Shown in pieces: positions 1 to 64,000 of a stretch of DNA of 64,000 nucleotides. Each line of letters starts with the position of its first letter. Position 1 is the stretch's first letter. Position numbers and translations under genes: made by a program. Under the pieces are notes generated by a model. It was not told the origin of the DNA. It saw only the letters and a list, made by a program, of their open reading frames with translations, and searched no databases. Origin of the DNA: Fervidobacterium gondwanense DSM 13020. GTDB lineage: Bacteria; Thermotogota; Thermotogae; Thermotogales; Fervidobacteriaceae. The DNA lies in contig NZ_FRDJ01000005.1 of the NCBI RefSeq assembly GCF_900143265.1, positions 62,001 to 126,000 of the forward strand. The letters run 5' to 3'.

Positions 1-202
1 GAATTGTCCCTTCGTCAAATCCGTCACGTTTTAGCCTATTTTCAACTTCCCATTGAGAACGTGCCCTGAATTTTATAAATCTCAGTGCAACATCAATGGG
101 GGATTTTTTTCCCTTTTCTTTACGAACGTCTTTTTCGAACTTGTGCGAGAAATTATCGCTCTGGTCATTGTAATATTTGTTACTTCGATACTTTTTCTTC
201 AT
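1..202 (-). CDS. recX: RecX regulatory protein, N-terminal part (cut by window edge)
   Basis: The first 67 codons are visible. After a basic, low-complexity stretch of about 38 residues comes a RecX-type helical repeat, with [17 protein letters not shown] followed by K.DGF. This matches the family pattern (R.RS..E....L...G). RecX binds RecA filaments and limits RecA activity. The ATG lies inside the end of recA (23-nt overlap), as expected for a co-transcribed recA-recX pair. No strong Shine-Dalgarno precedes it, so translation is probably coupled to recA. The remainder of the gene lies outside the window. Confidence 0.82.
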
Positions 203-1232
203 CCTGCGTATTCTGCGTTCCTATGTTGTGGAAGTACTTTTCCCTGATTCTGTTCTCTATCTCAGTTGCAATCTCTGGATGCTCAAAGAGATAACTCACG
301 GCATTAGACTTACCTTGACCGAGTGAATGTTCTTTTCCTGTCAAATCCTCGTATGTAAACCAACTTCCTCGCCTGTCTATGAGTCCTTCATTCACTGCCA
401 TGTTGAAAAGTTCATTTTCTCTTACTATTCCTTTTCCGTAAATTATATCCACTGTCGTTGTCCTAAATGGCGGTGCGACTTTGTTCTTGACAAATTTTAT
501 GGTGACTTCGTTTCCAACATGTTCGTTGCCCTCGACAATCTTTCCAGAAGACCTTACTTCCATTCTCATCGTTGCATAGAATTTCAGAGCGACACCACCG
601 GTTGTTGTTTCTGGGTTTCCGTACATAACACCGATCTTCATACGCGTTTGGTTTATAAAGATTACTACCGCCTTTGATTTATTCACGTTACCTGCAAGCT
701 TCCTTAAAGCTTGTGACATCAATCTTGCTTGAAGTCCTATCTGGGCTTCTCCCATCGCTCCTTCTATCTCGGCTCTTGGAACAAGTGCTGCAACAGAGTC
801 GACAACTATAAGGTCCACTGCATTGCTCCTAACGAGCTCGTCAACAATGTCGAGTGCTTGCTCACCATAGTCAGGTTGTGAGACCAAGAGTTCAGAAAGA
901 TTAATTCCGAGGTTCCTTGCATAGTTCAAATCGAGTGCGTGTTCAGCATCAACAAAGGCTGCAATACCGCCCATCTTCTGTACAGATGCTATCGCGTGGA
1001 GAGCTATGGTCGTTTTACCACTTGACTCTGGACCGTATATTTCGATAACCCTTCCTCTCGGGTATCCACCGACTCCAGAGGCTATATCGATCGCAAGTGA
1101 CCCGCTCGGAATAACTTCAACACCCTGGAGCAGGTTATCTTCACCAAGGACCATTATTGAACCTTTACCATACTGCTTTTCGATCTTGCTGATAGCCTTT
1201 TTTAAAACATCTTTCTTCATTTCATCTGGCAT
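180..1232 (-). CDS. recA: Recombinase RecA
   Basis: A 350-residue RecA, the ATP-dependent strand-exchange protein of recombinational repair. Walker A GPESSGKT is at residues 67-74, Walker B is [12 protein letters not shown], and loop L2 carries [20 protein letters not shown]. The C-terminus is short and acidic/polar. I start at the second Met (MPDEMKK) because a GGAGGT lies 9 nt upstream; the upstream ATG would put that Shine-Dalgarno inside the protein. It overlaps thpR by 11 nt upstream and recX by 23 nt downstream. No LexA-type operator is visible, and the gene sits deep in a run of overlapping genes. Confidence 0.98.
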
Positions 1233-1794
1233 TTCTAACCAAACCTCCTTCAAATTTCAATTTGTACATCCATTTATAAATCGGACCTTGCGGCGTTAAC
1301 GTTGAGCTGTAGATGGTAATACCATCTATAACAAGCGATACTTTTGGAACTTGAATCTCCTTAACAAGTTCTTCCCAATTATTAGGATACTCTTTGACCC
1401 TACCAAGCGTAACATGCGGAACAAAATTACCTTGGTCATCGTACTTCACCTTGCACTTAGTCAACTCAGACTTCATCTCAAGATACATCCTCTGCAAAGA
1501 CTTAGTTGGTTCAAGCTTTAAAAAGAGAACGCGTGGTGATTGCTTGAATTTAAAATAACCAAAATCCACCAAGTTTGTGCTAAAAGATGGGAAACCTTGC
1601 AGCCTTTTGTTTAAAGAGAGAGCCATCGACTCGACTGCCTTTTCATCCATTTCTCCGAGGAAAAAAAGAGTTAAATGCAAATTTTCTGGTTTAGTCCATG
1701 CAGCTTTGAAACCAAGCCCCACCAATCTGTCGATAACATCTGTGGCTATTTCTCTAATTTCCTGATTAACATCAACGGCAATAAACGTTCTCAC
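1222..1794 (-). CDS. thpR: RNA 2',3'-cyclic phosphodiesterase (2H family, ThpR/LigT)
   Basis: A 190-residue 2H phosphoesterase. The two catalytic HxT motifs are present: HLTLFFLG near residue 40 and HVTLGR near residue 127. The start is GTG with GGAGGGG 6 nt upstream. The family hydrolyses RNA 2',3'-cyclic phosphates and can ligate tRNA halves in vitro; its physiological role is unclear. It overlaps recA by 11 nt. The call is by motif spacing and length, which match the family's usual 175-195 residues. Confidence 0.93.
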
Positions 1795-1838
1795 GCGAAC
1801 CCCTCCATATTAATTTCTGCTTTTCGCATTTTCGCAAT

Positions 1839-2426
1839 TTACCTGTTGAGATACTCCCTGTTTTGATAGACATATATAAGACCAGATAGCACCGTTGATA
1901 TCGCAACTACATAAATGAGTACCGCGTTCAATCCGGATAGAACCCTCAATAACCTTTCCGAAGAAGACAGAGTTAGCTCCAAGAATAAACCAACTGAGAG
2001 TATCATCTGTGAAACTGTTTTGAACTTTCCGAAGATGTTTGCTGCTATAACATTTCCGGCGTCTGAAGCGACCATGCGAACGATACTCACAAGCGTATCG
2101 CGAAACACCATCACGATCACTAACCAGCCCGGCGCCATTCCGAATTCCACGAAAACTATCAAAATGGAAGTAATGAGAATCTTGTCGCTCATTTGGTCAA
2201 GAACCTTGCCCAACTTTGTCACAAGGCCGTACTTCCTTGCAAAATATCCATCAAAATAATCACTGATTGCCGCAGCGACGAAAATAACAAACGCAGAGCC
2301 ATAGTTACCAAGGTACATCAACAAAACTATTATGGCTGTCGAAAAAATCCTAAGCCAACTTATGGCATTTGGTAGATTGAAGACTACGCTCTCTTTGGTT
2401 TTCTTTTCCCCAGCTCCCAAGCTCAA
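1839..2426 (-). CDS. pgsA: CDP-diacylglycerol--glycerol-3-phosphate 3-phosphatidyltransferase
   Basis: A 195-residue integral membrane enzyme making phosphatidylglycerophosphate, the first step of PG synthesis. It carries the CDP-alcohol phosphotransferase signature: a DYFDGYFAR core, eight residues, then G.VLDQMSD (D-x2-DG-x2-AR-x8-G-x3-D-x3-D). Several hydrophobic segments follow. The TTG start overlaps the rimO stop (TTGA), so translation is coupled; GAAGGTG upstream is a plausible ribosome site. Assignment to PgsA rather than another CDP-alcohol transferase rests on the N-terminal NLPNAISWLRI signature typical of PgsA. Confidence 0.92.
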   Translation of the reverse strand: MSLGAGEKKTKESVVFNLPNAISWLRIFSTAIIVLLMYLGNYGSAFVIFVAAAISDYFDGYFARKYGLVTKLGKVLDQMSDKILITSILIVFVEFGMAPGWLVIVMVFRDTLVSIVRMVASDAGNVIAANIFGKFKTVSQMILSVGLFLELTLSSSERLLRVLSGLNAVLIYVVAISTVLSGLIYVYQNREYLNR

Positions 2427-3715
2427 ACTATTTCACCTTCCAGATCATATGTATCGGCTTCAGTAATCCGGACTTTTACAAAACCTTTAATACCACTGCC
2501 TTTCACAAAGACATTTCCATCAATTTCAGGTGCGTCCATATAACCACGCCCAATCAAAACCCCATTCGCCTCTTCATCAACCAATACATCAATAACACGT
2601 TCGATAAATCTCTGATTTCGCATTGCGGAAATCTCTGCTTGTGTCTCCATCAACCTGTCAAGCCTCTTTTGAGCTGTTGATGACCTTACTTTGTGGGGTA
2701 ATTTGTAAGATGCAGCGTCTTCTTCATCTGAATATATGAACGCTCCGAGTTTGTCGAATTCAACGGCTCTAACAAAATCGAGCAACTCTTCGAAATCTTC
2801 GGAAGTCTCACCAGGAAATCCGAGAATGATAGAAGTCCTCAAAACAGCGTCTGGATACATAGTTCTGATCTTTTCAAAAAGCTTTTCGAGCTCACTCGGT
2901 GTTCTCGTTCTGTTCATCAGTTTCAAAATTTTGGTGCTCCCATGCTGGACTGGAATGTCAAAATATTTTACCACCTTTTCGTACGAGAAACCTTCCAAGA
3001 TTTCATCTGTCACATGATCAGGATGCATGTACATAACTCTAATCCAAAAATCTCCATCAATTTTATTTAACCTTTTCAAGAGTTCTGGTAACATCTGTTT
3101 GCCGTAAATATCTATACCATATCCTGTGGTATCTTGAGCAACCAAAATAACTTCTCTCTTCCCGGATGAAACTAATGTTCTGACCTCATTTTCAATATCT
3201 TCAAGCTTTCTACTTACAAACCCCCCTTTAAATTTCGGTATCGTACAGAAAGTACAAGCTCTGTCGCAACCATCGGCAATTTTCACGTATGCGTATGGTA
3301 AATCATCGTCGACTCTACCTTCGAAATCGTACACGGCAATAGGATCCGTGATATACTTGCTCACCTTTTGAATATTCTCTGCAAGTACTTTCGGTGGTAT
3401 TACACCAAACCAACCATCAACCTCTGGAATTTCATGCGGTAAGTCCTTTGGATAACGCTGCACTAAACAGCCAGTCACAAAAACTTTAAAATCTTTCTTT
3501 ACCTTCTTATGTTCAACAAACTCTAAAATAGTGTCAATTGACTCTTGTTTTGCATCTACAATAAATCCACAAGTATCTACGACAACTCCATCTGCCTCTT
3601 CTAAATCATCAACAATTTCATGACCAAGCTGTTTTATGTGATGCTTAAATAAAGAAAAATCAGCCTCGTTTTTAGGACATCCGAGAACAACAATATACAA
3701 CTTCAAAAACTTCAC
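2423..3715 (-). CDS. rimO: Ribosomal protein S12 methylthiotransferase RimO
   Basis: A 430-residue radical-SAM methylthiotransferase. The UPF0004 domain has its three cluster Cys (C13, C49, C83). The radical SAM loop C150-x3-C-x2-C (CDRACTFC) follows, and there is a C-terminal TRAM-like beta domain. RimO carries two 4Fe-4S clusters and modifies an aspartate of ribosomal protein S12; MiaB is the tRNA paralogue. The CPKNEAD N-terminus and the CDRACTFCTIP loop favour RimO. It overlaps the upstream DUF4416 gene by ATGA (3712-3715) and pgsA downstream by four bases. Confidence 0.93.
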   Translation of the reverse strand: MKFLKLYIVVLGCPKNEADFSLFKHHIKQLGHEIVDDLEEADGVVVDTCGFIVDAKQESIDTILEFVEHKKVKKDFKVFVTGCLVQRYPKDLPHEIPEVDGWFGVIPPKVLAENIQKVSKYITDPIAVYDFEGRVDDDLPYAYVKIADGCDRACTFCTIPKFKGGFVSRKLEDIENEVRTLVSSGKREVILVAQDTTGYGIDIYGKQMLPELLKRLNKIDGDFWIRVMYMHPDHVTDEILEGFSYEKVVKYFDIPVQHGSTKILKLMNRTRTPSELEKLFEKIRTMYPDAVLRTSIILGFPGETSEDFEELLDFVRAVEFDKLGAFIYSDEEDAASYKLPHKVRSSTAQKRLDRLMETQAEISAMRNQRFIERVIDVLVDEEANGVLIGRGYMDAPEIDGNVFVKGSGIKGFVKVRITEADTYDLEGEIV

Positions 3716-4275
3716 CTTCCTTTTTTCTCGAAAACTTGTCTCAAGTAATTCTTACGTTTCTCAAGGTACAATTCCCTAATCTTCGACAATTCCTCTTTAT
3801 ACACCTCTTCTTTGTAATTTGGATAAGTAAAATCGTAATCTTTCCACCTACCATTTATGTACATCAACGTCGGTTCGGCATATATCCCGTGTCCTATGTA
3901 AATTCTGTGAGGCCACATCTTTGTGGTTGCCAAGACAAATTGCATATGGTGCATATACCCCGGGTCGAGATTAAACCTTCGCTTTCCGTCGACGGCATAC
4001 TTAAGCTCTATTTCGTTTGTCTTCACTTTAATCATCGAAAGCAAAGACGGATGGATAAGCCTTTCAAAACTTATAAGCCTTCCAATTATTCCTGAACCCA
4101 TCTCTTCATTGTAGTAGAGCGTGTACTTTTCAAAATCCAAAGCATCGCTAACATAATCCATCGGTCCGAAAAGTGAAACAAGCTCGTCTTTAACCTCGTT
4201 AAACCAATAGTCAATATGTGAAGAGAACATAAAAATTACCAAATTAACAGGCTCTACAATCCTCACTTTTCCCAT
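3712..4275 (-). CDS. DUF4416 family protein
   Basis: 187 residues. I recognise the DUF4416 pattern: GPMDYVSD near residue 37, YYNEEMGSG, SFERLI, NLDPGY, then ATTKMWPHRIYIGHGIYAE and a closing FTYPNY. The family has no established function. It has no membrane segment or signal peptide. The gene sits between the small membrane protein gene (13-nt overlap) and rimO (ATGA overlap), so it is probably translated from the same message as rimO, pgsA and recA. Confidence 0.85.
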   Translation of the reverse strand: MGKVRIVEPVNLVIFMFSSHIDYWFNEVKDELVSLFGPMDYVSDALDFEKYTLYYNEEMGSGIIGRLISFERLIHPSLLSMIKVKTNEIELKYAVDGKRRFNLDPGYMHHMQFVLATTKMWPHRIYIGHGIYAEPTLMYINGRWKDYDFTYPNYKEEVYKEELSKIRELYLEKRKNYLRQVFEKKGR

Positions 4276-4550
4276 ATAACTTCCACCTCGAATTGTGGAA
4301 TCCTAACGATCTTAACTCTGTTACCGTACAGTCTTAAGATAGCTTCCCCGACTATGTGGTATGTACCCAGATTCATGTTTGTGACTCCGCTGTATTGCTT
4401 TCCATTCAAAAAATAAACGCCTCTCAACCCTTCAATCGTTACCAGCGGAGCATTCTTAACGTGTCTCATATAACTGAAAGAGAATAACAACAATAAAACA
4501 CTTACAAGTGTCATGCCATAAAAAAGAACGCGTATTAAGTTTTTCGACAT
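4263..4550 (-). CDS. Small single-span membrane protein, unknown function
   Basis: 95 residues. One hydrophobic segment (about residues 8-28, rich in L, V and F) is followed by a roughly 65-residue polar domain of predicted beta character. It is probably anchored with the soluble part outside. No family was recognised. AAGGTGGTAAG lies just before the ATG. It is the first gene of the overlapping minus-strand string leading to recA, directly beside the repeat-rich gap. A minus-strand TATAAT (plus 4641-4646) with a weak -35 could be the promoter. Confidence 0.7.
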   Translation of the reverse strand: MSKNLIRVLFYGMTLVSVLLLLFSFSYMRHVKNAPLVTIEGLRGVYFLNGKQYSGVTNMNLGTYHIVGEAILRLYGNRVKIVRIPQFEVEVIWEK

Positions 4551-4825
4551 CTTACCACCTTTCCATTTCTGCCTAATTCTGCATTAAAACAAATTCCATA
4601 TCAAAGTCACAAATTTCCAAAATTACCAATACACATGGATATTATACAACAAAAAACGAAAAAATGAACATCTTCGATGGTTATACTATTAACAAGCCAA
4701 AAATGTTTTGAATAAACGCAAAAATGAAAAATAACAATTTTAGTCTTGAATTAACTTTGATAGCGTTAGAAAAACAACTCAAGATATAGTACATGACATG
4801 GTTTATAATAACAACAAATTGTGAT

Positions 4826-5214
4826 GTGGTAAGTTAGTGGTAAGTTTCTGGTAAGTAAGTGGTAAGTTTTTACCAGCTTTGGTAAGTTTTTAAATACAAC
4901 AAATTGTGGCTAACAATTTTAACATACTATATATACGAAATTGCAAATTGTTCTCAATAAGAAAACTTACCAAACTTACCAATAGTGAAAAATTTCTCTA
5001 ATTTTAGGCACGCCTAATTGCACTCAAATCGTTTATTCATGCGCATTTAAAAAACTTACCACCGAAAATACCGCTTAAATACTTGATTTCTACTAAAAAC
5101 TTACCAAGGTGGTAAGTTGTAACAAAAAGGTGGTAAGTTGTAATATGAGTCTATAGTCAAGATTTGGTGTGAGGTTTTTGGTTACATTTGAGTAAACTTA
5201 CCAAACTTACCACC
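4826..5214. repeat. Array of 13 GGTAAGTT/AACTTACC boxes; candidate oriC DnaA-box cluster
   Basis: Plus-orientation boxes start at 4828, 4839, 4850 (GGTAAGTA), 4861 and 4881; the first four are exactly 11 bp apart. Minus-orientation boxes start at 4964, 4973, 5053, 5098, 5195 and 5204, and plus boxes at 5111 and 5132. The longest form, AAACTTACCACC, occurs at 5052-5063 and 5203-5214, and GGTGGTAAGTTG at 5108-5119 and 5129-5140. The 12-mer AAACCTACCACC is the DnaA box known from the T. maritima origin; the two longest copies differ from it at one base. Origin function is inference, and a repressor-binding array is the alternative. Confidence 0.6.
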
Positions 5215-5231
5215 ACTATATATAATACTAC

Positions 5232-5261
5232 TACTATCTTATAGATAGTATATATACTATC
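5232..5261. repeat. Nested AT-rich palindromes sharing one arm
   Basis: TACTATC (5232-5238), GATAGTA (5244-5250) and TACTATC (5255-5261) form two overlapping inverted repeats. 5244-5261, GATAGTATATATACTATC, is a perfect 18-bp palindrome. The middle arm can pair with either neighbour. It lies 18 bp beyond the last GGTAAGTT-type box, in the most AT-rich stretch, so it could belong to an unwinding element or be an operator. Confidence 0.55.
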
Positions 5262-5373
5262 GTTAAGGTATAGGGAGGTAAAAAGAAGAGTTAGCTTTTA
5301 AGAAAATATGAAATGAAGCCATTCTGGAAGAATTTCATATCATATTGTATGCGCAATAAACAAAAAACATAAA

Positions 5374-5396
5374 AGCCCGTCCTATGCAGACGGGCT
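5374..5396 (-). terminator. Rho-independent terminator of the NhaC-type antiporter gene
   Basis: A perfect 8-bp stem AGCCCGTC/GACGGGCT with a 7-nt loop. On the minus strand it is followed by TTTT, A, then TGTTTTTTG. It lies 56 bp downstream of the stop of the gene at 5453. Confidence 0.85.
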
Positions 5397-5452
5397 AAAA
5401 ACACATTAACAAAAGCTGATTTAAGAACTATTCGTATAAAGCAGAAACGAAT

Positions 5453-7000
5453 TTAAGAATCGATACGTTTTATTGAATATCTATTCAAAACTCTTGCAAG
5501 TAGAATAACTAATACCAAACCAACAGTGATTAGAATGAATGGAGAAGTCCTGAAAGCACCGTAGACGAAATACATTAACAAAGCAACGAATGCGGTAAGC
5601 AATGCATATGGTATCTGTGTATTGACATGGTCCATATGGTCACTTCCAGAGAATATTGATGACAAAACTGTGGTGTCTGATATTGGTGAGCAGTGATCTC
5701 CAAATATAGAACCAGCAAAGACAACACCAGCCATGCTTGTTACTGACAACCACGCATCTCCAGTAACTTTGTATGCTATCGGTATTGCTATCGGCGTGAG
5801 AATTGCCATCGTTCCCCAAGAAGTACCGGTAGCAAATGAAACAAGAGCACCTATTATGAAAATTATAGGCGGTATCAAGAAGAACGATGAATCCTCTTTA
5901 ACTAAAGAAACAACGTAACCTGAAAGATCAACGTCCTTAGTGACACTACCAATCGACCAAGCAAGTACCAATATCGCACAAGCTAACAGCATGAGCTTGA
6001 ACCCATCGAGAACAGTTTTCATAGTCTCTGAGATAGTCATGAGCTTAAATCCAATAGCTATGGCTATGCCGGTAAGCATCATAGCGAACGCTCCCCATAG
6101 AAGTGCCGTCGCAGCATCTGCATTACCGAGCTTCTCAATAAGCGTCGCTCCACCTGCCTTAGCACCCGTGTAATAAAATCCCCATATCGTAACACCTATC
6201 AAAGCAACTATCGGTAGAACGAAAGTTAAAATCATCGGCTTAGTCTCTATCGGCTTTCCGAGTTCAAAGTCAACATCCAACATTGGTACTGCACCGTCAC
6301 GCTTCGTCTTTCCTTCTTTCTGAGCCCTTAGCTCTGCTTTTAGCATCGGACCAAAGTCCCAGGAAGTGATAGCTATAATACCAACGAATAGGACGGTAAA
6401 CAGACAGTACAGGTTAAACGGAATGCTACCAAGAAAAGCTGAGAGTGGTGAAATTCCGGTTATATTTGCACTTTCCATACCTTTCTGAATCATACCAAGC
6501 TGGTATGCGATCCAGTCAGATATGAAGAACGTCGCAACAGGAGCCGATGTCGAGTCTAAGATGTATGAAAGCTTCTCTTTAGAGATCTTGTGTTCTTCAA
6601 ATATGTCGCGGGTCACGTTACCGACAATCGCTGCATTTATGTAATCGTTAAAGAAAACAATCACACCGAGAAGCCAAGCCCAAACCGTAGCTGAACGCCT
6701 CGTTTTAATTTTAGTTTTCGCCCAGTCTGCCAATGCTTTGCTTCCGCCAAGTTTCCAGATGAATGCAATTCCAGCACCCATGATGAGGTTGAAAAGCAGT
6801 AATTTTGCATTCCACTCATCAGCAACTGAGCCAACTATCTTATCAAGAGAATAACCAAATGCTGACAGCGGGTTAAAGGAATTCAAAAGTAATCCGCCAG
6901 TGAAGATACCTAAGAAGAGTGAAAGAAGGACGTTCTTTGTAATGAAACAGAGGACAATAGCAACTAAAGGTGGCAAAATTGACCAAATGGTACCTGCCAT
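5453..7000 (-). CDS. Na+/H+ antiporter NhaC family protein
   Basis: 515 residues with about 11-13 hydrophobic segments. The C-terminal half has the NhaC-type core: FATGTSWGTMAILTPIAIP, then GSIFGDHCSPISDTT and a histidine-containing SGSDHMDHVNTQ. These antiporters exchange cytoplasmic Na+ for protons; some relatives exchange organic acids, so the substrate is inferred. I start at MAGTIWS because GGGGAGGTG lies 6 nt before that ATG; the frame stays open 48 codons further upstream but has no ribosome site there. It is monocistronic by layout, with a terminator downstream and 140 bp to the gene upstream. Confidence 0.88.
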   Translation of the reverse strand: MAGTIWSILPPLVAIVLCFITKNVLLSLFLGIFTGGLLLNSFNPLSAFGYSLDKIVGSVADEWNAKLLLFNLIMGAGIAFIWKLGGSKALADWAKTKIKTRRSATVWAWLLGVIVFFNDYINAAIVGNVTRDIFEEHKISKEKLSYILDSTSAPVATFFISDWIAYQLGMIQKGMESANITGISPLSAFLGSIPFNLYCLFTVLFVGIIAITSWDFGPMLKAELRAQKEGKTKRDGAVPMLDVDFELGKPIETKPMILTFVLPIVALIGVTIWGFYYTGAKAGGATLIEKLGNADAATALLWGAFAMMLTGIAIAIGFKLMTISETMKTVLDGFKLMLLACAILVLAWSIGSVTKDVDLSGYVVSLVKEDSSFFLIPPIIFIIGALVSFATGTSWGTMAILTPIAIPIAYKVTGDAWLSVTSMAGVVFAGSIFGDHCSPISDTTVLSSIFSGSDHMDHVNTQIPYALLTAFVALLMYFVYGAFRTSPFILITVGLVLVILLARVLNRYSIKRIDS

Positions 7001-7140
7001 AGAAACACCTCCCCAAATCTCGTAAATCTCTTTGATAAAATCTCTCTCTTGAAAATTTATTTGAAGACTTTTGATAAATGAATTATTCTTTGAAAAAGAG
7101 AGTGCGAAAAAGATTAAGAGCAGGAATTTATAGAGGAATA

Positions 7141-7875
7141 TCACACGTATTTTCTAATTTCTTCGATGAATCTATTCATTTTCTCGTAGTGAGTCCCACC
7201 CCAGTATATCTTTTCGCATCCGCTGCATATCGAAAATTCGTCGTACATTTCTTTAACTTTCTCAGGAATTTTGTCGAGTATCTTAGACTTTTCAATAGGC
7301 AAGAGCTTACCGTTGCATAATATGCACCTTTTAAATGGGTTAAACCAATTTTTTAACTTGTATCTTCTGGATACTTCAATCAATTGTTGTTTTGGCTCGT
7401 CGGACCTAACAATGTATCCATATTTAACCTCACTATTCTTGAGCATCATCCTGTCTTTGGTAAGTATTATCAAGTCTTCGTTTCTTGCCTTTTCAATAAT
7501 CTTTTCATCCTCTATAATCCCAAAATCTGCGTATATTCCAAGCATTCTTAGGTATCTTGCAAGCCCACCTAAGTGTATGTCTAAGATGAACTTTGGTTCT
7601 CCTTCGTATTTCGGTGTCAGAATGTATTCTTCCGGAATCTCCAAATCGCTATCGGGATAAACGAAATACATCTCACCATTTTCAACTATCTTGTCGAACT
7701 TCACAAATTTACCGTTGAGAGTAATAAAATACACCTCGGTGTGCGGAACACCGAGGCGTTCTATGCAATCTTTTATCGTCTGGTTTACTCCAGGCTCCAA
7801 TTCAATCATTCTTGCTTTGGAAAGGTCTGTGAGACTTCCAAAAAACGTTATCGATATTCTAATTTTCTTTTCCAT
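7141..7875 (-). CDS. Mut7-C RNase-fold protein with N-terminal ubiquitin-like domain
   Basis: 244 residues. Residues 1-80 resemble a ThiS/ubiquitin-like fold. From about 95 on comes the Mut7-C domain: [15 protein letters not shown], then [12 protein letters not shown] and YIVRSD, and a C-terminal zinc ribbon CILC...CSGC with WGGTHYEKM. Mut7-C is a PIN-like putative RNase found alone in many prokaryotes; its target RNA is unknown. The ATG overlaps the end of purA by 17 nt; a TTG two codons earlier is possible. Confidence 0.85.
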
Positions 7876-9085
7876 CTTCAAAGCTCACTATATCTTCTAC
7901 ATTTGCGCCTGTTGATATGTAAGTAATTTTTCGTCCGGTTTCTCTTTCCAAGAATTCTACAAATTTAGCAAAGTTTCTGTCGTTTAAATCTTTCCAACCT
8001 TGGAATTCGACATATTCTACATCGGTCTTACTGAGCATTTCTAAATCCGTGGGTATATCTATCTTCTTCCCATCTATCGCATACCTAACACCGACAAGAA
8101 CTTTATCCATCCCAGAGAGTACGTCTGCCTTTGTCATTATCATCTCGGTACAGTCAGATATTTCTATGGCGTATTTCAGAAGTGGTAAGTCGAGCCAGCC
8201 GCATCTTCTTGGTCTTCCAGTTGTTGCTCCGTATTCTTTTCCTGCTTTTCTGAGTTTTTCTGCGTCTTCTCCGAACAACTCAGTTGGGAACGGACCTTCG
8301 CCAACTCTTGTGAGGTAAGCTTTGAAAACGCCTATTCTTTTATCGATGTTCATCGGATAGCCGAGCCCCGGTTCAACGCCTGTTGTGTTACAGTACGTAC
8401 CTGTGACGTACGGATAACTTCCCATGTCTATGTCGAGCAATACACCTTGTGTACCCTCAAAGAGTACGTTTGAATTTTGTAATTCTTTACGTATTTCGAT
8501 AGGTGATACAACAAAACTTCTTATTTTTTCGTATTCTTCAAAGATCTTATCGTAGTCTGTCCAATCTATCGAATAGAGATTTTTGTATAACTCGGATATG
8601 AACTTCAATTTTTCGAGTGCATTTTCTTGGTTTTCAAAATCTACAAGCCTCAAACCTATTCTGTGAACTTTATCGGCATATGCGGGTCCTATTCCTCGTT
8701 TTGTCGTTCCAACTGCTTTGTCTCCCTTTGCCATTTCAAACTTTTCATCGAGCATTTTGTGGACTGGCAAAACAACGTGTGCAAGGTTCGATACTTTTAT
8801 TCTTCTTGACACATCGAATCCAAGCCTTTTCAGTTCTTCGATTTCGCTATTAAGCACTCCAAGGTCCACGACGACACCGTTGGATATATAACCGATTGTA
8901 TCTGTTCTCACATCAAACGATGGTACTAAATGATGTACTAATTTAAAATTCCCATACTCGACGGTGTGTCCTGCGTTGCTACCACCGCTGTAGCGCACTA
9001 CGTAATCGTATTCACGGGAAAGATAAGTCGTTACCTTTCCCTTACCTTCGTCCCCCCAATGCAGTCCATAAACTATGCTTTTCAT
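7859..9085 (-). CDS. purA: Adenylosuccinate synthetase
   Basis: 408 residues; converts IMP plus aspartate and GTP to adenylosuccinate, committing purine flux to AMP. Motifs: WGDEGKGK near residue 10, [10 protein letters not shown] near residue 32, [31 protein letters not shown], and [12 protein letters not shown]. It is slightly shorter than the usual 425-430 residues. I start at MKSIVYG because GGAG lies 9 nt upstream; the ATG three codons earlier overlaps that site. It is followed with overlap by the Mut7-C gene and preceded by acylphosphatase at a 45-nt distance. Confidence 0.97.
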
Positions 9086-9130
9086 GCTTTCCATCTCCTT
9101 TTTTAAAAAGTTCTTTCGGTAACCATAGAC

Positions 9131-9406
9131 TTAAAATTCGACGTGGAAATCTTTGTAATCCTGTTCAGGTAGTTCTTTTTCATCGAAATCTGAGATGTAA
9201 CTCCAACCATTTCCTTCCATGATTCTTCTGTAAAGTTCGTTCAGCTGCTCAGCGTTACCGCCTGCTACTATCGTCACGCTACCATCGTCTTCGTTTTTGA
9301 CATACCCTTTCACGCCTATCGCTCTTGCAACGTTTTTGACAAAGTGCCTGAATCCAACTCCTTGGACTATGCCTCTCACATTCCACCTTTTCCAGATTGT
9401 TTCCAT
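9131..9406 (-). CDS. acyP: Acylphosphatase
   Basis: 91 residues, a typical length. It hydrolyses the carboxyl-phosphate bond of acyl phosphates. The signature GIVQGVGFRHFV carries the phosphate-binding arginine (R20), and GYVKNEDDGSV carries the catalytic asparagine (N38). GGAAGGTGG precedes the ATG. It is probably the first gene of a transcript with purA and the Mut7-C gene, read from the promoter at 9462-9489. Confidence 0.95.
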   Translation of the reverse strand: METIWKRWNVRGIVQGVGFRHFVKNVARAIGVKGYVKNEDDGSVTIVAGGNAEQLNELYRRIMEGNGWSYISDFDEKELPEQDYKDFHVEF

Positions 9407-9461
9407 ACAACCACCTTCCGTGGATCGAGTTACATAAATTCACAGAGAAAGTCACGATTTT

Positions 9462-9489
9462 TTTATAGCACAATTTTCCCAAAATTCAA
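9462..9489 (-). promoter_or_regulatory. Candidate promoter for acyP-purA
   Basis: On the minus strand TTGAAT (plus 9484-9489), a 16-bp spacer and TATAAA (plus 9462-9467). It stands back to back with the lysC-operon promoter in the same 330-bp gap. Confidence 0.6.
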
Positions 9490-9491
9490 TC

Positions 9492-9520
9492 TTGCGTTTT
9501 TGGGATTTTTTTAGTATAAT
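9492..9520 (+). promoter_or_regulatory. Promoter of the lysC-metF operon
   Basis: TTGCGT (9492-9497), a 17-bp spacer and a perfect TATAAT (9515-9520). The predicted start near 9527 gives a roughly 24-nt untranslated lead before the leader peptide and about 237 nt before lysC. Confidence 0.75.
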
Positions 9521-9550
9521 TCTAAAAAATTTCAAACGGGGGAATTCTTA

Positions 9551-9673
9551 GTGAAGACTGAGCTTTTCGAAACTGTGAAAAGAGGGTCTTTTCTGAGTGA
9601 TATCACACTAAACAATAATGTATTCATGATGGCTATGATGATGTGGCGTACCGACCGTTGGGTATGCCTCTGA
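9551..9673 (+). CDS. Methionine-rich leader peptide (40 codons)
   Basis: A GTG start 8 nt after GGGGG (9538-9542). Codons 26-31 read Met-Met-Ala-Met-Met-Met (9626-9643), five Met codons in six, followed by Trp and the closing codons, with TGA at 9671-9673. The last codons (9650-9661) overlap the 5' arm of the antiterminator hairpin. The peptide is not expected to work as a protein; its translation would sense charged Met-tRNA. Size and layout match leader peptides of amino-acid operons such as thr and ilv. There is no homology evidence; support comes from position, codon content and the RNA arms. Confidence 0.72.
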   Translation: MKTELFETVKRGSFLSDITLNNNVFMMAMMMWRTDRWVCL

Positions 9674-9728
9674 TGTTTTGGAACGTTAAACCAACGGTCG
9701 GGTGAGAAAATCACCCGACCGTTTTTTT
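9651..9728 (+). promoter_or_regulatory. Transcription attenuator (antiterminator / terminator pair) before lysC
   Basis: Arm A 9651-9661 (CCGACCGTTGG) pairs perfectly over 11 bp with arm B 9691-9701 (CCAACGGTCGG). Arm B', 9695-9705 (CGGTCGGGTGA), pairs perfectly over 11 bp with arm C 9711-9721 (TCACCCGACCG), with loop GAAAA and then seven T (9722-9728). A:B and B':C cannot form together. A ribosome stalled early in the Met codons leaves A free, which favours A:B and read-through. A ribosome reaching the stop at 9671 covers A, and the terminator forms. The mechanism is inferred from trp-type attenuators. Confidence 0.82.
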
Positions 9729-9763
9729 ATATATTTATGCAATACGAAAAGGGGGTTAGAAAA

Positions 9764-11146
9764 TTGGAGAAAAGATTTCTCGTATTAAAATTCGGAGGTT
9801 CAAATTTTAAAGATTTTGAATGCTATTCAGAGGTGAAGAGAAAGATAGGTGAGGTAGAAGAAGTTTTTAAAGATAAGCACCTCGTAATTGTCGTTAGTGC
9901 GGCTTTTGGCACTACGGACAAACTTCTCCACGCACTCTACAATTTTCGTGATCAGAAGGTTGATAGCATTATCGACGAGATTTATGAATTCCATTTACAA
10001 GTTTTGAATAATCGTACTGACGGTTATTTCGAGTCTTTATTCGAACGCATTCGTGAATTGTTAACGGTTGTAAGAATTCTCAACAAAGTGCCTCCTTTCT
10101 TGAAGGATGAATTTCTGAGCCATGGTGAACAGATTAATGCCTACACGCTGTTGAAATTTATTGAAGATGAAGATAGTAGATTTGAGTTAAAAGACGCTGG
10201 CGAATGGATAATTACAGATGGAAAATTCGGAAATTCGACAGTTCTTCTTGAGAAGACAAAAGAAAAAATTCAATCAGAAATAAATAGATGGAATGGTGTT
10301 CATTCAATAGTCCCTGGCTTTTACGGCCGTTCCGTGGAGGGTGATGTTACGTTACTTGGACGAGGCGGGAGCGATTACACCGCTACTACTTTAGGTTACT
10401 CTCTTGATGCCGAAGCTGTGTTCTTGTTCAAAGACGTTAATGGGTTTTTGTCATGTGATCCAAAAGTCGCCGAATCACCATACATTGTTAAGTCTATGAG
10501 CTACGATGAAGCTGACGAGCTGTCGTACTTTGGCGCTAAAGTTTTGCAATACAATTCCATAGAGCCATTAAGAAAAAGCTCGATTCCGCTTTATGTCTGT
10601 AGCTTTGATGGTGTTTTTGATTTGAATAGGTGTACGAGAATTTCGGATGATAAACACGTTACCGAAAGTTGTGTTAAGAGTATTTCCTACACAGACGACG
10701 TTGCAGTCGTTCAATTCAAAGGAAGAAACCTTGGACGTGTGCCAGGAGTCTTGGGGGAAATTTCATCTAAAATAGCACACGGAGGGGTGAATATAAAGTT
10801 TGTCATCACGTCTCAAACATCGATTAACTTAATAGTGTCTAAAAGCGCATTAAGCGATGTCTTAAGAATTGCTGAGACAATTCGATTAGACGATATAGAT
10901 GAAATTTCATACAAGATAGATAAAGCTCTCATAGCACTTGTAGGTCATGGGATGCTCGATAAACATGGCATCGCCGCGAAAGTGTTCAGCGTTCTTGCAG
11001 ACAACGGTATTAATGTAGAGATGATCTCGGCAGGTTCAAACGAGGTTTCGTTTTATCTGATAATAGATCGCAAAGATCTTGAAGTATCTTTGCGTGCGAT
11101 TCACAGAAGTCTTTTTGAAAATCGTGTTTTCTCCAATATTGGTTGA
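9764..11146 (+). CDS. lysC: Aspartate kinase
   Basis: 460 residues; phosphorylates aspartate, the first step towards methionine, threonine and lysine. The N-terminus has KFGGSNF; the mid-domain has GRGGSDYTATTLGYSLDAE and KDVNGFLSCDP. Two ACT-type regulatory domains follow (about residues 305-375 and 385-455; GRNLGRVPGVLGEIS, then VGHGMLDKHGIAAKVF). I start at TTG 9764 behind GGGGG; an upstream in-frame ATG at 9737 lacks a site. First structural gene after the Met attenuator, with homocysteine and methyl-supply genes behind it, so it probably serves methionine synthesis here. Confidence 0.94.
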   Translation: MEKRFLVLKFGGSNFKDFECYSEVKRKIGEVEEVFKDKHLVIVVSAAFGTTDKLLHALYNFRDQKVDSIIDEIYEFHLQVLNNRTDGYFESLFERIRELLTVVRILNKVPPFLKDEFLSHGEQINAYTLLKFIEDEDSRFELKDAGEWIITDGKFGNSTVLLEKTKEKIQSEINRWNGVHSIVPGFYGRSVEGDVTLLGRGGSDYTATTLGYSLDAEAVFLFKDVNGFLSCDPKVAESPYIVKSMSYDEADELSYFGAKVLQYNSIEPLRKSSIPLYVCSFDGVFDLNRCTRISDDKHVTESCVKSISYTDDVAVVQFKGRNLGRVPGVLGEISSKIAHGGVNIKFVITSQTSINLIVSKSALSDVLRIAETIRLDDIDEISYKIDKALIALVGHGMLDKHGIAAKVFSVLADNGINVEMISAGSNEVSFYLIIDRKDLEVSLRAIHRSLFENRVFSNIG

Positions 11147-11176
11147 TAATATAGTTCAAAAAGGGGGAAAAGCTTT

Positions 11177-12568
11177 ATGAACAGAACAATTGAGGAAATA
11201 AACAAAAAGATATTGGAAGGGAACGCTGTTGTCCTAACTGCAGAGGAAGTGGTGAAACTCGCGAAAGAGGAAGGAGTTAAAGAAATTGCAAGAAAGGTTG
11301 ATGTGGTTACGACAGGGACGTTTGCACCGATGTGTTCAAGCGGCGCTTTTATAAATTTCGGTCACACCTTTCCACCCATGCGGATGGAAAAAATAACACT
11401 CGGTGGTGTGGAGGTGTACGGTGGGATAGCGGCAGTTGATGGGTATATTGGTGCAACGCAAGAGTCTGCATACGACAAAACATTCGGCGGTGGACATGTC
11501 ATCGAGTTGTTGATACGAGGGGAAAAGGTGCTCCTTGAAGCTTTTGGAAAGGGAACGGATTGTTATCCTCGGAAGCATTTTAAAGGATACGTCGATAAAC
11601 ATTCGATTAATGACTTTTTCTTGTTCAATCCGAGGAATGCTTATCAGAACTACGCTGCTGCAACAAACGGCTCAGATAAAGTGATTTATACTTACATGGG
11701 GAAACTGCTTCCAAACTATGGTAACATAACATACTCGACTTCCGGGGAACTCAGTCCATTGCTCAAAGACCCGAAGCTCCTGACGATAGGCATCGGTACG
11801 AAAATCTTCCTTGGGGGTGGAGTAGGTTACGTGAGTTGGTACGGAACGCAATTCAGGAATACAATCAAGGAAAATGAGAACGGTATCCCCATCTCACCTG
11901 CTCGAACTCTTGCACTCATAGGCGATGCGAAGAAGATGAGTGCGAAATATATCAAGGGAGCATATTTCAAGAACTACGGTACCACGCTTTTTGTTGGAGT
12001 TGGAATTCCAATCCCAATTCTCAGTGAAGAGATAGCCTACTATGTGAGCCTTTCAGATGAACAGATACACACCGAGATAAAAGACTATTCCGTGCCGGAA
12101 AGACCGACACTCGGTGTTGTTTCATATGCGCAATTGAAATCTGGAGAAGTGGAGCTACTTGGAAAAGAGGTCAAAACATCTTCTCTTTCGAGCTTGAAAG
12201 TTGCAAGAGAGATTGCGGAAGAATTGAAAACGTGGATGCTGAATGGCGAGTTCTTGCTCACAAATCCTGCTTATAATTTGCATGAAGAAAGAAGCTTGAA
12301 GAATCTTTACAATGCAAAAGAACTTGACTTAGAGATGGAAGAGAATTATCTTGAGCTCAGAGCAACTTTGGAAAGAGATAAATCTTGTGTGCACTGCGGC
12401 GCTTGTGTCTCTGTATGTCAGTATTCCGCTTTTCAATTTTCTAATGGAAATGTGTTTCTTGCTAAAGATAAATGCACGGAATGTTTAGTTTGTGCAGACG
12501 TGTGCCCTGTTGGATTAAGACTTCCGTATGACAAGGCTGGAAAAGAGACCTTTGATATGCCATATTAG
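11177..12568 (+). CDS. hcyB: Homocysteine biosynthesis protein (COG1900/DUF39) fused to a ferredoxin domain
   Basis: 463 residues. Residues 1-365 are DUF39/COG1900, with the conserved Cys in APMCSSGAFINFGH and the glycine-rich IGIGTKIFLGGGVGYVSW. Residues about 395-450 hold a two-cluster ferredoxin motif, CVHCGACVSVC then CTECLVCADVCP. In methanogens this family, with COG2122 proteins, converts aspartate semialdehyde and a sulfur donor to homocysteine; that role is transferred by homology. Placed between lysC and a COG2122 gene, it fits a direct sulfide route to homocysteine. GGGGGAAAAGCTTT precedes the ATG. Confidence 0.88.
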   Translation: MNRTIEEINKKILEGNAVVLTAEEVVKLAKEEGVKEIARKVDVVTTGTFAPMCSSGAFINFGHTFPPMRMEKITLGGVEVYGGIAAVDGYIGATQESAYDKTFGGGHVIELLIRGEKVLLEAFGKGTDCYPRKHFKGYVDKHSINDFFLFNPRNAYQNYAAATNGSDKVIYTYMGKLLPNYGNITYSTSGELSPLLKDPKLLTIGIGTKIFLGGGVGYVSWYGTQFRNTIKENENGIPISPARTLALIGDAKKMSAKYIKGAYFKNYGTTLFVGVGIPIPILSEEIAYYVSLSDEQIHTEIKDYSVPERPTLGVVSYAQLKSGEVELLGKEVKTSSLSSLKVAREIAEELKTWMLNGEFLLTNPAYNLHEERSLKNLYNAKELDLEMEENYLELRATLERDKSCVHCGACVSVCQYSAFQFSNGNVFLAKDKCTECLVCADVCPVGLRLPYDKAGKETFDMPY

Positions 12569-12614
12569 CTGAACTACGTATTGCTGAATTGATTGGTTGC
12601 GGGTGGTGAGACTT

Positions 12615-13370
12615 TTGGAAAGTGGTAAAAAAATCCCAGTTACGAAGAGATTCTACAGAGATTTTTATTCAGATAGGTTAGAAATGTTCTATGTTAAATA
12701 CAAATTCACCGACTTATGTATCAGGGTTGATAAATTTGAGAAGAGTATGCTTGGAACAGTATACGATTTGGTGAAGACAAATTATGAAGCCTTGGAATCG
12801 TATATAAATATTCACAAAGAATTTTATGCTTCCTTGGTACCTGTTGAATGTTTGGAAAGAGTGCCAGATATTGTGTTAATGATGGATAATGCTTCGAAAT
12901 TAGCCGATGTTGGTCCCATGGCAAGTGTTGCCGGTGCGTTTGCGGATATAGTTGGGAATCACTTGGTCGAAAATTATAGATGTGAGGAGGTTGTGGTAGA
13001 GAACGGCGGAGATATATACATCAGGTCTAAAAAACCTGTCAAAATCGGGATATTTGCGAATTTCAATAGCGAATTTAACAAACTTTTGATAGTTTTGCCA
13101 TCTGGAAGTTGGGGTGTGTGCACTTCTTCGGGAAAGATTGGACATTCCAGAAGTTTCGGCAGTACCGATGCGACGTGCGTTATCGCAAAGACTTCGGTAA
13201 TCGCAGATGCATTTGCAACAAGATATGGGAACATCGTGCACAGTTCACTCGATTTTGAAAAATTGGAGATGATGGTAAAAGAGGATATTGAAAAGGAGAA
13301 TATTTTAGGAGCGATTTCAATAGTTAACTCAAAATTGTTTGCTATTGGGAATATACAATTTTCCGTATAA
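12615..13370 (+). CDS. UPF0280/COG2122 protein, homocysteine biosynthesis partner
   Basis: About 251 residues, ApbE-like. Family signatures: ADVGPMASVAGAFAD, VVENGGDIYIRS, WGVCTSSGKIGHS with RSFGSTDA, and VIADAFATRYGN. COG2122 proteins were linked with COG1900 to homocysteine synthesis in anaerobes; the catalytic step is not established. Start is uncertain: TTG 12615 has GGTGGTGA upstream, but TTG 12597, GTG 12603 and GTG 12606 are also in frame. It lies 46 nt behind hcyB and 34 nt before metF in the same apparent operon. Confidence 0.85.
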   Translation: MESGKKIPVTKRFYRDFYSDRLEMFYVKYKFTDLCIRVDKFEKSMLGTVYDLVKTNYEALESYINIHKEFYASLVPVECLERVPDIVLMMDNASKLADVGPMASVAGAFADIVGNHLVENYRCEEVVVENGGDIYIRSKKPVKIGIFANFNSEFNKLLIVLPSGSWGVCTSSGKIGHSRSFGSTDATCVIAKTSVIADAFATRYGNIVHSSLDFEKLEMMVKEDIEKENILGAISIVNSKLFAIGNIQFSV

Positions 13371-13404
13371 ATTATGAAATATTTGAGCATGAGGAGGTAT
13401 TTTT

Positions 13405-14340
13405 GTGAAGATTCCAGAAAAACTCAAAGAAGGCAAAGTAATATCTATTGAAATAGTTCCACCAAAAAGAGGAGAAGATGTTGAGAATATATACAGAGCA
13501 CTCGATAAACTGATGAAATATAACATTTCATTTGTAAATATTACTCGCCATCCTGTTGAGATAGAGTATATAGAGCACGACAATCAAATAATCAAAGTGC
13601 CGAAAGTGAAGAGACCAGGAACGATAGGTCTTACAGCAGCGATTATGAAACGATACGACGTGGACGTGGTCCCACACATAGTCTGCATAGGTATGAACAA
13701 ATACGAAATAGAGGACCTGTTGATTGACCTTTCGATAATGGGTGTGGATAATGTATTTGTAATCAGAGGCGATGTTGACGAGCGATTTATAAATACGAAA
13801 TCTGATTATAAATATGCCTACCAACTTGTTAGTCAGATTAACGAAATGAATAGCGGAAGGTACCTATATACGCAGGCGAAACCTACAGACTTTTGCATTG
13901 GAGTTGCAGGATATCCTGAAAAACACTATGAAGCTCCAAACTTTGAAACCGATTTGAGGTTTTTGAAGCAGAAAGTGGGAAATGGGGCAGATTTTGTAAT
14001 AACTCAGATGGTCTTCAGTGCGGAAGTTTACAAAAGTTTTGTAGAACGTTGCAGGAGTGAAGGTATAAATGTTCCAATCATACCCGGTGTTAAACCATTG
14101 GTCAACAAGAAATCTCTATACATGGTACCTAAGAGATTTTTCGTCAGTATTCCGCAAAGCTTTGTCGAGGCTTTAGAAAACGCAAGAAGTAAAGAGGAAG
14201 AATATAACGTAGGAATCAAATTTTCTTTGAAGTTAATTGAAGCTTTGTTTGAAAGTGGGGCTCCGGGAGTTCACTTGTTTACAATGGGGCGTGGAGATGA
14301 AATATGCGAGATAATGAAAGAAATTGAGAATGTGTTGTAG
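13405..14340 (+). CDS. metF: Methylenetetrahydrofolate reductase
   Basis: 311 residues, a TIM-barrel MetF. It reduces 5,10-methylene-THF to 5-methyl-THF, the methyl donor for methionine. Motifs: SIEIVPPKRG at the start, VPHIVCIGMN, NVFVIRGD, FCIGVAGYPEKH, and GADFVITQMVF near residue 195. The GTG start has GAGGAGG 7 nt upstream. It is the last gene of the lysC operon by layout, because a promoter for the next gene follows. Length is usual for bacterial MetF. Confidence 0.94.
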   Translation: MKIPEKLKEGKVISIEIVPPKRGEDVENIYRALDKLMKYNISFVNITRHPVEIEYIEHDNQIIKVPKVKRPGTIGLTAAIMKRYDVDVVPHIVCIGMNKYEIEDLLIDLSIMGVDNVFVIRGDVDERFINTKSDYKYAYQLVSQINEMNSGRYLYTQAKPTDFCIGVAGYPEKHYEAPNFETDLRFLKQKVGNGADFVITQMVFSAEVYKSFVERCRSEGINVPIIPGVKPLVNKKSLYMVPKRFFVSIPQSFVEALENARSKEEEYNVGIKFSLKLIEALFESGAPGVHLFTMGRGDEICEIMKEIENVL

Positions 14341-14389
14341 CGAGTGGAAAAAATAACAATTTTCATTGAGTTTTTTTGGCATATGAATT

Positions 14390-14418
14390 TTGAGATTCTT
14401 TTGTCTACGAATTAAAAT
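14390..14418 (+). promoter_or_regulatory. Candidate promoter for the cysteine desulfidase gene
   Basis: TTGAGA (14390-14395), a 17-bp spacer and TAAAAT (14413-14418), 55 bp before the ATG. It suggests the desulfidase gene can be expressed separately from the methionine operon. Confidence 0.6.
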
Positions 14419-14473
14419 ATATCCATCAGATGCATTTTTAGCTTCTTATTTTTGAAAATCAGGGGGAGTCGCG

Positions 14474-15688
14474 ATGAGAAATGATCTTCGGGAAATAGTA
14501 CGAACAATACTCTTCGACAACGTAAAGCTGTCATATGGATGCACTGAACCTGTTGCTGTTGGGCTTTCGGTTGCTGTTGGTAAGAAGTACCTTAAAGGAG
14601 ATGTTCAGAAGATAGAGGTTTTAATGGATAGAAACACATACAAAAATGGTTTGGAAGTGGGAATCCCTGGAACACATCTTCACGGTTTTGAATTAGCAGT
14701 TGCGTTGGCTTACATTGTGGGAAAGGCAGAGCTCGGTTTGGAAGTTTTCAAATATGTGGATTCTGATGCTGTTATGAAAGCTTACGAATTGAAAGATAAG
14801 ATTGTAGTCAAATACACAAACGATATGTACTTGCACATAAGAACACGGCTTTTGGGAGAAAACGATGTACTTGTGGAGATTACAGACTCACACGATAACG
14901 TAAGCAGGATAGTTGTGGATGGCAAAGAAGTGATTAACAACCAATCGAGTGCGAATTTTAAGAAAGACATTATTAAATCAATAAATCTTTCAGATATATT
15001 CGAATATGTTGAGGCTCCAGACAACGATGTTATTAAAATGGTTTCAGATGCTATACAATACAATCAGAATATTTCAAAGATAGGTTTAGAAGAAGAAATT
15101 ACGTTTGGAAAGGTGCTCGAAGGAATGCCAAGATACGTCGCGTCTGGTGTTGATATGCGGATGAACGGTGCACTTCTTCCTGTGATGACCGTCGCAGGAA
15201 GCGGAAATCAGGGGATTTCTTGTACAGTTCCAGTTGCTCTTTATGCTGATGAACTCGGAGTTTTGAGTGATATTAAATTAAGGGCTGTACTACTGAGCAT
15301 GTTGGTAACAATTTATATAAAGGCTTACACCGGGGCTCTGACGCCGATTTGCGGAGCAGGTTCTATAGCCTCAGCAGGTGCATCGGCGGGGATTACGTAT
15401 CTTCAAAATGGCTCACACGAACAAATAAAGAACGCAATCAACAATGTCCTCGCAACGTTATTTGGAATGACTTGTGATGGAGCAAAAAGAAGCTGCGCTT
15501 TGAAAGCGAGCATCGGCACTCAGATGGCACTCAACGCAGCAAAACTATCCATGAACGATATGAACGTTCCGTGTGGAAATGGATTTGCTGCAAAGGATGT
15601 TGAAGAAACGATTAGAAGAATTGAAATTCTCACGAATTCTCTCAGAAATTTTGATGAAAATGTCATTGACTTTATTGGTCACTGTTAA
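14474..15688 (+). CDS. L-cysteine desulfidase (UPF0597/CyuA-CdsB family)
   Basis: 404 residues, homologous to the iron-sulfur serine dehydratase alpha chain. The family breaks L-cysteine into sulfide, ammonia and pyruvate using a 4Fe-4S cluster. YGCTEPVAVG near residue 18 and the later CGAGSIASAGASAG and GMTCDGAKRSCALK carry the candidate cluster cysteines. SGNQGISCTVPV lies at the centre. GGGGGAGTCGCG precedes the ATG. Beside a sulfide-using homocysteine pathway it could supply sulfide, but L-serine dehydration cannot be excluded from sequence alone. Confidence 0.85.
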   Translation: MRNDLREIVRTILFDNVKLSYGCTEPVAVGLSVAVGKKYLKGDVQKIEVLMDRNTYKNGLEVGIPGTHLHGFELAVALAYIVGKAELGLEVFKYVDSDAVMKAYELKDKIVVKYTNDMYLHIRTRLLGENDVLVEITDSHDNVSRIVVDGKEVINNQSSANFKKDIIKSINLSDIFEYVEAPDNDVIKMVSDAIQYNQNISKIGLEEEITFGKVLEGMPRYVASGVDMRMNGALLPVMTVAGSGNQGISCTVPVALYADELGVLSDIKLRAVLLSMLVTIYIKAYTGALTPICGAGSIASAGASAGITYLQNGSHEQIKNAINNVLATLFGMTCDGAKRSCALKASIGTQMALNAAKLSMNDMNVPCGNGFAAKDVEETIRRIEILTNSLRNFDENVIDFIGHC

Positions 15689-15701
15689 GTTATTGAGACT
15701 T

Positions 15702-18700
15702 CTAATTCCCAGAATTTCCGAAATTTTCGTCATAAAGTTTCTGTACGAATTCTATGTAGTTAGATAACTTTTCGATATTTGAAACATAATCAAAATCCGT
15801 TCTCTTTTCTTTCGCAGCTGATTCAATATCATAAGCCAGTTCACCGATTTCCGAGAAACCAAGAGAACGTGCAGCTCCTTTTATGCTGTGTGCTTCTATT
15901 CGTATAGTTTCAAAATCTCCAATTGAAAGTGCTTTTAAAGCCTTTTCTATGCCATTTTTAGAAGAAGAAATGAATGTCTCGAGGAGCTCTTTCTCAAATT
16001 CTTGCGTGAAACCATATTCACTCTCCGCACCTCTTATTTCATCTTTCAATTTATCAACAAAAGGTTCTCGTGTTTGTTCTTTAGCGCCTTGTTTTTTTCC
16101 TGTTTCTTGCAGTTCTTTACCTTCTAATGATGGTTTTGCCTGTCTTTCATCTTCTAATGGTTTTGCGAGGTGTGAACAGAATCTTTCGAGCACTCGCTCT
16201 ATCTCCTCAGTCTTTATTGGCTTCACTACGTAGTCGTTCATTCCCGCAGAGAGAACCTCGTCTCGTATTGTTTTCAGAGCATGGGCTGTCAGAGCAACAA
16301 TTGGGACTTCCAAATTGAACTGCCTGATCTTCTTAGTTGCCTCAATCCCGTCCATTTCAGGCATCAGGATATCCATGAATATTATGTCGTATGATTTTTT
16401 CATCGCCATTTCAACAGCTTCTTTTCCATTTAACGCAAAATCTGGCTCAATGCCGTACTTTTTAAATAGTTCTGTCACCAACAGCCTGTTAATCTCATAA
16501 TCTTCAGCAACGAGTACATTAATGTTGTATTTTACTTTCTCCTTTCTTGCCACTCTCTCAGTTTTTTCCTTCCTAATACACTTTTGCAGTGTTAAATCAA
16601 AATAAAATGTGCTGCCTTTTCCTTCTTCGCTCTCTACATGTATCGTCGAACCCATGAGTTCTATCAATTGCTTGCTTATAGACAACCCGAGGCCCGTACC
16701 ACCGTAACGACGTGTTATCGATACATCTGATTGTTCAAATGGTTCAAAGATCTTCTCAAGCCTTTCTTTTGGTATTCCAATGCCGGTATCTTTCACTAAA
16801 AACCTAATAGTTGCCTTTTCGGCGTTTTCTTCGAGTTTTTCAACCCTGATAGAAACACTACCACCTGCTTGCGTGAATTTAATGGCGTTGTTTATAAGAT
16901 TAAATAGCACTTGCTGAAGCCTGACGCTGTCTAATACAAGGCAGTCTGGGATATTCTCGTCAATAAATACATTGTATCTTAGGTTCTTTTCTTTTGCTTT
17001 TGCCTCGTAGAGCGTTAAAGAACTTTGAAGTTCCATCTTCAAATTTGATTCAATATACTCGAGTTGTAGTCTTCCGCTCTCGATCTTTGCTAAGTCTAAT
17101 ATGTCGTTGATTACGCCTAAAAGTACCTCTGTGGATTTCAGGATAGTTGTGACGTACTTTCTTTGCTTTTCATCAAGGTTTGTTTCGGCAAGTAAATTGG
17201 TAAACCCAACAATTCCATTTAGCGGTGTACGTATCTCGTGACTCATGTTTGCCAGGAAAGTGGTTTTGGCTCTACTTGCTTCTTCTGCTTGACGTTTTGC
17301 ATCTATCAACTCTTGTTCATATTTTTTCTTGGCTTCAGTGCTTGCTATCAGGGTTGATAGCAACTTAAATATGTTTCTTTCAATGGCATTCCAATCTTTT
17401 TTCTCTTTTGATACCGCACTTATGAAACCTATGACTTCATTTTCAAGTTTAATGGGGGTTATAAGTGCCGAAGCATTGTCGCCAAGAAGCCTTAAAGTGA
17501 GTTCATGCTTAGTGTTTTCTTTAGTAATTACATACTGCTCACCAGACAATAACTTACTGGTTCTTTCGCTTTCTGCCTCTGTGAGATTAAACTGAAAATT
17601 CGGACTTTCACTCTGAGAAGCTGAGTAAAACCATGAAGCGACAGAGAAAAAGCTTCCCTTTAGTTTATCAAAACTATAAACTCTAACTCGTGAAACACCA
17701 AGCTGCTTTGATAGATTTTTAATTGCTTTTGCAAGTTCTTCGTCCAATCTTTCGGCGGGGACGTTTATGAGGTTTAAAGCGAGATTCAAGATGATGCCTT
17801 GATATCTTGCCATCATCTTAATTGCTTCTTGGATGCTCTTTTGCCTTGTAACATCTTTTTGAATCGACAGTATCCCCTTCTTATTGTCCGGAAGGGGTAT
17901 TGCTGTTTCATATAGCTCTATAAATCTTGGCTCACCATGCTTCCCAATGCTCCTGACGAAGTGCACTAATTGTTTACCTGATAATATTTCCTCTATATTT
18001 TTCTTAACTTTATCGCGATCTTCAACAGGTGCCAACATTGTTATACTTTTATTTATCAGTTCCTCTTTCGTGCGGCCGTGAATTCTGCAGAATTCTGGAT
18101 TTACGTCTAAAATGTTGCCTTTTTCATCTTCAATTAATATGCCAACTGGCGCGAAATCAAAGAGCGTTCTGTATGTTCTATTTTCGAGCATTCTCAATTC
18201 TTCAGCCTTTCTTAAATCTGTTATTTCATGGAAGAACACAACTTTACCTATATCCTTACCTGCCCTGCTTTTTAATTCAGAAACCCATAGTTCAAAATAT
18301 CTACCAAACTTTTCTATGACTCCGTGCCCTGTTTTAATAGCATCTAAACAGTCCTTCGAGAGCAATTTTTCAACAGGTTTGAAAAGAAAATCCTTGGTTT
18401 TATAAATCTGGCTGAAAGTATCTTCAAAATTTCTATTGATACTTATCACATATCCATCTTTGTCTATGACGAGAATCAAATCTTTTGAGGCATTGTATAC
18501 TACATCTTTGATCTGACTTTCGATGTCCAGTCCGTGCAATCTTTGTGCCTCGTAGAGTATAATAATTATGCTTACCATTAAACCGAAAGGAGTAAGATCA
18601 ATGTCTAAGTCAAATACGATATAGGCAAGACTTGCGAAGATCGGAATCAAAACTGCCGCCAAAAGGTGTATGAATGTTGTTTTTCTAAAAATACTCGCAT

Positions 18701-19229
18701 ATCTCTTTGCCATTTTTAGAAGGATAAAGTAGCTTGCAAATGCGATGATGTAGGAATATGTAATTTGTACATAGTAAAAAGGTCCACGAATAATGTAATG
18801 TTCGTTAACCAAGTATCCTTCTAAATAGAGGCGATGAAATTCGTTTGTCCAAACAAGCAATGTCGATAAAACAGGTATTATGAAAAGTAAGGCCAAATTC
18901 CTTTTCTTGATCTTTTTTCCAGCAAAATCTAAAACAAAACCATACCAAGCCAAAGATAAGTACGGTATAGCAAAATACTCTACCTTATACCATAAGAAAG
19001 CTACTGATGCGTTACCTGAAATAATATTAAGTGCTTCCATAGCATATGAAAAAGAGTAGAAACCAATCAACAACGATGCTATGCTTCCACTCCTCGAAAT
19101 ATTTTGCCCTCGATATCTCATAAATACGGAGATTGTTTGCAAAGAGATTATTGAGTTATATAGCAGCAAGAAGATAAAAACTACGGGAATATTTAAACTG
19201 CTAACTGAGTTTTGAATCACAATCCCCAC
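15702..19229 (-). CDS. Hybrid sensor histidine kinase (7TM-PAS-PAS-GAF-HisKA-HATPase-REC-HPt)
   Basis: 1175 residues. The N-terminus has seven hydrophobic spans (about 10-235) like the HisKA-7TM input domain. Two PAS domains (about 245-345 and 350-470) and a GAF domain (about 490-640) follow. HisKA has the phosphoryl histidine in [13 protein letters not shown] near 664. HATPase boxes are [16 protein letters not shown] and GGTGLGL. The receiver's aspartate is in [14 protein letters not shown] near 953, and the HPt histidine is in [13 protein letters not shown] near 1114. It forms a whole phosphorelay, but no partner response regulator is beside it. Start GTG 19229 or, with better site spacing, GTG 19220. 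It converges on the desulfidase gene. Confidence 0.93.
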
Positions 19230-19379
19230 CTCTTCACTTCATCTGTTTACATATATATTGACAATAATAAGAAGAAATTGACAATCTGTTACGATATATT
19301 TTAGTCATTTTTTTCAAACTATGTTATGGTAGAATATTTAATGGTTGCATACAGAATACGTTGCATGGGGGTGTTATTT

Positions 19380-20507
19380 TTGTCAAGTTTATTTCTTGGT
19401 ATTACATCTGTCACAATTGGTAATGTTGTAATGATAGCGGTTGGTCTCACTCTAATATACTTAGCGATTTCTAAGGAATATGAACCAGCTCTGCTTCTCC
19501 CAATAGGATTTTCCACCGTCTTGGTTAACATACCACTTTCCTCAGTGCTGGATCAATGGATAGAAGGTGTACTCCATCGTGGGGTTCTAAGCATATTCTT
19601 TGACATAGGTATTATAACAGAAATTTTCCCACTTTTGATTTTTATTGCAGTCGGTGCCATGATAGATTTCGGTCCTCTTCTTGAACATCCGATAATGATT
19701 TTGTTTGGAGCCGCTGCACAATTTGGAATCTTTGCGACTATGGTTGTAGCCACGTTGCTCGGCTTTGATTTGAAACAAGCAGCATCGATAGGAATAATAG
19801 GAGCAGCAGACGGGCCTACTTCAATATATGTTGCAGGAAGGTTTGCAAGAGAACTCCTTGGTCCTATCTCTGTTGCGGCTTATTCTTATATGTCATTAGT
19901 CCCAATAATTCAACCACCGGTGATTAAAATGTTGACAACCAAGCAGGAAAGGGCGATAAAAATGCCGGCTAAGAGCTTGAAGATAAGTAAAAGAGCGAAA
20001 ATCATTTTCCCAATAGCAGTGACGGTTATTTCAAGTTTAATTGCGCCGAATGCTGCTGCGCTGATTGGATTTTTGATGTTTGGCAATCTCCTCAGAGAAT
20101 GTGGAGTGTTGAATTCAATAGCCAAGTCTGCGCAGAATGAATTAGCCAATATAGTTACCATTCTCCTTGGTCTATCGATCGGCTCGACCATGACTGCCGA
20201 CAAGTTTTTGAGGCCACAGACACTTTACATTTTATTGTTGGGTCTTGTTGCATTTGTGTTTGACACGGCTGGTGGTGTTCTCTTTGCAAAGTTCTTGAAT
20301 TTGTTTCTCAAGAATAAAATCAATCCAATGCTCGGTGCCGCTGGAATTTCAGCCTTCCCAATGTCTGCAAGAGTTATACACCAGCTTGGTAGGAAAGAGG
20401 ATCCTACAAACTATTTGTTGATGCATGCTGTTGGCGCAAATGTTGCCGGACAGATTGGCTCAGTTTTAGCGGGAGGAGTTTTGATAACATTGATAAGTAA
20501 CTTATAA
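19380..20507 (+). CDS. Sodium-translocating decarboxylase beta subunit (OadB/GcdB/MmdB family)
   Basis: 375 residues, about nine to eleven membrane spans. In known pumps the beta subunit couples decarboxylation of a biotin-bound carboxyl group to Na+ export. Conserved stretches: PLLIFIAVGAMIDFGPLL, IGIIGAADGPTSIYVAGRFA (the Na+-site aspartate), GLSIGSTM and MHAVGANVAGQIGS. TTG 19380 has GGGGGTG upstream; an open frame back to 19326 has no ribosome site. No alpha (carboxyltransferase) or biotin-carrier gene is adjacent. Confidence 0.9.
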   Translation: MSSLFLGITSVTIGNVVMIAVGLTLIYLAISKEYEPALLLPIGFSTVLVNIPLSSVLDQWIEGVLHRGVLSIFFDIGIITEIFPLLIFIAVGAMIDFGPLLEHPIMILFGAAAQFGIFATMVVATLLGFDLKQAASIGIIGAADGPTSIYVAGRFARELLGPISVAAYSYMSLVPIIQPPVIKMLTTKQERAIKMPAKSLKISKRAKIIFPIAVTVISSLIAPNAAALIGFLMFGNLLRECGVLNSIAKSAQNELANIVTILLGLSIGSTMTADKFLRPQTLYILLLGLVAFVFDTAGGVLFAKFLNLFLKNKINPMLGAAGISAFPMSARVIHQLGRKEDPTNYLLMHAVGANVAGQIGSVLAGGVLITLISNL

Positions 20508-20544
20508 TGACTAAATGTGAGTGCGTCAGGGAGTTGGTGATATT

Positions 20545-20697
20545 ATGAGTAAATTGGATAATTTTATTAAGGCTCTTCAAGTAGGTTTGACTGGCTATGT
20601 ATCTCTGATAGTTGTATTATTCATATTCTTCATATTGGTAACTTTATTTGTAAAATTCACGTCAAGGGGTGATAAGAGTGATTCAAGCGAAAAATAA
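20545..20697 (+). CDS. OadG-like small membrane protein (putative gamma subunit)
   Basis: 50 residues. A short amphipathic start (KALQVGLTGYVSL) leads into one membrane span rich in I, V and F, then a charged tail. This matches the OadG pattern, although family members are usually longer (about 80-120 residues). GGGAGTTGGTGA precedes the ATG. It lies 37 nt after oadB and overlaps the next gene by 20 nt. The gamma subunit holds the decarboxylase complex together and binds zinc in some systems; no zinc-binding tail is visible here. The call depends on position and topology. Confidence 0.65.
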   Translation: MSKLDNFIKALQVGLTGYVSLIVVLFIFFILVTLFVKFTSRGDKSDSSEK

Positions 20698-21784
20698 GAC
20701 GCTTATCAAACAATCATACTCAGCTGAAATAAAAAACATGTTTCTGATGTTTAGTGAGTACTTGTTAAAAATAGCTACCGAGCGCGAGACCTCTCTTAAG
20801 AGGAAGGATTTTGAAGAGTTGTTAAAAATCGCTGTAGATAATCTTAGTTTTGTCGATAGCGGTAGTGTGCTTATGAGTGACGAAGACGGATATTTTTATT
20901 ACGTTGCTGCTTATAATCATAGTTACGATATTTTGGATAAAATAAGATACTCACCCGAAGAAGTCTATATGAGGCGTTTTAAGAGGGTTTATGTTATGAA
21001 ACACAGAATTGTTGATTTGCTGAAAAAACTTGCAGCAAAACTTGGTGAGGACGAAGAAGTAATTATTGAAAAATTCAAAGATAAAATAGAATCTATCAAT
21101 AATATAAAGGCATTTATATCAATTCCAATCAGGTATCAAAGAAGGATAATCGGATTCTTCAATCTTGATACTTGGAACGATGAAGAGATTTTTGAAAAGA
21201 CCGGTTTTGAAAGTGTTGCTGAAATGATTGGTGATTTGCTTTCAATAGCTGTAGAGCGCTTTGAATTGGTGAGAACGGTGAAAGAGAAGAACGTAGAAAT
21301 CGACAGAATGAGACTGTTTGACAGTTTGACTTATCTTCCGAACAAGAAGTTCCTTGTCAATTATTTTGAAAAGTACTGTGAAATTTCAAAAAGGTTGTCG
21401 AGCAAACTCTATATGATTTGTTTTGATATAAAAGATTTGGAGACTATAAATCGTGTCTATGGTTTCGAAGTAGGAGATGAGGTGCTGAAGAAACTTTCCA
21501 AAACTTTGTCAAAGAGTATTCGACGAAGTGATGTCTTAGCCCGAGTAGGTGGAGATGAATTTGCGGTGCTGAGTTTGTCAAAAGAAGCGCCATTTGCCAT
21601 ACAAAAGAGAATTGAAGAAAACCTGGTTCAGCTTTCAAGAAAGTTAGGCGTTGAACTGAAGTTGCAGATGGGAATTGTCGAGTACGGAATAGATGGAAAA
21701 GATTTCGATTCTTTACTTACAAAAGCGCAGGAGAGAGCTTACAAAAAAGTTATAGAAATAAAAGAAACAACTCATACTGTTTGA
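20678..21784 (+). CDS. GAF-like / GGDEF diguanylate cyclase
   Basis: 368 residues. Residues about 20-200 look like a GAF-type sensor (SVLMSDEDGYFYYVAAYN; AFISIPIRYQRRIIGFFNLD). The C-terminal GGDEF domain has RVGGDEFAVLS near residue 290 with intact catalytic residues and an RxxD inhibitory site (RRSD) five residues before it. It should make cyclic di-GMP. GTG 20678 has AGGGGTGAT upstream; GTG 20669 is an alternative. It overlaps the OadG-like gene, so the cyclase is coupled in translation to a Na+ pump gene. Confidence 0.87.
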   Translation: MIQAKNKTLIKQSYSAEIKNMFLMFSEYLLKIATERETSLKRKDFEELLKIAVDNLSFVDSGSVLMSDEDGYFYYVAAYNHSYDILDKIRYSPEEVYMRRFKRVYVMKHRIVDLLKKLAAKLGEDEEVIIEKFKDKIESINNIKAFISIPIRYQRRIIGFFNLDTWNDEEIFEKTGFESVAEMIGDLLSIAVERFELVRTVKEKNVEIDRMRLFDSLTYLPNKKFLVNYFEKYCEISKRLSSKLYMICFDIKDLETINRVYGFEVGDEVLKKLSKTLSKSIRRSDVLARVGGDEFAVLSLSKEAPFAIQKRIEENLVQLSRKLGVELKLQMGIVEYGIDGKDFDSLLTKAQERAYKKVIEIKETTHTV

Positions 21785-21810
21785 GTTTTCAACACTTGGA
21801 GGGGTAAAGA

Positions 21811-22443
21811 ATGTATAGTAGTTCATCAGAAAATAGAAATAATTCTTTCGAGCATTATTACACAGAAGAGCCAAGCACCGTATTGAAAGTTAAAGAAGTA
21901 CAAGTAAAGCTAAGGAATGGGCATCTATACATATTTAAAAGTCCGTCTGGTGTCTACTCTTTTGGCGCGCTTGATAAAGCAACTGAAATACTCATAAATC
22001 ACCATGCACCTGTCTTTGGAAAAGTTTTAGATATAGGTTGCGGGTACGGTGTCATTGGTATAATCATAAAAAAAGAGGAACCAAAAATAGAACTGTTTAT
22101 GTCCGATATAAATAGGAGAGCAGTTGAGTTCGCAAAGATAAATGCAAAAGATAACAATATTGAAGCCGACATACGGCAAGGTAATTTGTACGAACCTTGG
22201 AATGATATGAAGTTTGATCATATTATTTCTAATCCACCTATAGTTGCAGGTAAGGAAGTTTGGATGAAGCTTATTGAAGGTGCGTTTGAACATTTGAATG
22301 CAGGCGGGACTCTCCAACTTGTGGCTTATCACAATAAAGGTGGAGAACGGATAAAGAAGTACATGAACGAAATCTTCGGCAATGCTGAAGACATCTGGAA
22401 AGAAGGAGGAATAAGGATATACATTTCGAAAAGGAATCAGTAA
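21811..22443 (+). CDS. Class I SAM-dependent methyltransferase (RsmC-like small-domain MTS)
   Basis: 210 residues. The SAM motif is KVLDIGCGYGVIGI and motif IV is IISNPPIVAG, the NPP(I/F) type used by enzymes acting on exocyclic amines. The N-terminal YYTEEPSTV and FKSPSGVYSFGALDKATEIL match the bacterial 16S rRNA (guanine1207-N2) methyltransferase-like family (COG2813). GGAGGGGTAAAGA precedes the ATG. The rRNA target is an inference from family. Confidence 0.82.
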   Translation: MYSSSSENRNNSFEHYYTEEPSTVLKVKEVQVKLRNGHLYIFKSPSGVYSFGALDKATEILINHHAPVFGKVLDIGCGYGVIGIIIKKEEPKIELFMSDINRRAVEFAKINAKDNNIEADIRQGNLYEPWNDMKFDHIISNPPIVAGKEVWMKLIEGAFEHLNAGGTLQLVAYHNKGGERIKKYMNEIFGNAEDIWKEGGIRIYISKRNQ

Positions 22444-22488
22444 TTTTTTTAGATACCAACTCTTTTGATCAAATGCGGAGTGATTTAA

Positions 22489-23172
22489 GTGCATGTAGAA
22501 CTTAAGAATATATCTGTTGTATTCGAAAAGGGAACTGATGTTGAAAAGGCAGCTTTGGTAGACATTAATTTAGACTTTGACACAAATGAGACTATTCTTT
22601 TGGTTGGAAATACAGGTTCAGGAAAAACGACCCTTATATATCTTTTGGATTTGCTTATTAAACCTACTACTGGAATAATGCGTTACGATGGCTCTGACCC
22701 TTTTGAAAACCCATATAAGTACCGCAAGAAATTCGGTGTTTCATTTCAAATTCCTGAAAGGCAGTTTTTCAGCGAAACCGTCGAAGATGAAATTACATTT
22801 GCAGCGAAGAACTTTAACACTCCTTATGACAGACACAAGATTATAGAACTACTAAGCGTAGTCGGTCTACCAGAATCTATACTTAAACAATCACCCTTCA
22901 AACTCTCAGGCGGTGAGCAAAGAAAAGTCGCAATAGCTTCTATATTGTTACATGAACCTGAGTTCTTAATCTTCGATGAACCTACAGCAGGACTCGATTT
23001 GTTTGGAGTGTTAGCCGTTCGTGATATTCTCGAGAAGTTCAAAAAGCAAGGTAGAGGTTTTTTAATTACCACTCACGAACCTGAGCTTTTCACTGATTTG
23101 TGTGAAAGGACAATAGTGTTAGACAACGGCAGAATAATGCATCAAAATCTAAAACTTCGAGTTGTTAGATAG
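22489..23172 (+). CDS. ECF-type ABC transporter ATPase (short form)
   Basis: 227 residues, one ABC domain. Walker A is VGNTGSGKT, the signature LSGGEQRKVAIAS, Walker B FLIFDEPTAGLD, and the H-loop TTHEP. The Q-loop region FQIPERQFFSETVEDEI is typical of EcfA proteins, which usually have about 50 extra C-terminal residues that this one lacks. No permease or S component is next to it; the ECF modules in this window lie at 38.3-41.3 kb and 51.8-59.9 kb. GTG start behind GGAGTGAT. Partner unknown. Confidence 0.82.
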   Translation: MHVELKNISVVFEKGTDVEKAALVDINLDFDTNETILLVGNTGSGKTTLIYLLDLLIKPTTGIMRYDGSDPFENPYKYRKKFGVSFQIPERQFFSETVEDEITFAAKNFNTPYDRHKIIELLSVVGLPESILKQSPFKLSGGEQRKVAIASILLHEPEFLIFDEPTAGLDLFGVLAVRDILEKFKKQGRGFLITTHEPELFTDLCERTIVLDNGRIMHQNLKLRVVR

Positions 23173-23190
23173 CTTTAGGGAGGTATACAT

Positions 23191-24414
23191 TTGGTATTCG
23201 AATATAGAGGAATAGACAGGAGTGGTAAAAAGCTCAAAGGTGTAATTCAGGCAGATAGCTTTAAAGAGGCACTTGATAGATTAAAAGCACAAGGTGTGCT
23301 TGTTACTGACATTGTCGAGAAAAGTCAAAAAGCAGCAGCAATTAGTGTCGCGCGCAAAAGTGGTGGAAAGAAGCGAGTTTTTCAAGCCAAAATAAAGGAT
23401 GTTGTGCTCTTTGCAAGACAGCTTGAGACGATGGTGTCAGCTGGCTTGAGACTTGTTGACGCTATAATGACACTGTCAGAGCAGGAAGTCTTTTCTAAAA
23501 AATTTAGAAATGCCCTAAGAGAAATAGCTTCGGATATGAAGGGCGGCATGTCATTTTCAGACGCACTAGAACGTCAAGGTATCTTTGACTCTATATTTAT
23601 AAACATGGTACGTGCTGGTGAAGAAGGTGGAGTTTTAGATGTTACAATGAAAAAAGTTGCAAACTACTACGAAGGTGTTAACAGGCTGAGAGAGCAAGTG
23701 AAATCATCCATGGCTTACCCGATGTTCATTCTTGGATTTGCGGTTGCAGTTGTGATTGTTATATCAGTATTTATTCTGCCTAGACTTATCTCAGTCTTTG
23801 GCACAACCCCTCAAGGTGGAGTTCTTGGGATGCTTGTGAAGTTGAATCACATTTTCACAAATTACTGGTACATTTTGCTTCCAATAGTTATTGTTTTGGG
23901 TATAGGTTTGAAATTCTTCATGGACACGGTATACGGTACTTACGTTAAAGATTTTGTTGGCAACATGATACCTCCTATTCGAAAACTGAGACAGAAGATG
24001 GCAAATGAGAGATTCACGAGGACACTCGGAGTCTTAATAGGAAGTGGTGTTGCAATGGTAAATGCTCTTGACATGGCCGCTAAGGCTTCCAATAACCCGA
24101 GGTTTATAGCGATAATATCTAAGGTTACTGATGAAGTTAAGGCAGGAAGTGGCCTTAAAGAAGCTTTAAGGAAGACTAATATTTTTCCACAGATAGTTTA
24201 TGAAATGGTTGGAACAGGTGAGCAAACTGGTCAGCTCGACACTGTGATGGAGAAGGTTGCCGATTTCTATGAAGAAGAGATACTATCTGACACAAAAAAG
24301 TTGGTCAGCCTTATAGAACCGATGATGATTGCATTCGTTGGTCTTTTTATTGCTTTTATCGCCTTTACTATGTACTCAACAATTTTCCAAATGCAAGGAC
24401 AGTTTGGAAGATGA
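23191..24414 (+). CDS. pilC: Type IV pilus / type II secretion platform protein PilC/GspF
   Basis: 407 residues. Two GspF domains (about 65-190 and 265-395), each with the FARQLETMVSAGLRLVDA or FTRTLGVLIGSGVAMVNA pattern, and about three membrane spans (near 170, 220 and 375). The protein sits in the inner membrane and connects assembly ATPase to pilin. TTG start behind GGGAGGT. It opens a seven-gene run (pilC, pilin-like, pilM, N, O, P-like, secretin); the ATPases PilB and PilT are not in the window. Confidence 0.93.
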   Translation: MVFEYRGIDRSGKKLKGVIQADSFKEALDRLKAQGVLVTDIVEKSQKAAAISVARKSGGKKRVFQAKIKDVVLFARQLETMVSAGLRLVDAIMTLSEQEVFSKKFRNALREIASDMKGGMSFSDALERQGIFDSIFINMVRAGEEGGVLDVTMKKVANYYEGVNRLREQVKSSMAYPMFILGFAVAVVIVISVFILPRLISVFGTTPQGGVLGMLVKLNHIFTNYWYILLPIVIVLGIGLKFFMDTVYGTYVKDFVGNMIPPIRKLRQKMANERFTRTLGVLIGSGVAMVNALDMAAKASNNPRFIAIISKVTDEVKAGSGLKEALRKTNIFPQIVYEMVGTGEQTGQLDTVMEKVADFYEEEILSDTKKLVSLIEPMMIAFVGLFIAFIAFTMYSTIFQMQGQFGR

Positions 24415-24470
24415 ATGGAAGATGAGAATAGTTCGCAATGATGTAATAACACAAGTGGTGGGTGACCATA

Positions 24471-24812
24471 GTGAATATAGTCGAACTAAGCGTGGTCATT
24501 CTCATATTGGGGATGCTTTTTACTTTTTTCGTAACAACATTTCTTAATGCAGCAGACATTGATTTATCGAACCAATATGTCGAAACAGCTGTCTACTCTG
24601 GATTATGGAAGGGAGAATTGCAGAAAACATATAAATCTAATGAATGCTTGGTTATCTCCACGAGCATGTTTTCTTTTATGCGACCTACCGAACCAACTCT
24701 TTCGAACCTCATAGTTATGTCTTTCAAGTGGGTAAGGTCAGATACTTACAACTCTATTGCAGTAGAGCCCATATTTTTGAGTATCTCAAGTAACTCTTCG
24801 GGGGTGAAATAG
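24471..24812 (+). CDS. Short pilin-like membrane protein
   Basis: 113 residues. It begins with a short polar piece and VELSVVILILGMLFTFFVTTF, which resembles the N-terminal helix of (pseudo)pilins with their glutamate, but no prepilin peptidase glycine is visible. The rest is polar and of predicted beta type. GTG 24471 behind GGTGGGTGA. It ends one base into the GTG of the pilM gene. Its place between pilC and pilM supports a minor pilin or assembly accessory; no family was recognised. Confidence 0.55.
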   Translation: MNIVELSVVILILGMLFTFFVTTFLNAADIDLSNQYVETAVYSGLWKGELQKTYKSNECLVISTSMFSFMRPTEPTLSNLIVMSFKWVRSDTYNSIAVEPIFLSISSNSSGVK

Positions 24813-25729
24813 TGGGACTGTTCCGAAAACGAGTAGTTGCGTACAACATAAGTGAGAATTCGAAAAGAACAATTTTAGGTTTCGTACGTTATGGAAAAAT
24901 CAAAATAAGAGGTTATCACCAAGGAATTGTGCCACCAGATCCTGAAGATCTTATAGTAATGAATATTCCATGGGATATAATTCAAACTCTATTTTTGGAA
25001 TTGCCACCTGTCAAAAAAACTAATGATATGATAAGAGCAGCTGAGTATGAGGTCAGAAGAGCAACAGGAATAGAAGAAGATATTACTGTCGGTTGCGTAT
25101 GTCCTTATTTTGCAAAGAGCTTTGTTGTGTTTGTTAAGAACGCTGATTTTAAGAGGTTTTTGGATTTAAACAGCATTGGCTTTGTCCCTGACGTAGCATA
25201 TCCGAATATACTTGCTGAGCTTCTGCTTATAAAAAAATTACCTGGTTATTGGGTTTATATAGTTATAGGTGAGACATCTTCGGGGATAGTGGTGATGAAT
25301 GGTAATTCGATACTGAATATGAGAATGATAGATATTACTGTGAGTGAAGTGAGCCATATAGTTAAAGAAGAGACTGGTTTTGAACTGTACGAAATAGAGA
25401 GTAGCGGAAACGAAGAATTGTTGGAGAGCGCAAGAAAAATAGTTGAGGCGATAAGTGACGATATAATGGGAATTTTAGAAAGAGAAATTACAATATCTGT
25501 GAATACAACCGAGATTGAGAAAATCACATTGGATAGAATTACAGGTTTTAGTATTTTATGTGATTCATCAATAGTTAAGAGTTTGGTAGTTCATTCACAG
25601 AGCGAAACAATTAAGTACGTTGAACCGGTATTTAATGTTCATCCAAAAAGCCCCATTAGACTTTCGGAATACGGGCTTCTTTACAGAGGAGGTATAGAGC
25701 TTGGAAAGGTTAAATCTATCACCTGGTAG
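24812..25729 (+). CDS. pilM: PilM-like actin-fold type IV pilus assembly protein
   Basis: 305 residues. Weak similarity to PilM: LP..K....MIRAAEYEVRRATGIEEDI resembles the PilM segment where the protein contacts membrane partners, followed by a divergent actin-like fold (YIVIGETSSGIVVMNG as a phosphate-loop equivalent). No membrane segment. GGGGGTGAAATA precedes the GTG. It overlaps the next gene by 29 nt. Assignment relies as much on gene order (M-N-O-P-Q) as on sequence. Confidence 0.7.
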   Translation: MGLFRKRVVAYNISENSKRTILGFVRYGKIKIRGYHQGIVPPDPEDLIVMNIPWDIIQTLFLELPPVKKTNDMIRAAEYEVRRATGIEEDITVGCVCPYFAKSFVVFVKNADFKRFLDLNSIGFVPDVAYPNILAELLLIKKLPGYWVYIVIGETSSGIVVMNGNSILNMRMIDITVSEVSHIVKEETGFELYEIESSGNEELLESARKIVEAISDDIMGILEREITISVNTTEIEKITLDRITGFSILCDSSIVKSLVVHSQSETIKYVEPVFNVHPKSPIRLSEYGLLYRGGIELGKVKSITW

Positions 25730-26261
25730 GAGAAAGGTACTCAAACTTGAAACTTTTTTAATTGTATTAATGATTAGTCTCTTACCATCAATTTCTATCT
25801 TTCTATTCTCAAATCAGTGGAAAGTAATGCAAGCCGAGAAGCTACTGAAGAATAACCCAATAGTTTTTAATAATATTACCAATTTTGATTATGAAAGCCT
25901 CCCAAACCAAGTTCAGATGCTCAAGCTTTCTTTTCAGAAAAAAGCCACAGATTTAGAGATTGCAAATAACTCAATACGTACATATGTCACTGATAGTTTC
26001 AAGAGTTTTTTCTTTGTGAAATACATACTAACGCAGCTCATTAACAATCCAAACCAAGTATACGTAACCAAAATAATATACGACGGCACGACTTTTTATG
26101 TGGATTTTTATGAGTATGGTATCGAAACGAAGGTTTCTACATCAACAATTTATAATGAACTTTCAAAGTTTTACAACAATGTGTCGGTAAATCTTGTTGA
26201 AGAGAGGAATTTCATTTCCAATATCAAATATTATCGTTACAGTTTGGGAGGGATGAAATGA
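25701..26261 (+). CDS. PilN-like inner membrane pilus assembly protein
   Basis: 186 residues. A basic start leads to one membrane span (about residues 18-37), then a periplasmic region with an amphipathic helix and an alpha/beta tail, the PilN/GspL-C layout. TTG start 7 nt after GGAGGT, inside pilM. It ends with ATGA overlapping the next gene. Sequence similarity to PilN is weak; topology and gene order carry the call. Confidence 0.65.
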   Translation: MERLNLSPGRRKVLKLETFLIVLMISLLPSISIFLFSNQWKVMQAEKLLKNNPIVFNNITNFDYESLPNQVQMLKLSFQKKATDLEIANNSIRTYVTDSFKSFFFVKYILTQLINNPNQVYVTKIIYDGTTFYVDFYEYGIETKVSTSTIYNELSKFYNNVSVNLVEERNFISNIKYYRYSLGGMK

Positions 26262-26683
26262 ATAAAGTAGTTATAGATAAAAGAATAGCAGAAGTTGTGG
26301 TTCTGCTCATACTTGTTGTTTCGGTCGCACTAAGCTTTTTGAATTTCCAAAGGTCAGTTAAATCTTATGTAGATAACTTGAAAGGCGAGATAGAAAGCAC
26401 TAATAGTGTCTATCAGAAGTTAAGTATGCTGAATAAAGAATCAGAAATTCTTGCGAGTTTCAAGAAGGAAGTAGAGAACGTTCCTTCGATTATTGTTGAA
26501 AAGTATGTTACAGATTCTGAGCTTCTTAAAATCTTGTCCGAATTGTTTAACAGGAAGATTTTGAGAATAGATTATCTTTATGTCAGTTCTGATCTTCAAT
26601 CGCCACTTATTTTTGTTGAAACCCCTACCGTTTATCAAGTTAAGATAATTGCGGGTGGGGGTGAATACGTTGGCAATCAATAA
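26258..26683 (+). CDS. PilO-like inner membrane pilus assembly protein
   Basis: 141 residues. A single membrane span (about 12-29), a coiled-coil-like stretch (about 30-70), then a short alpha/beta domain. This is the PilO/GspM plan but shorter than the usual 200 residues. It has an ATGA overlap with the PilN-like gene and a 14-nt overlap with the next. In known systems PilN and PilO form a heterodimer linking PilM to PilP and the secretin. Confidence 0.62.
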   Translation: MNKVVIDKRIAEVVVLLILVVSVALSFLNFQRSVKSYVDNLKGEIESTNSVYQKLSMLNKESEILASFKKEVENVPSIIVEKYVTDSELLKILSELFNRKILRIDYLYVSSDLQSPLIFVETPTVYQVKIIAGGGEYVGNQ

Positions 26684-27236
26684 GCGCATGGTTATATTAA
26701 TTATCATACTTGTTGTAGTCTGGGCGGTTGCTATACTTGTTTTAATTAGGATGAATTCACCAAAACCGGCAGCCGTTGTAAGTCCTGTTTCAAATCAGAC
26801 TGCTCAGACTGTGCCAGCCTCTGCACCAGCTTCTGCTCCTCAACGGCAGCAAGGCGCAACTGCGTCATTGAGTCTCACGGTAATGGAAATCGAAAATCAG
26901 TTATCTAAGCTTTCAGACATTAGAATTGAAGAGGATTCGAAAAAGAATTTATTCTCTCCGTACTTAGTTAAGATTGATGCCTCAATACTGGAAACTAACT
27001 ATGTCGAAGATATTTCATCGCCAGAATTTCAATACCACGGTTATATGAGTTTCAATACAGGCAAGAAGGAGATTAAAAAATTATTCATTCGAGCAGGGAG
27101 TGTAATTAAGAGCTACGACGAGAATGAGTTGATAGAAGAAAGATACAAATCGATAGTTGTAAAACCAACAATCCTTGTTGTTTTGGATACTCAGGACGGA
27201 AAGATAAAGATGTTGAAATATATAGGTAGCCAGTGA
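26670..27236 (+). CDS. PilP-position membrane-anchored protein
   Basis: 188 residues. One membrane span (about 8-26), a Pro/Ala/Gln-rich linker (about 30-65) and a C-terminal beta domain. This matches the plan of PilP/GspC, which touches the secretin N-domains, although PilP is commonly a lipoprotein and this one has an uncleaved-looking span. TTG 26670 behind GGGGGTGA. The call rests on topology and its place just before the secretin gene. Confidence 0.58.
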   Translation: MAINKRMVILIIILVVVWAVAILVLIRMNSPKPAAVVSPVSNQTAQTVPASAPASAPQRQQGATASLSLTVMEIENQLSKLSDIRIEEDSKKNLFSPYLVKIDASILETNYVEDISSPEFQYHGYMSFNTGKKEIKKLFIRAGSVIKSYDENELIEERYKSIVVKPTILVVLDTQDGKIKMLKYIGSQ

Positions 27237-27264
27237 TACGGCCTATTAAAATGGGGGGATAAAG

Positions 27265-30200
27265 GTGAAAAAGTTGAACACTATGGCTTTGGTGTTTTTC
27301 TTAATTTTCATCTCAGAATTTTTATTTGGTTCATTAATTGATATTAATTTCACTACAACCGCAAATCAGGTTGTGGTTACACTTACATTTAATAAATCAC
27401 CTAAGATTGTATATTTTGGAAAGAACGAGAGTAAGACCGTTCATTATTTTTTGATAGATGAAGCTGTATACTCCTCTGCTTATCTCCCAGTTTCTTCTGG
27501 AAGTGTTGAAGGTGTCCATGTGATACCTATTGATGGAAAGCTCAATCTTTTTATTTATACACTTAGTCCAGTAAACTCGAGTGTAGACACATCTGGCACA
27601 AAAATTTACATTAGATTTCCTATAAGCATGTCAAGTAAAAGAATCAGCGGAAGCTTCATCGGGTTAAAAACGGAGCTCTTTTTTAAAGAATTCGCAGACT
27701 TCTTCGGCCTGAAAACTGTTGTCTATGATAGTGCAAAAGGCAAAGATTTAAATATGAAATTCAATAATTCAACAGTTGAAGATGCTATAAGAGGAATACT
27801 TACTACGACAGGTTTATCTTACGCATATTCGTCAGAAGGGACGCTGTATTTCGGTTCTTCAGAAGAAATCTCAAAAAACTTTGCCGCCTTCTGGCAAATT
27901 TACGATGGACAAGTTGATTCTGAGAAACTGCGAGCTGTACTCGGTACAGGTGCTTATGCTGCATATTCAAAAGACAAGTCAAAGCTATTTGTATACGGCG
28001 GTGTGCGTGAGTACAGGTTATTGACAGAGGCTTTAATACCGACCACGAAGATAAGTTGGTACTACATTCCATACACTGCAAGCGATCAGGAAATAGATGA
28101 TTATATGAAAAGGCTGTCTCAGATATACGATATAAAATACGTCATTCTACCAAGTCAGAAAAGCGTAGCAGTTTATGGAGCCGATGTTAAACAAGTTGAG
28201 GAACTTGTAAGATCATACAAGCCTGTTGTGAAAGAGGAAAAGGTAAATTACGTACCCGTTCAGGTTAATTATCCAATAAGAGTTGCAAACGCATTCAAAA
28301 TGCTTTATCCTGAGTTTGAACCCAAAGTCGTGGGAAGTTTCGTTTATGTTCCTGCGGGATATGAAAAAACCATCCAAACTCTGTCGGCTGACCCTACAAT
28401 AGGGAATCCCTGGAGACTGGTCTTTGACGATGTTCCCGAAGATGTAGTAAGAAGAGCAATTTCATACTTCGAGATAAAGGATGAAGATTATTCACTCCAG
28501 TCTTCGGACGGGAGAGTTTTCATAACTATCTTCGTTAACGAAACGATCTACAAGAGGTTTATGCAATTTGTTGATCTTGCTGGTGATGCAAGAGATATTG
28601 TTAGAGTAGATAATGAATTTTTGAAAAAATTCAACGTTACTGTTCTTCAAACCTTCTCTGATGGTACGAAACTTGTGAGCGGTAGAATTGATGAGATTCA
28701 AAGGTTGAAGAAAGCTATTGCTGAGAATATTGTTAACCTTGTCATTAAGATAACTCCAGAAGATCCGTCTGCAGAAGTACTAACAAAGATAACAGGCTAT
28801 CCGACAACCATATCAGACGGTTATTTGATCGTCACAGTGAACAAATTCGAAGAGGACAGCGTAAAGAAAAGCATTGATAACATAAGAAAATTATACGGAA
28901 AAGAAATAGTCGTAGTTCAAGATCAGTACAGTCCAGATGCGAAAAAATTGGTTGAAGAGATATATGGAGTAAGAACGTTCGGAATAGATGGTCAACTGGT
29001 ACTATATGGTCCTCAAGCAAGTGCTGCAAAGGGTTTTCTTGAGAAATTTTCAAGTCAGCAACAGATAGTGAGAGTTGCTCAGGTTGAATCTAACGCAAAG
29101 AGCATGGTAGAGGAGCTATTTAACGTCAAAATCTACAATGTTGGCGATACATCATATGTAGTAGGTAGAGAAAGTGATGTACTAAAAGCTCAGCAGTACA
29201 TTCAGACACTTAGCAGCACAGTTGTAGAACCTATTGCAAAACTTACTCAAACTCACATAGACTACATCAAGAAAGTTTATAACGTAAACATTGAATATTT
29301 CGGAGACATAAATAAAGCTTACGTTGTTGGTTCAAGCGATAACGTTCTTCGCGCAGCTGCGTATTTGAAATCCCTCAATTACACAACTTTCGTTGATTCA
29401 GTCAAGGTTCAAAATAATATGAAGAAGGAAGACATAGAAAAATTGGCGAGGATTATAGGTTTAACCATTGAGACTGAACAAATAGGCGATACTGTTTACT
29501 TAAAAGGTCAAGAAAGTGATATTAAGAGATTGAAAAATGAGATTCAGAAGCTTATGATAACACCTGCGCTGAGGTATGAAGTTTTAGCTTACGCAGACGA
29601 ATTAGATAGTGTTGTAAAAACACTGTATAAAGTAGATACTTACAAAGTTCCACAGGGATACGTTATTTATGGTACGGACGAACAAATTAACTCTGTCAAA
29701 TCATTCATCTCAAACTTTGCGGATACTCAAAAAAGATACGCACTTTTGAATTATGCCGATGAGTTAGATTCTCTCATAAAGACACTTTACGGTGTTCAAA
29801 CGATGAAAACTGCTCTCGGATACTTCGTTATAGGCTCTGCAAATCAGATTAACGATGTCAGAAATTTCGTTTCTCAATTCTCCGAAGAAAAGAGAGCGTT
29901 ACGAAGTCTTTATACTCAGCTTGAGTCGAAAGATATAGAAACGGTAATTTCGGTCTTTGATCCAAATGTAAAATATTTCAGAGTTGGTGAGAAATTGTAC
30001 CTTGTAGGAAAAGAGGAAAGCTTAGAGAAAATAACCTCAGAGATAACGCAATTCAAAAAGGATGGAGAGTACAACTTCGTTGGCGACAATTTGCTTGTTG
30101 ACGTTAAAACCAAGAAGATGTCTGATCTAATTTTAGAAGTTTCAAAATTGCTCTCAGAGCAAGTACTGCTTAAAGATGATATCCAAACATCAGTATCATT

Positions 30201-31755
30201 AAGAATCTTAATACCGAGCATCGATGTGCTTTTTGAAAGATTGAAAGAGTATGGGATTGATTACGAACTCAAAGATGGAGTATACATAATCTCTGTAGCG
30301 ATTCATAGGCAGTCTGTTATTCCAGCAGGTACTCAGGCTGGTACTCCAACAGCAATCCAGCAGGAAGAAGTTTCTGTGAACAATGGTTTGATAAGCATAA
30401 ATGCAACGAATAAGAACGTCGGCGAAATTATATCGCAAGTGTTATCAAAACTTGGAAAATCTTACAAAATGGAGAATGTACAGACAATGGTCTATTCTAT
30501 TTATCTTAAAGATGTAGACTATGAGACATTTAAAAGAGTATTCTCGGAGTTTGCTGATATAAAAGAGTTTGGGAATATCATTTACGTGTCGCCCGTAAAG
30601 AAAGTTATCGATGAAAAGGTATTTGTAAAAGATGGACGAATTAGTGTGAAAGTGGAGAATGAACCGATTGCCAATGTTATAAGAAACGTTTTTGAAAGTT
30701 TAGGTTATTCCGTTGTATTTTCCAAACCAATCAATGTGAATGCTACAATGTCAATTGCTGATGTTGATTTTGAATCTTTCACCTCGATTATACTGAATTA
30801 TGGTATATCGATTAAGAGAACAGGAAATATCTATGTTGTCGACACGACTCCGGAGGCGACGAAAGTAAGGACGACATACACTTTCAACGTTACTCGCGGT
30901 GCAGATAAGGTTAAGGAACTGATAGAATTTTACGGCGGAAAGGCTCTTGTTAATACTGATGCAGGTTTAATAATCGCGTATGATCTTGATCCAAAAAATG
31001 TTGACGACATTAACAGAGTGATAGACAAAGTTTCAAAGGTTAAGGCAGTTTCAATTGAAGCAAAAGTTGTGGACGAGTCACTTTTGAGCAGCTTAGGCTT
31101 CGACATGTCACTCCTCTTAAAATCTGCTGATTACATATCTATAGGAACAGGCGGCCTGAGCCTAAAGTTCAAAATCACAGACTTTATGGATATTCAAGAA
31201 CTATGGAACAAGATTTTGGATAACGCCGAGATTTCTTTTGAAACTTCCGGTGCCGAAATCGTTACACCTAAAGCGACATCTGGCAGGGGAAAACTTTTGG
31301 CAAGCCCCAACATTATGGCAAAAAGCGGTGATAATGCGCGGATATTTATAGGTGATTCCATACCAGTAAAATTGACAAAAAGAACAGAGCAGGGAACTAC
31401 CGAAGAAATAATGAACCTCGAAACCGGTATTGAATTAAATATCGTACCGTTTGTGAACCCAGATAACACCATTGATATCAACCTGAAAACAGCTGTTGGT
31501 AATTTTGACTATTCCGTTGTAATCGGCGGCTTGCCGAAGAGCAATAAAAGAGAAGTGGAAACGAAGATAACGCTGAAAGACGGACAGACTTTAATCATCG
31601 GTGGCCTTGCAAGGGAAGAGATGAGCAAATCAGAATGGAAAATTCCAATTTTGGGTGATTTACCGATAATCGGTTGGCTTTTCAGAGGTGTTAAGGAAAG
31701 CACAGAGCAGAGAAATATTGTAATATTCTTGACGGCAAAGATAGTGGAACAATGA
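27265..31755 (+). CDS. Giant secretin (PilQ/GspD superfamily) with serial periplasmic modules
   Basis: 1496 residues, two to three times a usual secretin. Signal-like start (residues 1-22), an AMIN-like beta domain (about 23-125), an STN-like domain (about 135-200), then about twelve alpha/beta modules of 55-65 residues (about 265-930; recurring form L...YgV....g...Y.vYG....i..v..f). Three further STN/N-domains follow (about 935-1210). The C-terminal secretin domain (about 1255-1496) has GKLLASPNIMAKSGDNARI, GTTEEIMNLETGIELNI and DGQTLIIGGLAREE, then PILGDLPIIGWLF. It should form the outer-envelope pore for pili, with the modules spanning a wide periplasm (inference). Confidence 0.9.
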   Translation: MKKLNTMALVFFLIFISEFLFGSLIDINFTTTANQVVVTLTFNKSPKIVYFGKNESKTVHYFLIDEAVYSSAYLPVSSGSVEGVHVIPIDGKLNLFIYTLSPVNSSVDTSGTKIYIRFPISMSSKRISGSFIGLKTELFFKEFADFFGLKTVVYDSAKGKDLNMKFNNSTVEDAIRGILTTTGLSYAYSSEGTLYFGSSEEISKNFAAFWQIYDGQVDSEKLRAVLGTGAYAAYSKDKSKLFVYGGVREYRLLTEALIPTTKISWYYIPYTASDQEIDDYMKRLSQIYDIKYVILPSQKSVAVYGADVKQVEELVRSYKPVVKEEKVNYVPVQVNYPIRVANAFKMLYPEFEPKVVGSFVYVPAGYEKTIQTLSADPTIGNPWRLVFDDVPEDVVRRAISYFEIKDEDYSLQSSDGRVFITIFVNETIYKRFMQFVDLAGDARDIVRVDNEFLKKFNVTVLQTFSDGTKLVSGRIDEIQRLKKAIAENIVNLVIKITPEDPSAEVLTKITGYPTTISDGYLIVTVNKFEEDSVKKSIDNIRKLYGKEIVVVQDQYSPDAKKLVEEIYGVRTFGIDGQLVLYGPQASAAKGFLEKFSSQQQIVRVAQVESNAKSMVEELFNVKIYNVGDTSYVVGRESDVLKAQQYIQTLSSTVVEPIAKLTQTHIDYIKKVYNVNIEYFGDINKAYVVGSSDNVLRAAAYLKSLNYTTFVDSVKVQNNMKKEDIEKLARIIGLTIETEQIGDTVYLKGQESDIKRLKNEIQKLMITPALRYEVLAYADELDSVVKTLYKVDTYKVPQGYVIYGTDEQINSVKSFISNFADTQKRYALLNYADELDSLIKTLYGVQTMKTALGYFVIGSANQINDVRNFVSQFSEEKRALRSLYTQLESKDIETVISVFDPNVKYFRVGEKLYLVGKEESLEKITSEITQFKKDGEYNFVGDNLLVDVKTKKMSDLILEVSKLLSEQVLLKDDIQTSVSLRILIPSIDVLFERLKEYGIDYELKDGVYIISVAIHRQSVIPAGTQAGTPTAIQQEEVSVNNGLISINATNKNVGEIISQVLSKLGKSYKMENVQTMVYSIYLKDVDYETFKRVFSEFADIKEFGNIIYVSPVKKVIDEKVFVKDGRISVKVENEPIANVIRNVFESLGYSVVFSKPINVNATMSIADVDFESFTSIILNYGISIKRTGNIYVVDTTPEATKVRTTYTFNVTRGADKVKELIEFYGGKALVNTDAGLIIAYDLDPKNVDDINRVIDKVSKVKAVSIEAKVVDESLLSSLGFDMSLLLKSADYISIGTGGLSLKFKITDFMDIQELWNKILDNAEISFETSGAEIVTPKATSGRGKLLASPNIMAKSGDNARIFIGDSIPVKLTKRTEQGTTEEIMNLETGIELNIVPFVNPDNTIDINLKTAVGNFDYSVVIGGLPKSNKREVETKITLKDGQTLIIGGLAREEMSKSEWKIPILGDLPIIGWLFRGVKESTEQRNIVIFLTAKIVEQ

Positions 31756-31777
31756 AGATATTTCGCTGAATAGTCAT

Positions 31778-31805
31778 AAGTCTCCCACTGAAGTGTGGGA
31801 GACTT
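31778..31805 (+). terminator. Terminator after the secretin gene
   Basis: A perfect 11-bp stem AAGTCTCCCAC/GTGGGAGACTT with a 6-nt loop, running into TTGTTTT, 22 bp after the secretin stop. It closes the pilus operon. Confidence 0.88.
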
Positions 31806-31834
31806 TTGTTTTATAATACTATCTGTGCTATAAT
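31806..31834 (+). promoter_or_regulatory. Candidate promoter for the MEMO1-family gene
   Basis: TTGTTT (31806-31811), a 17-bp spacer and TATAAT (31829-31834), immediately after the terminator stem and 35 bp before the ATG. Confidence 0.65.
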
Positions 31835-31869
31835 TTAACAAGAATTCCTTAATGAAGGGAAGGAGAGTT

Positions 31870-32670
31870 ATGGATAGAAAGCCAGTTGTTGCTGGTAAGT
31901 TTTATCCAGGTACTCCTAACCAACTTTTGAGCATGTGCCAAGCGTTCATAGGGGAAAAGAAAGACGTCGATTTCTTAAAACACCCGGTCGGATTGATATT
32001 GCCACACGCGGGTTACGTTTACAGCGGAAAGACGGCAGGGCTCGGTATAAAAGAAGCCTTAAATTTTGGCAGACCGAAAAACGTTATAATTCTTGGACCC
32101 AATCACACTGGTTATGGTATGTCCGTCTCCGTTTGGACGAGCGGCTCATGGAATACACCCATCGGAAGTGTCAAGGTAAACGAGGAGATGGCAAAGAAGC
32201 TTGTGGATGAAGAAGTGATATATTCAGATGAAATGGCTCATATGTATGAACATTCCATAGAAGTTCAACTACCATTACTTTTGCATGCATTTGGCGAATT
32301 TTCTTTGGTGCCAATATGTATGATGGAACAGCGTCTTTCAACAGTCAAGATTGTAGCAGGAAAGATTAGAGAAATACTTAAAGAATATCCGGAAACCTTG
32401 GTGGTTGCCTCTTCCGATTTCAACCACTATGACTCCCACGATTTGACGATTCAAAAAGACGAGATCGCTATAAACAGAATTCTAAATGGCGATTTGGAAG
32501 GACTTTACAGCGATTTGAAAAAATACGATATAACCATGTGTGGACCGGGACCTGTGAGTGTTGTGAGGAGTTTATTTGAAAATATAAGGCTTGTTTACCA
32601 TACAACAAGTGCAGAGTTTTCTCAAGACTATTCGTACACAGTTGGCTATGCCTCTTTCGTTCTTTGGTGA
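31870..32670 (+). CDS. MEMO1 family protein (AmmeMemoRadiSam system protein B)
   Basis: 266 residues. Family marks: PVVAGKFYPG at the start, LPHAGYVYSGKTA, ILGPNHTGYG, EHSIEVQLPLL and VASSDFNHYD, the histidine set that resembles class III extradiol dioxygenases. The bacterial family often stands with an AMMECR1 protein and a radical SAM enzyme; neither is adjacent here. Biochemical function is not established. I start at MDRKP behind AAGGAGAG rather than six codons upstream. Confidence 0.9.
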   Translation: MDRKPVVAGKFYPGTPNQLLSMCQAFIGEKKDVDFLKHPVGLILPHAGYVYSGKTAGLGIKEALNFGRPKNVIILGPNHTGYGMSVSVWTSGSWNTPIGSVKVNEEMAKKLVDEEVIYSDEMAHMYEHSIEVQLPLLLHAFGEFSLVPICMMEQRLSTVKIVAGKIREILKEYPETLVVASSDFNHYDSHDLTIQKDEIAINRILNGDLEGLYSDLKKYDITMCGPGPVSVVRSLFENIRLVYHTTSAEFSQDYSYTVGYASFVLW

Positions 32671-32685
32671 CTTTATGCGACAAAA

Positions 32686-32712
32686 ACAAACCTGGGTACT
32701 CCCCAGGTCTGT
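32686..32712. terminator. Bidirectional terminator between MEMO1 and mscL
   Basis: An 11-bp stem ACAAACCTGGG/CCCAGGTCTGT with one mismatch and a 5-nt loop. T-rich tracts follow on both strands (TTTTATTTC on plus, TTTTTGTC on minus). It lies between two convergent genes. Confidence 0.85.
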
Positions 32713-32713
32713 T

Positions 32714-33067
32714 TTATTTCTTTACCTTTTCTTCTATCTTTTTTGCGGCTAATTCAGCAGCTATTTTCGCTCTCTCTGCAGCTTTATTAAGCGCTCTCAC
32801 AAGTATGAAAACAAGAAATGCAACGATCAGAAAATCGATCGCAGCCGATACAACTTTACCCCAGAAAATGCCGTGCCACTGTAAGTCTTCTATTTTCCCA
32901 ATGCGTGCCCTTGTTAAAACTGGTTGGAATATCGCAGGCATGAGTAGATCGTTAACGAAAGAAGTAACGAGCTGGTTCAACTTTCCACCGATGATAATCG
33001 CAACAGCTAAACCTATGACGTTGTACTGCTTCAAAAAGTCAGAGAATTCTTTAATGATCTTTTTCAT
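32714..33067 (-). CDS. mscL: Large-conductance mechanosensitive channel MscL
   Basis: 117 residues. The first span carries NVIGLAVAIIIGGKLNQLV, the MscL pore helix, followed by FVNDLLMPAIF, a periplasmic loop, a second span (about 75-97) and a charged C-terminal helix rich in Ala, Lys and Glu. It opens under membrane tension to relieve osmotic downshock. GAGGGGGATGGAG precedes the ATG. Length is slightly below the usual 130-150. Confidence 0.93.
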   Translation of the reverse strand: MKKIIKEFSDFLKQYNVIGLAVAIIIGGKLNQLVTSFVNDLLMPAIFQPVLTRARIGKIEDLQWHGIFWGKVVSAAIDFLIVAFLVFILVRALNKAAERAKIAAELAAKKIEEKVKK

Positions 33068-33094
33068 ACTCCATCCCCCTCTCTATAAAATATC

Positions 33095-33505
33095 CTATTT
33101 CTCCTCATTCAAAGCAAGTTCAAGCGTTTTCCAAGGAAGTAAAAAGCACTTTACACGCATTGGATAGTTCTTCACATCGTAGAAGTTCACAATAGGACCG
33201 AGTACATTTTCATCGAATTCTTTACCAAGCATCATGTTTTCAGCGTTTTTCATTATTTCAATCGCTTGTTGTTTTGTCTTCCCTATGAGTTGCTCAATCA
33301 TAACATTTGTTGAGGCTTGGCTTATTGCACATCCATGCCCTTCGAACTTTACATCGACTATCTTATCTCCGTCAAACAAAAAGTACAATGTTACTTCATC
33401 CCCGCAAGATAGGTTCTTACCTTCCTCAATCTTATGTGCATTTTCTATCTTCCCGTGGAACTTCTTAAGCTTTGAGTAATCCATGATGAATTCAGAATAT
33501 ATCAT
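33095..33505 (-). CDS. sufU: Fe-S scaffold protein SufU/IscU
   Basis: 136 residues. The three conserved cysteines are in SCGDEV (near 34), GHGCAIS (near 59) and VKCFLLPW (near 120); the aspartate after the first Cys is present. The protein receives sulfur from SufS. GAGGTGG lies before the ATG, which overlaps the sufS stop (ATGA). It is the last gene of sufC-B-D-S-U. Whether it acts as scaffold or as zinc-dependent sulfurtransferase to SufS cannot be told from sequence. Confidence 0.92.
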   Translation of the reverse strand: MIYSEFIMDYSKLKKFHGKIENAHKIEEGKNLSCGDEVTLYFLFDGDKIVDVKFEGHGCAISQASTNVMIEQLIGKTKQQAIEIMKNAENMMLGKEFDENVLGPIVNFYDVKNYPMRVKCFLLPWKTLELALNEEK

Positions 33506-34761
33506 TCAAACCACCTCTTTACATTTTTTAATCCTTCAACTAGAATGTCGATATCTTCCTTCGTGTTGTAGAAATACACACTCGCCCTTACGGTCGAATT
33601 CGGAAAGTCGATTTTTGAACCTTTTTTAAGCACACTCATCAACGGTTGTGCACAATGATGTCCGCTCCTTGTTGCAACGCCAAAGTTTTCATCGAGGATA
33701 TGTGCAACATCGTGCGGATGCACACCAATCATATTAAATGATACCAAAGATTTGTGCGAATTATCAATAGGACCATAGATTTCCACAAAATTAAGTTTCA
33801 TAAGCTCAGAGAGCAAATAAGATGAAAGATCTTCAATGTGTTTTTCAATCTTTTCAAAACCAAGATTTTCAAGATAATCTAAAGTATAGCCAAGCCCAAC
33901 AGCTCCAGCTATATGTTGAGTGCCTGCTTCGAATTTGTAAGGCAGGACGTTAAAAGAAACATCTTTGAAAGTTACTTTATCTATCATCTCTCCGCCATAA
34001 AAGAAAGGTTCAAGCCTTTCAAGGAGCTCCTTCTTACCATAGAGCACACCAATACCGGTTGGAGCGATCATCTTGTGCCCTGAAAAAACGAGAAAGTCTA
34101 TGTTCAACTTTTTAACATCGATTTTCTTGTGCGGGACTAACTGTGCCCCGTCTATTATTAAAATCGAATCGTTAAAAGTTTCCCTGATGAGTTCCAGAGG
34201 CATCTGTTGACCTGTTACGTTCGACTGGCCTGTGATAGATACGATTTTCGGCTTGTGCTTCTTTGCCTCTCGTATAGCTTCGGTTGTTATTACCCCTTTC
34301 TCGTCAGCTTCGATATATTCAACCTTGAAGCCATAGAATTTCGAAAGCCTGACCCAAGGAACGAGATTTGCGTGGTGCTCAACTTGTGAAAGTAATACAG
34401 TATCGCCAGAGCTTAACAATCCACTTTTAACAAGAGAATTCACCAAAAAATTAATTCCCATAGTTGTCCCGCTTGTGAAGATGACTTCAGTGCTTTCTGC
34501 ATTCAGAAACTTGGCAACCTTTTCTCGAGCGTTTTCGTATTCGACGGTAGCTTCGCTTGCCAGTGTGTGGACAGCTCTGTGGATATTTGAATAGTGGTAA
34601 AGGTAAAAATCCGCCATCTTCTCGATGACGGATTTACTTTTCAAAGTACTTGCTGCATTATCAAGATAAACTAATCTCTTTCCATTTATTTCTCTGCTCA
34701 ATGAAGGAAAATCAGACAATATTTTACAAAAATCTTCATCTGACCACACTGTTGAGTGCAT
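33502..34761 (-). CDS. sufS: Cysteine desulfurase SufS
   Basis: 419 residues, a PLP enzyme removing sulfur from cysteine. Motifs: YLDNAASTLK near the start, SGHKMIAPTGIGVLYG with the PLP lysine, and RSGHHCAQPLM with the persulfide-forming cysteine. ATG 34761 is chosen because AAGGGG lies 9 nt upstream; the open frame extends to TTG 34770. It overlaps sufD by 26 nt and sufU by 4 nt, so the operon is translationally tight. Confidence 0.95.
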   Translation of the reverse strand: MHSTVWSDEDFCKILSDFPSLSREINGKRLVYLDNAASTLKSKSVIEKMADFYLYHYSNIHRAVHTLASEATVEYENAREKVAKFLNAESTEVIFTSGTTMGINFLVNSLVKSGLLSSGDTVLLSQVEHHANLVPWVRLSKFYGFKVEYIEADEKGVITTEAIREAKKHKPKIVSITGQSNVTGQQMPLELIRETFNDSILIIDGAQLVPHKKIDVKKLNIDFLVFSGHKMIAPTGIGVLYGKKELLERLEPFFYGGEMIDKVTFKDVSFNVLPYKFEAGTQHIAGAVGLGYTLDYLENLGFEKIEKHIEDLSSYLLSELMKLNFVEIYGPIDNSHKSLVSFNMIGVHPHDVAHILDENFGVATRSGHHCAQPLMSVLKKGSKIDFPNSTVRASVYFYNTKEDIDILVEGLKNVKRWFE

Positions 34762-35881
34762 TCTCAACAACCCCTTCCAGATTGTAAGCTGTTAGTTCTT
34801 CTTTTAGTGTTTCAAATACACCCCTAACTATCAAATTCTGCGCATCTTTCATAGGTATTCCTCTTGTCATCAAGTAAAACACCATACTTTCGTCTATTGG
34901 TGAACTGCTTGCAGCGTGTGAAGCTACGACGTCGTTTTCGTCGACCATAAGGCTCGGTATTGCATCGACTTTTGCCTTTTCAGAAATAAGAGTTGCGTGG
35001 TTGCTTTGGTGTGCTTCAACTTCCTTTGCACCGCTGAGTATGTCCATTATGCCTCTGAATACGACCTTTGATTCCTCAGCCAAGACACCTTTCGCATCTA
35101 CATTGCCGTAACTGTTCGGTTTGTAAAATCTCATTAGATAGAGAATATCAATGACCGTCTTTGTGCTCCCAAGATAGTAAGGTTTCACATCTGCGTAAGA
35201 ATTCTCGCCGTTCAACCTGACACCGAAGTATCCAGCATTTATTTTACCACCAAAATAGAAATCTTTCACTATCAATTTTGAGTTATCTTCAACATCTATG
35301 AAAACGTTCGAGACGATCAATTCTCCATTCGATGGTCCAATGTACAAGTTATATAGATTTACTTCTGTTCCTTCTCTGATTTTAATCCTTAAATTGCCTA
35401 TATGGAACGGATTTTGTACGAGTCTAACGAGTTCTAATTTTCCTTTTCTGACATCGATTAAAGTGTTATCGTACTGGCTAATGTCGTTTATGATAAGCTT
35501 GGTGTCTTCTTCGACTACAATGTAATCTCCGCTTGAAGAGAAAACATCTGCAAGAAGAACAAATTTCCTATCGCTACCTTCGAAATCCATACTCTCGAGC
35601 AATTCAAGAGCTTCTTCGTCTATTGTCTCAAGTCCCTTATAAGGAAGAATATTTGGAAGTGTAAGATTCTTTAAGCCAGTTCTCTTCCATACAGGAAACT
35701 TGTATGTCAGATATTCAGATAGCCTTTTTATTCTCCATTCGTCCAAGAGGTTGTTCCCGCTCGGTTTAAAATCATCGACAGGATAATCAGCAATGTCCAT
35801 CGTCTTCCTTTGAGGCACTATTGCTCTGAGATTCTGATGACTCAACCTTAATGTCTTTTCTATTCTTTCAACTTTCTCCAT
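34736..35881 (-). CDS. sufD: Fe-S assembly protein SufD
   Basis: 381 residues. The beta-helix core and C-terminal helices are typical of SufB/SufD proteins; the C-terminal ASHAASSSPIDESMVFYLMTRGI is the conserved SufD-like stretch with the assembly histidine. It forms SufBC2D with SufB and SufC. ATG 35881 has AGGATGGTGA 5 nt upstream; an ATG four codons earlier is possible. It follows sufB after 24 nt. Confidence 0.93.
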   Translation of the reverse strand: MEKVERIEKTLRLSHQNLRAIVPQRKTMDIADYPVDDFKPSGNNLLDEWRIKRLSEYLTYKFPVWKRTGLKNLTLPNILPYKGLETIDEEALELLESMDFEGSDRKFVLLADVFSSSGDYIVVEEDTKLIINDISQYDNTLIDVRKGKLELVRLVQNPFHIGNLRIKIREGTEVNLYNLYIGPSNGELIVSNVFIDVEDNSKLIVKDFYFGGKINAGYFGVRLNGENSYADVKPYYLGSTKTVIDILYLMRFYKPNSYGNVDAKGVLAEESKVVFRGIMDILSGAKEVEAHQSNHATLISEKAKVDAIPSLMVDENDVVASHAASSSPIDESMVFYLMTRGIPMKDAQNLIVRGVFETLKEELTAYNLEGVVENALNSVVR

Positions 35882-35905
35882 TATCTTCACCATCCTTATG
35901 ATCCA

Positions 35906-37315
35906 TCAGCCTATGGACGATTCTATTTCCATATCGACGAGCCTATTCAACTCGATTGCATATTCAAATGGAAGTTCCTGCACGACTGGCTGTATGAATC
36001 CTTTTACAATGAGCCCCTTTGCCTCAAGCTCGCTCAATCCTCTGCTCATCAGGTAGAATATCTGCTCGTCTTTTATCCTGCCGATCTTCGCTTCGTGCCC
36101 TACATCTGAGTCGGTGTTGTGTATCTCGATTATTGGTACTGTATCGCTCTTAGACTTATTATCTATCATTAAACCTGTACAGCTGACGCTCGCTTTTGAG
36201 TGCTTTGCGTTCTCCATGATCTTTAACAGTCCTCGGTAGAAAGACCATCCACCGCCGATGCTTATGCTCCTTGCATCAACTGTAGAGCGGGTGTTCTTAC
36301 CTATGTGTATAACCTTTGAGCCAGTATCTATATGCTGACCCGGTCCTGCGAACGATATAGACACGTTCTCAGAGACAGAATTGTCACCTTTGAGTATCGT
36401 TGCTGGATAGACCATCGTTTTGTAACTTCCAAACGAACCTGACACCCAGGTCATTACGGCATCATCTTCAGCTATCGCTCTCTTAATCTCCAAATTGAAC
36501 ATATTCTTGCTCCAGTTTTGCATCGTCAGGTATTTGAGCTTTGCGCCCTTTTTGACGTACACTTCAACTGTTCCGACGTGCAGGTTCACAACATCGTACT
36601 TTGGAGCAGTACAACCTTCGATGTAAGTTACCTCGCTACCTTCGTCGGCTATTATTACGGTATGTTCGAATTGTCCACCGCCGGGATTTCCAAAAAGGAA
36701 GTATGACTGCAGCGGTAGAGGAACTTTCACGCCCTTCGGAACGTACAAGAACGTTCCACCGCTCCACAGAGCACCGTGCAGTGCAGCGTATTTGTTATCC
36801 GTTGGTGGAACAAGCTTCATGAAATACTCTTTCAGAAGATCAGGATACTCTTTAACCGCTGTTTCTATATCTATGAATATTACTCCGAGCTTTTTCAGCT
36901 CTTCTTTTATGTTCTTGTATATCATTTCGGAATCGAACTGAGCGCCGACGCCAGCTAAGTACTTGCGTTCTGCTTCTGGAATTCCCAGTTTATCGAACGC
37001 TTGTTTGATTTCTTCAGGAACTTCCTCCCACGTCGTTGTCTTATTGGCATTCGGTTTAACGTACGGAACTATTTTTGAAAGATCGAGTTCGTCTCTTGTA
37101 ACGCCCCAGTCCGGTTCGTGCCACTTTTCGAATATATCGAATGATTTAAGCCTGTGTTCTAACATCCAGCTTGGCTCATTTTTAGCCTCGGATATTTCAT
37201 ACACCAACTTCTTGTTGAGCCCTGCAGGAAGTCTCAACGCTGCGGGTACATTGACTTTCAGCTCGAAATTCTCTTTTCTCTTTAATTCGTACAGAAGTTC
37301 ATGGAGGTCACTCAT
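35906..37315 (-). CDS. sufB: Fe-S assembly protein SufB
   Basis: 469 residues, the usual length. Motifs: KYLAGVGAQFDSEMIY, HGALWSGGTFLYVPKGV, YIEGCTAPKYD, SFAGPGQHIDTGSKVIH, and the C-terminal SDVGHEAKIGRIKDEQIFYLMSRGL. SufB carries the nascent cluster and accepts persulfide sulfur. GAGGGGGCG precedes the ATG; 15 nt separate it from sufC. Confidence 0.96.
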   Translation of the reverse strand: MSDLHELLYELKRKENFELKVNVPAALRLPAGLNKKLVYEISEAKNEPSWMLEHRLKSFDIFEKWHEPDWGVTRDELDLSKIVPYVKPNANKTTTWEEVPEEIKQAFDKLGIPEAERKYLAGVGAQFDSEMIYKNIKEELKKLGVIFIDIETAVKEYPDLLKEYFMKLVPPTDNKYAALHGALWSGGTFLYVPKGVKVPLPLQSYFLFGNPGGGQFEHTVIIADEGSEVTYIEGCTAPKYDVVNLHVGTVEVYVKKGAKLKYLTMQNWSKNMFNLEIKRAIAEDDAVMTWVSGSFGSYKTMVYPATILKGDNSVSENVSISFAGPGQHIDTGSKVIHIGKNTRSTVDARSISIGGGWSFYRGLLKIMENAKHSKASVSCTGLMIDNKSKSDTVPIIEIHNTDSDVGHEAKIGRIKDEQIFYLMSRGLSELEAKGLIVKGFIQPVVQELPFEYAIELNRLVDMEIESSIG

Positions 37316-37330
37316 ATTTTCGCCCCCTCA

Positions 37331-38083
37331 TTATGCATTTTGCGAAGAGCCGTTGACTATTGCATAGCCAGTCTCTTCAACTTCATAAGCTAACGACTTG
37401 TCGCCCGTGAGAGCAACCTTACCGTCGACGTAAACGTGCACTTTATCAACGTCTAAGTAATTAAGAATCCTCGCGTAGTGGGTTATTATGAGCAGAGAAG
37501 TTCCCTCTTCTTTTAGCTTGTTAATCTGAGAAGCGACTATTCTCAACGCATCGACATCAAGTCCAGAATCTATTTCGTCCAATATTAAGAGCTTTGGTTT
37601 TAAGAACCTTGCTTGGAGAATTTCGCCCTTCTTCCTTTCCCCACCAGAAAATCCAAGATTTACGAACCTTTCAAGGAACTCAGAAGGAAGAGAAACATCG
37701 TTTAATATGGACTTCATCTCCTTATCGAGCTGGAAGAAAGTCTTATCTTCTCCGTGGAGTTTTCTGTAAGCTATGAGCAGGAGCTGGTCAAGTTTAACGC
37801 CCTCTATTTCGTATGGATTCTGGAATGTCATCATTATACCTCTCTGAGCGCGCTCGTCCGTTCTCAGCTCGAGTATTGATTCGCCCTCAAAAAATATGTC
37901 TCCAGAGACAACCTCATATTTCGGATTTCCCATTATCACATTTGCCAGAGTAGACTTTCCAGAACCGTTCGGTCCCATTATTGCGTGCACTTCACCGGGA
38001 TTAATTTCAAGATTCACACCTTTGAGAATTACCTTATCCGATTCGCTCAACTTCGCCACTAAATCCTTTACTTGCAGAAGCAT
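37331..38083 (-). CDS. sufC: Fe-S assembly ATPase SufC
   Basis: 250 residues, an ABC-type ATPase without membrane domain. Walker A MGPNGSGKS, signature GFSGGERKKGEILQ, Walker B KLLILDEIDSGLD. The LDEIDSGLD form is typical of SufC rather than transport ATPases. It powers the SufBCD scaffold. ACGGAGGTG precedes the ATG. First gene of the suf operon, 53 nt from the promoter's TATAAT. Confidence 0.96.
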   Translation of the reverse strand: MLLQVKDLVAKLSESDKVILKGVNLEINPGEVHAIMGPNGSGKSTLANVIMGNPKYEVVSGDIFFEGESILELRTDERAQRGIMMTFQNPYEIEGVKLDQLLLIAYRKLHGEDKTFFQLDKEMKSILNDVSLPSEFLERFVNLGFSGGERKKGEILQARFLKPKLLILDEIDSGLDVDALRIVASQINKLKEEGTSLLIITHYARILNYLDVDKVHVYVDGKVALTGDKSLAYEVEETGYAIVNGSSQNA

Positions 38084-38118
38084 AAAAGCACCTCCGTATA
38101 TTCAATTTTATTAGTTAC

Positions 38119-38163
38119 TTAGGTTTTCCTAATTTATTATACCACACCATTCAGAGTTGTAAA
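38119..38163 (-). promoter_or_regulatory. suf promoter with downstream palindromic operator
   Basis: On the minus strand TTTACA (plus 38158-38163), a 16-bp spacer and TATAAT (plus 38136-38141). A palindrome TTAGG-N4-CCTAA (38119-38132) starts three bases after the -10 box and covers the expected transcription start. That is a position for a repressor, possibly an Rrf2/IscR-type sensor, though the regulator is not in the window. Confidence 0.62.
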
Positions 38164-38180
38164 GTAGATAACGTACAAAT

Positions 38181-38209
38181 TTTGAATAGAAAGCAGAAAA
38201 TGGTATAAT
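38181..38209 (+). promoter_or_regulatory. Promoter of the first ECF transporter operon
   Basis: TTTGAA (38181-38186), a 17-bp spacer and TATAAT (38204-38209). It is divergent from suf. The untranslated leader is only about 37 nt, too short for a vitamin riboswitch. Confidence 0.6.
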
Positions 38210-38252
38210 ATTGATATAGAAAAGACTACCTGATTTTAAGGAGGGGAAGGGT

Positions 38253-38825
38253 ATGGAAAAGTCTTCAAAGTTCAACACGATGGTTCTTGTACTTATACCA
38301 GTTGCGGTGGGTATAAACTATGCGGGTAAGTTCTTTGCCGAATTGCTCAAGTTACCACTTTGGCTTGATTCGATAGGTACAGTTCTTGCGGCGATGCTTG
38401 CCGGTCCAGTTGTCGGCGGAATAAGCGGTGCTATCAACAACATAATATACGGCTTGACGATGGGACCCGTTTCCTTCATCTACGCGCTCACGAGCATAGG
38501 TATAGGTGTAGCAGCTGGTTTGCTCTATAAGGGCAAGATGTTTGAGAACGCTCTCAGGGCGCTCATAAGCGGTCTAATTATTGCACTCGTTGCGACGGTT
38601 ATATCTGTTCCAATCAACGTGATATTCTGGGAAGGACAGACAGGCAATGTTTGGGGAGATGCACTCTTTGCGTTTCTGAGATCAAAGAATGTGGGTATAT
38701 GGCCTGCTTCGTTCTTCGATGAGCTTGTTGTTGACCTTGTCGATAAGGTACTCACCGTCTACATAGCATTTGGAATATTCAAAGCGCTTCCGAAATCGTT
38801 GGTAAGCTCGTTCAGAGAAGAATAA
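38253..38825 (+). CDS. ECF transporter S component (substrate unknown)
   Basis: 190 residues with about six membrane spans. LWLDSIGTVLAAMLAGPVVGG and YALTSIGIGVAAGLL are typical of ECF S components, including the small-residue helix that meets EcfT. It binds the vitamin or metal substrate. AAGGAGGGGAAGGGT precedes the ATG. With the next three genes it forms a complete dedicated module (S-T-A-A). No riboswitch or pathway neighbour indicates the ligand. Confidence 0.85.
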   Translation: MEKSSKFNTMVLVLIPVAVGINYAGKFFAELLKLPLWLDSIGTVLAAMLAGPVVGGISGAINNIIYGLTMGPVSFIYALTSIGIGVAAGLLYKGKMFENALRALISGLIIALVATVISVPINVIFWEGQTGNVWGDALFAFLRSKNVGIWPASFFDELVVDLVDKVLTVYIAFGIFKALPKSLVSSFREE

Positions 38826-38849
38826 TCATAAACTTGGGGAGATTAAAAG

Positions 38850-39632
38850 TTGAAGGTACTGAGTCTTTATGTTGAAAATGATACGCCAGTTCATAAGCTT
38901 GCACCTTCCACGAAGCTCTGGTACGCTTTTTCATCAGTTATAATAGCATTCTTATTTAGTTCATTGTGGATAGGAGCAGTGCTCCTATCCATATCTTTAT
39001 TACTATCTTTAGTAGCAAAGGTATTTCGACATATGTTAAAGCTAATCGGTGCTGTGCTTATCGTTTCTCTTACAATGCTCTTCATACAAGGCATGTACTA
39101 TCAAGGCAATGAAACACTCGTTTTTTCGCTTTGGAAGTTTCATTTTTACAAAGAGGGTCTGATTCACGCTTTATTATTGATACTCAGGGTTTTCAACATG
39201 ATAGTTTCGTTTGGAATATTGATTCTCACAACCAAACCTTCTGATTTGGTTACGGATCTTGTTCAAAACGGACTTTCACCGAGATTTGGATACGTCTTGT
39301 CTTCTGTTCTTCAAGTCATACCCCAGATGATTTCAACATCCTACACGATAATAGATGCGCAGAAATCAAGGGGACTCGATACAGAAGGTAGTGTTTTAAA
39401 AAAATTGAGAGCGTTCTTCGCACTCATAGGACCTCTCGTTTTGAGTTCGCTTGTGGAGGCACGTGAGAGGGCGGTAGCTATCGAACTGAGAGGCTTCAGC
39501 ATTGAAGGGACAAGAACATTTGTAAACCCTGTTGTTGAGAGCCATGCTGATAGATGGATAAAAATGTTTACAAAGACATTGGTTATATTTGCAATTGCAT
39601 GGAGGGGCTTGTTGTGGATAATCCAAAGATAG
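38850..39632 (+). CDS. ecfT: ECF transporter T component EcfT
   Basis: 260 residues. Four to five spans are followed by a cytoplasmic helical part with the two coupling motifs: AQKSRGLD (the A-R-G type box, here S-R-G) and AIELRGFS. These helices seat in the ATPase grooves. TTG start behind GGGGAG. It overlaps the first EcfA gene by 19 nt. Confidence 0.9.
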   Translation: MKVLSLYVENDTPVHKLAPSTKLWYAFSSVIIAFLFSSLWIGAVLLSISLLLSLVAKVFRHMLKLIGAVLIVSLTMLFIQGMYYQGNETLVFSLWKFHFYKEGLIHALLLILRVFNMIVSFGILILTTKPSDLVTDLVQNGLSPRFGYVLSSVLQVIPQMISTSYTIIDAQKSRGLDTEGSVLKKLRAFFALIGPLVLSSLVEARERAVAIELRGFSIEGTRTFVNPVVESHADRWIKMFTKTLVIFAIAWRGLLWIIQR

Positions 39633-40468
39633 TTGTTGATAACTTGAGCTATCGCTATCCAACTGCGCAGAGGTTTGCCATAGAGAATATCTCGTTTAGC
39701 GTTTCAAAAGGTGAATTTGTTGGAGTCATCGGGCGAAATGGTTCTGGAAAATCGACATTATGCCTCTCTATATCAGGGCTCGCACCAAAGCTTTTCCGTG
39801 GTAAGCGCCTTGGTTCTGTTCTTATCGATGGTGTAGACGTGCTTGAAATGTCAAGGCGAGATGTTATTAAAAAGGTAGGTTTAGTGCTTCAAAATCCTTT
39901 TTCACAGATAAGTGGGGCAAAAATGACGGTGTTCGAAGAAGTTGCTTTCGGTCTTGAAAACCTTGGGATCGAGAGAGATGAGATGATTGAGAAAGTTGAA
40001 GCCATTTTGAAAAGAGTGGGGCTTTGGGAGAAAAAATTCGAAAATCCATTTGAACTCTCTGGCGGGCAATTGCAGAGGTTGGCAATAGCGAGTATGTTGG
40101 TGCTTGAGCCTGAAGTGATAATTTTGGACGAACCTACATCTCAACTCGACCCACAGGGAACTGTCGAAGTCTTCGAGATATTAACCGAGCTGAGAAAAAG
40201 CGGTTTCACAATCATTTTGGTTGAGCACAAATTGGAAAAACTCGTGGAATATGCAGACAGAATATTATTCTTAAATGATGGAAAATTAATAGCATACGAT
40301 GAGCCGGAGAAGGTATTCTCAATGGAAGAGGTTGAGACTTATGGAGTAGGTATGCCAATTTACACGTCTTTTTGCAAAAAGCTGAATATTAGAAATCAAA
40401 GCGGATATTATCCGGTGAAGTTTGATGAAACCGTTCAACTGATAAGGTCGCTGAATGGTATAGCATAG
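39614..40468 (+). CDS. ECF transporter ATPase EcfA (first)
   Basis: 284 residues. Walker A IGRNGSGKS, Q-loop LQNPFSQISG, signature LSGGQLQRLAIAS, Walker B VIILDEPTSQLDPQG, H-loop VEHKLE. All ATPase residues are present. GTG 39614 has GGAGGGG 6 nt upstream, within the end of ecfT; ATG 39599 is also in frame but overlaps that site. It pairs with the following degenerate-signature ATPase. Confidence 0.9.
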   Translation: MDNPKIVVDNLSYRYPTAQRFAIENISFSVSKGEFVGVIGRNGSGKSTLCLSISGLAPKLFRGKRLGSVLIDGVDVLEMSRRDVIKKVGLVLQNPFSQISGAKMTVFEEVAFGLENLGIERDEMIEKVEAILKRVGLWEKKFENPFELSGGQLQRLAIASMLVLEPEVIILDEPTSQLDPQGTVEVFEILTELRKSGFTIILVEHKLEKLVEYADRILFLNDGKLIAYDEPEKVFSMEEVETYGVGMPIYTSFCKKLNIRNQSGYYPVKFDETVQLIRSLNGIA

Positions 40469-40484
40469 ACTTAGATTTCAAGAG

Positions 40485-41318
40485 GTGAACATTACGAGCA
40501 GTTTAGAATCTAAATTTGAAAAATCACTGATAACCGTTCAGAATCTGTACTTCACCTACAAAGATGAAGAGTATGTATTAAAAAATATATCCGTTGAAAT
40601 CGACAGCAGGCCTACTGCAATCGTAGGGCAAAACGGAGCGGGTAAGACAACATTCGTCAAGCTTTTAAAAGGTCTTCTGACACCCTCTAAGGGCGATATT
40701 TTTGTCTGCGGTATGAACACAAAGGATAAGACAGTGGCAGAACTTTCAAAAGTCATAGGGCTCGTCTTCCAAAATCCATCAGACCAGATATTCAAAAGCA
40801 AAGTGATAGATGAAGTTATGTTTGGACCACTAAACATTTTAAAAGATAAGCAGGAGGCTTACAAAAAGTCTATCAAAGCTCTTGAAATTGTCGGGCTAAA
40901 TGGCCGTGAGCATGACCATCCGTACGATTTGACACTATCTGAGAGAAAACTCCTCTGTCTTGCATCGGTGCTTGCTATGGAGCCAGACATTCTGATCTTA
41001 GACGAGCCAACGATCGCTCAGGATAGGTATTCTGTAAAGAGATTGGGTGAAATTATCCAAGAGCTTATAAAGAACGGAAAGAGTGTTATAACTATCACGC
41101 ACGATATGGATTTTGTCCTTGAGAATTTTGAAAGAACAATAGTATTTAACGAAGGGATTATAGTCTCAGATGGTGAGACCGAGAAAGTATTGGGCGATGA
41201 CGAAATAATCCAAAAGTCGCATCTTGAAACACCTTGGATAATAAGATTGAGCAGGGTTTTAGATAGAACACCGAGAAGTATTTTTGAAATTCTTGAGAGA
41301 GGTCAAGAAAATATATAA
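40485..41318 (+). CDS. ECF transporter ATPase EcfA' (second, degenerate signature)
   Basis: 277 residues. Walker A VGQNGAGKT, Q-loop FQNPSDQIFKS, Walker B ILILDEPTIAQD and H-loop ITHDMD are intact. The ABC signature reads LTLSERKLLCLAS instead of LSGGQ-type, so one composite ATP site in an A/A' pair is likely weak or inactive. GTG 40485 overlaps AGAGGTG, so the exact start is uncertain. Last gene of the S-T-A-A run. Confidence 0.88.
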   Translation: MNITSSLESKFEKSLITVQNLYFTYKDEEYVLKNISVEIDSRPTAIVGQNGAGKTTFVKLLKGLLTPSKGDIFVCGMNTKDKTVAELSKVIGLVFQNPSDQIFKSKVIDEVMFGPLNILKDKQEAYKKSIKALEIVGLNGREHDHPYDLTLSERKLLCLASVLAMEPDILILDEPTIAQDRYSVKRLGEIIQELIKNGKSVITITHDMDFVLENFERTIVFNEGIIVSDGETEKVLGDDEIIQKSHLETPWIIRLSRVLDRTPRSIFEILERGQENI

Positions 41319-41338
41319 ATCATCTAAGGGGGAGTTTT

Positions 41339-42565
41339 ATGAACACTTTCGCTCTTATTTTCGTAGCCGTAATTGTAGTAAGAGCTGTTTGGGATATCTT
41401 GCTCGATTGGTTAAATCTCAGGTATACTTTAAGTCCAGCTTCGATTATTCCTGAAGTTTTGAAAGACAAATTGACAATGGAAGATTTTGCAAAGGCGAAG
41501 AGCTATTTAAAAGACAGGACCTACTTCGGAATTCTTAGCAAACTTGTGAGCCTTGCTGTTGATTTGGTTCTTATCTTGAAAATTTTCCCGCTGTTAGAGA
41601 ATGTTGTATCAGCAAAAAGTTCAGTGATACTTCAAGCCATATTGTTCTTTGCTTTGTATTATTTGATCGAGAAAATTGTCGAATTGCCATTCAAGGTTTA
41701 CTCAACTTTCGTGATAGAACAGAAATACGGATTCAACACCACTACGCCGAAACTATTCGCGAGAGATGAAATAATAAGCACATTGTTGGCAGCTGCAATA
41801 GGCTTTCCGATAATTGCTGTAATTATGATGGTTATCAAATATACGGTGTGGTGGTGGCAGCTATCACTATTCGCAATTCTTTTCATTTTATTCTTCTCTT
41901 TCATACAGCCCATACTTATAGCTCCGCTGTTCTATAAGTTCTCAAAACTTGAAGATGAAGAGCTTGAAGAGAAGATAAATCAGATACTCAATAGAGCAAA
42001 AATCAAAGTTCCAAATATCTTCAAAATGGATGCATCAAGAAGAACTAAGAAGCAAAATGCATATGTTACAGGCATAGGAAAATCGAGAAGACTTGTGTTG
42101 TTCGATACAATCCTGAGCTATTCGCATGACGAAATATTAGCAGTTGTAGCACATGAGCTCGGACATCATGTGAGAAGGCACTTGCCTAAGCTAATAATTC
42201 TCAACGCTTTATTCATAGCTTTCGTCTTATATCTCACAAACTGGACGTACAACTTTATAAACAGTGCCAAAATTTTTGGAGCATCACAACCATACACAAA
42301 CTTTGCCTACGCTTTCATATTCATCTCTTCTTTGATGTTCTTCATTGAGCCTTTGGTTAACTTCTTCTCTCGAAAAATGGAGTACGAAGCGGATGAATAT
42401 TCCGCAAAGCTCTTAGGAACATCCGAGCCTTTGATCTCATCTTTGAAAAGGCTTGTAAAAGAGAATCTGTCCAACCCGAACCCTATGCCTCTATACAAAG
42501 CATGGCATTACTCGCATCCGGCTCCAGAAGAGAGAATAAAACATCTTTTGGAGCTGAAAATTTGA
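41339..42565 (+). CDS. M48 family membrane metalloprotease (Ste24/CAAX protease-like)
   Basis: 408 residues. Zinc site AVVAHELGHHVRRH with HELGH at 272-276, third ligand in KMEYEADEYSAKLLG. There are about seven membrane spans and the Ste24-like FVIEQKYGFNTTTPKLF near residue 125. The C-terminal HPAPEERIKHL is a family mark. In bacteria it probably degrades or processes membrane proteins; prenylation is not implied. GGGGGAG precedes the ATG, 20 nt after the ECF operon. Confidence 0.92.
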   Translation: MNTFALIFVAVIVVRAVWDILLDWLNLRYTLSPASIIPEVLKDKLTMEDFAKAKSYLKDRTYFGILSKLVSLAVDLVLILKIFPLLENVVSAKSSVILQAILFFALYYLIEKIVELPFKVYSTFVIEQKYGFNTTTPKLFARDEIISTLLAAAIGFPIIAVIMMVIKYTVWWWQLSLFAILFILFFSFIQPILIAPLFYKFSKLEDEELEEKINQILNRAKIKVPNIFKMDASRRTKKQNAYVTGIGKSRRLVLFDTILSYSHDEILAVVAHELGHHVRRHLPKLIILNALFIAFVLYLTNWTYNFINSAKIFGASQPYTNFAYAFIFISSLMFFIEPLVNFFSRKMEYEADEYSAKLLGTSEPLISSLKRLVKENLSNPNPMPLYKAWHYSHPAPEERIKHLLELKI

Positions 42566-42574
42566 AAAGGGGTA

Positions 42575-43123
42575 ATGCGTGTGGCAAGAAGGAGAAAGCA
42601 AACCATATCTCTCGGAAGCTTAGTTACAGCGATAATTGTGCTGATTGTTCTTTTCTTACAGCAACAGGGTGAATTCAAAAAAGCAACAGTATTAGAAGTT
42701 ATAGACGGAGATACAATCAAAGTCAGTATAGCCGGGGAAGAGTACAAAGTCCGGCTTATAGGTGTTAACACACCTGAAACGAAACACCCGGTGAAGAAAG
42801 TGGAATATTACGGTCCGGAAGCGAAGGCTTTTACAAAAAAGTTCTTAACGGGCAGAACTGTATATCTTGAATTTGATGTTGGAGAAAAGGATAGGTACGG
42901 AAGACTTCTTGCGTATGTCTGGCTCGAGAAACCGAAAGATAGAACAAATGAAGAAATTAGAAAGAAAATGTTCAATGCCATATTGTTGCTCGAAGGGTAT
43001 GCGCAAGTAATGACAGTTCAACCTAATGTTAAATATGTGGATTATTTTATAGAATACCAACGCGAAGCGAGAGAAAATAACAAAGGATTGTGGGGGTATA
43101 ACAAGAAGAGAAATAGCAAATAA
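42575..43123 (+). CDS. Thermonuclease (staphylococcal nuclease-like), membrane-anchored
   Basis: 182 residues. One N-terminal span (about 13-29), then an SNase OB-fold: VIDGDTIKV, VRLIGVNTPETKHP with the catalytic arginine and glutamate, EKDRYGRLLAYVW with the second arginine, and NNKGLWG at the end. It should cut DNA or RNA outside the cytoplasm with Ca2+. Start ATG 42575 or GTG 42581. It follows the M48 gene by 9 nt. Confidence 0.92.
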   Translation: MRVARRRKQTISLGSLVTAIIVLIVLFLQQQGEFKKATVLEVIDGDTIKVSIAGEEYKVRLIGVNTPETKHPVKKVEYYGPEAKAFTKKFLTGRTVYLEFDVGEKDRYGRLLAYVWLEKPKDRTNEEIRKKMFNAILLLEGYAQVMTVQPNVKYVDYFIEYQREARENNKGLWGYNKKRNSK

Positions 43124-43208
43124 AGTTGTTGAAAACATTATTCTATCAGTGCTTTGGAATCTGACATTTAAAACGGCCGAGAGCAGTAATATATGTTACA
43201 TAGAGAAT

Positions 43209-43253
43209 TTGGAACGTTCCACAATGATATGATATAATTTGAGTGTTCCACAC
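43209..43253 (+). promoter_or_regulatory. Promoter and repeated operator-like site before the DUF3798 gene
   Basis: TTGGAA (43209-43214), an 18-bp spacer and TATAAT (43233-43238). GGAACGTTCC (43211-43220) is a palindrome overlapping the -35 box. GTTCCACA occurs at 43216-43223 and again at 43245-43252, flanking the -10 box. This suggests repression by a regulator not present in the window. Confidence 0.58.
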
Positions 43254-43275
43254 TATACCGAGGGAGGGGTAGGAT

Positions 43276-44391
43276 ATGAAGAAACTTCTTGTTTTGCTTG
43301 TAGCTGTTCTTCTTGTTTCATCGCTTTACGCAGCTCTTGGATTCAAGATCGGAGTTGTTACGGGAACGGTTTCTCAAGGTGAAGATGAGTACCGCGGAGC
43401 TGAGGCTGTAGTTAAGAAGTACGGTAAAGAGATCATCCACGTGACATATCCAGACAAATTCATGCAAGAGCAAGAAACAACGATAGCAAGAATTGTGGAA
43501 CTTGCGTACGACCCACAGGTAAAGGCTATCGTCATATGCCAAGGAGTACCAGGAACAACAGCGGCAATAAGAAGAGTTAAAGAAATGAGAAAAGATATTG
43601 TCTTTGTTGTCGGAGTGCCACACGAAGATCCAGGTGTCATCTCACCAGCAGCAGATGTGATTCTTGAGGTTGATACCCCAGGTCGTGGAAAGACGATAGT
43701 CGAGCTTGCAAAGAAGATGGGTGTCGAAACGATAATTCACTATTCTTTCCCAAGACACATGAGCTACAAACTCTTAGCTGAAAGAAGAGACATAATGGAA
43801 AAGACAGCTAAGGAAATGGGCATAAACTTCGTATTTGTTTCCGCTCCAGACCCACTTGGAGAACAGGGTTTAACAGGTGCACAACAATTCATTCTTGAAG
43901 ACGTTCCAAGACAACTCGCAAAATACGGTCCAAAGACAGGTTTCTTCTCAACAAACTGCGGTATGCAAGAACCTCTCCAGAAAGCTATACTTAAACATGG
44001 CGGTTACTACCTCGAACCATGCTGTCCATCACCAACGCACGGATTCCCTGGAACTCTTGGTATATCCATTCCTGAAGACAAGAAAGGCGATATGACATAC
44101 ATATTGAAAGTAGTCAACCAAAAGATCGTTGAAATGGGCGGTGCAGGAAGATTTGCAACATGGCCAGTTCCAATGAACATGCTCTTTGTTGAAGCAGGCG
44201 TGGAAATTGCTAAGAACTTGGTCCAGAAGAAAGTCAGCCCAACAAACTTAAATGGTATAAAACTCATCGTTACAGAAGCCGCAAAGACAAAGTATCCAAA
44301 AGCAGCACTTGAGGCAAGAACACTCAGCCCATACAAGAACTACTACATGTTCATCCACAAGTCAGTAATATTTGGGGTTGACAAATTCTAA
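43276..44391 (+). CDS. DUF3798 periplasmic binding protein of an ABC importer
   Basis: 371 residues. Cleavable signal peptide (about 1-20, ending SSLYA; no lipobox cysteine). The DUF3798 fold resembles periplasmic binding proteins: KIGVVTGTVSQGEDEYRGAE, IVICQGVPGTTAAI, PHEDPGVISPAADV and NCGMQEPLQKAI. PCCPSPTHGFPG is a striking family stretch. The three genes behind it encode the ATPase and both permeases, so it is the likely ligand receptor; the ligand is unknown. GAGGGAGGGG precedes the ATG. Confidence 0.85.
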   Translation: MKKLLVLLVAVLLVSSLYAALGFKIGVVTGTVSQGEDEYRGAEAVVKKYGKEIIHVTYPDKFMQEQETTIARIVELAYDPQVKAIVICQGVPGTTAAIRRVKEMRKDIVFVVGVPHEDPGVISPAADVILEVDTPGRGKTIVELAKKMGVETIIHYSFPRHMSYKLLAERRDIMEKTAKEMGINFVFVSAPDPLGEQGLTGAQQFILEDVPRQLAKYGPKTGFFSTNCGMQEPLQKAILKHGGYYLEPCCPSPTHGFPGTLGISIPEDKKGDMTYILKVVNQKIVEMGGAGRFATWPVPMNMLFVEAGVEIAKNLVQKKVSPTNLNGIKLIVTEAAKTKYPKAALEARTLSPYKNYYMFIHKSVIFGVDKF

Positions 44392-44419
44392 TTCGGTGAT
44401 CCATATTTAAACCTAAATA

Positions 44420-44442
44420 GGTGTCGGCATTTTGCCGACACC
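44420..44442 (+). terminator. Intra-operon hairpin after the binding-protein gene
   Basis: A perfect 10-bp stem GGTGTCGGCA/TGCCGACACC with a 3-nt loop and a weak T tract (TTATATT). Between a binding protein and its transporter genes such hairpins often allow partial read-through or protect the upstream message. Confidence 0.75.
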
Positions 44443-44500
44443 TTATATTAATAACCGTGCATTAGTTTAACCATTCCGAAGCGGGGAGGTAAGATACCGG

Positions 44501-46093
44501 ATGAGTTATGTGCTTGAGATGAAGGGGATTTCTAAGTCTTATTACGGCAACCAAGTTCTTAAAAACGTTTCCATATCAGTTGGCGAAGGTGAAGTGCTCG
44601 GCTTAGTCGGCGAAAACGGTGCTGGTAAGTCGACATTGATGAATATCTTGTTCGGGATGCCTGTCATACATTCAACGGGTGGTTTCGAAGGGGAGATAAT
44701 TTTCAACGGTCAGAAGGTGAACATCGATTCTCCCTTGAAAGCGATGGAACTTGGAATAGGTATGGTCCACCAGGAATTCATGCTCTTGCCCGGTTTTACA
44801 GTAACAGAGAATATCAAGCTCAACAGAGAGATAACAAAACCGAATTTTGTAAGCCAAATGTTCGGTAAAAGGTTAGAGACGTTAGATATGCCCACAATGA
44901 GGCAAGAAGCACGAAATGCTTTGGATACTATAAAAATGCACTCAATTGACGAACTTGAGCTAATAGCAAGACTTCCCGTTGCACACAAGCAGTTCGTTGA
45001 GATTGCTCGTGAAATCGATAAGAAAAGTTTGAAGCTACTCGTGCTTGATGAACCTACTGCTGTTTTGACTGAATCGGAAGCAGAAAACTTGTTGAATGTA
45101 ATAAGGTTGCTTTCTGAGAAGGGAATCGCAATAATATTTATATCGCACCGATTACACGAAATTTTGGAGGTAGCGCACAGAATTGTTATACTGCGTGATG
45201 GTATGTTAGTAGCAGAAGGGAAGAAGGAAGAATTTACTATTTATCAAATTGCAGAAAAGATGGTTGGAAGGAAAATCGAGAACGTAGAACTTCCGCCAAG
45301 AAAAAAAGAAATAGATGAAAAAAATGTCATAATGTCAATAAAGCACCTGAAAGTCCATATGCCTGGTGAAGAAGTCCGCGACTTTTCAATAGATATTCGC
45401 GAAGGTGAGATACTTGGAATAGGTGGTCTCGCCGGTCAAGGTAAGCTTGGTGTTGCAAACGGAATATTTGGATTGTATCCAGCCGAAGGGGAAGTAACTT
45501 ACAATGGGAAAGAGTTCCAGCTTAACTCCCCGTTGTATTCTTTGAGAAATGGAATAGTTTACGTTTCAGAAGACAGAAGGGGTGTAGGATTGCTCTTAGA
45601 TGAATCTGTGGAGATGAACATAGTTGCGACGGCAATTTCTGCATTCAATATGTTCACAAAGAAGTTTCTCGGATTAACAATTTACGATAGAAAGGCTATT
45701 CGCGAACATGCTGTAAAACTCATTCATGAGCTTGACATACGCTGTAAAGGACCAACGCAACCTGTGAGGAGGTTGAGCGGTGGTAACCAGCAAAAAGTCT
45801 GTCTGGCAAGAGCATTCACCCTTAATCCGAAATTGCTCTTCGTTTCTGAGCCAACGCGCGGTATTGACGTTGGTGCGAAGAAACTCGTTTTGGATTACCT
45901 TGTCAAATTGAACCGCGAGCATGGAATTACAATAGTTCTCACATCGAGTGAATTAGCAGAGCTCAAATCGATATGTGACAGAATTGCCATCGTGGCAGAA
46001 GGAAAAGTTTCCGCTATCCTTCCACCAACAGCATCCGATGTTGAATTCGGTCTTGCAATGGCTGGAGAGGTAAAGGAGGTAAATGTAAAATGA
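44501..46093 (+). CDS. ABC importer ATPase, ribose/nucleoside type (two ABC domains)
   Basis: 530 residues. Domain 1 has Walker A GENGAGKS, Q-loop VHQEFMLLPGFTVTENIKL and Walker B LLVLDEPTAVL. Domain 2 has a variant P-loop GGLAGQGKLG, signature RLSGGNQQKVCLARA and LLFVSEPTRGIDVG, as in RbsA/MglA-type proteins where site 2 is altered. GGGGAGG precedes the ATG. The ATGA overlap with the permease gene marks one operon. Confidence 0.93.
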   Translation: MSYVLEMKGISKSYYGNQVLKNVSISVGEGEVLGLVGENGAGKSTLMNILFGMPVIHSTGGFEGEIIFNGQKVNIDSPLKAMELGIGMVHQEFMLLPGFTVTENIKLNREITKPNFVSQMFGKRLETLDMPTMRQEARNALDTIKMHSIDELELIARLPVAHKQFVEIAREIDKKSLKLLVLDEPTAVLTESEAENLLNVIRLLSEKGIAIIFISHRLHEILEVAHRIVILRDGMLVAEGKKEEFTIYQIAEKMVGRKIENVELPPRKKEIDEKNVIMSIKHLKVHMPGEEVRDFSIDIREGEILGIGGLAGQGKLGVANGIFGLYPAEGEVTYNGKEFQLNSPLYSLRNGIVYVSEDRRGVGLLLDESVEMNIVATAISAFNMFTKKFLGLTIYDRKAIREHAVKLIHELDIRCKGPTQPVRRLSGGNQQKVCLARAFTLNPKLLFVSEPTRGIDVGAKKLVLDYLVKLNREHGITIVLTSSELAELKSICDRIAIVAEGKVSAILPPTASDVEFGLAMAGEVKEVNVK

Positions 46094-47154
46094 GCGATAC
46101 AAGAGCAAGTATTAAGAACATATTCACGAGCTTGAAAAAACTTGATTTGCCAATAATTGTTATCGTAATCTTCCTATTGTCCTTATTTGTTTTGGCTGGC
46201 ATCACGAAGGTTTCTATATCATCGCTTTTAAACGACTCACTTGTGAGGATAGGAATGAATGGTGTATTAGTGCTCGCAATGTTGCCAACTATAAGAGCTG
46301 GAATAGGTCCGAATTTCGGTTTACCTGTTGGGATAATTGGTGGATTACTTGGTATGCTTATAGTGATGGAAAATCAAATAACAGGCCCAGCTGGGTTCTT
46401 CATAGCTATTGCAATTTCTATAGCGTTCAACTTAGGTTTTGGTTTGATATACGCATGGTTGCTCGATAAGGTTCGCGGTCAAGAGATGATGGTTGAGACG
46501 TATGTTGGATACTCAATAGTTGCGTTTATGTCAATCATGTGGTTAGTCCTACCATTTTCGAGCCCAGAGATGGTATGGGCTATAGGAGGAAAGGGTTTAA
46601 GGTATACGCTTACCCTGCAGAACTACTTTGACAAAGTTTTGAACAACTTCTGGCGCTTCAAAGTCTTTGGAGAATTCTACTTTCCAACCGGTTTGATACT
46701 CTTCTTTGCGTTTATGTGTTTTGTGGTATATCTATTTTTCAAAACAAAGTCCGGTCTTGGGATAGATTTGGTTGGTCAGAACGAACTTTACGCGATTAGT
46801 TCCGGTGTAAAACCGAAAAAGGCTCGGAGAAATGCTGTAATACTTTCAACAGTCTTAGCAGGTATAGGTATTATAGTTTACGCTCAGAGCTACGGATTTG
46901 TCCAGCTGTATCAAGCACCTCTATTCATGACATTTCCAGCAGTTGCCTCAATCCTTATAGGTGGAGCTTCTATAAGGCGTGCATCAATTACTAATGTTGT
47001 CTTAGGAACTATTGTCTTCCAAACACTGCTTACCGTTTCGCTTCCTGTACTCAGCCAAGTTACCAGAGGTGACATCACCGAGGTAATGAGGTTGATAGTG
47101 AGTAATGGTATGATACTCTACGCGCTGACAAGAGCTCCAAAGGAGGCGAACTGA
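46090..47154 (+). CDS. ABC importer permease (BPD_transp_2 family), first
   Basis: 354 residues, about ten spans. Family marks: GPNFGLPVGIIGGLLGML and LVGQNELYAISSGVKPKKARRNAVILSTVLAGIGI, then SILIGGASIRRASI. This resembles the YufP/RbsC class. ATGA overlap upstream; one base separates it from the second permease. The two permeases should form the heterodimeric channel. Confidence 0.9.
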   Translation: MSDTRASIKNIFTSLKKLDLPIIVIVIFLLSLFVLAGITKVSISSLLNDSLVRIGMNGVLVLAMLPTIRAGIGPNFGLPVGIIGGLLGMLIVMENQITGPAGFFIAIAISIAFNLGFGLIYAWLLDKVRGQEMMVETYVGYSIVAFMSIMWLVLPFSSPEMVWAIGGKGLRYTLTLQNYFDKVLNNFWRFKVFGEFYFPTGLILFFAFMCFVVYLFFKTKSGLGIDLVGQNELYAISSGVKPKKARRNAVILSTVLAGIGIIVYAQSYGFVQLYQAPLFMTFPAVASILIGGASIRRASITNVVLGTIVFQTLLTVSLPVLSQVTRGDITEVMRLIVSNGMILYALTRAPKEAN

Positions 47155-47155
47155 C

Positions 47156-48226
47156 ATGGAAAAGAACGCAGGAAAAGTTGTAAAATCAATTTTAATAAGC
47201 AATATAGTTCCGATAGTCTTCTTCTTACTAACACTCGGTGCTGTGCTTGTCGCGAAAATTCCACCACTATTTTTACTTTCTGAGATAGCTAGACGACTCA
47301 GCAGAAACACATTCTTGGTCCTTGCGCTGATTATACCCGTCGTAGCTGGTCTTGGTCTCAACTTCGCAATCGTGCTCGGAGCGATGGCTGCGCAAGCTGC
47401 TATGTTCTTTGTCGTGGACTGGAACATCACGGGCCTAAAAGGTGTTCTCCTTTCAATGCTCATAGCAGGTGTTCTATCGGTATTCTTAGGTTGGCTCGTG
47501 GGTAAAACACTTAACAGAGCCAAGGGAAGAGAAATGATAACATCGATGATTCTCGGCTTTTTTGCAAATGGTGTTTACCAGCTCATATTCTTGTTCTTCA
47601 TCGGCTCTCTGATTCCATTCTCAAAGACAGATATACTCCTTCCGCAAGGCGTTGGGTTGCGCAACACAGTTGATTTGTATGGTGTATTAGATGGGGCGCT
47701 TAACAACATATGGGTTGTTAACATCAAATTTATCAATTTCTACATGGTTCCACTGCTCATAGTCGTTGGTCTGTGTTTGTTTATAACATTCTTGCTAAAA
47801 ACAAAGCTCGGTCAGGATTTCAAAGCAGTTGGACAGGACATGCACATTGCGAGGACATCTGGTATAGACGTTGATAAGACGCGTATAATAGCGGTAATCA
47901 TTTCAACCGTATTAGCAGCTATCGGGCAGGTTATCTATCTTCAGGACATAGGAACGATAAACACGTACAACAGTCATGAGCAGATAGGACTGTTCTCAAT
48001 TGCAGCGCTGTTAGTTGGCGGTGCTTCGGTGAGAAAAGCGAGCATATGGAACGCAATAATCGGTGTTATACTTTTCCACGCACTCTTCGTTGTCGCACCG
48101 AGCGCTGGAAACAAGCTCTTCGGTCAGCCTCAGATTGGAGAATTCTTCAGAGAATTCGTGGCATATGCAGTTATCGCATTCGCACTTGCAATGCACGGAT
48201 GGAGGGCAAGGAAGGCAAAGCACTGA
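47156..48226 (+). CDS. ABC importer permease (BPD_transp_2 family), second
   Basis: 356 residues, about nine or ten spans. VVAGLGLNFAIVLGAMAAQAA, AVGQDMHIARTSGIDVDKTRIIAVIISTVLAAIGQ and ALLVGGASVRKASIWN parallel the first permease, indicating an ancient duplication. A strong terminator follows. Together with the DUF3798 protein and ATPase this is a full importer resembling the BMP/nucleoside systems; substrate unassigned. Confidence 0.9.
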   Translation: MEKNAGKVVKSILISNIVPIVFFLLTLGAVLVAKIPPLFLLSEIARRLSRNTFLVLALIIPVVAGLGLNFAIVLGAMAAQAAMFFVVDWNITGLKGVLLSMLIAGVLSVFLGWLVGKTLNRAKGREMITSMILGFFANGVYQLIFLFFIGSLIPFSKTDILLPQGVGLRNTVDLYGVLDGALNNIWVVNIKFINFYMVPLLIVVGLCLFITFLLKTKLGQDFKAVGQDMHIARTSGIDVDKTRIIAVIISTVLAAIGQVIYLQDIGTINTYNSHEQIGLFSIAALLVGGASVRKASIWNAIIGVILFHALFVVAPSAGNKLFGQPQIGEFFREFVAYAVIAFALAMHGWRARKAKH

Positions 48227-48248
48227 TACGCACGCAAAGATTTATATC

Positions 48249-48268
48249 AGGGGGATGAAAATCCCCCT
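48249..48268 (+). terminator. Terminator of the DUF3798 ABC importer operon
   Basis: A perfect 8-bp stem AGGGGGAT/ATCCCCCT with GAAA tetraloop, running into TTTTTC. Confidence 0.92.
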
Positions 48269-48322
48269 TTTTCTTTCAAAGCTATTTCAATGCTGTTATG
48301 TGCCAAGGAGGAGGAACTAACC

Positions 48323-49153
48323 ATGAAAAATCTGTTTGAGACTTCCGATGGGACAAGAATTGAGTACGAATATACCGGGATAATAAATCAAGATACGCAC
48401 TCAGAAATTCCGTTGGTGTTTTTAAATGGCATATTCATGCATTATGAGAGTTGGAAGATTTTGACTAAAGGTATGAACGAGAAAGTTCCGGTGCTTTTCC
48501 ATAACTTTCGATGCCAGTGGGGTTCTGGATGCAACGATACAAAAAAGTGTTCTTTTGAAAGACACACTTTAGATTTAAAAGAACTTCTTGATTTTCTTGG
48601 AATAAAGAAAGCGAAGATTGTTGGCACTTCATATGGCGGGGAAGTAGGAATGCTATTTGGTTATATGTTCCCTGAGTACGTTGATTCAATGATGATAATA
48701 ACCTCCACCGCTCGAACAGATTCTGTTATGGAAGTTAAGGCTCTCAGATGGAAAGATGGTGCTGCAAGCGAAGACCCCCAAATATTTGTGAGAAACTGGT
48801 TAACGGATGTGTACAGCGAAACGTACATAAGTTCATTTGAAAACTTAGCTAATATCATCTCATCAAGACTCCAAGGTTTCAACTACAGGGGCGCAGTTAG
48901 GCTACTCGAAGCTTTCTTTGAGCTGAACAAGTATGATTTGCTTGAAAAGGTGAGGGAATTTCAATTTTCCGTGCTCATAGTTTCGGCTGAATACGATGGC
49001 ATAAAGCCAAAAAGATTCAGTGAGGAGATATATCAAAACATAAAGAAATCTTTGCACATAACGATTCCAAACTCAGGACATGCGGTGGTGGTTGAGAAAC
49101 CAAGAGAGGTGGGATATCTAATAAGAACATTTGCAACTGGTGAGCTTTATTAG
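48323..49153 (+). CDS. Alpha/beta hydrolase
   Basis: 276 residues. The nucleophile elbow is GTSYGGEVG, with candidate acid in SAEYDGIKP and histidine in NSGHAVVVEKP. The oxyanion region is FLNGIFMHYESW, near the N-terminus. Substrate cannot be read from sequence; the fold covers esterases, lipases and lactonases. Start at the ATG behind AAGGAGGAGG, 11 codons into the open frame. It converges with the next gene, with 2 bp between stops. Confidence 0.9.
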   Translation: MKNLFETSDGTRIEYEYTGIINQDTHSEIPLVFLNGIFMHYESWKILTKGMNEKVPVLFHNFRCQWGSGCNDTKKCSFERHTLDLKELLDFLGIKKAKIVGTSYGGEVGMLFGYMFPEYVDSMMIITSTARTDSVMEVKALRWKDGAASEDPQIFVRNWLTDVYSETYISSFENLANIISSRLQGFNYRGAVRLLEAFFELNKYDLLEKVREFQFSVLIVSAEYDGIKPKRFSEEIYQNIKKSLHITIPNSGHAVVVEKPREVGYLIRTFATGELY

Positions 49154-49155
49154 GT

Positions 49156-49842
49156 TTATTCTCTAAAGAGAGGACCGTACAAATCTTTAACTGTATCATC
49201 TAAGAGATTTTTGGTAGAATCATCTTTCTTGAGGAAAATCCTTTTCAGATCCGGATTTATTTCTTGGCTCGGATTTTCCCAAGGCTTCAGGCCACAGAAT
49301 TTTCTGTACTCGCCGGATATCCACAAGTACTTGTGCATATCAGAAACGGTAGTTTTGAAGTCCAGTGAATGAAGGAGCATGTAGAAATCGTGATAAAAAT
49401 CTGCATACGAACCGTATTTCTTTGCTTCTTCATGAAGATGGTACGCTACCATTTTAGTCACAAAGGAATTATATATTGGAAACTTCTCGCTCAAGAAGTT
49501 GTGTGCGAATATAGATGTGAAGCTGATGTAGTGTTTTGATTTGCCATCGTCTCCATTGCTTTTTAGGACTATTAAAGATAATTTATCAACAAAATCAGGT
49601 TCCAAATTTATGCCATCGCTTGCGACGACTTCTGAAATGTGCTTAGCGACATCGAGCGTTCGAAAGATATTCGTGTTGTACAAAGAATTTACAACAGCCA
49701 CTTTTACCAAACTTGACTGCAATGAGAAATCTGGAAATGTGTTTCGAATTTTCTTCAGAGCTTTATCAATGTTTTGGAAATCCTCAACACTTTCATACAA
49801 CTTCACTGCCGATTCAACTTGTTCTTTCAGCACCTGAACCAC
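49156..49842 (-). CDS. Hypothetical protein, 228 residues
   Basis: Not recognised. Largely helical, no signal or membrane segment. Noteworthy pieces are SLVKVAVVNSLYNTNIF (about 43-59) and YISFTSIFAHNFLSEKFPIYNSFV. The second recalls helical DNA-glycosylase-like proteins of unknown role, but no catalytic motif is clear. GTG 49842 has AGAGGTGAT upstream; GTG 49851 is possible. It has its own promoter and is monocistronic by layout. Confidence 0.7.
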   Translation of the reverse strand: MVQVLKEQVESAVKLYESVEDFQNIDKALKKIRNTFPDFSLQSSLVKVAVVNSLYNTNIFRTLDVAKHISEVVASDGINLEPDFVDKLSLIVLKSNGDDGKSKHYISFTSIFAHNFLSEKFPIYNSFVTKMVAYHLHEEAKKYGSYADFYHDFYMLLHSLDFKTTVSDMHKYLWISGEYRKFCGLKPWENPSQEINPDLKRIFLKKDDSTKNLLDDTVKDLYGPLFRE

Positions 49843-49873
49843 ACTTATCACCTCTTGAAGTTTCTAATGCAAT

Positions 49874-49903
49874 TTTATACCAAAAACGTTCAATTAGTGC
49901 CAA
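49874..49903 (-). promoter_or_regulatory. Candidate promoter for the 228-residue hypothetical gene
   Basis: On the minus strand TTGGCA (plus 49898-49903), an 18-bp spacer and TATAAA (plus 49874-49879). Confidence 0.5.
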
Positions 49904-49928
49904 AAATTTTAGATGAATATACAAATAA

Positions 49929-49953
49929 AAAGCGGGGCGAAATACCCCGCTTT
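49929..49953 (-). terminator. Terminator of the PotD-like gene
   Basis: A perfect 9-bp stem AAAGCGGGG/CCCCGCTTT with a 7-nt loop; on the minus strand the stem runs into TTTTATTTG. Confidence 0.88.
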
Positions 49954-49975
49954 GCCATAAATCATTTTAGAATAC

Positions 49976-51013
49976 TCACTTAATTATCTCTTCCCAAGCT
50001 TTGTTGTAAAGGTCGATTGCTTCACCTATGTAGTCTATAATCTCGCAATTTGCCAGTTCTTCGACTGTGTAAAGTGGTTCAACCTCTTGGTAATTTACAG
50101 CATCAGCAACAGGTGATGGAATCATGAGGAAGTCGGCGATTTTTGCAGCTACCTCAGGTCTCAGTATGAAGTCGATGAACTTATACGCAAGCTCTTTGTT
50201 CTTGGCATCCTTTAATATAACCATACTGTCTATCCAGAGCGTTCCACCTTCTTTTGGAACGAAGAACTCAAAATTCTCCATTCCTTCTTCCGGAATTAGC
50301 TGGAAGACATTTTCAGGATAACCGTGTACAACCCAGAACTCACCGTTCACAACGCCTTGTGCGTAAGTTGTAGCGTCGAATTTCACGATATTCTTCTTCC
50401 AGTTCAATATTACTTCCTTAGCTTTTTCTATCTCTTCAGGATTTGTTGTGTTTACAGAATATCCTAAGTATTTCAACGCAGCACCGAAAACTTCGCGCAT
50501 GTCGTCGAGGAGTGTAATTTTGTCTTTTAAATCTTCCCTTTCGTATATACTCCAAGATTTTTCGTATTCTTTTAAGTAATTCTTATTAACAATTAAACCC
50601 GTCGTTCCCATCATGTAAGGAACAGAGTATTCGTGGTTAGGATCGTACGTTGTCTTTGAAAGGACAACTTCGGACAAATTTTTGAAGTTCGGGATTTTGT
50701 TCAAATCGAGCTTTTCGAGCAATCCTTCATTTATCATCATCTTAACGTGGTCTCCGGACGGGAAAACTATATCGTATCCAGAACCACCGGATTTTATTTT
50801 TGCAAACATCTCTTCGTTTGATGCGTAGGTATCGTATATGACTTTACAGTTGTACTCTTTTTCAAACTGCTCAATAACTTCTTGAGGAATATAATCTGCC
50901 CAGTTGTATATGCGAAGTGTCGACTGTCTGTTGCACGCGTTTAAAACAAAAACCACCAACACGAAGAGCGCCACAAAGAGTACCAACTTAACAACGCGGT
51001 TTATCCTTTTCAT
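49976..51013 (-). CDS. Spermidine/putrescine-binding lipoprotein (PotD/PotF type)
   Basis: 345 residues. Lipoprotein signal with lipobox VLNAC (C27). Mature start LRIYNWADYIPQEVIEQFE is the PotD/PotF hallmark; YASNEEMFAKIKSGGSGYDIVFPSGD, VPYMMGTTGLIVNK and FWVVHGYPENVFQL follow the family. It should capture polyamines for an ABC importer, but no potABC gene is adjacent. AAGGAGGTTGAGAGTGAG precedes the ATG. Confidence 0.88.
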   Translation of the reverse strand: MKRINRVVKLVLFVALFVLVVFVLNACNRQSTLRIYNWADYIPQEVIEQFEKEYNCKVIYDTYASNEEMFAKIKSGGSGYDIVFPSGDHVKMMINEGLLEKLDLNKIPNFKNLSEVVLSKTTYDPNHEYSVPYMMGTTGLIVNKNYLKEYEKSWSIYEREDLKDKITLLDDMREVFGAALKYLGYSVNTTNPEEIEKAKEVILNWKKNIVKFDATTYAQGVVNGEFWVVHGYPENVFQLIPEEGMENFEFFVPKEGGTLWIDSMVILKDAKNKELAYKFIDFILRPEVAAKIADFLMIPSPVADAVNYQEVEPLYTVEELANCEIIDYIGEAIDLYNKAWEEIIK

Positions 51014-51064
51014 CTCACTCTCAACCTCCTTCTTCTAATGTTTGATGTTCACTTTTGAATTATA

Positions 51065-51820
51065 TCATGAACGGACTTTGTTTTGATTCTTCTTTTTAAT
51101 CTCTAAGAGCTTGTCTAAAACATTCGCTCGAATCTCCACTATATCGCCAGGGTTTGGAACAAGGGTGATATCAACAGGTCCATGACTTATCCGTATCAGA
51201 TTGACCACAGGATTACCAATTGATGAGAACAATCTTTTGACTTCATGTTTTCTGCCCTTTATCATTGTTACCTTTACAATCGAATAATCTTTATGCATCT
51301 CAATTACAACAGCATTTTCACACTTTAAGAAGTCTCCGTTGTCTTCAATCCCATTCCTCAACTTTTCCAAATCTTCTTTCTTAACCTTTCCTCGCACTTT
51401 GGCAACGTAAACCTTTTCCACGCCGTACCTTGCACTCGTGAGTATGTTTATTAGATCTCCATCATCAGTTAATATAACCACTCCTTCTACATCCTTGTCC
51501 AACCTTCCAACTGGCTTGAGATGGTTCAAATGCTGTAGATTCTTTTCCTGCAAGAGCGTTGCTACTGTGTGCTTTTGTTTTGGGTCGGAAAGTGTTGTTG
51601 AGTATCCTTTAGGCTTGTGGAGTACATAGTACGAGTAATCTTGATTTCTATCATCGAACGTGTAATTCTTATTTTCCACTTGCACTTTATCACCAAAATT
51701 AACCTCGTACCAAGGCTCAAAAACTTGTTTTTCATTTACAGAGACTTCACCATTAAATACAAGCTTATCAGCCATTCTTCGCGAATAACCCTTCGACTGA
51801 AGGAACTTTTGAAGTTTCAT
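51065..51820 (-). CDS. rRNA pseudouridine synthase, RsuA/RluB family
   Basis: 251 residues. N-terminal S4 RNA-binding domain (MKLQKFLQSKGYSRRMADK), then the catalytic GRLDKDVEGVVILTDDGDL with the nucleophilic aspartate. The residue usually Ser/Thr after it is Val here. KVYVAKVRG and KGRKHEVKRLF match the family. It isomerises a uridine in 16S or 23S rRNA; the site is not predictable. 17 nt downstream of the EcfT gene. Confidence 0.92.
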   Translation of the reverse strand: MKLQKFLQSKGYSRRMADKLVFNGEVSVNEKQVFEPWYEVNFGDKVQVENKNYTFDDRNQDYSYYVLHKPKGYSTTLSDPKQKHTVATLLQEKNLQHLNHLKPVGRLDKDVEGVVILTDDGDLINILTSARYGVEKVYVAKVRGKVKKEDLEKLRNGIEDNGDFLKCENAVVIEMHKDYSIVKVTMIKGRKHEVKRLFSSIGNPVVNLIRISHGPVDITLVPNPGDIVEIRANVLDKLLEIKKKNQNKVRS

Positions 51821-51837
51821 AATTTACTCCTTTCAGT

Positions 51838-52671
51838 TTAAATAAAGGGATTATAGAACCTACCATGGTTTACGAACATGCCGATAAGTACCGAAATCAA
51901 TAATACCATTCCAGATATGACGAGGGCTACGTAATCTTCCTTTCTTAATTTCTTCGTCGTATACCATGTTCTTTTTTTGTGCTTTCCAAAACCTCTCAAA
52001 TCCATTGCATTGCTTATTTTTTCAACTCTTTCGAGGCTTGAAAATATGAGAGGTATCAAAATCAAGAGAGAATGCTTAAATCTATCCTTGAACTTCGCTT
52101 TATATGATAGGTCAACGCCTCGGGCTTGCTGTGAAAGGCTTATATCTGTGTATACCCTCTGAACATCTGGGAAATACCTCAAAGTTAGTGCGAATGCGTA
52201 CGCTACCTTATAGTGAACGCCTATCCGGTTAAGCGATGAAGCAAGCTCGCTCGGGTTTGTTGTGAAAAGGAATATCATACCGAGCGGTATGACCGAAATG
52301 TATTTCAGAAACTTCGTTGTCTGGTAGAATATCTGCTCGAGCGTGACGACGTATCTTGAAGATAGCTCAAAAAGAACATGGCTCGTTCCGAATATCTTAA
52401 CTCCTTCAGTAGGTGCGAAAAGAAAAGTTATAAATTCGTTCAAGAGCAAGAAGATGAAAACATACAAGAACATTGTCTTTACCTTTGAGAACTTTATCTT
52501 TGCTACCTTCATCAGTGCAAACGAGAATATCAGTATGCCGACGATTACTCTAATATCGTACGTGTACATAACTGCCGAGGTGAGAACCAAAAAGGATATG
52601 AGTTTCGTCAATCCAGATAGCCTGTGTATAAAAGTTTCTTCAGATGTGTACATTATCAGCTTTTCTTGCAT
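51838..52671 (-). CDS. ECF transporter T component (second system)
   Basis: 277 residues, about five spans. The coupling motifs are SQQARGVDL and AMDLRGFG. Start at the first ATG with GGTGAG upstream; an ATG six codons later is possible. It overlaps the fused ATPase gene by 32 nt. With the fused AA protein and the UPF0397 S component at 59.3 kb it would complete a second ECF importer. Confidence 0.9.
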   Translation of the reverse strand: MQEKLIMYTSEETFIHRLSGLTKLISFLVLTSAVMYTYDIRVIVGILIFSFALMKVAKIKFSKVKTMFLYVFIFLLLNEFITFLFAPTEGVKIFGTSHVLFELSSRYVVTLEQIFYQTTKFLKYISVIPLGMIFLFTTNPSELASSLNRIGVHYKVAYAFALTLRYFPDVQRVYTDISLSQQARGVDLSYKAKFKDRFKHSLLILIPLIFSSLERVEKISNAMDLRGFGKHKKRTWYTTKKLRKEDYVALVISGMVLLISVLIGMFVNHGRFYNPFI

Positions 52672-54382
52672 GGCTCTTTCTCACCGTCCTGTCGTAATCT
52701 ATGAAGTGCTGGACGAACTCTGAAGTCTCGTTTATTCCGACGATGTTTGCTAAAGAGTACAGCGAAGTCTCTTTCAAATTCGCCTTTTCGATAACTTCAA
52801 AATTCGTAAGTATCTTCGACGGTTCATCGTTTGCCACGATTTCACCATCTGCAAAAACGACAGCTCTGTGCGTGTATTCCATTATCAAGTGCATGTCGTG
52901 GGTTATAAGTATGATTGTTATCCCGTTCGAATTGAGCTCGGCGAGGAACTCCATAATTTCGGAATAGTGGCTGAAATCTTGCCCAGCAGTTGGCTCGTCC
53001 AAAATGATTATCTTCGGATCTAACGCAAGAATCGAAGCGATTGTAACTCTCTTCTTTTGTCCATAGCTGAGTGCAGAAATGGGCCACTTAATAAACGGCT
53101 TAAGTCCGCATATTTGGGCAACTTCGTCCACTTTTCTCTCAATCACATCCTCCGGAACTTTTCTGAGCCTCAGCCCGAGCGCTATCTCATCGTACACGAT
53201 AGGTTTTGTTATCATCTGGTTAGGATTCTGCATCACAAAACCTATGAACTGAGCTCGCTCTTTTATCGTCATATTGTTCAAAATCTCGTTTTTGTAGATG
53301 ATCTTTCCTGAATCTTCCTTTACAAAGCCACAGAGCACCTTTGCAAATGTCGATTTTCCGGCACCGTTCTTTCCAACTATCGAAATCATCTCTCCGTCTT
53401 TTATTTCAAGATTTATATTCTTCAGAACAGGCTTACCTCTTTCATAAGAAAAGTTCAGATTTTCTACCCTTAGAATAGGCTCTGATTCATCGGTCATTTT
53501 TTGAACATCCTTTGAATTGCTGTTAAACCACTTTCTAACATTTTCCTTTTCTTTATCTGGAAGGCTTAAAGTGGATATGTAGCCCGGTTTAATTTCTTTA
53601 GAAATCTTTAAACCTGAGTACTTCAAAGCAGATACGTACAGCGGTTCTCTTAATCCAGCGCTTGACAATACATCGCTTTCCATCAATTCGTGCGGATTTG
53701 AGTCGAATATTATCCTTCCGTCCTTTAGTACGATAACCCTGTCAATTTCCCTGTGGAGCACATCCTCTAATCTATGCTCAACAATTATTACTGTCTTACC
53801 AGTTTTGGTATGGAGTTCATCTATTATCTCCATAGCTTTCTTAGCAGTTGCAGGATCGAGGTTTGCCAACGGTTCGTCGAACAAGAGTACATCGACGTTA
53901 TCAACAAGCACACCTGCAATTGTTGTTCTTTGTTTCTGCCCACCGGATATTTCAAACGGTGAATGGTTCAAAAATTTCTCCATTCCGACCATCTTCGCTG
54001 CTTCTTCGACTCTTTTTTTCATCTCTTCGTGCGGCACGTTATCGTTCTCTAAAGCAAAGGCTATATCTTCGCCGACAGTAAGTCCTACGAATTGAGCGTC
54101 GGTATCTTGGAGGACTGTTCCAACGATTTTCGATAATTTAAAAATATCGAGTTCTCGCGTTTCAAAACCTTTGATTTTCAAGCTACCAGTTATTTCACCT
54201 TTGTAAGCGAAAGGAATGAGCCCGTTGAGGCAGTGGACAAGAGTACTCTTTCCACTCCCGCTTGGACCCAGTATCAGTACCTTCTCGCCCGGGAATATCT
54301 TGAGGTTAATATCGTACAGCGTCGGTTCAGACTGAACGTGGTACCTAAACGTGAAGTTTTTAAATTCTATAATCGGTTCCAC
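52640..54382 (-). CDS. ECF transporter ATPase, two fused ABC domains
   Basis: 580 residues. Domain 1: Walker A LGPSGSGKS, signature ISGGQKQRTTIAG, Walker B VLLFDEPLANLDP. Domain 2 from about residue 300: VGKNGAGKS, signature LSYGQKKRVTIAS, IIILDEPTAGQD. The fused AA form is used with UPF0397-type S components. GTG 54382 has GTAGGAGG 9 nt upstream; the open frame reaches 54445 but would include that site. Confidence 0.92.
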   Translation of the reverse strand: MEPIIEFKNFTFRYHVQSEPTLYDINLKIFPGEKVLILGPSGSGKSTLVHCLNGLIPFAYKGEITGSLKIKGFETRELDIFKLSKIVGTVLQDTDAQFVGLTVGEDIAFALENDNVPHEEMKKRVEEAAKMVGMEKFLNHSPFEISGGQKQRTTIAGVLVDNVDVLLFDEPLANLDPATAKKAMEIIDELHTKTGKTVIIVEHRLEDVLHREIDRVIVLKDGRIIFDSNPHELMESDVLSSAGLREPLYVSALKYSGLKISKEIKPGYISTLSLPDKEKENVRKWFNSNSKDVQKMTDESEPILRVENLNFSYERGKPVLKNINLEIKDGEMISIVGKNGAGKSTFAKVLCGFVKEDSGKIIYKNEILNNMTIKERAQFIGFVMQNPNQMITKPIVYDEIALGLRLRKVPEDVIERKVDEVAQICGLKPFIKWPISALSYGQKKRVTIASILALDPKIIILDEPTAGQDFSHYSEIMEFLAELNSNGITIILITHDMHLIMEYTHRAVVFADGEIVANDEPSKILTNFEVIEKANLKETSLYSLANIVGINETSEFVQHFIDYDRTVRKSHARKADNVHI

Positions 54383-54435
54383 TTTTTTATTCCTCCTACG
54401 CAAGTTAGACATCTTCTTAATTTCTTTACGAACAT

Positions 54436-54464
54436 ATAATACCACCGTGGCATTCTCAGTTCAA
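54436..54464 (-). promoter_or_regulatory. Promoter of the fused EcfAA gene
   Basis: On the minus strand TTGAAC (plus 54459-54464), a 17-bp spacer and TATTAT (plus 54436-54441). It is divergent from the HEAT-repeat gene. Confidence 0.6.
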
Positions 54465-54599
54465 TATATGCATATATACAAGTAGATAATTTTTCACCAT
54501 TTAGACGATTTGGTGTGTAGAATACTAGGAAGGTGTGCTAAAATATTATATCGCCGATAATATATAGACAATTTAGAAAGCTCAAAGGAGCTGACGTTT

Positions 54600-57500
54600 A
54601 TGTCAGAAAGGAGCGAAGAGTTACTTGGTAAGGAGATTAAGTCTGTAAAAATTACCGTTAATGAAGGTGCTGTAGAAAAACGGTTTGGCTTCTTTAGAAA
54701 AGCAATCATAAATTATTTTAAATTAGCTAAGAACATACTCAAAACGTATGGAAGTCTCAAGGTTGTCGAAGGTGATTTTCAAAGCGCTGATGCAGAGCTG
54801 ATAGTAGAAACGAAGGAGTTACCAAACAAGATAGAAGGAACTGTAACATTAAAGGTATCAGGTAACGCACAAAAATTCAGATTTTCTATTGAAATCCCTC
54901 CCGCAGGCTCAAAAAATCTGCCTACCTACGAATTCGAATCCGTTATCTTCGAAATCCTCGGCATAGTGAAAGGCATTGAAGTCTTGCTTCCACTTCTCAA
55001 GGATAAAGATTCCGATAAAAGAAAAGCTATCATAAAGGCGCTTGGTAACATTGGTGATCCGAAGGCCGTCGAATCACTTGCAAAGTCTATGTCCGATACG
55101 GATCCGACAGTCAGAAAAGTCTTAGCAGAAGCTCTTGGTAAGATAAACGATCCCAGCGTAGTCGGATTGCTTGTCTTATTCTTGAGAGACGAAGATTATG
55201 TAGTGCGTGTAGAAGCGAAAATAGGTATCTTCAACGCGCTAAAGGCAGGGTTACCTGTTAATGAAGTACTCTTCATGGCACTAAAAGATAAGAATATTGA
55301 AGTTCGAAAATCGTTAGTTGAAATCCTCGGCAATTTGAACACTTCAAACGTTGTTGCTCCTTTAGTCGAAGCACTCGATGATGATGATATGAGCGTTCGG
55401 TTAAAAGCCGTTCAGGCACTTGGGAATATAAGAGCGCCGAAGGCTGTAGATGCCATTGAGAAACTGTTGAAGGACAAGAGTGCTGATATAAGATTGGCAG
55501 CCGTGCAAGCTTTAAATTCAATAGGAAATCCAAAAGTATTCGATTCACTTGTCGAATTGCTGGGAGATAAAGATTGGAAAGTTCGAAAAGCGGTGGTTGA
55601 AGCTCTTGGGAATATTGGACATCAGAGAGCGATTGATTACCTCGAAGAGGCACTAAAAGACGAAAACCCGAGTGTGAGAAGAGCTGCTGTTGAAACACTT
55701 GGAAACGTATGGGATAAAAGGGTTACGAATATACTCGTTAATGCTTTAAAAGATGAAGATTCTTGGATAAGACTTAGCGCTGCAAAGGCTCTTGCGAATA
55801 TGAATGATCCATCTTCTGTGCCATCGCTTATTGATGCACTCGTTGATCCAATTAGTAATGTTCGAATAGCTGCTGCGGAAGCACTTGGGATGATAGGCGA
55901 TGAAAGAGCTGTTGGCATGCTTATCGAAAAATTGAAAGATGATGACTGGAAAGTGCGAAAGGCAGCTGTTGAAGCGCTTGGGAAAATTCGCGATGTATCG
56001 TCTGTAGATTCTTTGATTGAGGTGGTAAGAAATACTGCTGAAGAAATAAATGTGCGCGAAGCTGCGGTGGATGCTATTGGAAATATAAGAGAAATGATAG
56101 CTACGGAAGCCCTCGTTGATATGTTGAATGAAGAAGATGTCAAGATTCGAAAAGCTGCGGTTGAAGCGCTTGGGAAGATTGGAGATATAAGGGTTACTGG
56201 AGTGATTGCTGAAATTTTGATGGATGAACAGGAAGACTTAGCAGTTAGAGAAGCCGCAGCAAAAGCGCTTGGAAAAATCGGGGAAGATGAAGCTGTTGAG
56301 CAACTCGTTAGTGTTCTGAAGGAACGAGATCTGGCGATTAAAAAGGCAGCTGTGTGGGCTCTTGGCGAAATTGGATCTGAAAAAGCCGTGACGGCTCTTA
56401 TCGAAAAAATTAATGATACAGACAAAGGTTTAAGACTTGCTGTTATTGAATCGCTTGGAAAAAGCAAAAATTTTAGAACAGTTCAGCCATTGATTAATTT
56501 ACTAAATGACAAAGAACCGGAGATAAAAGAGGCTGCGGCACAAGCGCTTGGGAATATTGGAAGTGAAAGTGCGATAGATGCATTGATTCAATTGCTGAAT
56601 GACGAAGATGGTAGCGTCAGAAGGAGTGCGGCTTGGGCACTTGGAGAGATACGTTGTAGCAAGGCATCGGACGCGCTTGCAAAAGCTTTAAGAGACGAAG
56701 AACCAACAGTAAGGATGGCAGCAGCAGATGCACTTGTCAAGTTAGGCAATAACACTGCTTTTGAGCAACTTCTACTCATTACGCTCCAAGACAAGACTTC
56801 ATCAAAATACGGCGAATTGCAAAAATCCTTCCAAGAATCTGTGGACTTTGGGAATGTATTAGATACCTTTTTGACATTCGATCAAGAGAAAAATGTACAA
56901 AAACGCTCTCGTGCATGGGACGAAAAGACTCTCGAAACGCTCATTTTAACATTAGAAGACGAGACACTGGATGAAGAAATGCGTAGAAGAGCGGCGGTTA
57001 TACTGGGCGAAATGGGAAATCCGAAAGCTATAGAGGCATTGGTTAGGCTGTCCAAAAACAGAAACGATGTGCTTCGTGAAGCAGCAGCGTGTTCTCTTGG
57101 AAAAATAAAAACACCCGAAGCAATTAGACACTTGATACCCCTTCTAAACGACAAAGTTGTCAACGTACGGAAAGCCGCTGCTTGGTCCATAGGTGAGGTT
57201 GGAGGTCCTGGAGCTATTGATATATTATCGAGAGCTCTAAAAGACAGCGACTCATCCGTCCGAAAGGCTGTTGTGGGTGCATTTGGAAAAATAAAAGACA
57301 CAAAGATAATAGACTACCTTATCTTAGCCTTGAACGATGAAGATTACCAAGTTCGGAATGCAGCAAAGATTGAACTTCAACAAGCTATTAAATCAGGACT
57401 TTCAGTAACAGAATCGCTTTTACGGGCAGCAAAGTATGGAAACATGGATACACGTATAACAATTGCAGAAATCCTTGGAAACGTTCACGACACTAAAGCT

Positions 57501-59246
57501 GTTGAGGTACTTATCGACTTGTTAAAAGACGAAGATTCCAATGTAAGAAAAGTAGCAATAAAATCACTTGGCGAGATAGGGGACTTAAAAGCTGTTGAGC
57601 CGCTCTCTCGATTAATACAAGATAGAGACGCCAGTGTACGCCTTGCAGTGGTTCAAGCTCTCGAGAAGATAGATGATATCTCAATAATAGAACCACTCAT
57701 AAAAGTGCTGAAAGACGAGAATAACGATATCCGTTTAATTGCCATCAGGACACTTGGTAGAACAAAGGACAAAAGAATAATAGAACCTCTTGGACAACTC
57801 TTAAAAGACAAGGATCCTAATATAAGTCTATCAGTGATAGAAGCTTTGGCATCGATAGATAGCGAAAAAGTTTCTGAACTGCTTACTGATTCGTTGAAAG
57901 ATGAAGAATGGAAAATTCGCAAAGCTGCTGCAGAAGCACTTGGGAAAATTAAAGATCGGAAAGTAGTAAATAGTCTTATTGAAGCTTTAAAAGACGAAAT
58001 TCCAACCGTAAGAATTGCAGCTGCTGAAGCGTTGGGGGCTATAGGAGATTCTGGAACAATTGATGCACTCAGCGAACTGCTAAAAGACAATGACTCGTGG
58101 GTTCGGTTGGCTGCTATAGAGGCTATTGGAAAAATAGGCGATTGGACCGCTGTAGAAATTTTAAAGGAGGCCTTAAAAGATTCGTCTCCAAACGTGAGAA
58201 GAGCTGCTGCCGAGGCGCTTGGAAAAGTAGGAGATGTTAGTGCTGTACCTCTGCTTGCCGAAAAACTAAAAGATGAGGACTGGAAAGTTCGAAAAGCAGT
58301 AATCGAAGCGTTGGAAAATATTAACGACATGAGCGCAGTTGAACCACTAATCGAAGTGTTGAAAGATGAGAATTTCGAAGTTCGAAAATCTGCTATTGAG
58401 GCACTTGGCAAGATAGGAGATTACGCTGCCTTAGATGCTTTCGAAGTTCTTCTTCTTGACAGCAACCCGGATATTCGAAAGATTACTACGCAATCGATTC
58501 TGAAAATAGGCGGCCCGAAGGCGGTAGAAGCTCTCCTTACAGCTTTAAAAGATCCTGATCCGGATGTTAGACTCTTAGCTCAAGAAGGACTCTTTCAGAT
58601 ATCAGATTTCAGCGTCGTGCATTTGATTAGGAAATTACTCAGAGACGAAGAGCCGAACATAAGGTGGCTTGCTATCCAAATTCTTCGAAAGATTGGTGGG
58701 GCAGGAGTGGTCGAGCCACTTATCGAAGCATTGAACGACGAAATATTCAGTATCCGATGGTCAGCGGCAGAGGCGCTCGGTGAGGTGGGTGACCCAAAAG
58801 CTATTGGACCTCTCTCTGCATTGCTGAGGGATAAGGATTACGCGGTTCGCAGAACTGCAGCTGAGGCTATAGGAAACATAGGTGGAGAACATGCACTAAA
58901 CATACTTGCTGAAGCTTTAAATGATGAAAATACAGAAGTTCGTGGCGCAGTTATTTGGGGTATCGCAAAGGTTCGTGCTTTAGATGAAGATATCGCGTAT
59001 AACTTACTTTGCAAAGGGATCAAAGATGAAAGTACTTACGTGCGTAAAGAAGCAATAAAGGCTTTAGGTAGCAAACGTGATAGAAAATCGGTAGAAGCAA
59101 TCCTTCAAGCTTTGGAGGATAAAGATGAAGGTGTTTGCAAGACTGCGTTACAAATCCTTGAGGAAATAACCGGTCAGAAATTTGGTCTGAACTATTCAGA
59201 ATGGAAGAAATGGTGGGAGGAACATAGAGAAGAGCTTGATGATTAA
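54600..59246 (+). CDS. Giant HEAT-repeat (PBS lyase HEAT-like) protein
   Basis: 1548 residues. Residues 1-120 are a non-repeat domain; from about 126 to 1515 come roughly 43-45 repeats of 31 residues (consensus A...L...L.D....VR.AA.EALG.IGD). The solenoid breaks near 720-775 (polar, ending RSRAWDEKT). Two non-canonical units of form AKI...A.K.GL.V.E.L occur near 205 and 918, 713 residues apart, exactly 23 repeats. The C-terminus is EWKKWWEEHREELD, a tail common in such proteins. No signal or membrane span: probably a cytoplasmic scaffold. GGAGCTGACGTTT precedes the ATG. Confidence 0.92.
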   Translation: MSERSEELLGKEIKSVKITVNEGAVEKRFGFFRKAIINYFKLAKNILKTYGSLKVVEGDFQSADAELIVETKELPNKIEGTVTLKVSGNAQKFRFSIEIPPAGSKNLPTYEFESVIFEILGIVKGIEVLLPLLKDKDSDKRKAIIKALGNIGDPKAVESLAKSMSDTDPTVRKVLAEALGKINDPSVVGLLVLFLRDEDYVVRVEAKIGIFNALKAGLPVNEVLFMALKDKNIEVRKSLVEILGNLNTSNVVAPLVEALDDDDMSVRLKAVQALGNIRAPKAVDAIEKLLKDKSADIRLAAVQALNSIGNPKVFDSLVELLGDKDWKVRKAVVEALGNIGHQRAIDYLEEALKDENPSVRRAAVETLGNVWDKRVTNILVNALKDEDSWIRLSAAKALANMNDPSSVPSLIDALVDPISNVRIAAAEALGMIGDERAVGMLIEKLKDDDWKVRKAAVEALGKIRDVSSVDSLIEVVRNTAEEINVREAAVDAIGNIREMIATEALVDMLNEEDVKIRKAAVEALGKIGDIRVTGVIAEILMDEQEDLAVREAAAKALGKIGEDEAVEQLVSVLKERDLAIKKAAVWALGEIGSEKAVTALIEKINDTDKGLRLAVIESLGKSKNFRTVQPLINLLNDKEPEIKEAAAQALGNIGSESAIDALIQLLNDEDGSVRRSAAWALGEIRCSKASDALAKALRDEEPTVRMAAADALVKLGNNTAFEQLLLITLQDKTSSKYGELQKSFQESVDFGNVLDTFLTFDQEKNVQKRSRAWDEKTLETLILTLEDETLDEEMRRRAAVILGEMGNPKAIEALVRLSKNRNDVLREAAACSLGKIKTPEAIRHLIPLLNDKVVNVRKAAAWSIGEVGGPGAIDILSRALKDSDSSVRKAVVGAFGKIKDTKIIDYLILALNDEDYQVRNAAKIELQQAIKSGLSVTESLLRAAKYGNMDTRITIAEILGNVHDTKAVEVLIDLLKDEDSNVRKVAIKSLGEIGDLKAVEPLSRLIQDRDASVRLAVVQALEKIDDISIIEPLIKVLKDENNDIRLIAIRTLGRTKDKRIIEPLGQLLKDKDPNISLSVIEALASIDSEKVSELLTDSLKDEEWKIRKAAAEALGKIKDRKVVNSLIEALKDEIPTVRIAAAEALGAIGDSGTIDALSELLKDNDSWVRLAAIEAIGKIGDWTAVEILKEALKDSSPNVRRAAAEALGKVGDVSAVPLLAEKLKDEDWKVRKAVIEALENINDMSAVEPLIEVLKDENFEVRKSAIEALGKIGDYAALDAFEVLLLDSNPDIRKITTQSILKIGGPKAVEALLTALKDPDPDVRLLAQEGLFQISDFSVVHLIRKLLRDEEPNIRWLAIQILRKIGGAGVVEPLIEALNDEIFSIRWSAAEALGEVGDPKAIGPLSALLRDKDYAVRRTAAEAIGNIGGEHALNILAEALNDENTEVRGAVIWGIAKVRALDEDIAYNLLCKGIKDESTYVRKEAIKALGSKRDRKSVEAILQALEDKDEGVCKTALQILEEITGQKFGLNYSEWKKWWEEHREELDD

Positions 59247-59251
59247 ATGAA

Positions 59252-59281
59252 AACCCCCAGCGCACATACCTGCTGGGGGTT
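59252..59281 (-). terminator. Terminator between the HEAT gene and the UPF0397 gene
   Basis: A perfect 10-bp stem AACCCCCAGC/GCTGGGGGTT with a 10-nt loop. The T tract is better on the minus strand (TTTTCATTT), where it ends the S-component transcript; it may also stop the HEAT transcript. Confidence 0.82.
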
Positions 59282-59304
59282 AATACTTAGAAAATCATCA
59301 ACCT

Positions 59305-59865
59305 TTATTGTGCCTTTTTTAAGCTGCCCTTCTTTGGTTTGGTCGCGACATAAGCGAAGATAAGCAACGTACCTATCACACCAGCGCTGATGATGTTCAT
59401 AATTGCGGCTGTGACACCTTGGATGAAAACCTTATCCGCTGGCTCTGCATATATCACTATGTCGAGCACAGGTGCTATGACGAGCCAAGATATAGCATTG
59501 GCAATTATTTGGAAAAGATTCACTTTCAGTGCATCCTTAAAGGTGAATTCCCCTTCTTCAAGCTTTGTGAACTTATAACCCAATCCGAATATGAAACCAG
59601 CTATACCGCTTGCGATAACCCAGCTCCACCACGGAGAACCATACTGGATCGCATCGCTGAGCGCATGTCCAATGAAAGCTGAAAGCCCACCTGCAATAGG
59701 ACCGTAAAGAGTAGCTAAGAAGAGTGCAAAACCGTAAGCAGTTTGGAAACTCGTCTGTGGAACTGGTGATGGGATCTTAACGAACATGAACAGAAGCATA
59801 AAGATCGCAGCACCAATACCAGACGCTACCACCGTGGCGGTTGAGAACTTGAAGAGCTTTTTCAT
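59305..59865 (-). CDS. ECF transporter S component, UPF0397 family
   Basis: 186 residues, about five or six spans. GIGAAIFMLLFMFVKIP, QTAYGFALFLATLYGPIAGGLSAFIGHALSDA and YGSPWWSWVIASGIAGFIFG are the UPF0397 hallmarks. Members (MtsT/QrtT-like) were proposed from genome context to carry methionine or queuosine precursors; the ligand is unproven. They normally adjoin a fused EcfAA and EcfT; here those lie 4.9 kb away beyond the HEAT gene, on the same strand. AAAAGGAGGCATCAGGC precedes the ATG. Confidence 0.87.
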   Translation of the reverse strand: MKKLFKFSTATVVASGIGAAIFMLLFMFVKIPSPVPQTSFQTAYGFALFLATLYGPIAGGLSAFIGHALSDAIQYGSPWWSWVIASGIAGFIFGLGYKFTKLEEGEFTFKDALKVNLFQIIANAISWLVIAPVLDIVIYAEPADKVFIQGVTAAIMNIISAGVIGTLLIFAYVATKPKKGSLKKAQ

Positions 59866-59917
59866 GCCTGATGCCTCCTTTTTAACATGGATTAATTAAT
59901 GTGACGCACACCTAAAT

Positions 59918-59962
59918 ATTATACCATATATCACGTTCAAGTAATCTTTTTGAACGTGATAT
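59918..59962. promoter_or_regulatory. Upstream region of the UPF0397 gene with a 13-bp inverted repeat
   Basis: ATATCACGTTCAA (59928-59940) and TTGAACGTGATAT (59950-59962) are perfect inverted repeats around a 9-bp centre. A minus-strand TATAAT (plus 59918-59923) lies just downstream in that gene's direction, with no good -35 box, so the palindrome sits where an activator or repressor would. A plus-strand TATAAT (59965-59970) flanks the other side but leads to no plus-strand gene. Confidence 0.6.
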
Positions 59963-60068
59963 TGTATAATCACAATGACAAGTAGTGTGCGAACAGAATA
60001 CGGTTAAAGCCAAGTTGATGGCATGCCAATTGTTTCGTTTATTTACATTGCTACCATTTCTACGAAGT

Positions 60069-60995
60069 CTACGGTATCCTGTTTCCCGCGGCGCTGTAGA
60101 GTTCGTACCATTCTTGTCTTGTTAGATTAACTCCGACCGCTTGGGCGATTTTTCTAAGCCTCTCTGCACTCGTCGTGCCGACTATCGGTTGAATTTTCGC
60201 AGGGTGCCTCAGAATCCATGCTGTTGCAATAGCCTCTTTTGAGACGTTATATTTATTTGCAAGTTCTTCGAGCTTCAAGTTTAGCTCTGGGAATTGGGGA
60301 TCGTCTATGAACACGCCCTGTATGTTACCTTGTTCGTTTCCATACTGGAACGGTGACCATGCCTGAATCGTTATTCCTTTGAGCCTGCAGTACTCGAGCA
60401 CTTCTCCGTCTCTGTTAACCGACTGCGGGAACTTCGTATTAGTGAATATGCCAAAATCAATCATCCCCGTGTTTGTCAAACTTAGCTGGAGCTGGTTTGT
60501 GAGCAACTTGTAATTCAACGCACTGCTTAGCAATTCGATCTGCATCGGATTGAAATTGCTCACGCCAAAGTATCTGACTAAACCTTTTGAGTGTAAATAT
60601 GAGAATGCTTCTGCAACTTTTTCTGGCTCCATCAACGTATCAGGACGGTGGAGCAGGAGTATGTCGATATAGTCTGTTTGCAATCTTTTCAGAGCTTTTT
60701 CAACAGATGTGACGATGTGTTCTTTCGATAAATCGTAGAATCCATTCCTAATTCCGCACTTGGTCTGGATTATTATCTTGTCCCTCGATATTTTCAGATT
60801 CTTCACAACCTGTGCGAACACTTCTTCAGATTTACCAGCACCGTATATATCCGCATGGTCAAAGAAATTTATTCCAAGTTCTAAAGATGTTGAAACAAGC
60901 TCCTCAATGCTATTCAGCGGTTTATTCCAGATTCTCATACAACCGAGGCCAATAACGGAAACTTCCAATTCGTTGCCAAGTTTGAGTTTCTTCAT
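60069..60995 (-). CDS. Aldo/keto reductase
   Basis: 308 residues, TIM-barrel AKR. Catalytic tetrad visible: DHADIYGAG (Asp, Tyr), IIQTKCGI (Lys) and LLLHRPD (His). The C-terminal PIVGTTSAERLRKI binds NADP(H). It resembles the YdhF group. It reduces aldehydes or ketones; substrate unknown. ATG 60995 lies 7 nt after GGAGGTG; an upstream ATG at 61010 places that site inside the frame. Confidence 0.93.
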   Translation of the reverse strand: MKKLKLGNELEVSVIGLGCMRIWNKPLNSIEELVSTSLELGINFFDHADIYGAGKSEEVFAQVVKNLKISRDKIIIQTKCGIRNGFYDLSKEHIVTSVEKALKRLQTDYIDILLLHRPDTLMEPEKVAEAFSYLHSKGLVRYFGVSNFNPMQIELLSSALNYKLLTNQLQLSLTNTGMIDFGIFTNTKFPQSVNRDGEVLEYCRLKGITIQAWSPFQYGNEQGNIQGVFIDDPQFPELNLKLEELANKYNVSKEAIATAWILRHPAKIQPIVGTTSAERLRKIAQAVGVNLTRQEWYELYSAAGNRIP

Positions 60996-61148
60996 AAGTT
61001 TCACCTCCAAAGTATGAAAGTATCAACTCAATTATACAACTTTAATATGTTACAATCTAATTCACTGTATGCCAAATTAAAAATAATTCTGTGCTAAAAT
61101 TGAATGTGAAATATATACTTTTGCCGAAATTTTTAGCGAGGTGATAAT

Positions 61149-64000
61149 ATGGAAATTTTGCAAAATCAACAAAACCGCTCCGTAGCTGAAATAGTAAGAC
61201 AGAATCCAAATTGTAATTACTTCATCTCAGCCTCTGCGGGTACCGGAAAGACTTACACACTCACAAATTACTACATTGGCATATTAGAACATTACGAACA
61301 AGAAGGAAAAAGCGACATTGTCGACTCAATTGTTGCCGTTACGTTCACGAACAAAGCCGCAAATGAGATGAAAGACAGGATAATGAAAGAGATTCAGAAA
61401 AAACTTACAGCGGTTGACCCAAATTCAAAAGAATACAGATACTGGAACGAAGTTTACCGCAATATGTCAAGGGCCATCATCTCAACGATAGACAGCTTCT
61501 GCAGAAGAGTTTTAATCGAGCAGAATGTGGAAGCCGGTGTTGACCCGAATTTCAAGATAATAAACGAACTGAAGATGCTCAGGATAGTTGATAAAGCAAC
61601 GCAAAAGGCAATACAGATTGCATTTGAAGTATACGACTTGAAAGACGGCGAGAGAATTGCGGATAAGTTATCTCCCTTCTTGTACGGTCTCACAACAGAA
61701 AGAAGAGAGCGAATAGAAGAGCTTGTAAAGGACTTGGCAGAGAGCAAAGATGATATATTCCATCTTTTCAACATCTTTGGAGATGTGTTCAAGGTTAAGG
61801 AGAAGATAGAAGAAGTTGTCAGGAGCTGGAGGTTGGAGCTCAACGATTCAAAAGTAAGCGAAAGGCTACTTGAAGTATTTGAAGAGGCCGGAGGCGCATT
61901 GAGGGCGTTTAGAAACATAGCACTCATCGCCGCTGAATTCTACGAATCTGAAACGATAGACAACTTCGAATACGACTTCAAAGGCGTGCTCGAGAAAACG
62001 CTGAAGGTCTTGGAAAAACCGAGCATAAGAGAATACTACCAGAAGAGGTTTAAATACATCATAGTCGATGAATTTCAAGACACGAACGACCTCCAAGAAA
62101 GGATATTCGACTTAATACATACCGATGAAAACTACATCTTCTACGTTGGTGATAGGAAACAGTCGATATACAGGTTCAGAGGCGGTGATGTTTCCGTCTT
62201 TGTAAAAACGATGAACAAATTCGAAAAGAAAATCAAGGATGGCAATGGGAAGTACAGCATACTTTCGCTGAAGACGAATTACCGTTCCCATCCAGAACTC
62301 GTTGATTACTTTAACTACATCTCTGAGAATGTTATCTTCAACAATGTCATTTACGAAGGACTTGCTACAAACAAGAACACAAATAAGAACAGTAAAGAAA
62401 ATGAAGAAGAAAAGATCTTCGTACACGAAGTTTTTAGATTGAAATATCCAGATCTTTACAATAAACTTTGGTTCATAGAATCAGACGACAAATCCTCCTC
62501 AGCTTTCTTGCCAGATCCAAATGAAAATGTACCTGATGGAGTTAAGAGAGTGAATTACATCAAGGTTAACGCCGCATCCGATGAGGAAAAGAAAAACGAG
62601 CGAGAGATTGAAGCTCTGAGCGTTGCCAAGATGATAAAAGCGCTTGTCGGAAAAGAAATGACGTTTTACGAGAAACAGGACGGAAAACATGTTCCGGTTG
62701 TAAGAAAGATAACCTACAAAGATTTTGCCATACTTTCTTACAAACTCCAAGAAGTTGAGGATGTCTACAGAGAAGTCTTTGCACGAGAAGGAATACCACT
62801 TTACATAGTCAAAGGAAGAGGCTTCTACAGAAGACCCGAAATAAGAGCCGTTATATCAGCTCTCGACGTTATCCAAAACCCGAACAACAACTACCACTTC
62901 GTCCAAATCTTCTTGAGCCCATTTTTCGAGGAAATCTCCGAAAACTCCGTAAATGCGGACAACTCTTCGGATGAAAGGCTTAAAATGCTGAACAGAATAA
63001 CACAAAGATACAGGGAATCTGCGCAGTCGGGTATAAAGAAATCATTCTTCCAGTGCGCAAAAGATTTGAGAAACGAAGGGGCACTTCCTCATCACATCTG
63101 CCAGATGCTCGACCTGATTGAAAAATACGACGAGCTGAAGTACTACCTGAAGCCCGCAGAAACACTCAAACTATTCATCAAAGAGAGCGAATACCTCAGA
63201 AAGCTTGCACAATATCCCAACTCGAGCCAGAGGCTCAGGAACGTTAGGAAACTACTCGAGCAAGCCTCCGACTTTAACGACCAAGCACCGACATTCCTTG
63301 AACTGACAAGACTGCTTGAGAAAATCTCTGAAATCCAAGAAGTTGAAGCGTCTGAAATCTCTGAAGAAGAAGACGTCGTGCGCATGATGACTGTGCACGC
63401 ATCTAAGGGTTTGGAGTTCAACATTGTCTTTTTGGTGAACAACGACTACGGGGATAGAAACGAAGAGAAGACGCTATTCCCTTACTCAGAGAACGAAATT
63501 GAGAGTGTGAGGTACATATACATAAGTCAGTTCTTGGATAAAGTTATCGAGAAGTTCGGAAACGGGAAATTGACAGCAGAGTTGGAAAAAGAATTGAGGA
63601 AAATATTGGAAGCAGAAATCATATACGACGAAACCGAAATCCTGAGAAAAGTCTACGTAGCGATAACAAGGGCTAAAGAAATGCTCTTTGTCTTGGACTT
63701 GCAGAAAAAAAAGAGCGACAACAAGAAAGGAACGCCTGCAATTAAGTATTTAGATTATAAAGGATATGAAGAGAACGTAAAAGTCATCGAAAACATCTCA
63801 GAAATTGAAAAGCTCATTGGGGAGATTGTTGGTAGTGATGAAGAGGTTCATCTTGAACAGGCTGAGGCGAGTGCAGAAGAGATAGAAAGTAAGTTCAACA
63901 AAGAACTTATCGAAACAGATTTCACACAAACTGCCTACAAAAGGTACATCTCACCAACGATAATTTACAACCTGAGAGATGAAAAGAGCGATTTGGAAGC
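61149..64000 (+). CDS. addA: AddA/RecB-type UvrD-family helicase-nuclease, N-terminal 950 codons
   Basis: Open to the window edge. Superfamily 1A helicase motifs in order: I ISASAGTGKTYT (near residue 27), Ia AVTFTNKAANEMKDRI, II YIIVDEFQDTN (near 300), III GDRKQSIYRFRGG, IV TNYRSHP, V MMTVHASKGLEFN (near 745), VI YVAITRAKEML (near 835). The Ia-to-II spacing and the RecB-like KGLEF favour AddA over PcrA. With AddB it processes double-strand ends for RecA. The nuclease domain, expected at the C-terminus, is not in the window. GAGGTGATA precedes the ATG. Confidence 0.9.
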   Translation, partial: MEILQNQQNRSVAEIVRQNPNCNYFISASAGTGKTYTLTNYYIGILEHYEQEGKSDIVDSIVAVTFTNKAANEMKDRIMKEIQKKLTAVDPNSKEYRYWNEVYRNMSRAIISTIDSFCRRVLIEQNVEAGVDPNFKIINELKMLRIVDKATQKAIQIAFEVYDLKDGERIADKLSPFLYGLTTERRERIEELVKDLAESKDDIFHLFNIFGDVFKVKEKIEEVVRSWRLELNDSKVSERLLEVFEEAGGALRAFRNIALIAAEFYESETIDNFEYDFKGVLEKTLKVLEKPSIREYYQKRFKYIIVDEFQDTNDLQERIFDLIHTDENYIFYVGDRKQSIYRFRGGDVSVFVKTMNKFEKKIKDGNGKYSILSLKTNYRSHPELVDYFNYISENVIFNNVIYEGLATNKNTNKNSKENEEEKIFVHEVFRLKYPDLYNKLWFIESDDKSSSAFLPDPNENVPDGVKRVNYIKVNAASDEEKKNEREIEALSVAKMIKALVGKEMTFYEKQDGKHVPVVRKITYKDFAILSYKLQEVEDVYREVFAREGIPLYIVKGRGFYRRPEIRAVISALDVIQNPNNNYHFVQIFLSPFFEEISENSVNADNSSDERLKMLNRITQRYRESAQSGIKKSFFQCAKDLRNEGALPHHICQMLDLIEKYDELKYYLKPAETLKLFIKESEYLRKLAQYPNSSQRLRNVRKLLEQASDFNDQAPTFLELTRLLEKISEIQEVEASEISEEEDVVRMMTVHASKGLEFNIVFLVNNDYGDRNEEKTLFPYSENEIESVRYIYISQFLDKVIEKFGNGKLTAELEKELRKILEAEIIYDETEILRKVYVAITRAKEMLFVLDLQKKKSDNKKGTPAIKYLDYKGYEENVKVIENISEIEKLIGEIVGSDEEVHLEQAEASAEEIESKFNKELIETDFTQTAYKRYISPTIIYNLRDEKSDLE

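Follow-up and report, generated by a model that had tools for sequence, protein, structure and literature searches.

Here, we describe a leader region of Fervidobacterium gondwanense DSM 13020 that is very likely a ribosome-mediated transcription attenuator sensing charged Met-tRNA and controlling a homocysteine/methionine operon; no transcript, ribosome-profiling or mutant data are available for it. Many amino acids are known to be sensed by leader-peptide attenuation, and bacterial methionine control has been described via SAM riboswitches, T-boxes and repressors. The leader lies in a stretch of DNA of 64,000 nucleotides (hereafter the window; contig NZ_FRDJ01000005.1, positions 62,001 to 126,000), and all coordinates are counted from its first letter. 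A sequence-only reading of the window had proposed attenuation of the trp/thr type with methionine as the sensed amino acid, which is supported by the comparative analysis presented here, with induction upon methionine shortage remaining an inference. If true, this reading would add the amino acid with which every protein starts to those sensed in this way, would make the sensing of starvation for an initiating amino acid a directly testable question of design, and would establish leader-peptide attenuation as widely distributed, and probably old, in a phylum of thermophiles. A natural series at one operon would come with it, comprising a SAM-I riboswitch alone, SAM-I together with a Met leader, and a Met leader alone.

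Anatomy of the leader and its operon

The leader region starts with a promoter at 9492-9520 (+ strand), consisting of a -35 element TTGCGT (9492-9497), a 17-nt spacer and a perfect -10 element TATAAT (9515-9520), assigned by consensus only and not measured. The -35 element shares only 3 of its 6 bases with the consensus and is thus weak, which is why a promoter scan missed it; at the matching position the relatives have TTGAAA-17-TATAAT, with the -10 element kept. A Shine-Dalgarno-like GGGGGAA (9538-9544, +) precedes a leader peptide reading frame of 40 codons (9551-9673, +), running from a GTG start at 9551 to a TGA stop (9671), and a purine-rich site 5' of a possible start is also present in the leaders of the relatives. 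The frame translates as MKTELFETVKRGSFLSDITLNNNVFMMAMMMWRTDRWVCL up to the stop, and its C-terminal end, MMAMMMWRTDRWVCL, includes the proposed sensing codons, a cluster ATG ATG GCT ATG ATG ATG (9626-9643, +) with five Met in six codons.

Immediately behind the cluster lies the P1 hairpin (9645-9668, +), in which GGCGTACC (9645-9652) pairs with GGTATGCC (9661-9668) over 8 pairs, and whose loop and 5' arm contain arm A (9651-9661, +), the 5' arm of the antiterminator, situated inside the last leader codons. Arm B (9691-9701, +) is the partner either of A, in an antiterminator of 11 bp, or, from 9693 onwards, of arm C, in an intrinsic terminator (9693-9728, +) with a stem of 13 bp (9693-9705 with 9711-9723), a T7 tract at 9722-9728 and a stability of -24.1 kcal/mol. 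As positions 9693-9701 are common to both, antiterminator and terminator are mutually exclusive, and with P1 present the arrangement is that of a complete trp-type leader. Folding of the leader gives -70.4 kcal/mol vs -47.7 +/- 3.9 in shuffles (z = -5.8), and the thermodynamic optimum of the full window leader is the terminator.

The sequence-only reading had named the promoter, the ribosome site with the 40-codon Met-Met-Ala-Met-Met-Met frame, the 11-bp A:B stem, the placement of arm A in the last leader codons right after the Met run, and the position before lysC, all of which held on the sequence, with the reservation that the -35 element is weak. Its overlapping terminator stem, claimed as 11 bp followed by seven T, was found as 13 bp with T7, and its list of hairpins was incomplete, as P1 had been missed.

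The operon starts with an aspartate kinase with ACT domains (9764-11146, +; TIGR00657 above cut-off, PF00696 and ACT). Its reading frame is also open from ATG 9737, and given a GGGGG ribosome site at 9751 the probable start is TTG 9764 rather than ATG 9737. The next gene encodes a homocysteine-forming enzyme (HcyBio/DUF39) that carries a fused ferredoxin domain (11177-12568, +; PF01837, E = 5.6e-146), followed by a PRK04334-like protein (12597-13370, +; NF003323, E = 8.1e-58, under the curated cut-off), which we take to be COG2122/UPF0280. COG2122 is required for homocysteine in Desulfovibrio, and the genetics of DUF39 and COG2122 tie both to homocysteine synthesis (PMC5764234). Further downstream are methylenetetrahydrofolate reductase (metF; 13405-14340, +; PF02219, TIGR00676) and a serine dehydratase alpha/UPF0597-like protein (14474-15688, +; PF03313), the latter possibly a cysteine desulfidase supplying sulfide, a function that is inferred. 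We regard this five-gene set as a homocysteine/methionine operon and as the methionine operon of the organism. Neither MetE nor MetQ was found in the window's family, and MetH and MetK, located elsewhere in the window's genome, have no Met leader at either gene.

Conservation in near relatives and recurrence across the phylum

A sequence-motif search of 103 Thermotogota genomes recovered the motif in eight, all within two genera of the window's family. The leader frame is open in 8/8, with stops in both other frames, and the Met cluster and the position of the stop are kept. The N-terminal part of the peptide drifts and is not conserved among the eight, and the peptide end reads MM[AP]MMM[WR][RC]TDR... 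in 8/8, with the stop 42-48 nt past the first Met codon and length differences after that codon in multiples of three. The Met cluster is identical in six genomes and carries GCT>CCT in two.

The A:B pairing is likewise conserved by compensation. Across the eight genomes 96.6% of cells are paired, and four pairs show changes on both sides, giving 12 double-change cells vs 4.5 in shuffles and a covariation score of 0.338 vs 0.148 +/- 0.034; none of 500 shuffles matches A:B on covariation or percentage paired, and the covariation is lost when the partner strand is slid. The terminator stem does not include two of the four double-change pairs (columns 35-73 and 36-72) and so does not explain them; selection has therefore acted on A:B itself. 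P1 covaries as well, from GGCGTACC/GGTATGCC to GGTGTACC/GGTACACC, with 8/8 pairs in 8/8 genomes, counted by script on unaligned sequences because frame-preserving indels made MAFFT misalign the 3' arm. An alignment of relatives had been the check proposed by the sequence-only reading, and it favours that reading, with Met codons and frame kept and compensatory changes between A and B at four pairs. Loss of the Met run or the frame with retention of the stems would have refuted it and is not seen in any of the eight near relatives.

Several side observations concern these and neighbouring genomes. One locus, L002, carries the leader of genome G009. In G002 (L049, L058), an insertion-sequence-like element of ~1.4 kb separates the Met-leader terminator from the aspartate kinase, and the operon behind this element may or may not still be controlled by the attenuator. 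A genome of the same genus (G005, L120) has a divergent aspartate kinase (42%) with an f2-like gene nearby and is without the leader; the divergent kinase and the f2-like gene suggest that its operon may have been replaced through transfer. In profile searches, four genomes of one genus of the window's family f1 (G015-G018) gave no DUF39, MetE or MetH; they might be methionine auxotrophs.

Beyond the near relatives, the element extends across much of the phylum, which goes further than what the sequence-only reading had claimed. DUF39 is present in 35 of the 103 Thermotogota genomes, and a Met-cluster leader with a switch stands upstream of the DUF39 operon in 24 of these 35, in seven families (family names of the compared genomes were inferred). 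The 16 leaders additional to the eight come from six other families and, within the window's family, from two additional genera, and all contain a Met cluster, arm A, P1-like folding, arms B and C and a T-tract in the same arrangement, with the frame open and always before the same operon. Stem sequences are unrelated between families (CCGACCG, GGCCAGTG, CACCTGG, GCCCC, AACCGATT), and the first operon gene varies among the 24 between aspartate kinase, DUF39 itself and a MetH-associated gene. In each leader the Met codons are immediately 5' of the antiterminator arm, most loosely in G065, as exemplified by the peptide ends ..NMMIMRGMWLHWPQPFVMEI (G014), ..NVNMMIMCGEFDNWPQLLLCY (G019), ..EKNVMAMIMCIYAPGGSPGF (G085), ..YMMMRHTPPKLGGRV (G025), ..DMMMRWKAPGSCPPVCRL (G034), ..NMNMWMCGITDFYAHVFCYIN (G072) and ..CMMNTMMMRMMGRRRPFERRC (G100). 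Some leaders have only two Met codons (M-I-M), which counts against the attenuator reading.

In several families (L105, L107, L114, L115, L118, L125-L128) ATA (Ile) often takes the place of one ATG within the cluster, giving M-I-M. Decoding of ATA requires a lysidine tRNA, and it is possible that this codon itself slows the ribosome.

As a further point against the reading, the element is absent from 11 of the 35 DUF39 genomes, namely G005, G024, G088, G076-G081, G074 and G075, the last being not judgeable due to a contig end. The six leaderless genomes G076-G081 are of Thermotogaceae type and belong to family f2 (L106-L119), in which the DUF39 operon starts with the MetH-associated gene and MetH. 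Within this family one genus (G082-G085) keeps a Met-Ile-Met leader and the others (G076-G081) have none, and the leader has therefore been lost or gained within the family.

The specificity of the element was assessed with a detector that reports short reading frames standing before a terminator and containing three or more Met within 8 codons. Run on both strands of the window and of 45 DUF39 loci (1.04 Mb), it gave three matches, the window leader, L002 and one spurious site. The last, in a DUF39 locus of another phylum (L032), has no A/C repeat and was rejected. Under a relaxed Met rule combined with an A/C repeat of 7 nt or more, no site was found in 895 kb of other DUF39 loci, and within the window the leader's terminator is the only one with an A/C repeat before a gene. 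The detector gave no Met leader at the MetK, MetH and MetRS loci of the window's family. A search of the same genome for further copies of ATGATGNNNATGATGATG, allowing 2 mismatches, returned only this exact site and 14 mismatched matches without a leader. The amino-acid control was too loose to inform, as A+T-rich DNA also yields matches to runs of Lys, Ile, Leu and Asn, some of them within the same leaders.

With regard to known RNA families, the window had no Rfam match of any family, including the amino-acid leader families at gathering score, and L130/L131 had no match to the amino-acid leader families. SAM-I (RF00162) was found neither in the window nor in 20 genomes of its family (strict filters), and all-Rfam scans gave no T-box (RF00230) in the window or the upstream loci searched. 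SAM-I does occur before this same operon in three genomes, all of family f10 (G074, G072, G065), so that in this one family the Met leader stands behind SAM-I or is replaced by it, a situation not foreseen in the sequence-only reading. In G072 (L104, oriented 3220-3540) and G065 (L123, 3182-3502), SAM-I with its own terminator is followed by the Met-leader attenuator with a second terminator, and these tandem regulators, which may form a two-input gate for SAM and Met-tRNA, stand before aspartate kinase. At the same operon of G074 (L109, 618-790), SAM-I is alone, without a Met leader. With SAM-I alone in G074, both elements in G072 and G065, and the Met leader alone elsewhere, modules have been added or exchanged at one operon. 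The presence of SAM-I before the same operon in relatives also marks the operon as a methionine/SAM-regulated target and thereby supports methionine as the signal.

Computed folding, proposed mechanism and rival explanations

Folding was computed at 37 C and 65 C for the RNA left free 3' of a ribosome whose A-site was placed at each of the Met codons in turn, or at the stop. For transcripts ending before arm C, A:B is computed to form in 24/24 leaders when the ribosome occupies the Met codons of the cluster. Placing it at the stop lowers A:B, at 37 C, to at most 1 expected pair in 17/24 leaders and at most 6.2 in the remaining ones, the highest values being those of G003 and G008, where about half of A:B remains; folding at 65 C gave the same pattern. 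A:B is stronger than with a shuffled A in 24/24 leaders (p 0.002-0.044). The model thus predicts that the position of the ribosome, on the sensing codons vs at the stop, selects the fold, only partially so at the stop in G003 and G008. In the absence of a ribosome A:B beats P1 at equilibrium in most leaders, with G019 and G072 as exceptions, and in full-length transcripts the terminator is usually more stable than A:B. As the terminator is mostly favoured once C has been made, the choice between A:B and B:C must be kinetic, as in known attenuators.

In the proposed mechanism, translation of the frame, stalling at the Met codons and induction of the operon upon methionine shortage are inferred. 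The ribosome would follow RNA polymerase as the leader is transcribed. With plentiful Met-tRNA it would reach the stop at 9671 and cover arm A, leaving B free to pair with C, and transcription would end at 9722-9728. With Met-tRNA in short supply it would halt within 9626-9643, upstream of A, and A would pair with B before C is made, such that no terminator forms and the operon is read. P1 would serve as the trp-like 1:2 hairpin, able to hold A if no ribosome is near. Since methionine starvation also starves the initiator tRNA, a Met leader is awkward in principle; equilibrium folding leads us to infer a default-ON design, which would be useful as methionine shortage also hampers initiation. 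A bolder reading, towards which we lean by a narrow margin and only as one joint claim, is that the Met attenuator was present in an early ancestor of the Thermotogota and travelled with the DUF39 operon whichever gene came first, that in one family it is in series with SAM-I as a two-input gate reading SAM and Met-tRNA charging, and that it is default-ON because methionine shortage also blocks initiation, its only OFF state being a ribosome that has reached the stop codon.

Among the rival explanations, a metabolite-binding riboswitch formed by P1, A and B, such as a novel aptamer for SAM or methionine, with an accidental reading frame, could draw on the near invariance of ATGATG..GACCG within the two nearest genera, on the possibility in principle of an H-type pseudoknot between the P1 loop and B, as in SAM-II, and on the regulation of the same operon by SAM-I elsewhere. 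However, the stems share no sequence across families, whereas the Met codons, open frame and pairing logic persist, and a pseudoknot holding B would block termination and therefore have the wrong sign for SAM repression. In the absence of any Rfam match in the window and of an RNA sequence common to the families, we rejected this reading as very unlikely. Also very unlikely is arrest by the nascent peptide, in which the peptide itself rather than the supply of Met-tRNA would stall the ribosome on a ligand such as SAM. The conservation of MM[AP]MMM[WR][RC]TDR in two genera speaks for it, but arm A and P1 determine which residues follow the Met codons, and these residues are wholly different between families (WRTDRPVCP, CGMWKNWPP, RWKAPGSCPP, CIYAPGG), and only Met recurs.

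A third rival takes the Met run as a coincidence and the structure as nothing more than an intrinsic terminator acting constitutively, or as the tail of a small gene without relation to the operon. It would fit both the frequency of terminators near gene starts and the terminator being the thermodynamic optimum of the full leader. Against this stand the combination of Met cluster and A:B in 24 leaders of seven families, the lack of such a site in the 895 kb of other DUF39 loci and at the MetK, MetH and MetRS loci, and A:B covariation independent of the terminator; these comparative data effectively refute the explanation, and we consider it all but excluded. A Met-tRNA-sensing attenuator hence remains our preferred reading.

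Relation to known systems

An Rfam-based survey reported only His, Trp, Thr and Leu leaders (PMC3766115), and Naville and Gautheret (2010) noted leader peptides only from Proteobacteria and Actinobacteria, adding a histidine one in Firmicutes (PMC2965389). No methionine leader in Thermotogota was found in the literature searched, which is consistent with the sequence-only reading, to which no Met leader peptide of this kind was known in the phylum. The broad attenuation survey of Lopatovskaya et al. 2010 (doi 10.1134/S0026893310010164) was outside this literature, and an earlier in-silico prediction is therefore not excluded.

The only prior Met leader peptide in the literature searched is metL of Streptomyces lividans, which was proposed to precede metNIQ (PMC8079986), in our view a weak proposal. 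It resembles the leaders described here in being a short peptide with several Met before methionine genes, but differs in its sequence (MSTTSDRTPATEATTTPGARCMCRRMCAF), in being leaderless with two scattered internal Met and no recognised intrinsic terminator, and in concerning a transporter operon of one species without a comparative test in the relevant passages (PMC8079986). Unlike the Met leader, SAM-I (S box, RF00162) binds SAM directly and needs no translation. The Met T-box senses the charging of Met-tRNA by an RNA switch before a terminator, like the Met leader, but reads the uncharged tRNA directly.

The closest likeness is to the trp, his, thr, leu, ilv and phe attenuators of the E. 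coli type, in which the leader peptide is likewise enriched in the amino acid that the operon makes, and which share hairpins 1:2, 2:3 and 3:4, an intrinsic terminator and the coupling of translation to transcription, the last of which is here only proposed. In contrast to these, the present leaders belong to Thermotogota, would sense methionine and precede a homocysteine operon of the homoserine-independent DUF39 type; in the window, the leader has no Rfam match and its last codons contain the antiterminator arm, and the Thermotogota leaders are mostly antiterminated at equilibrium in the absence of a ribosome. As far as the literature searched shows, the amino acid specificity and the phylum are new, and the mechanism itself is classical.
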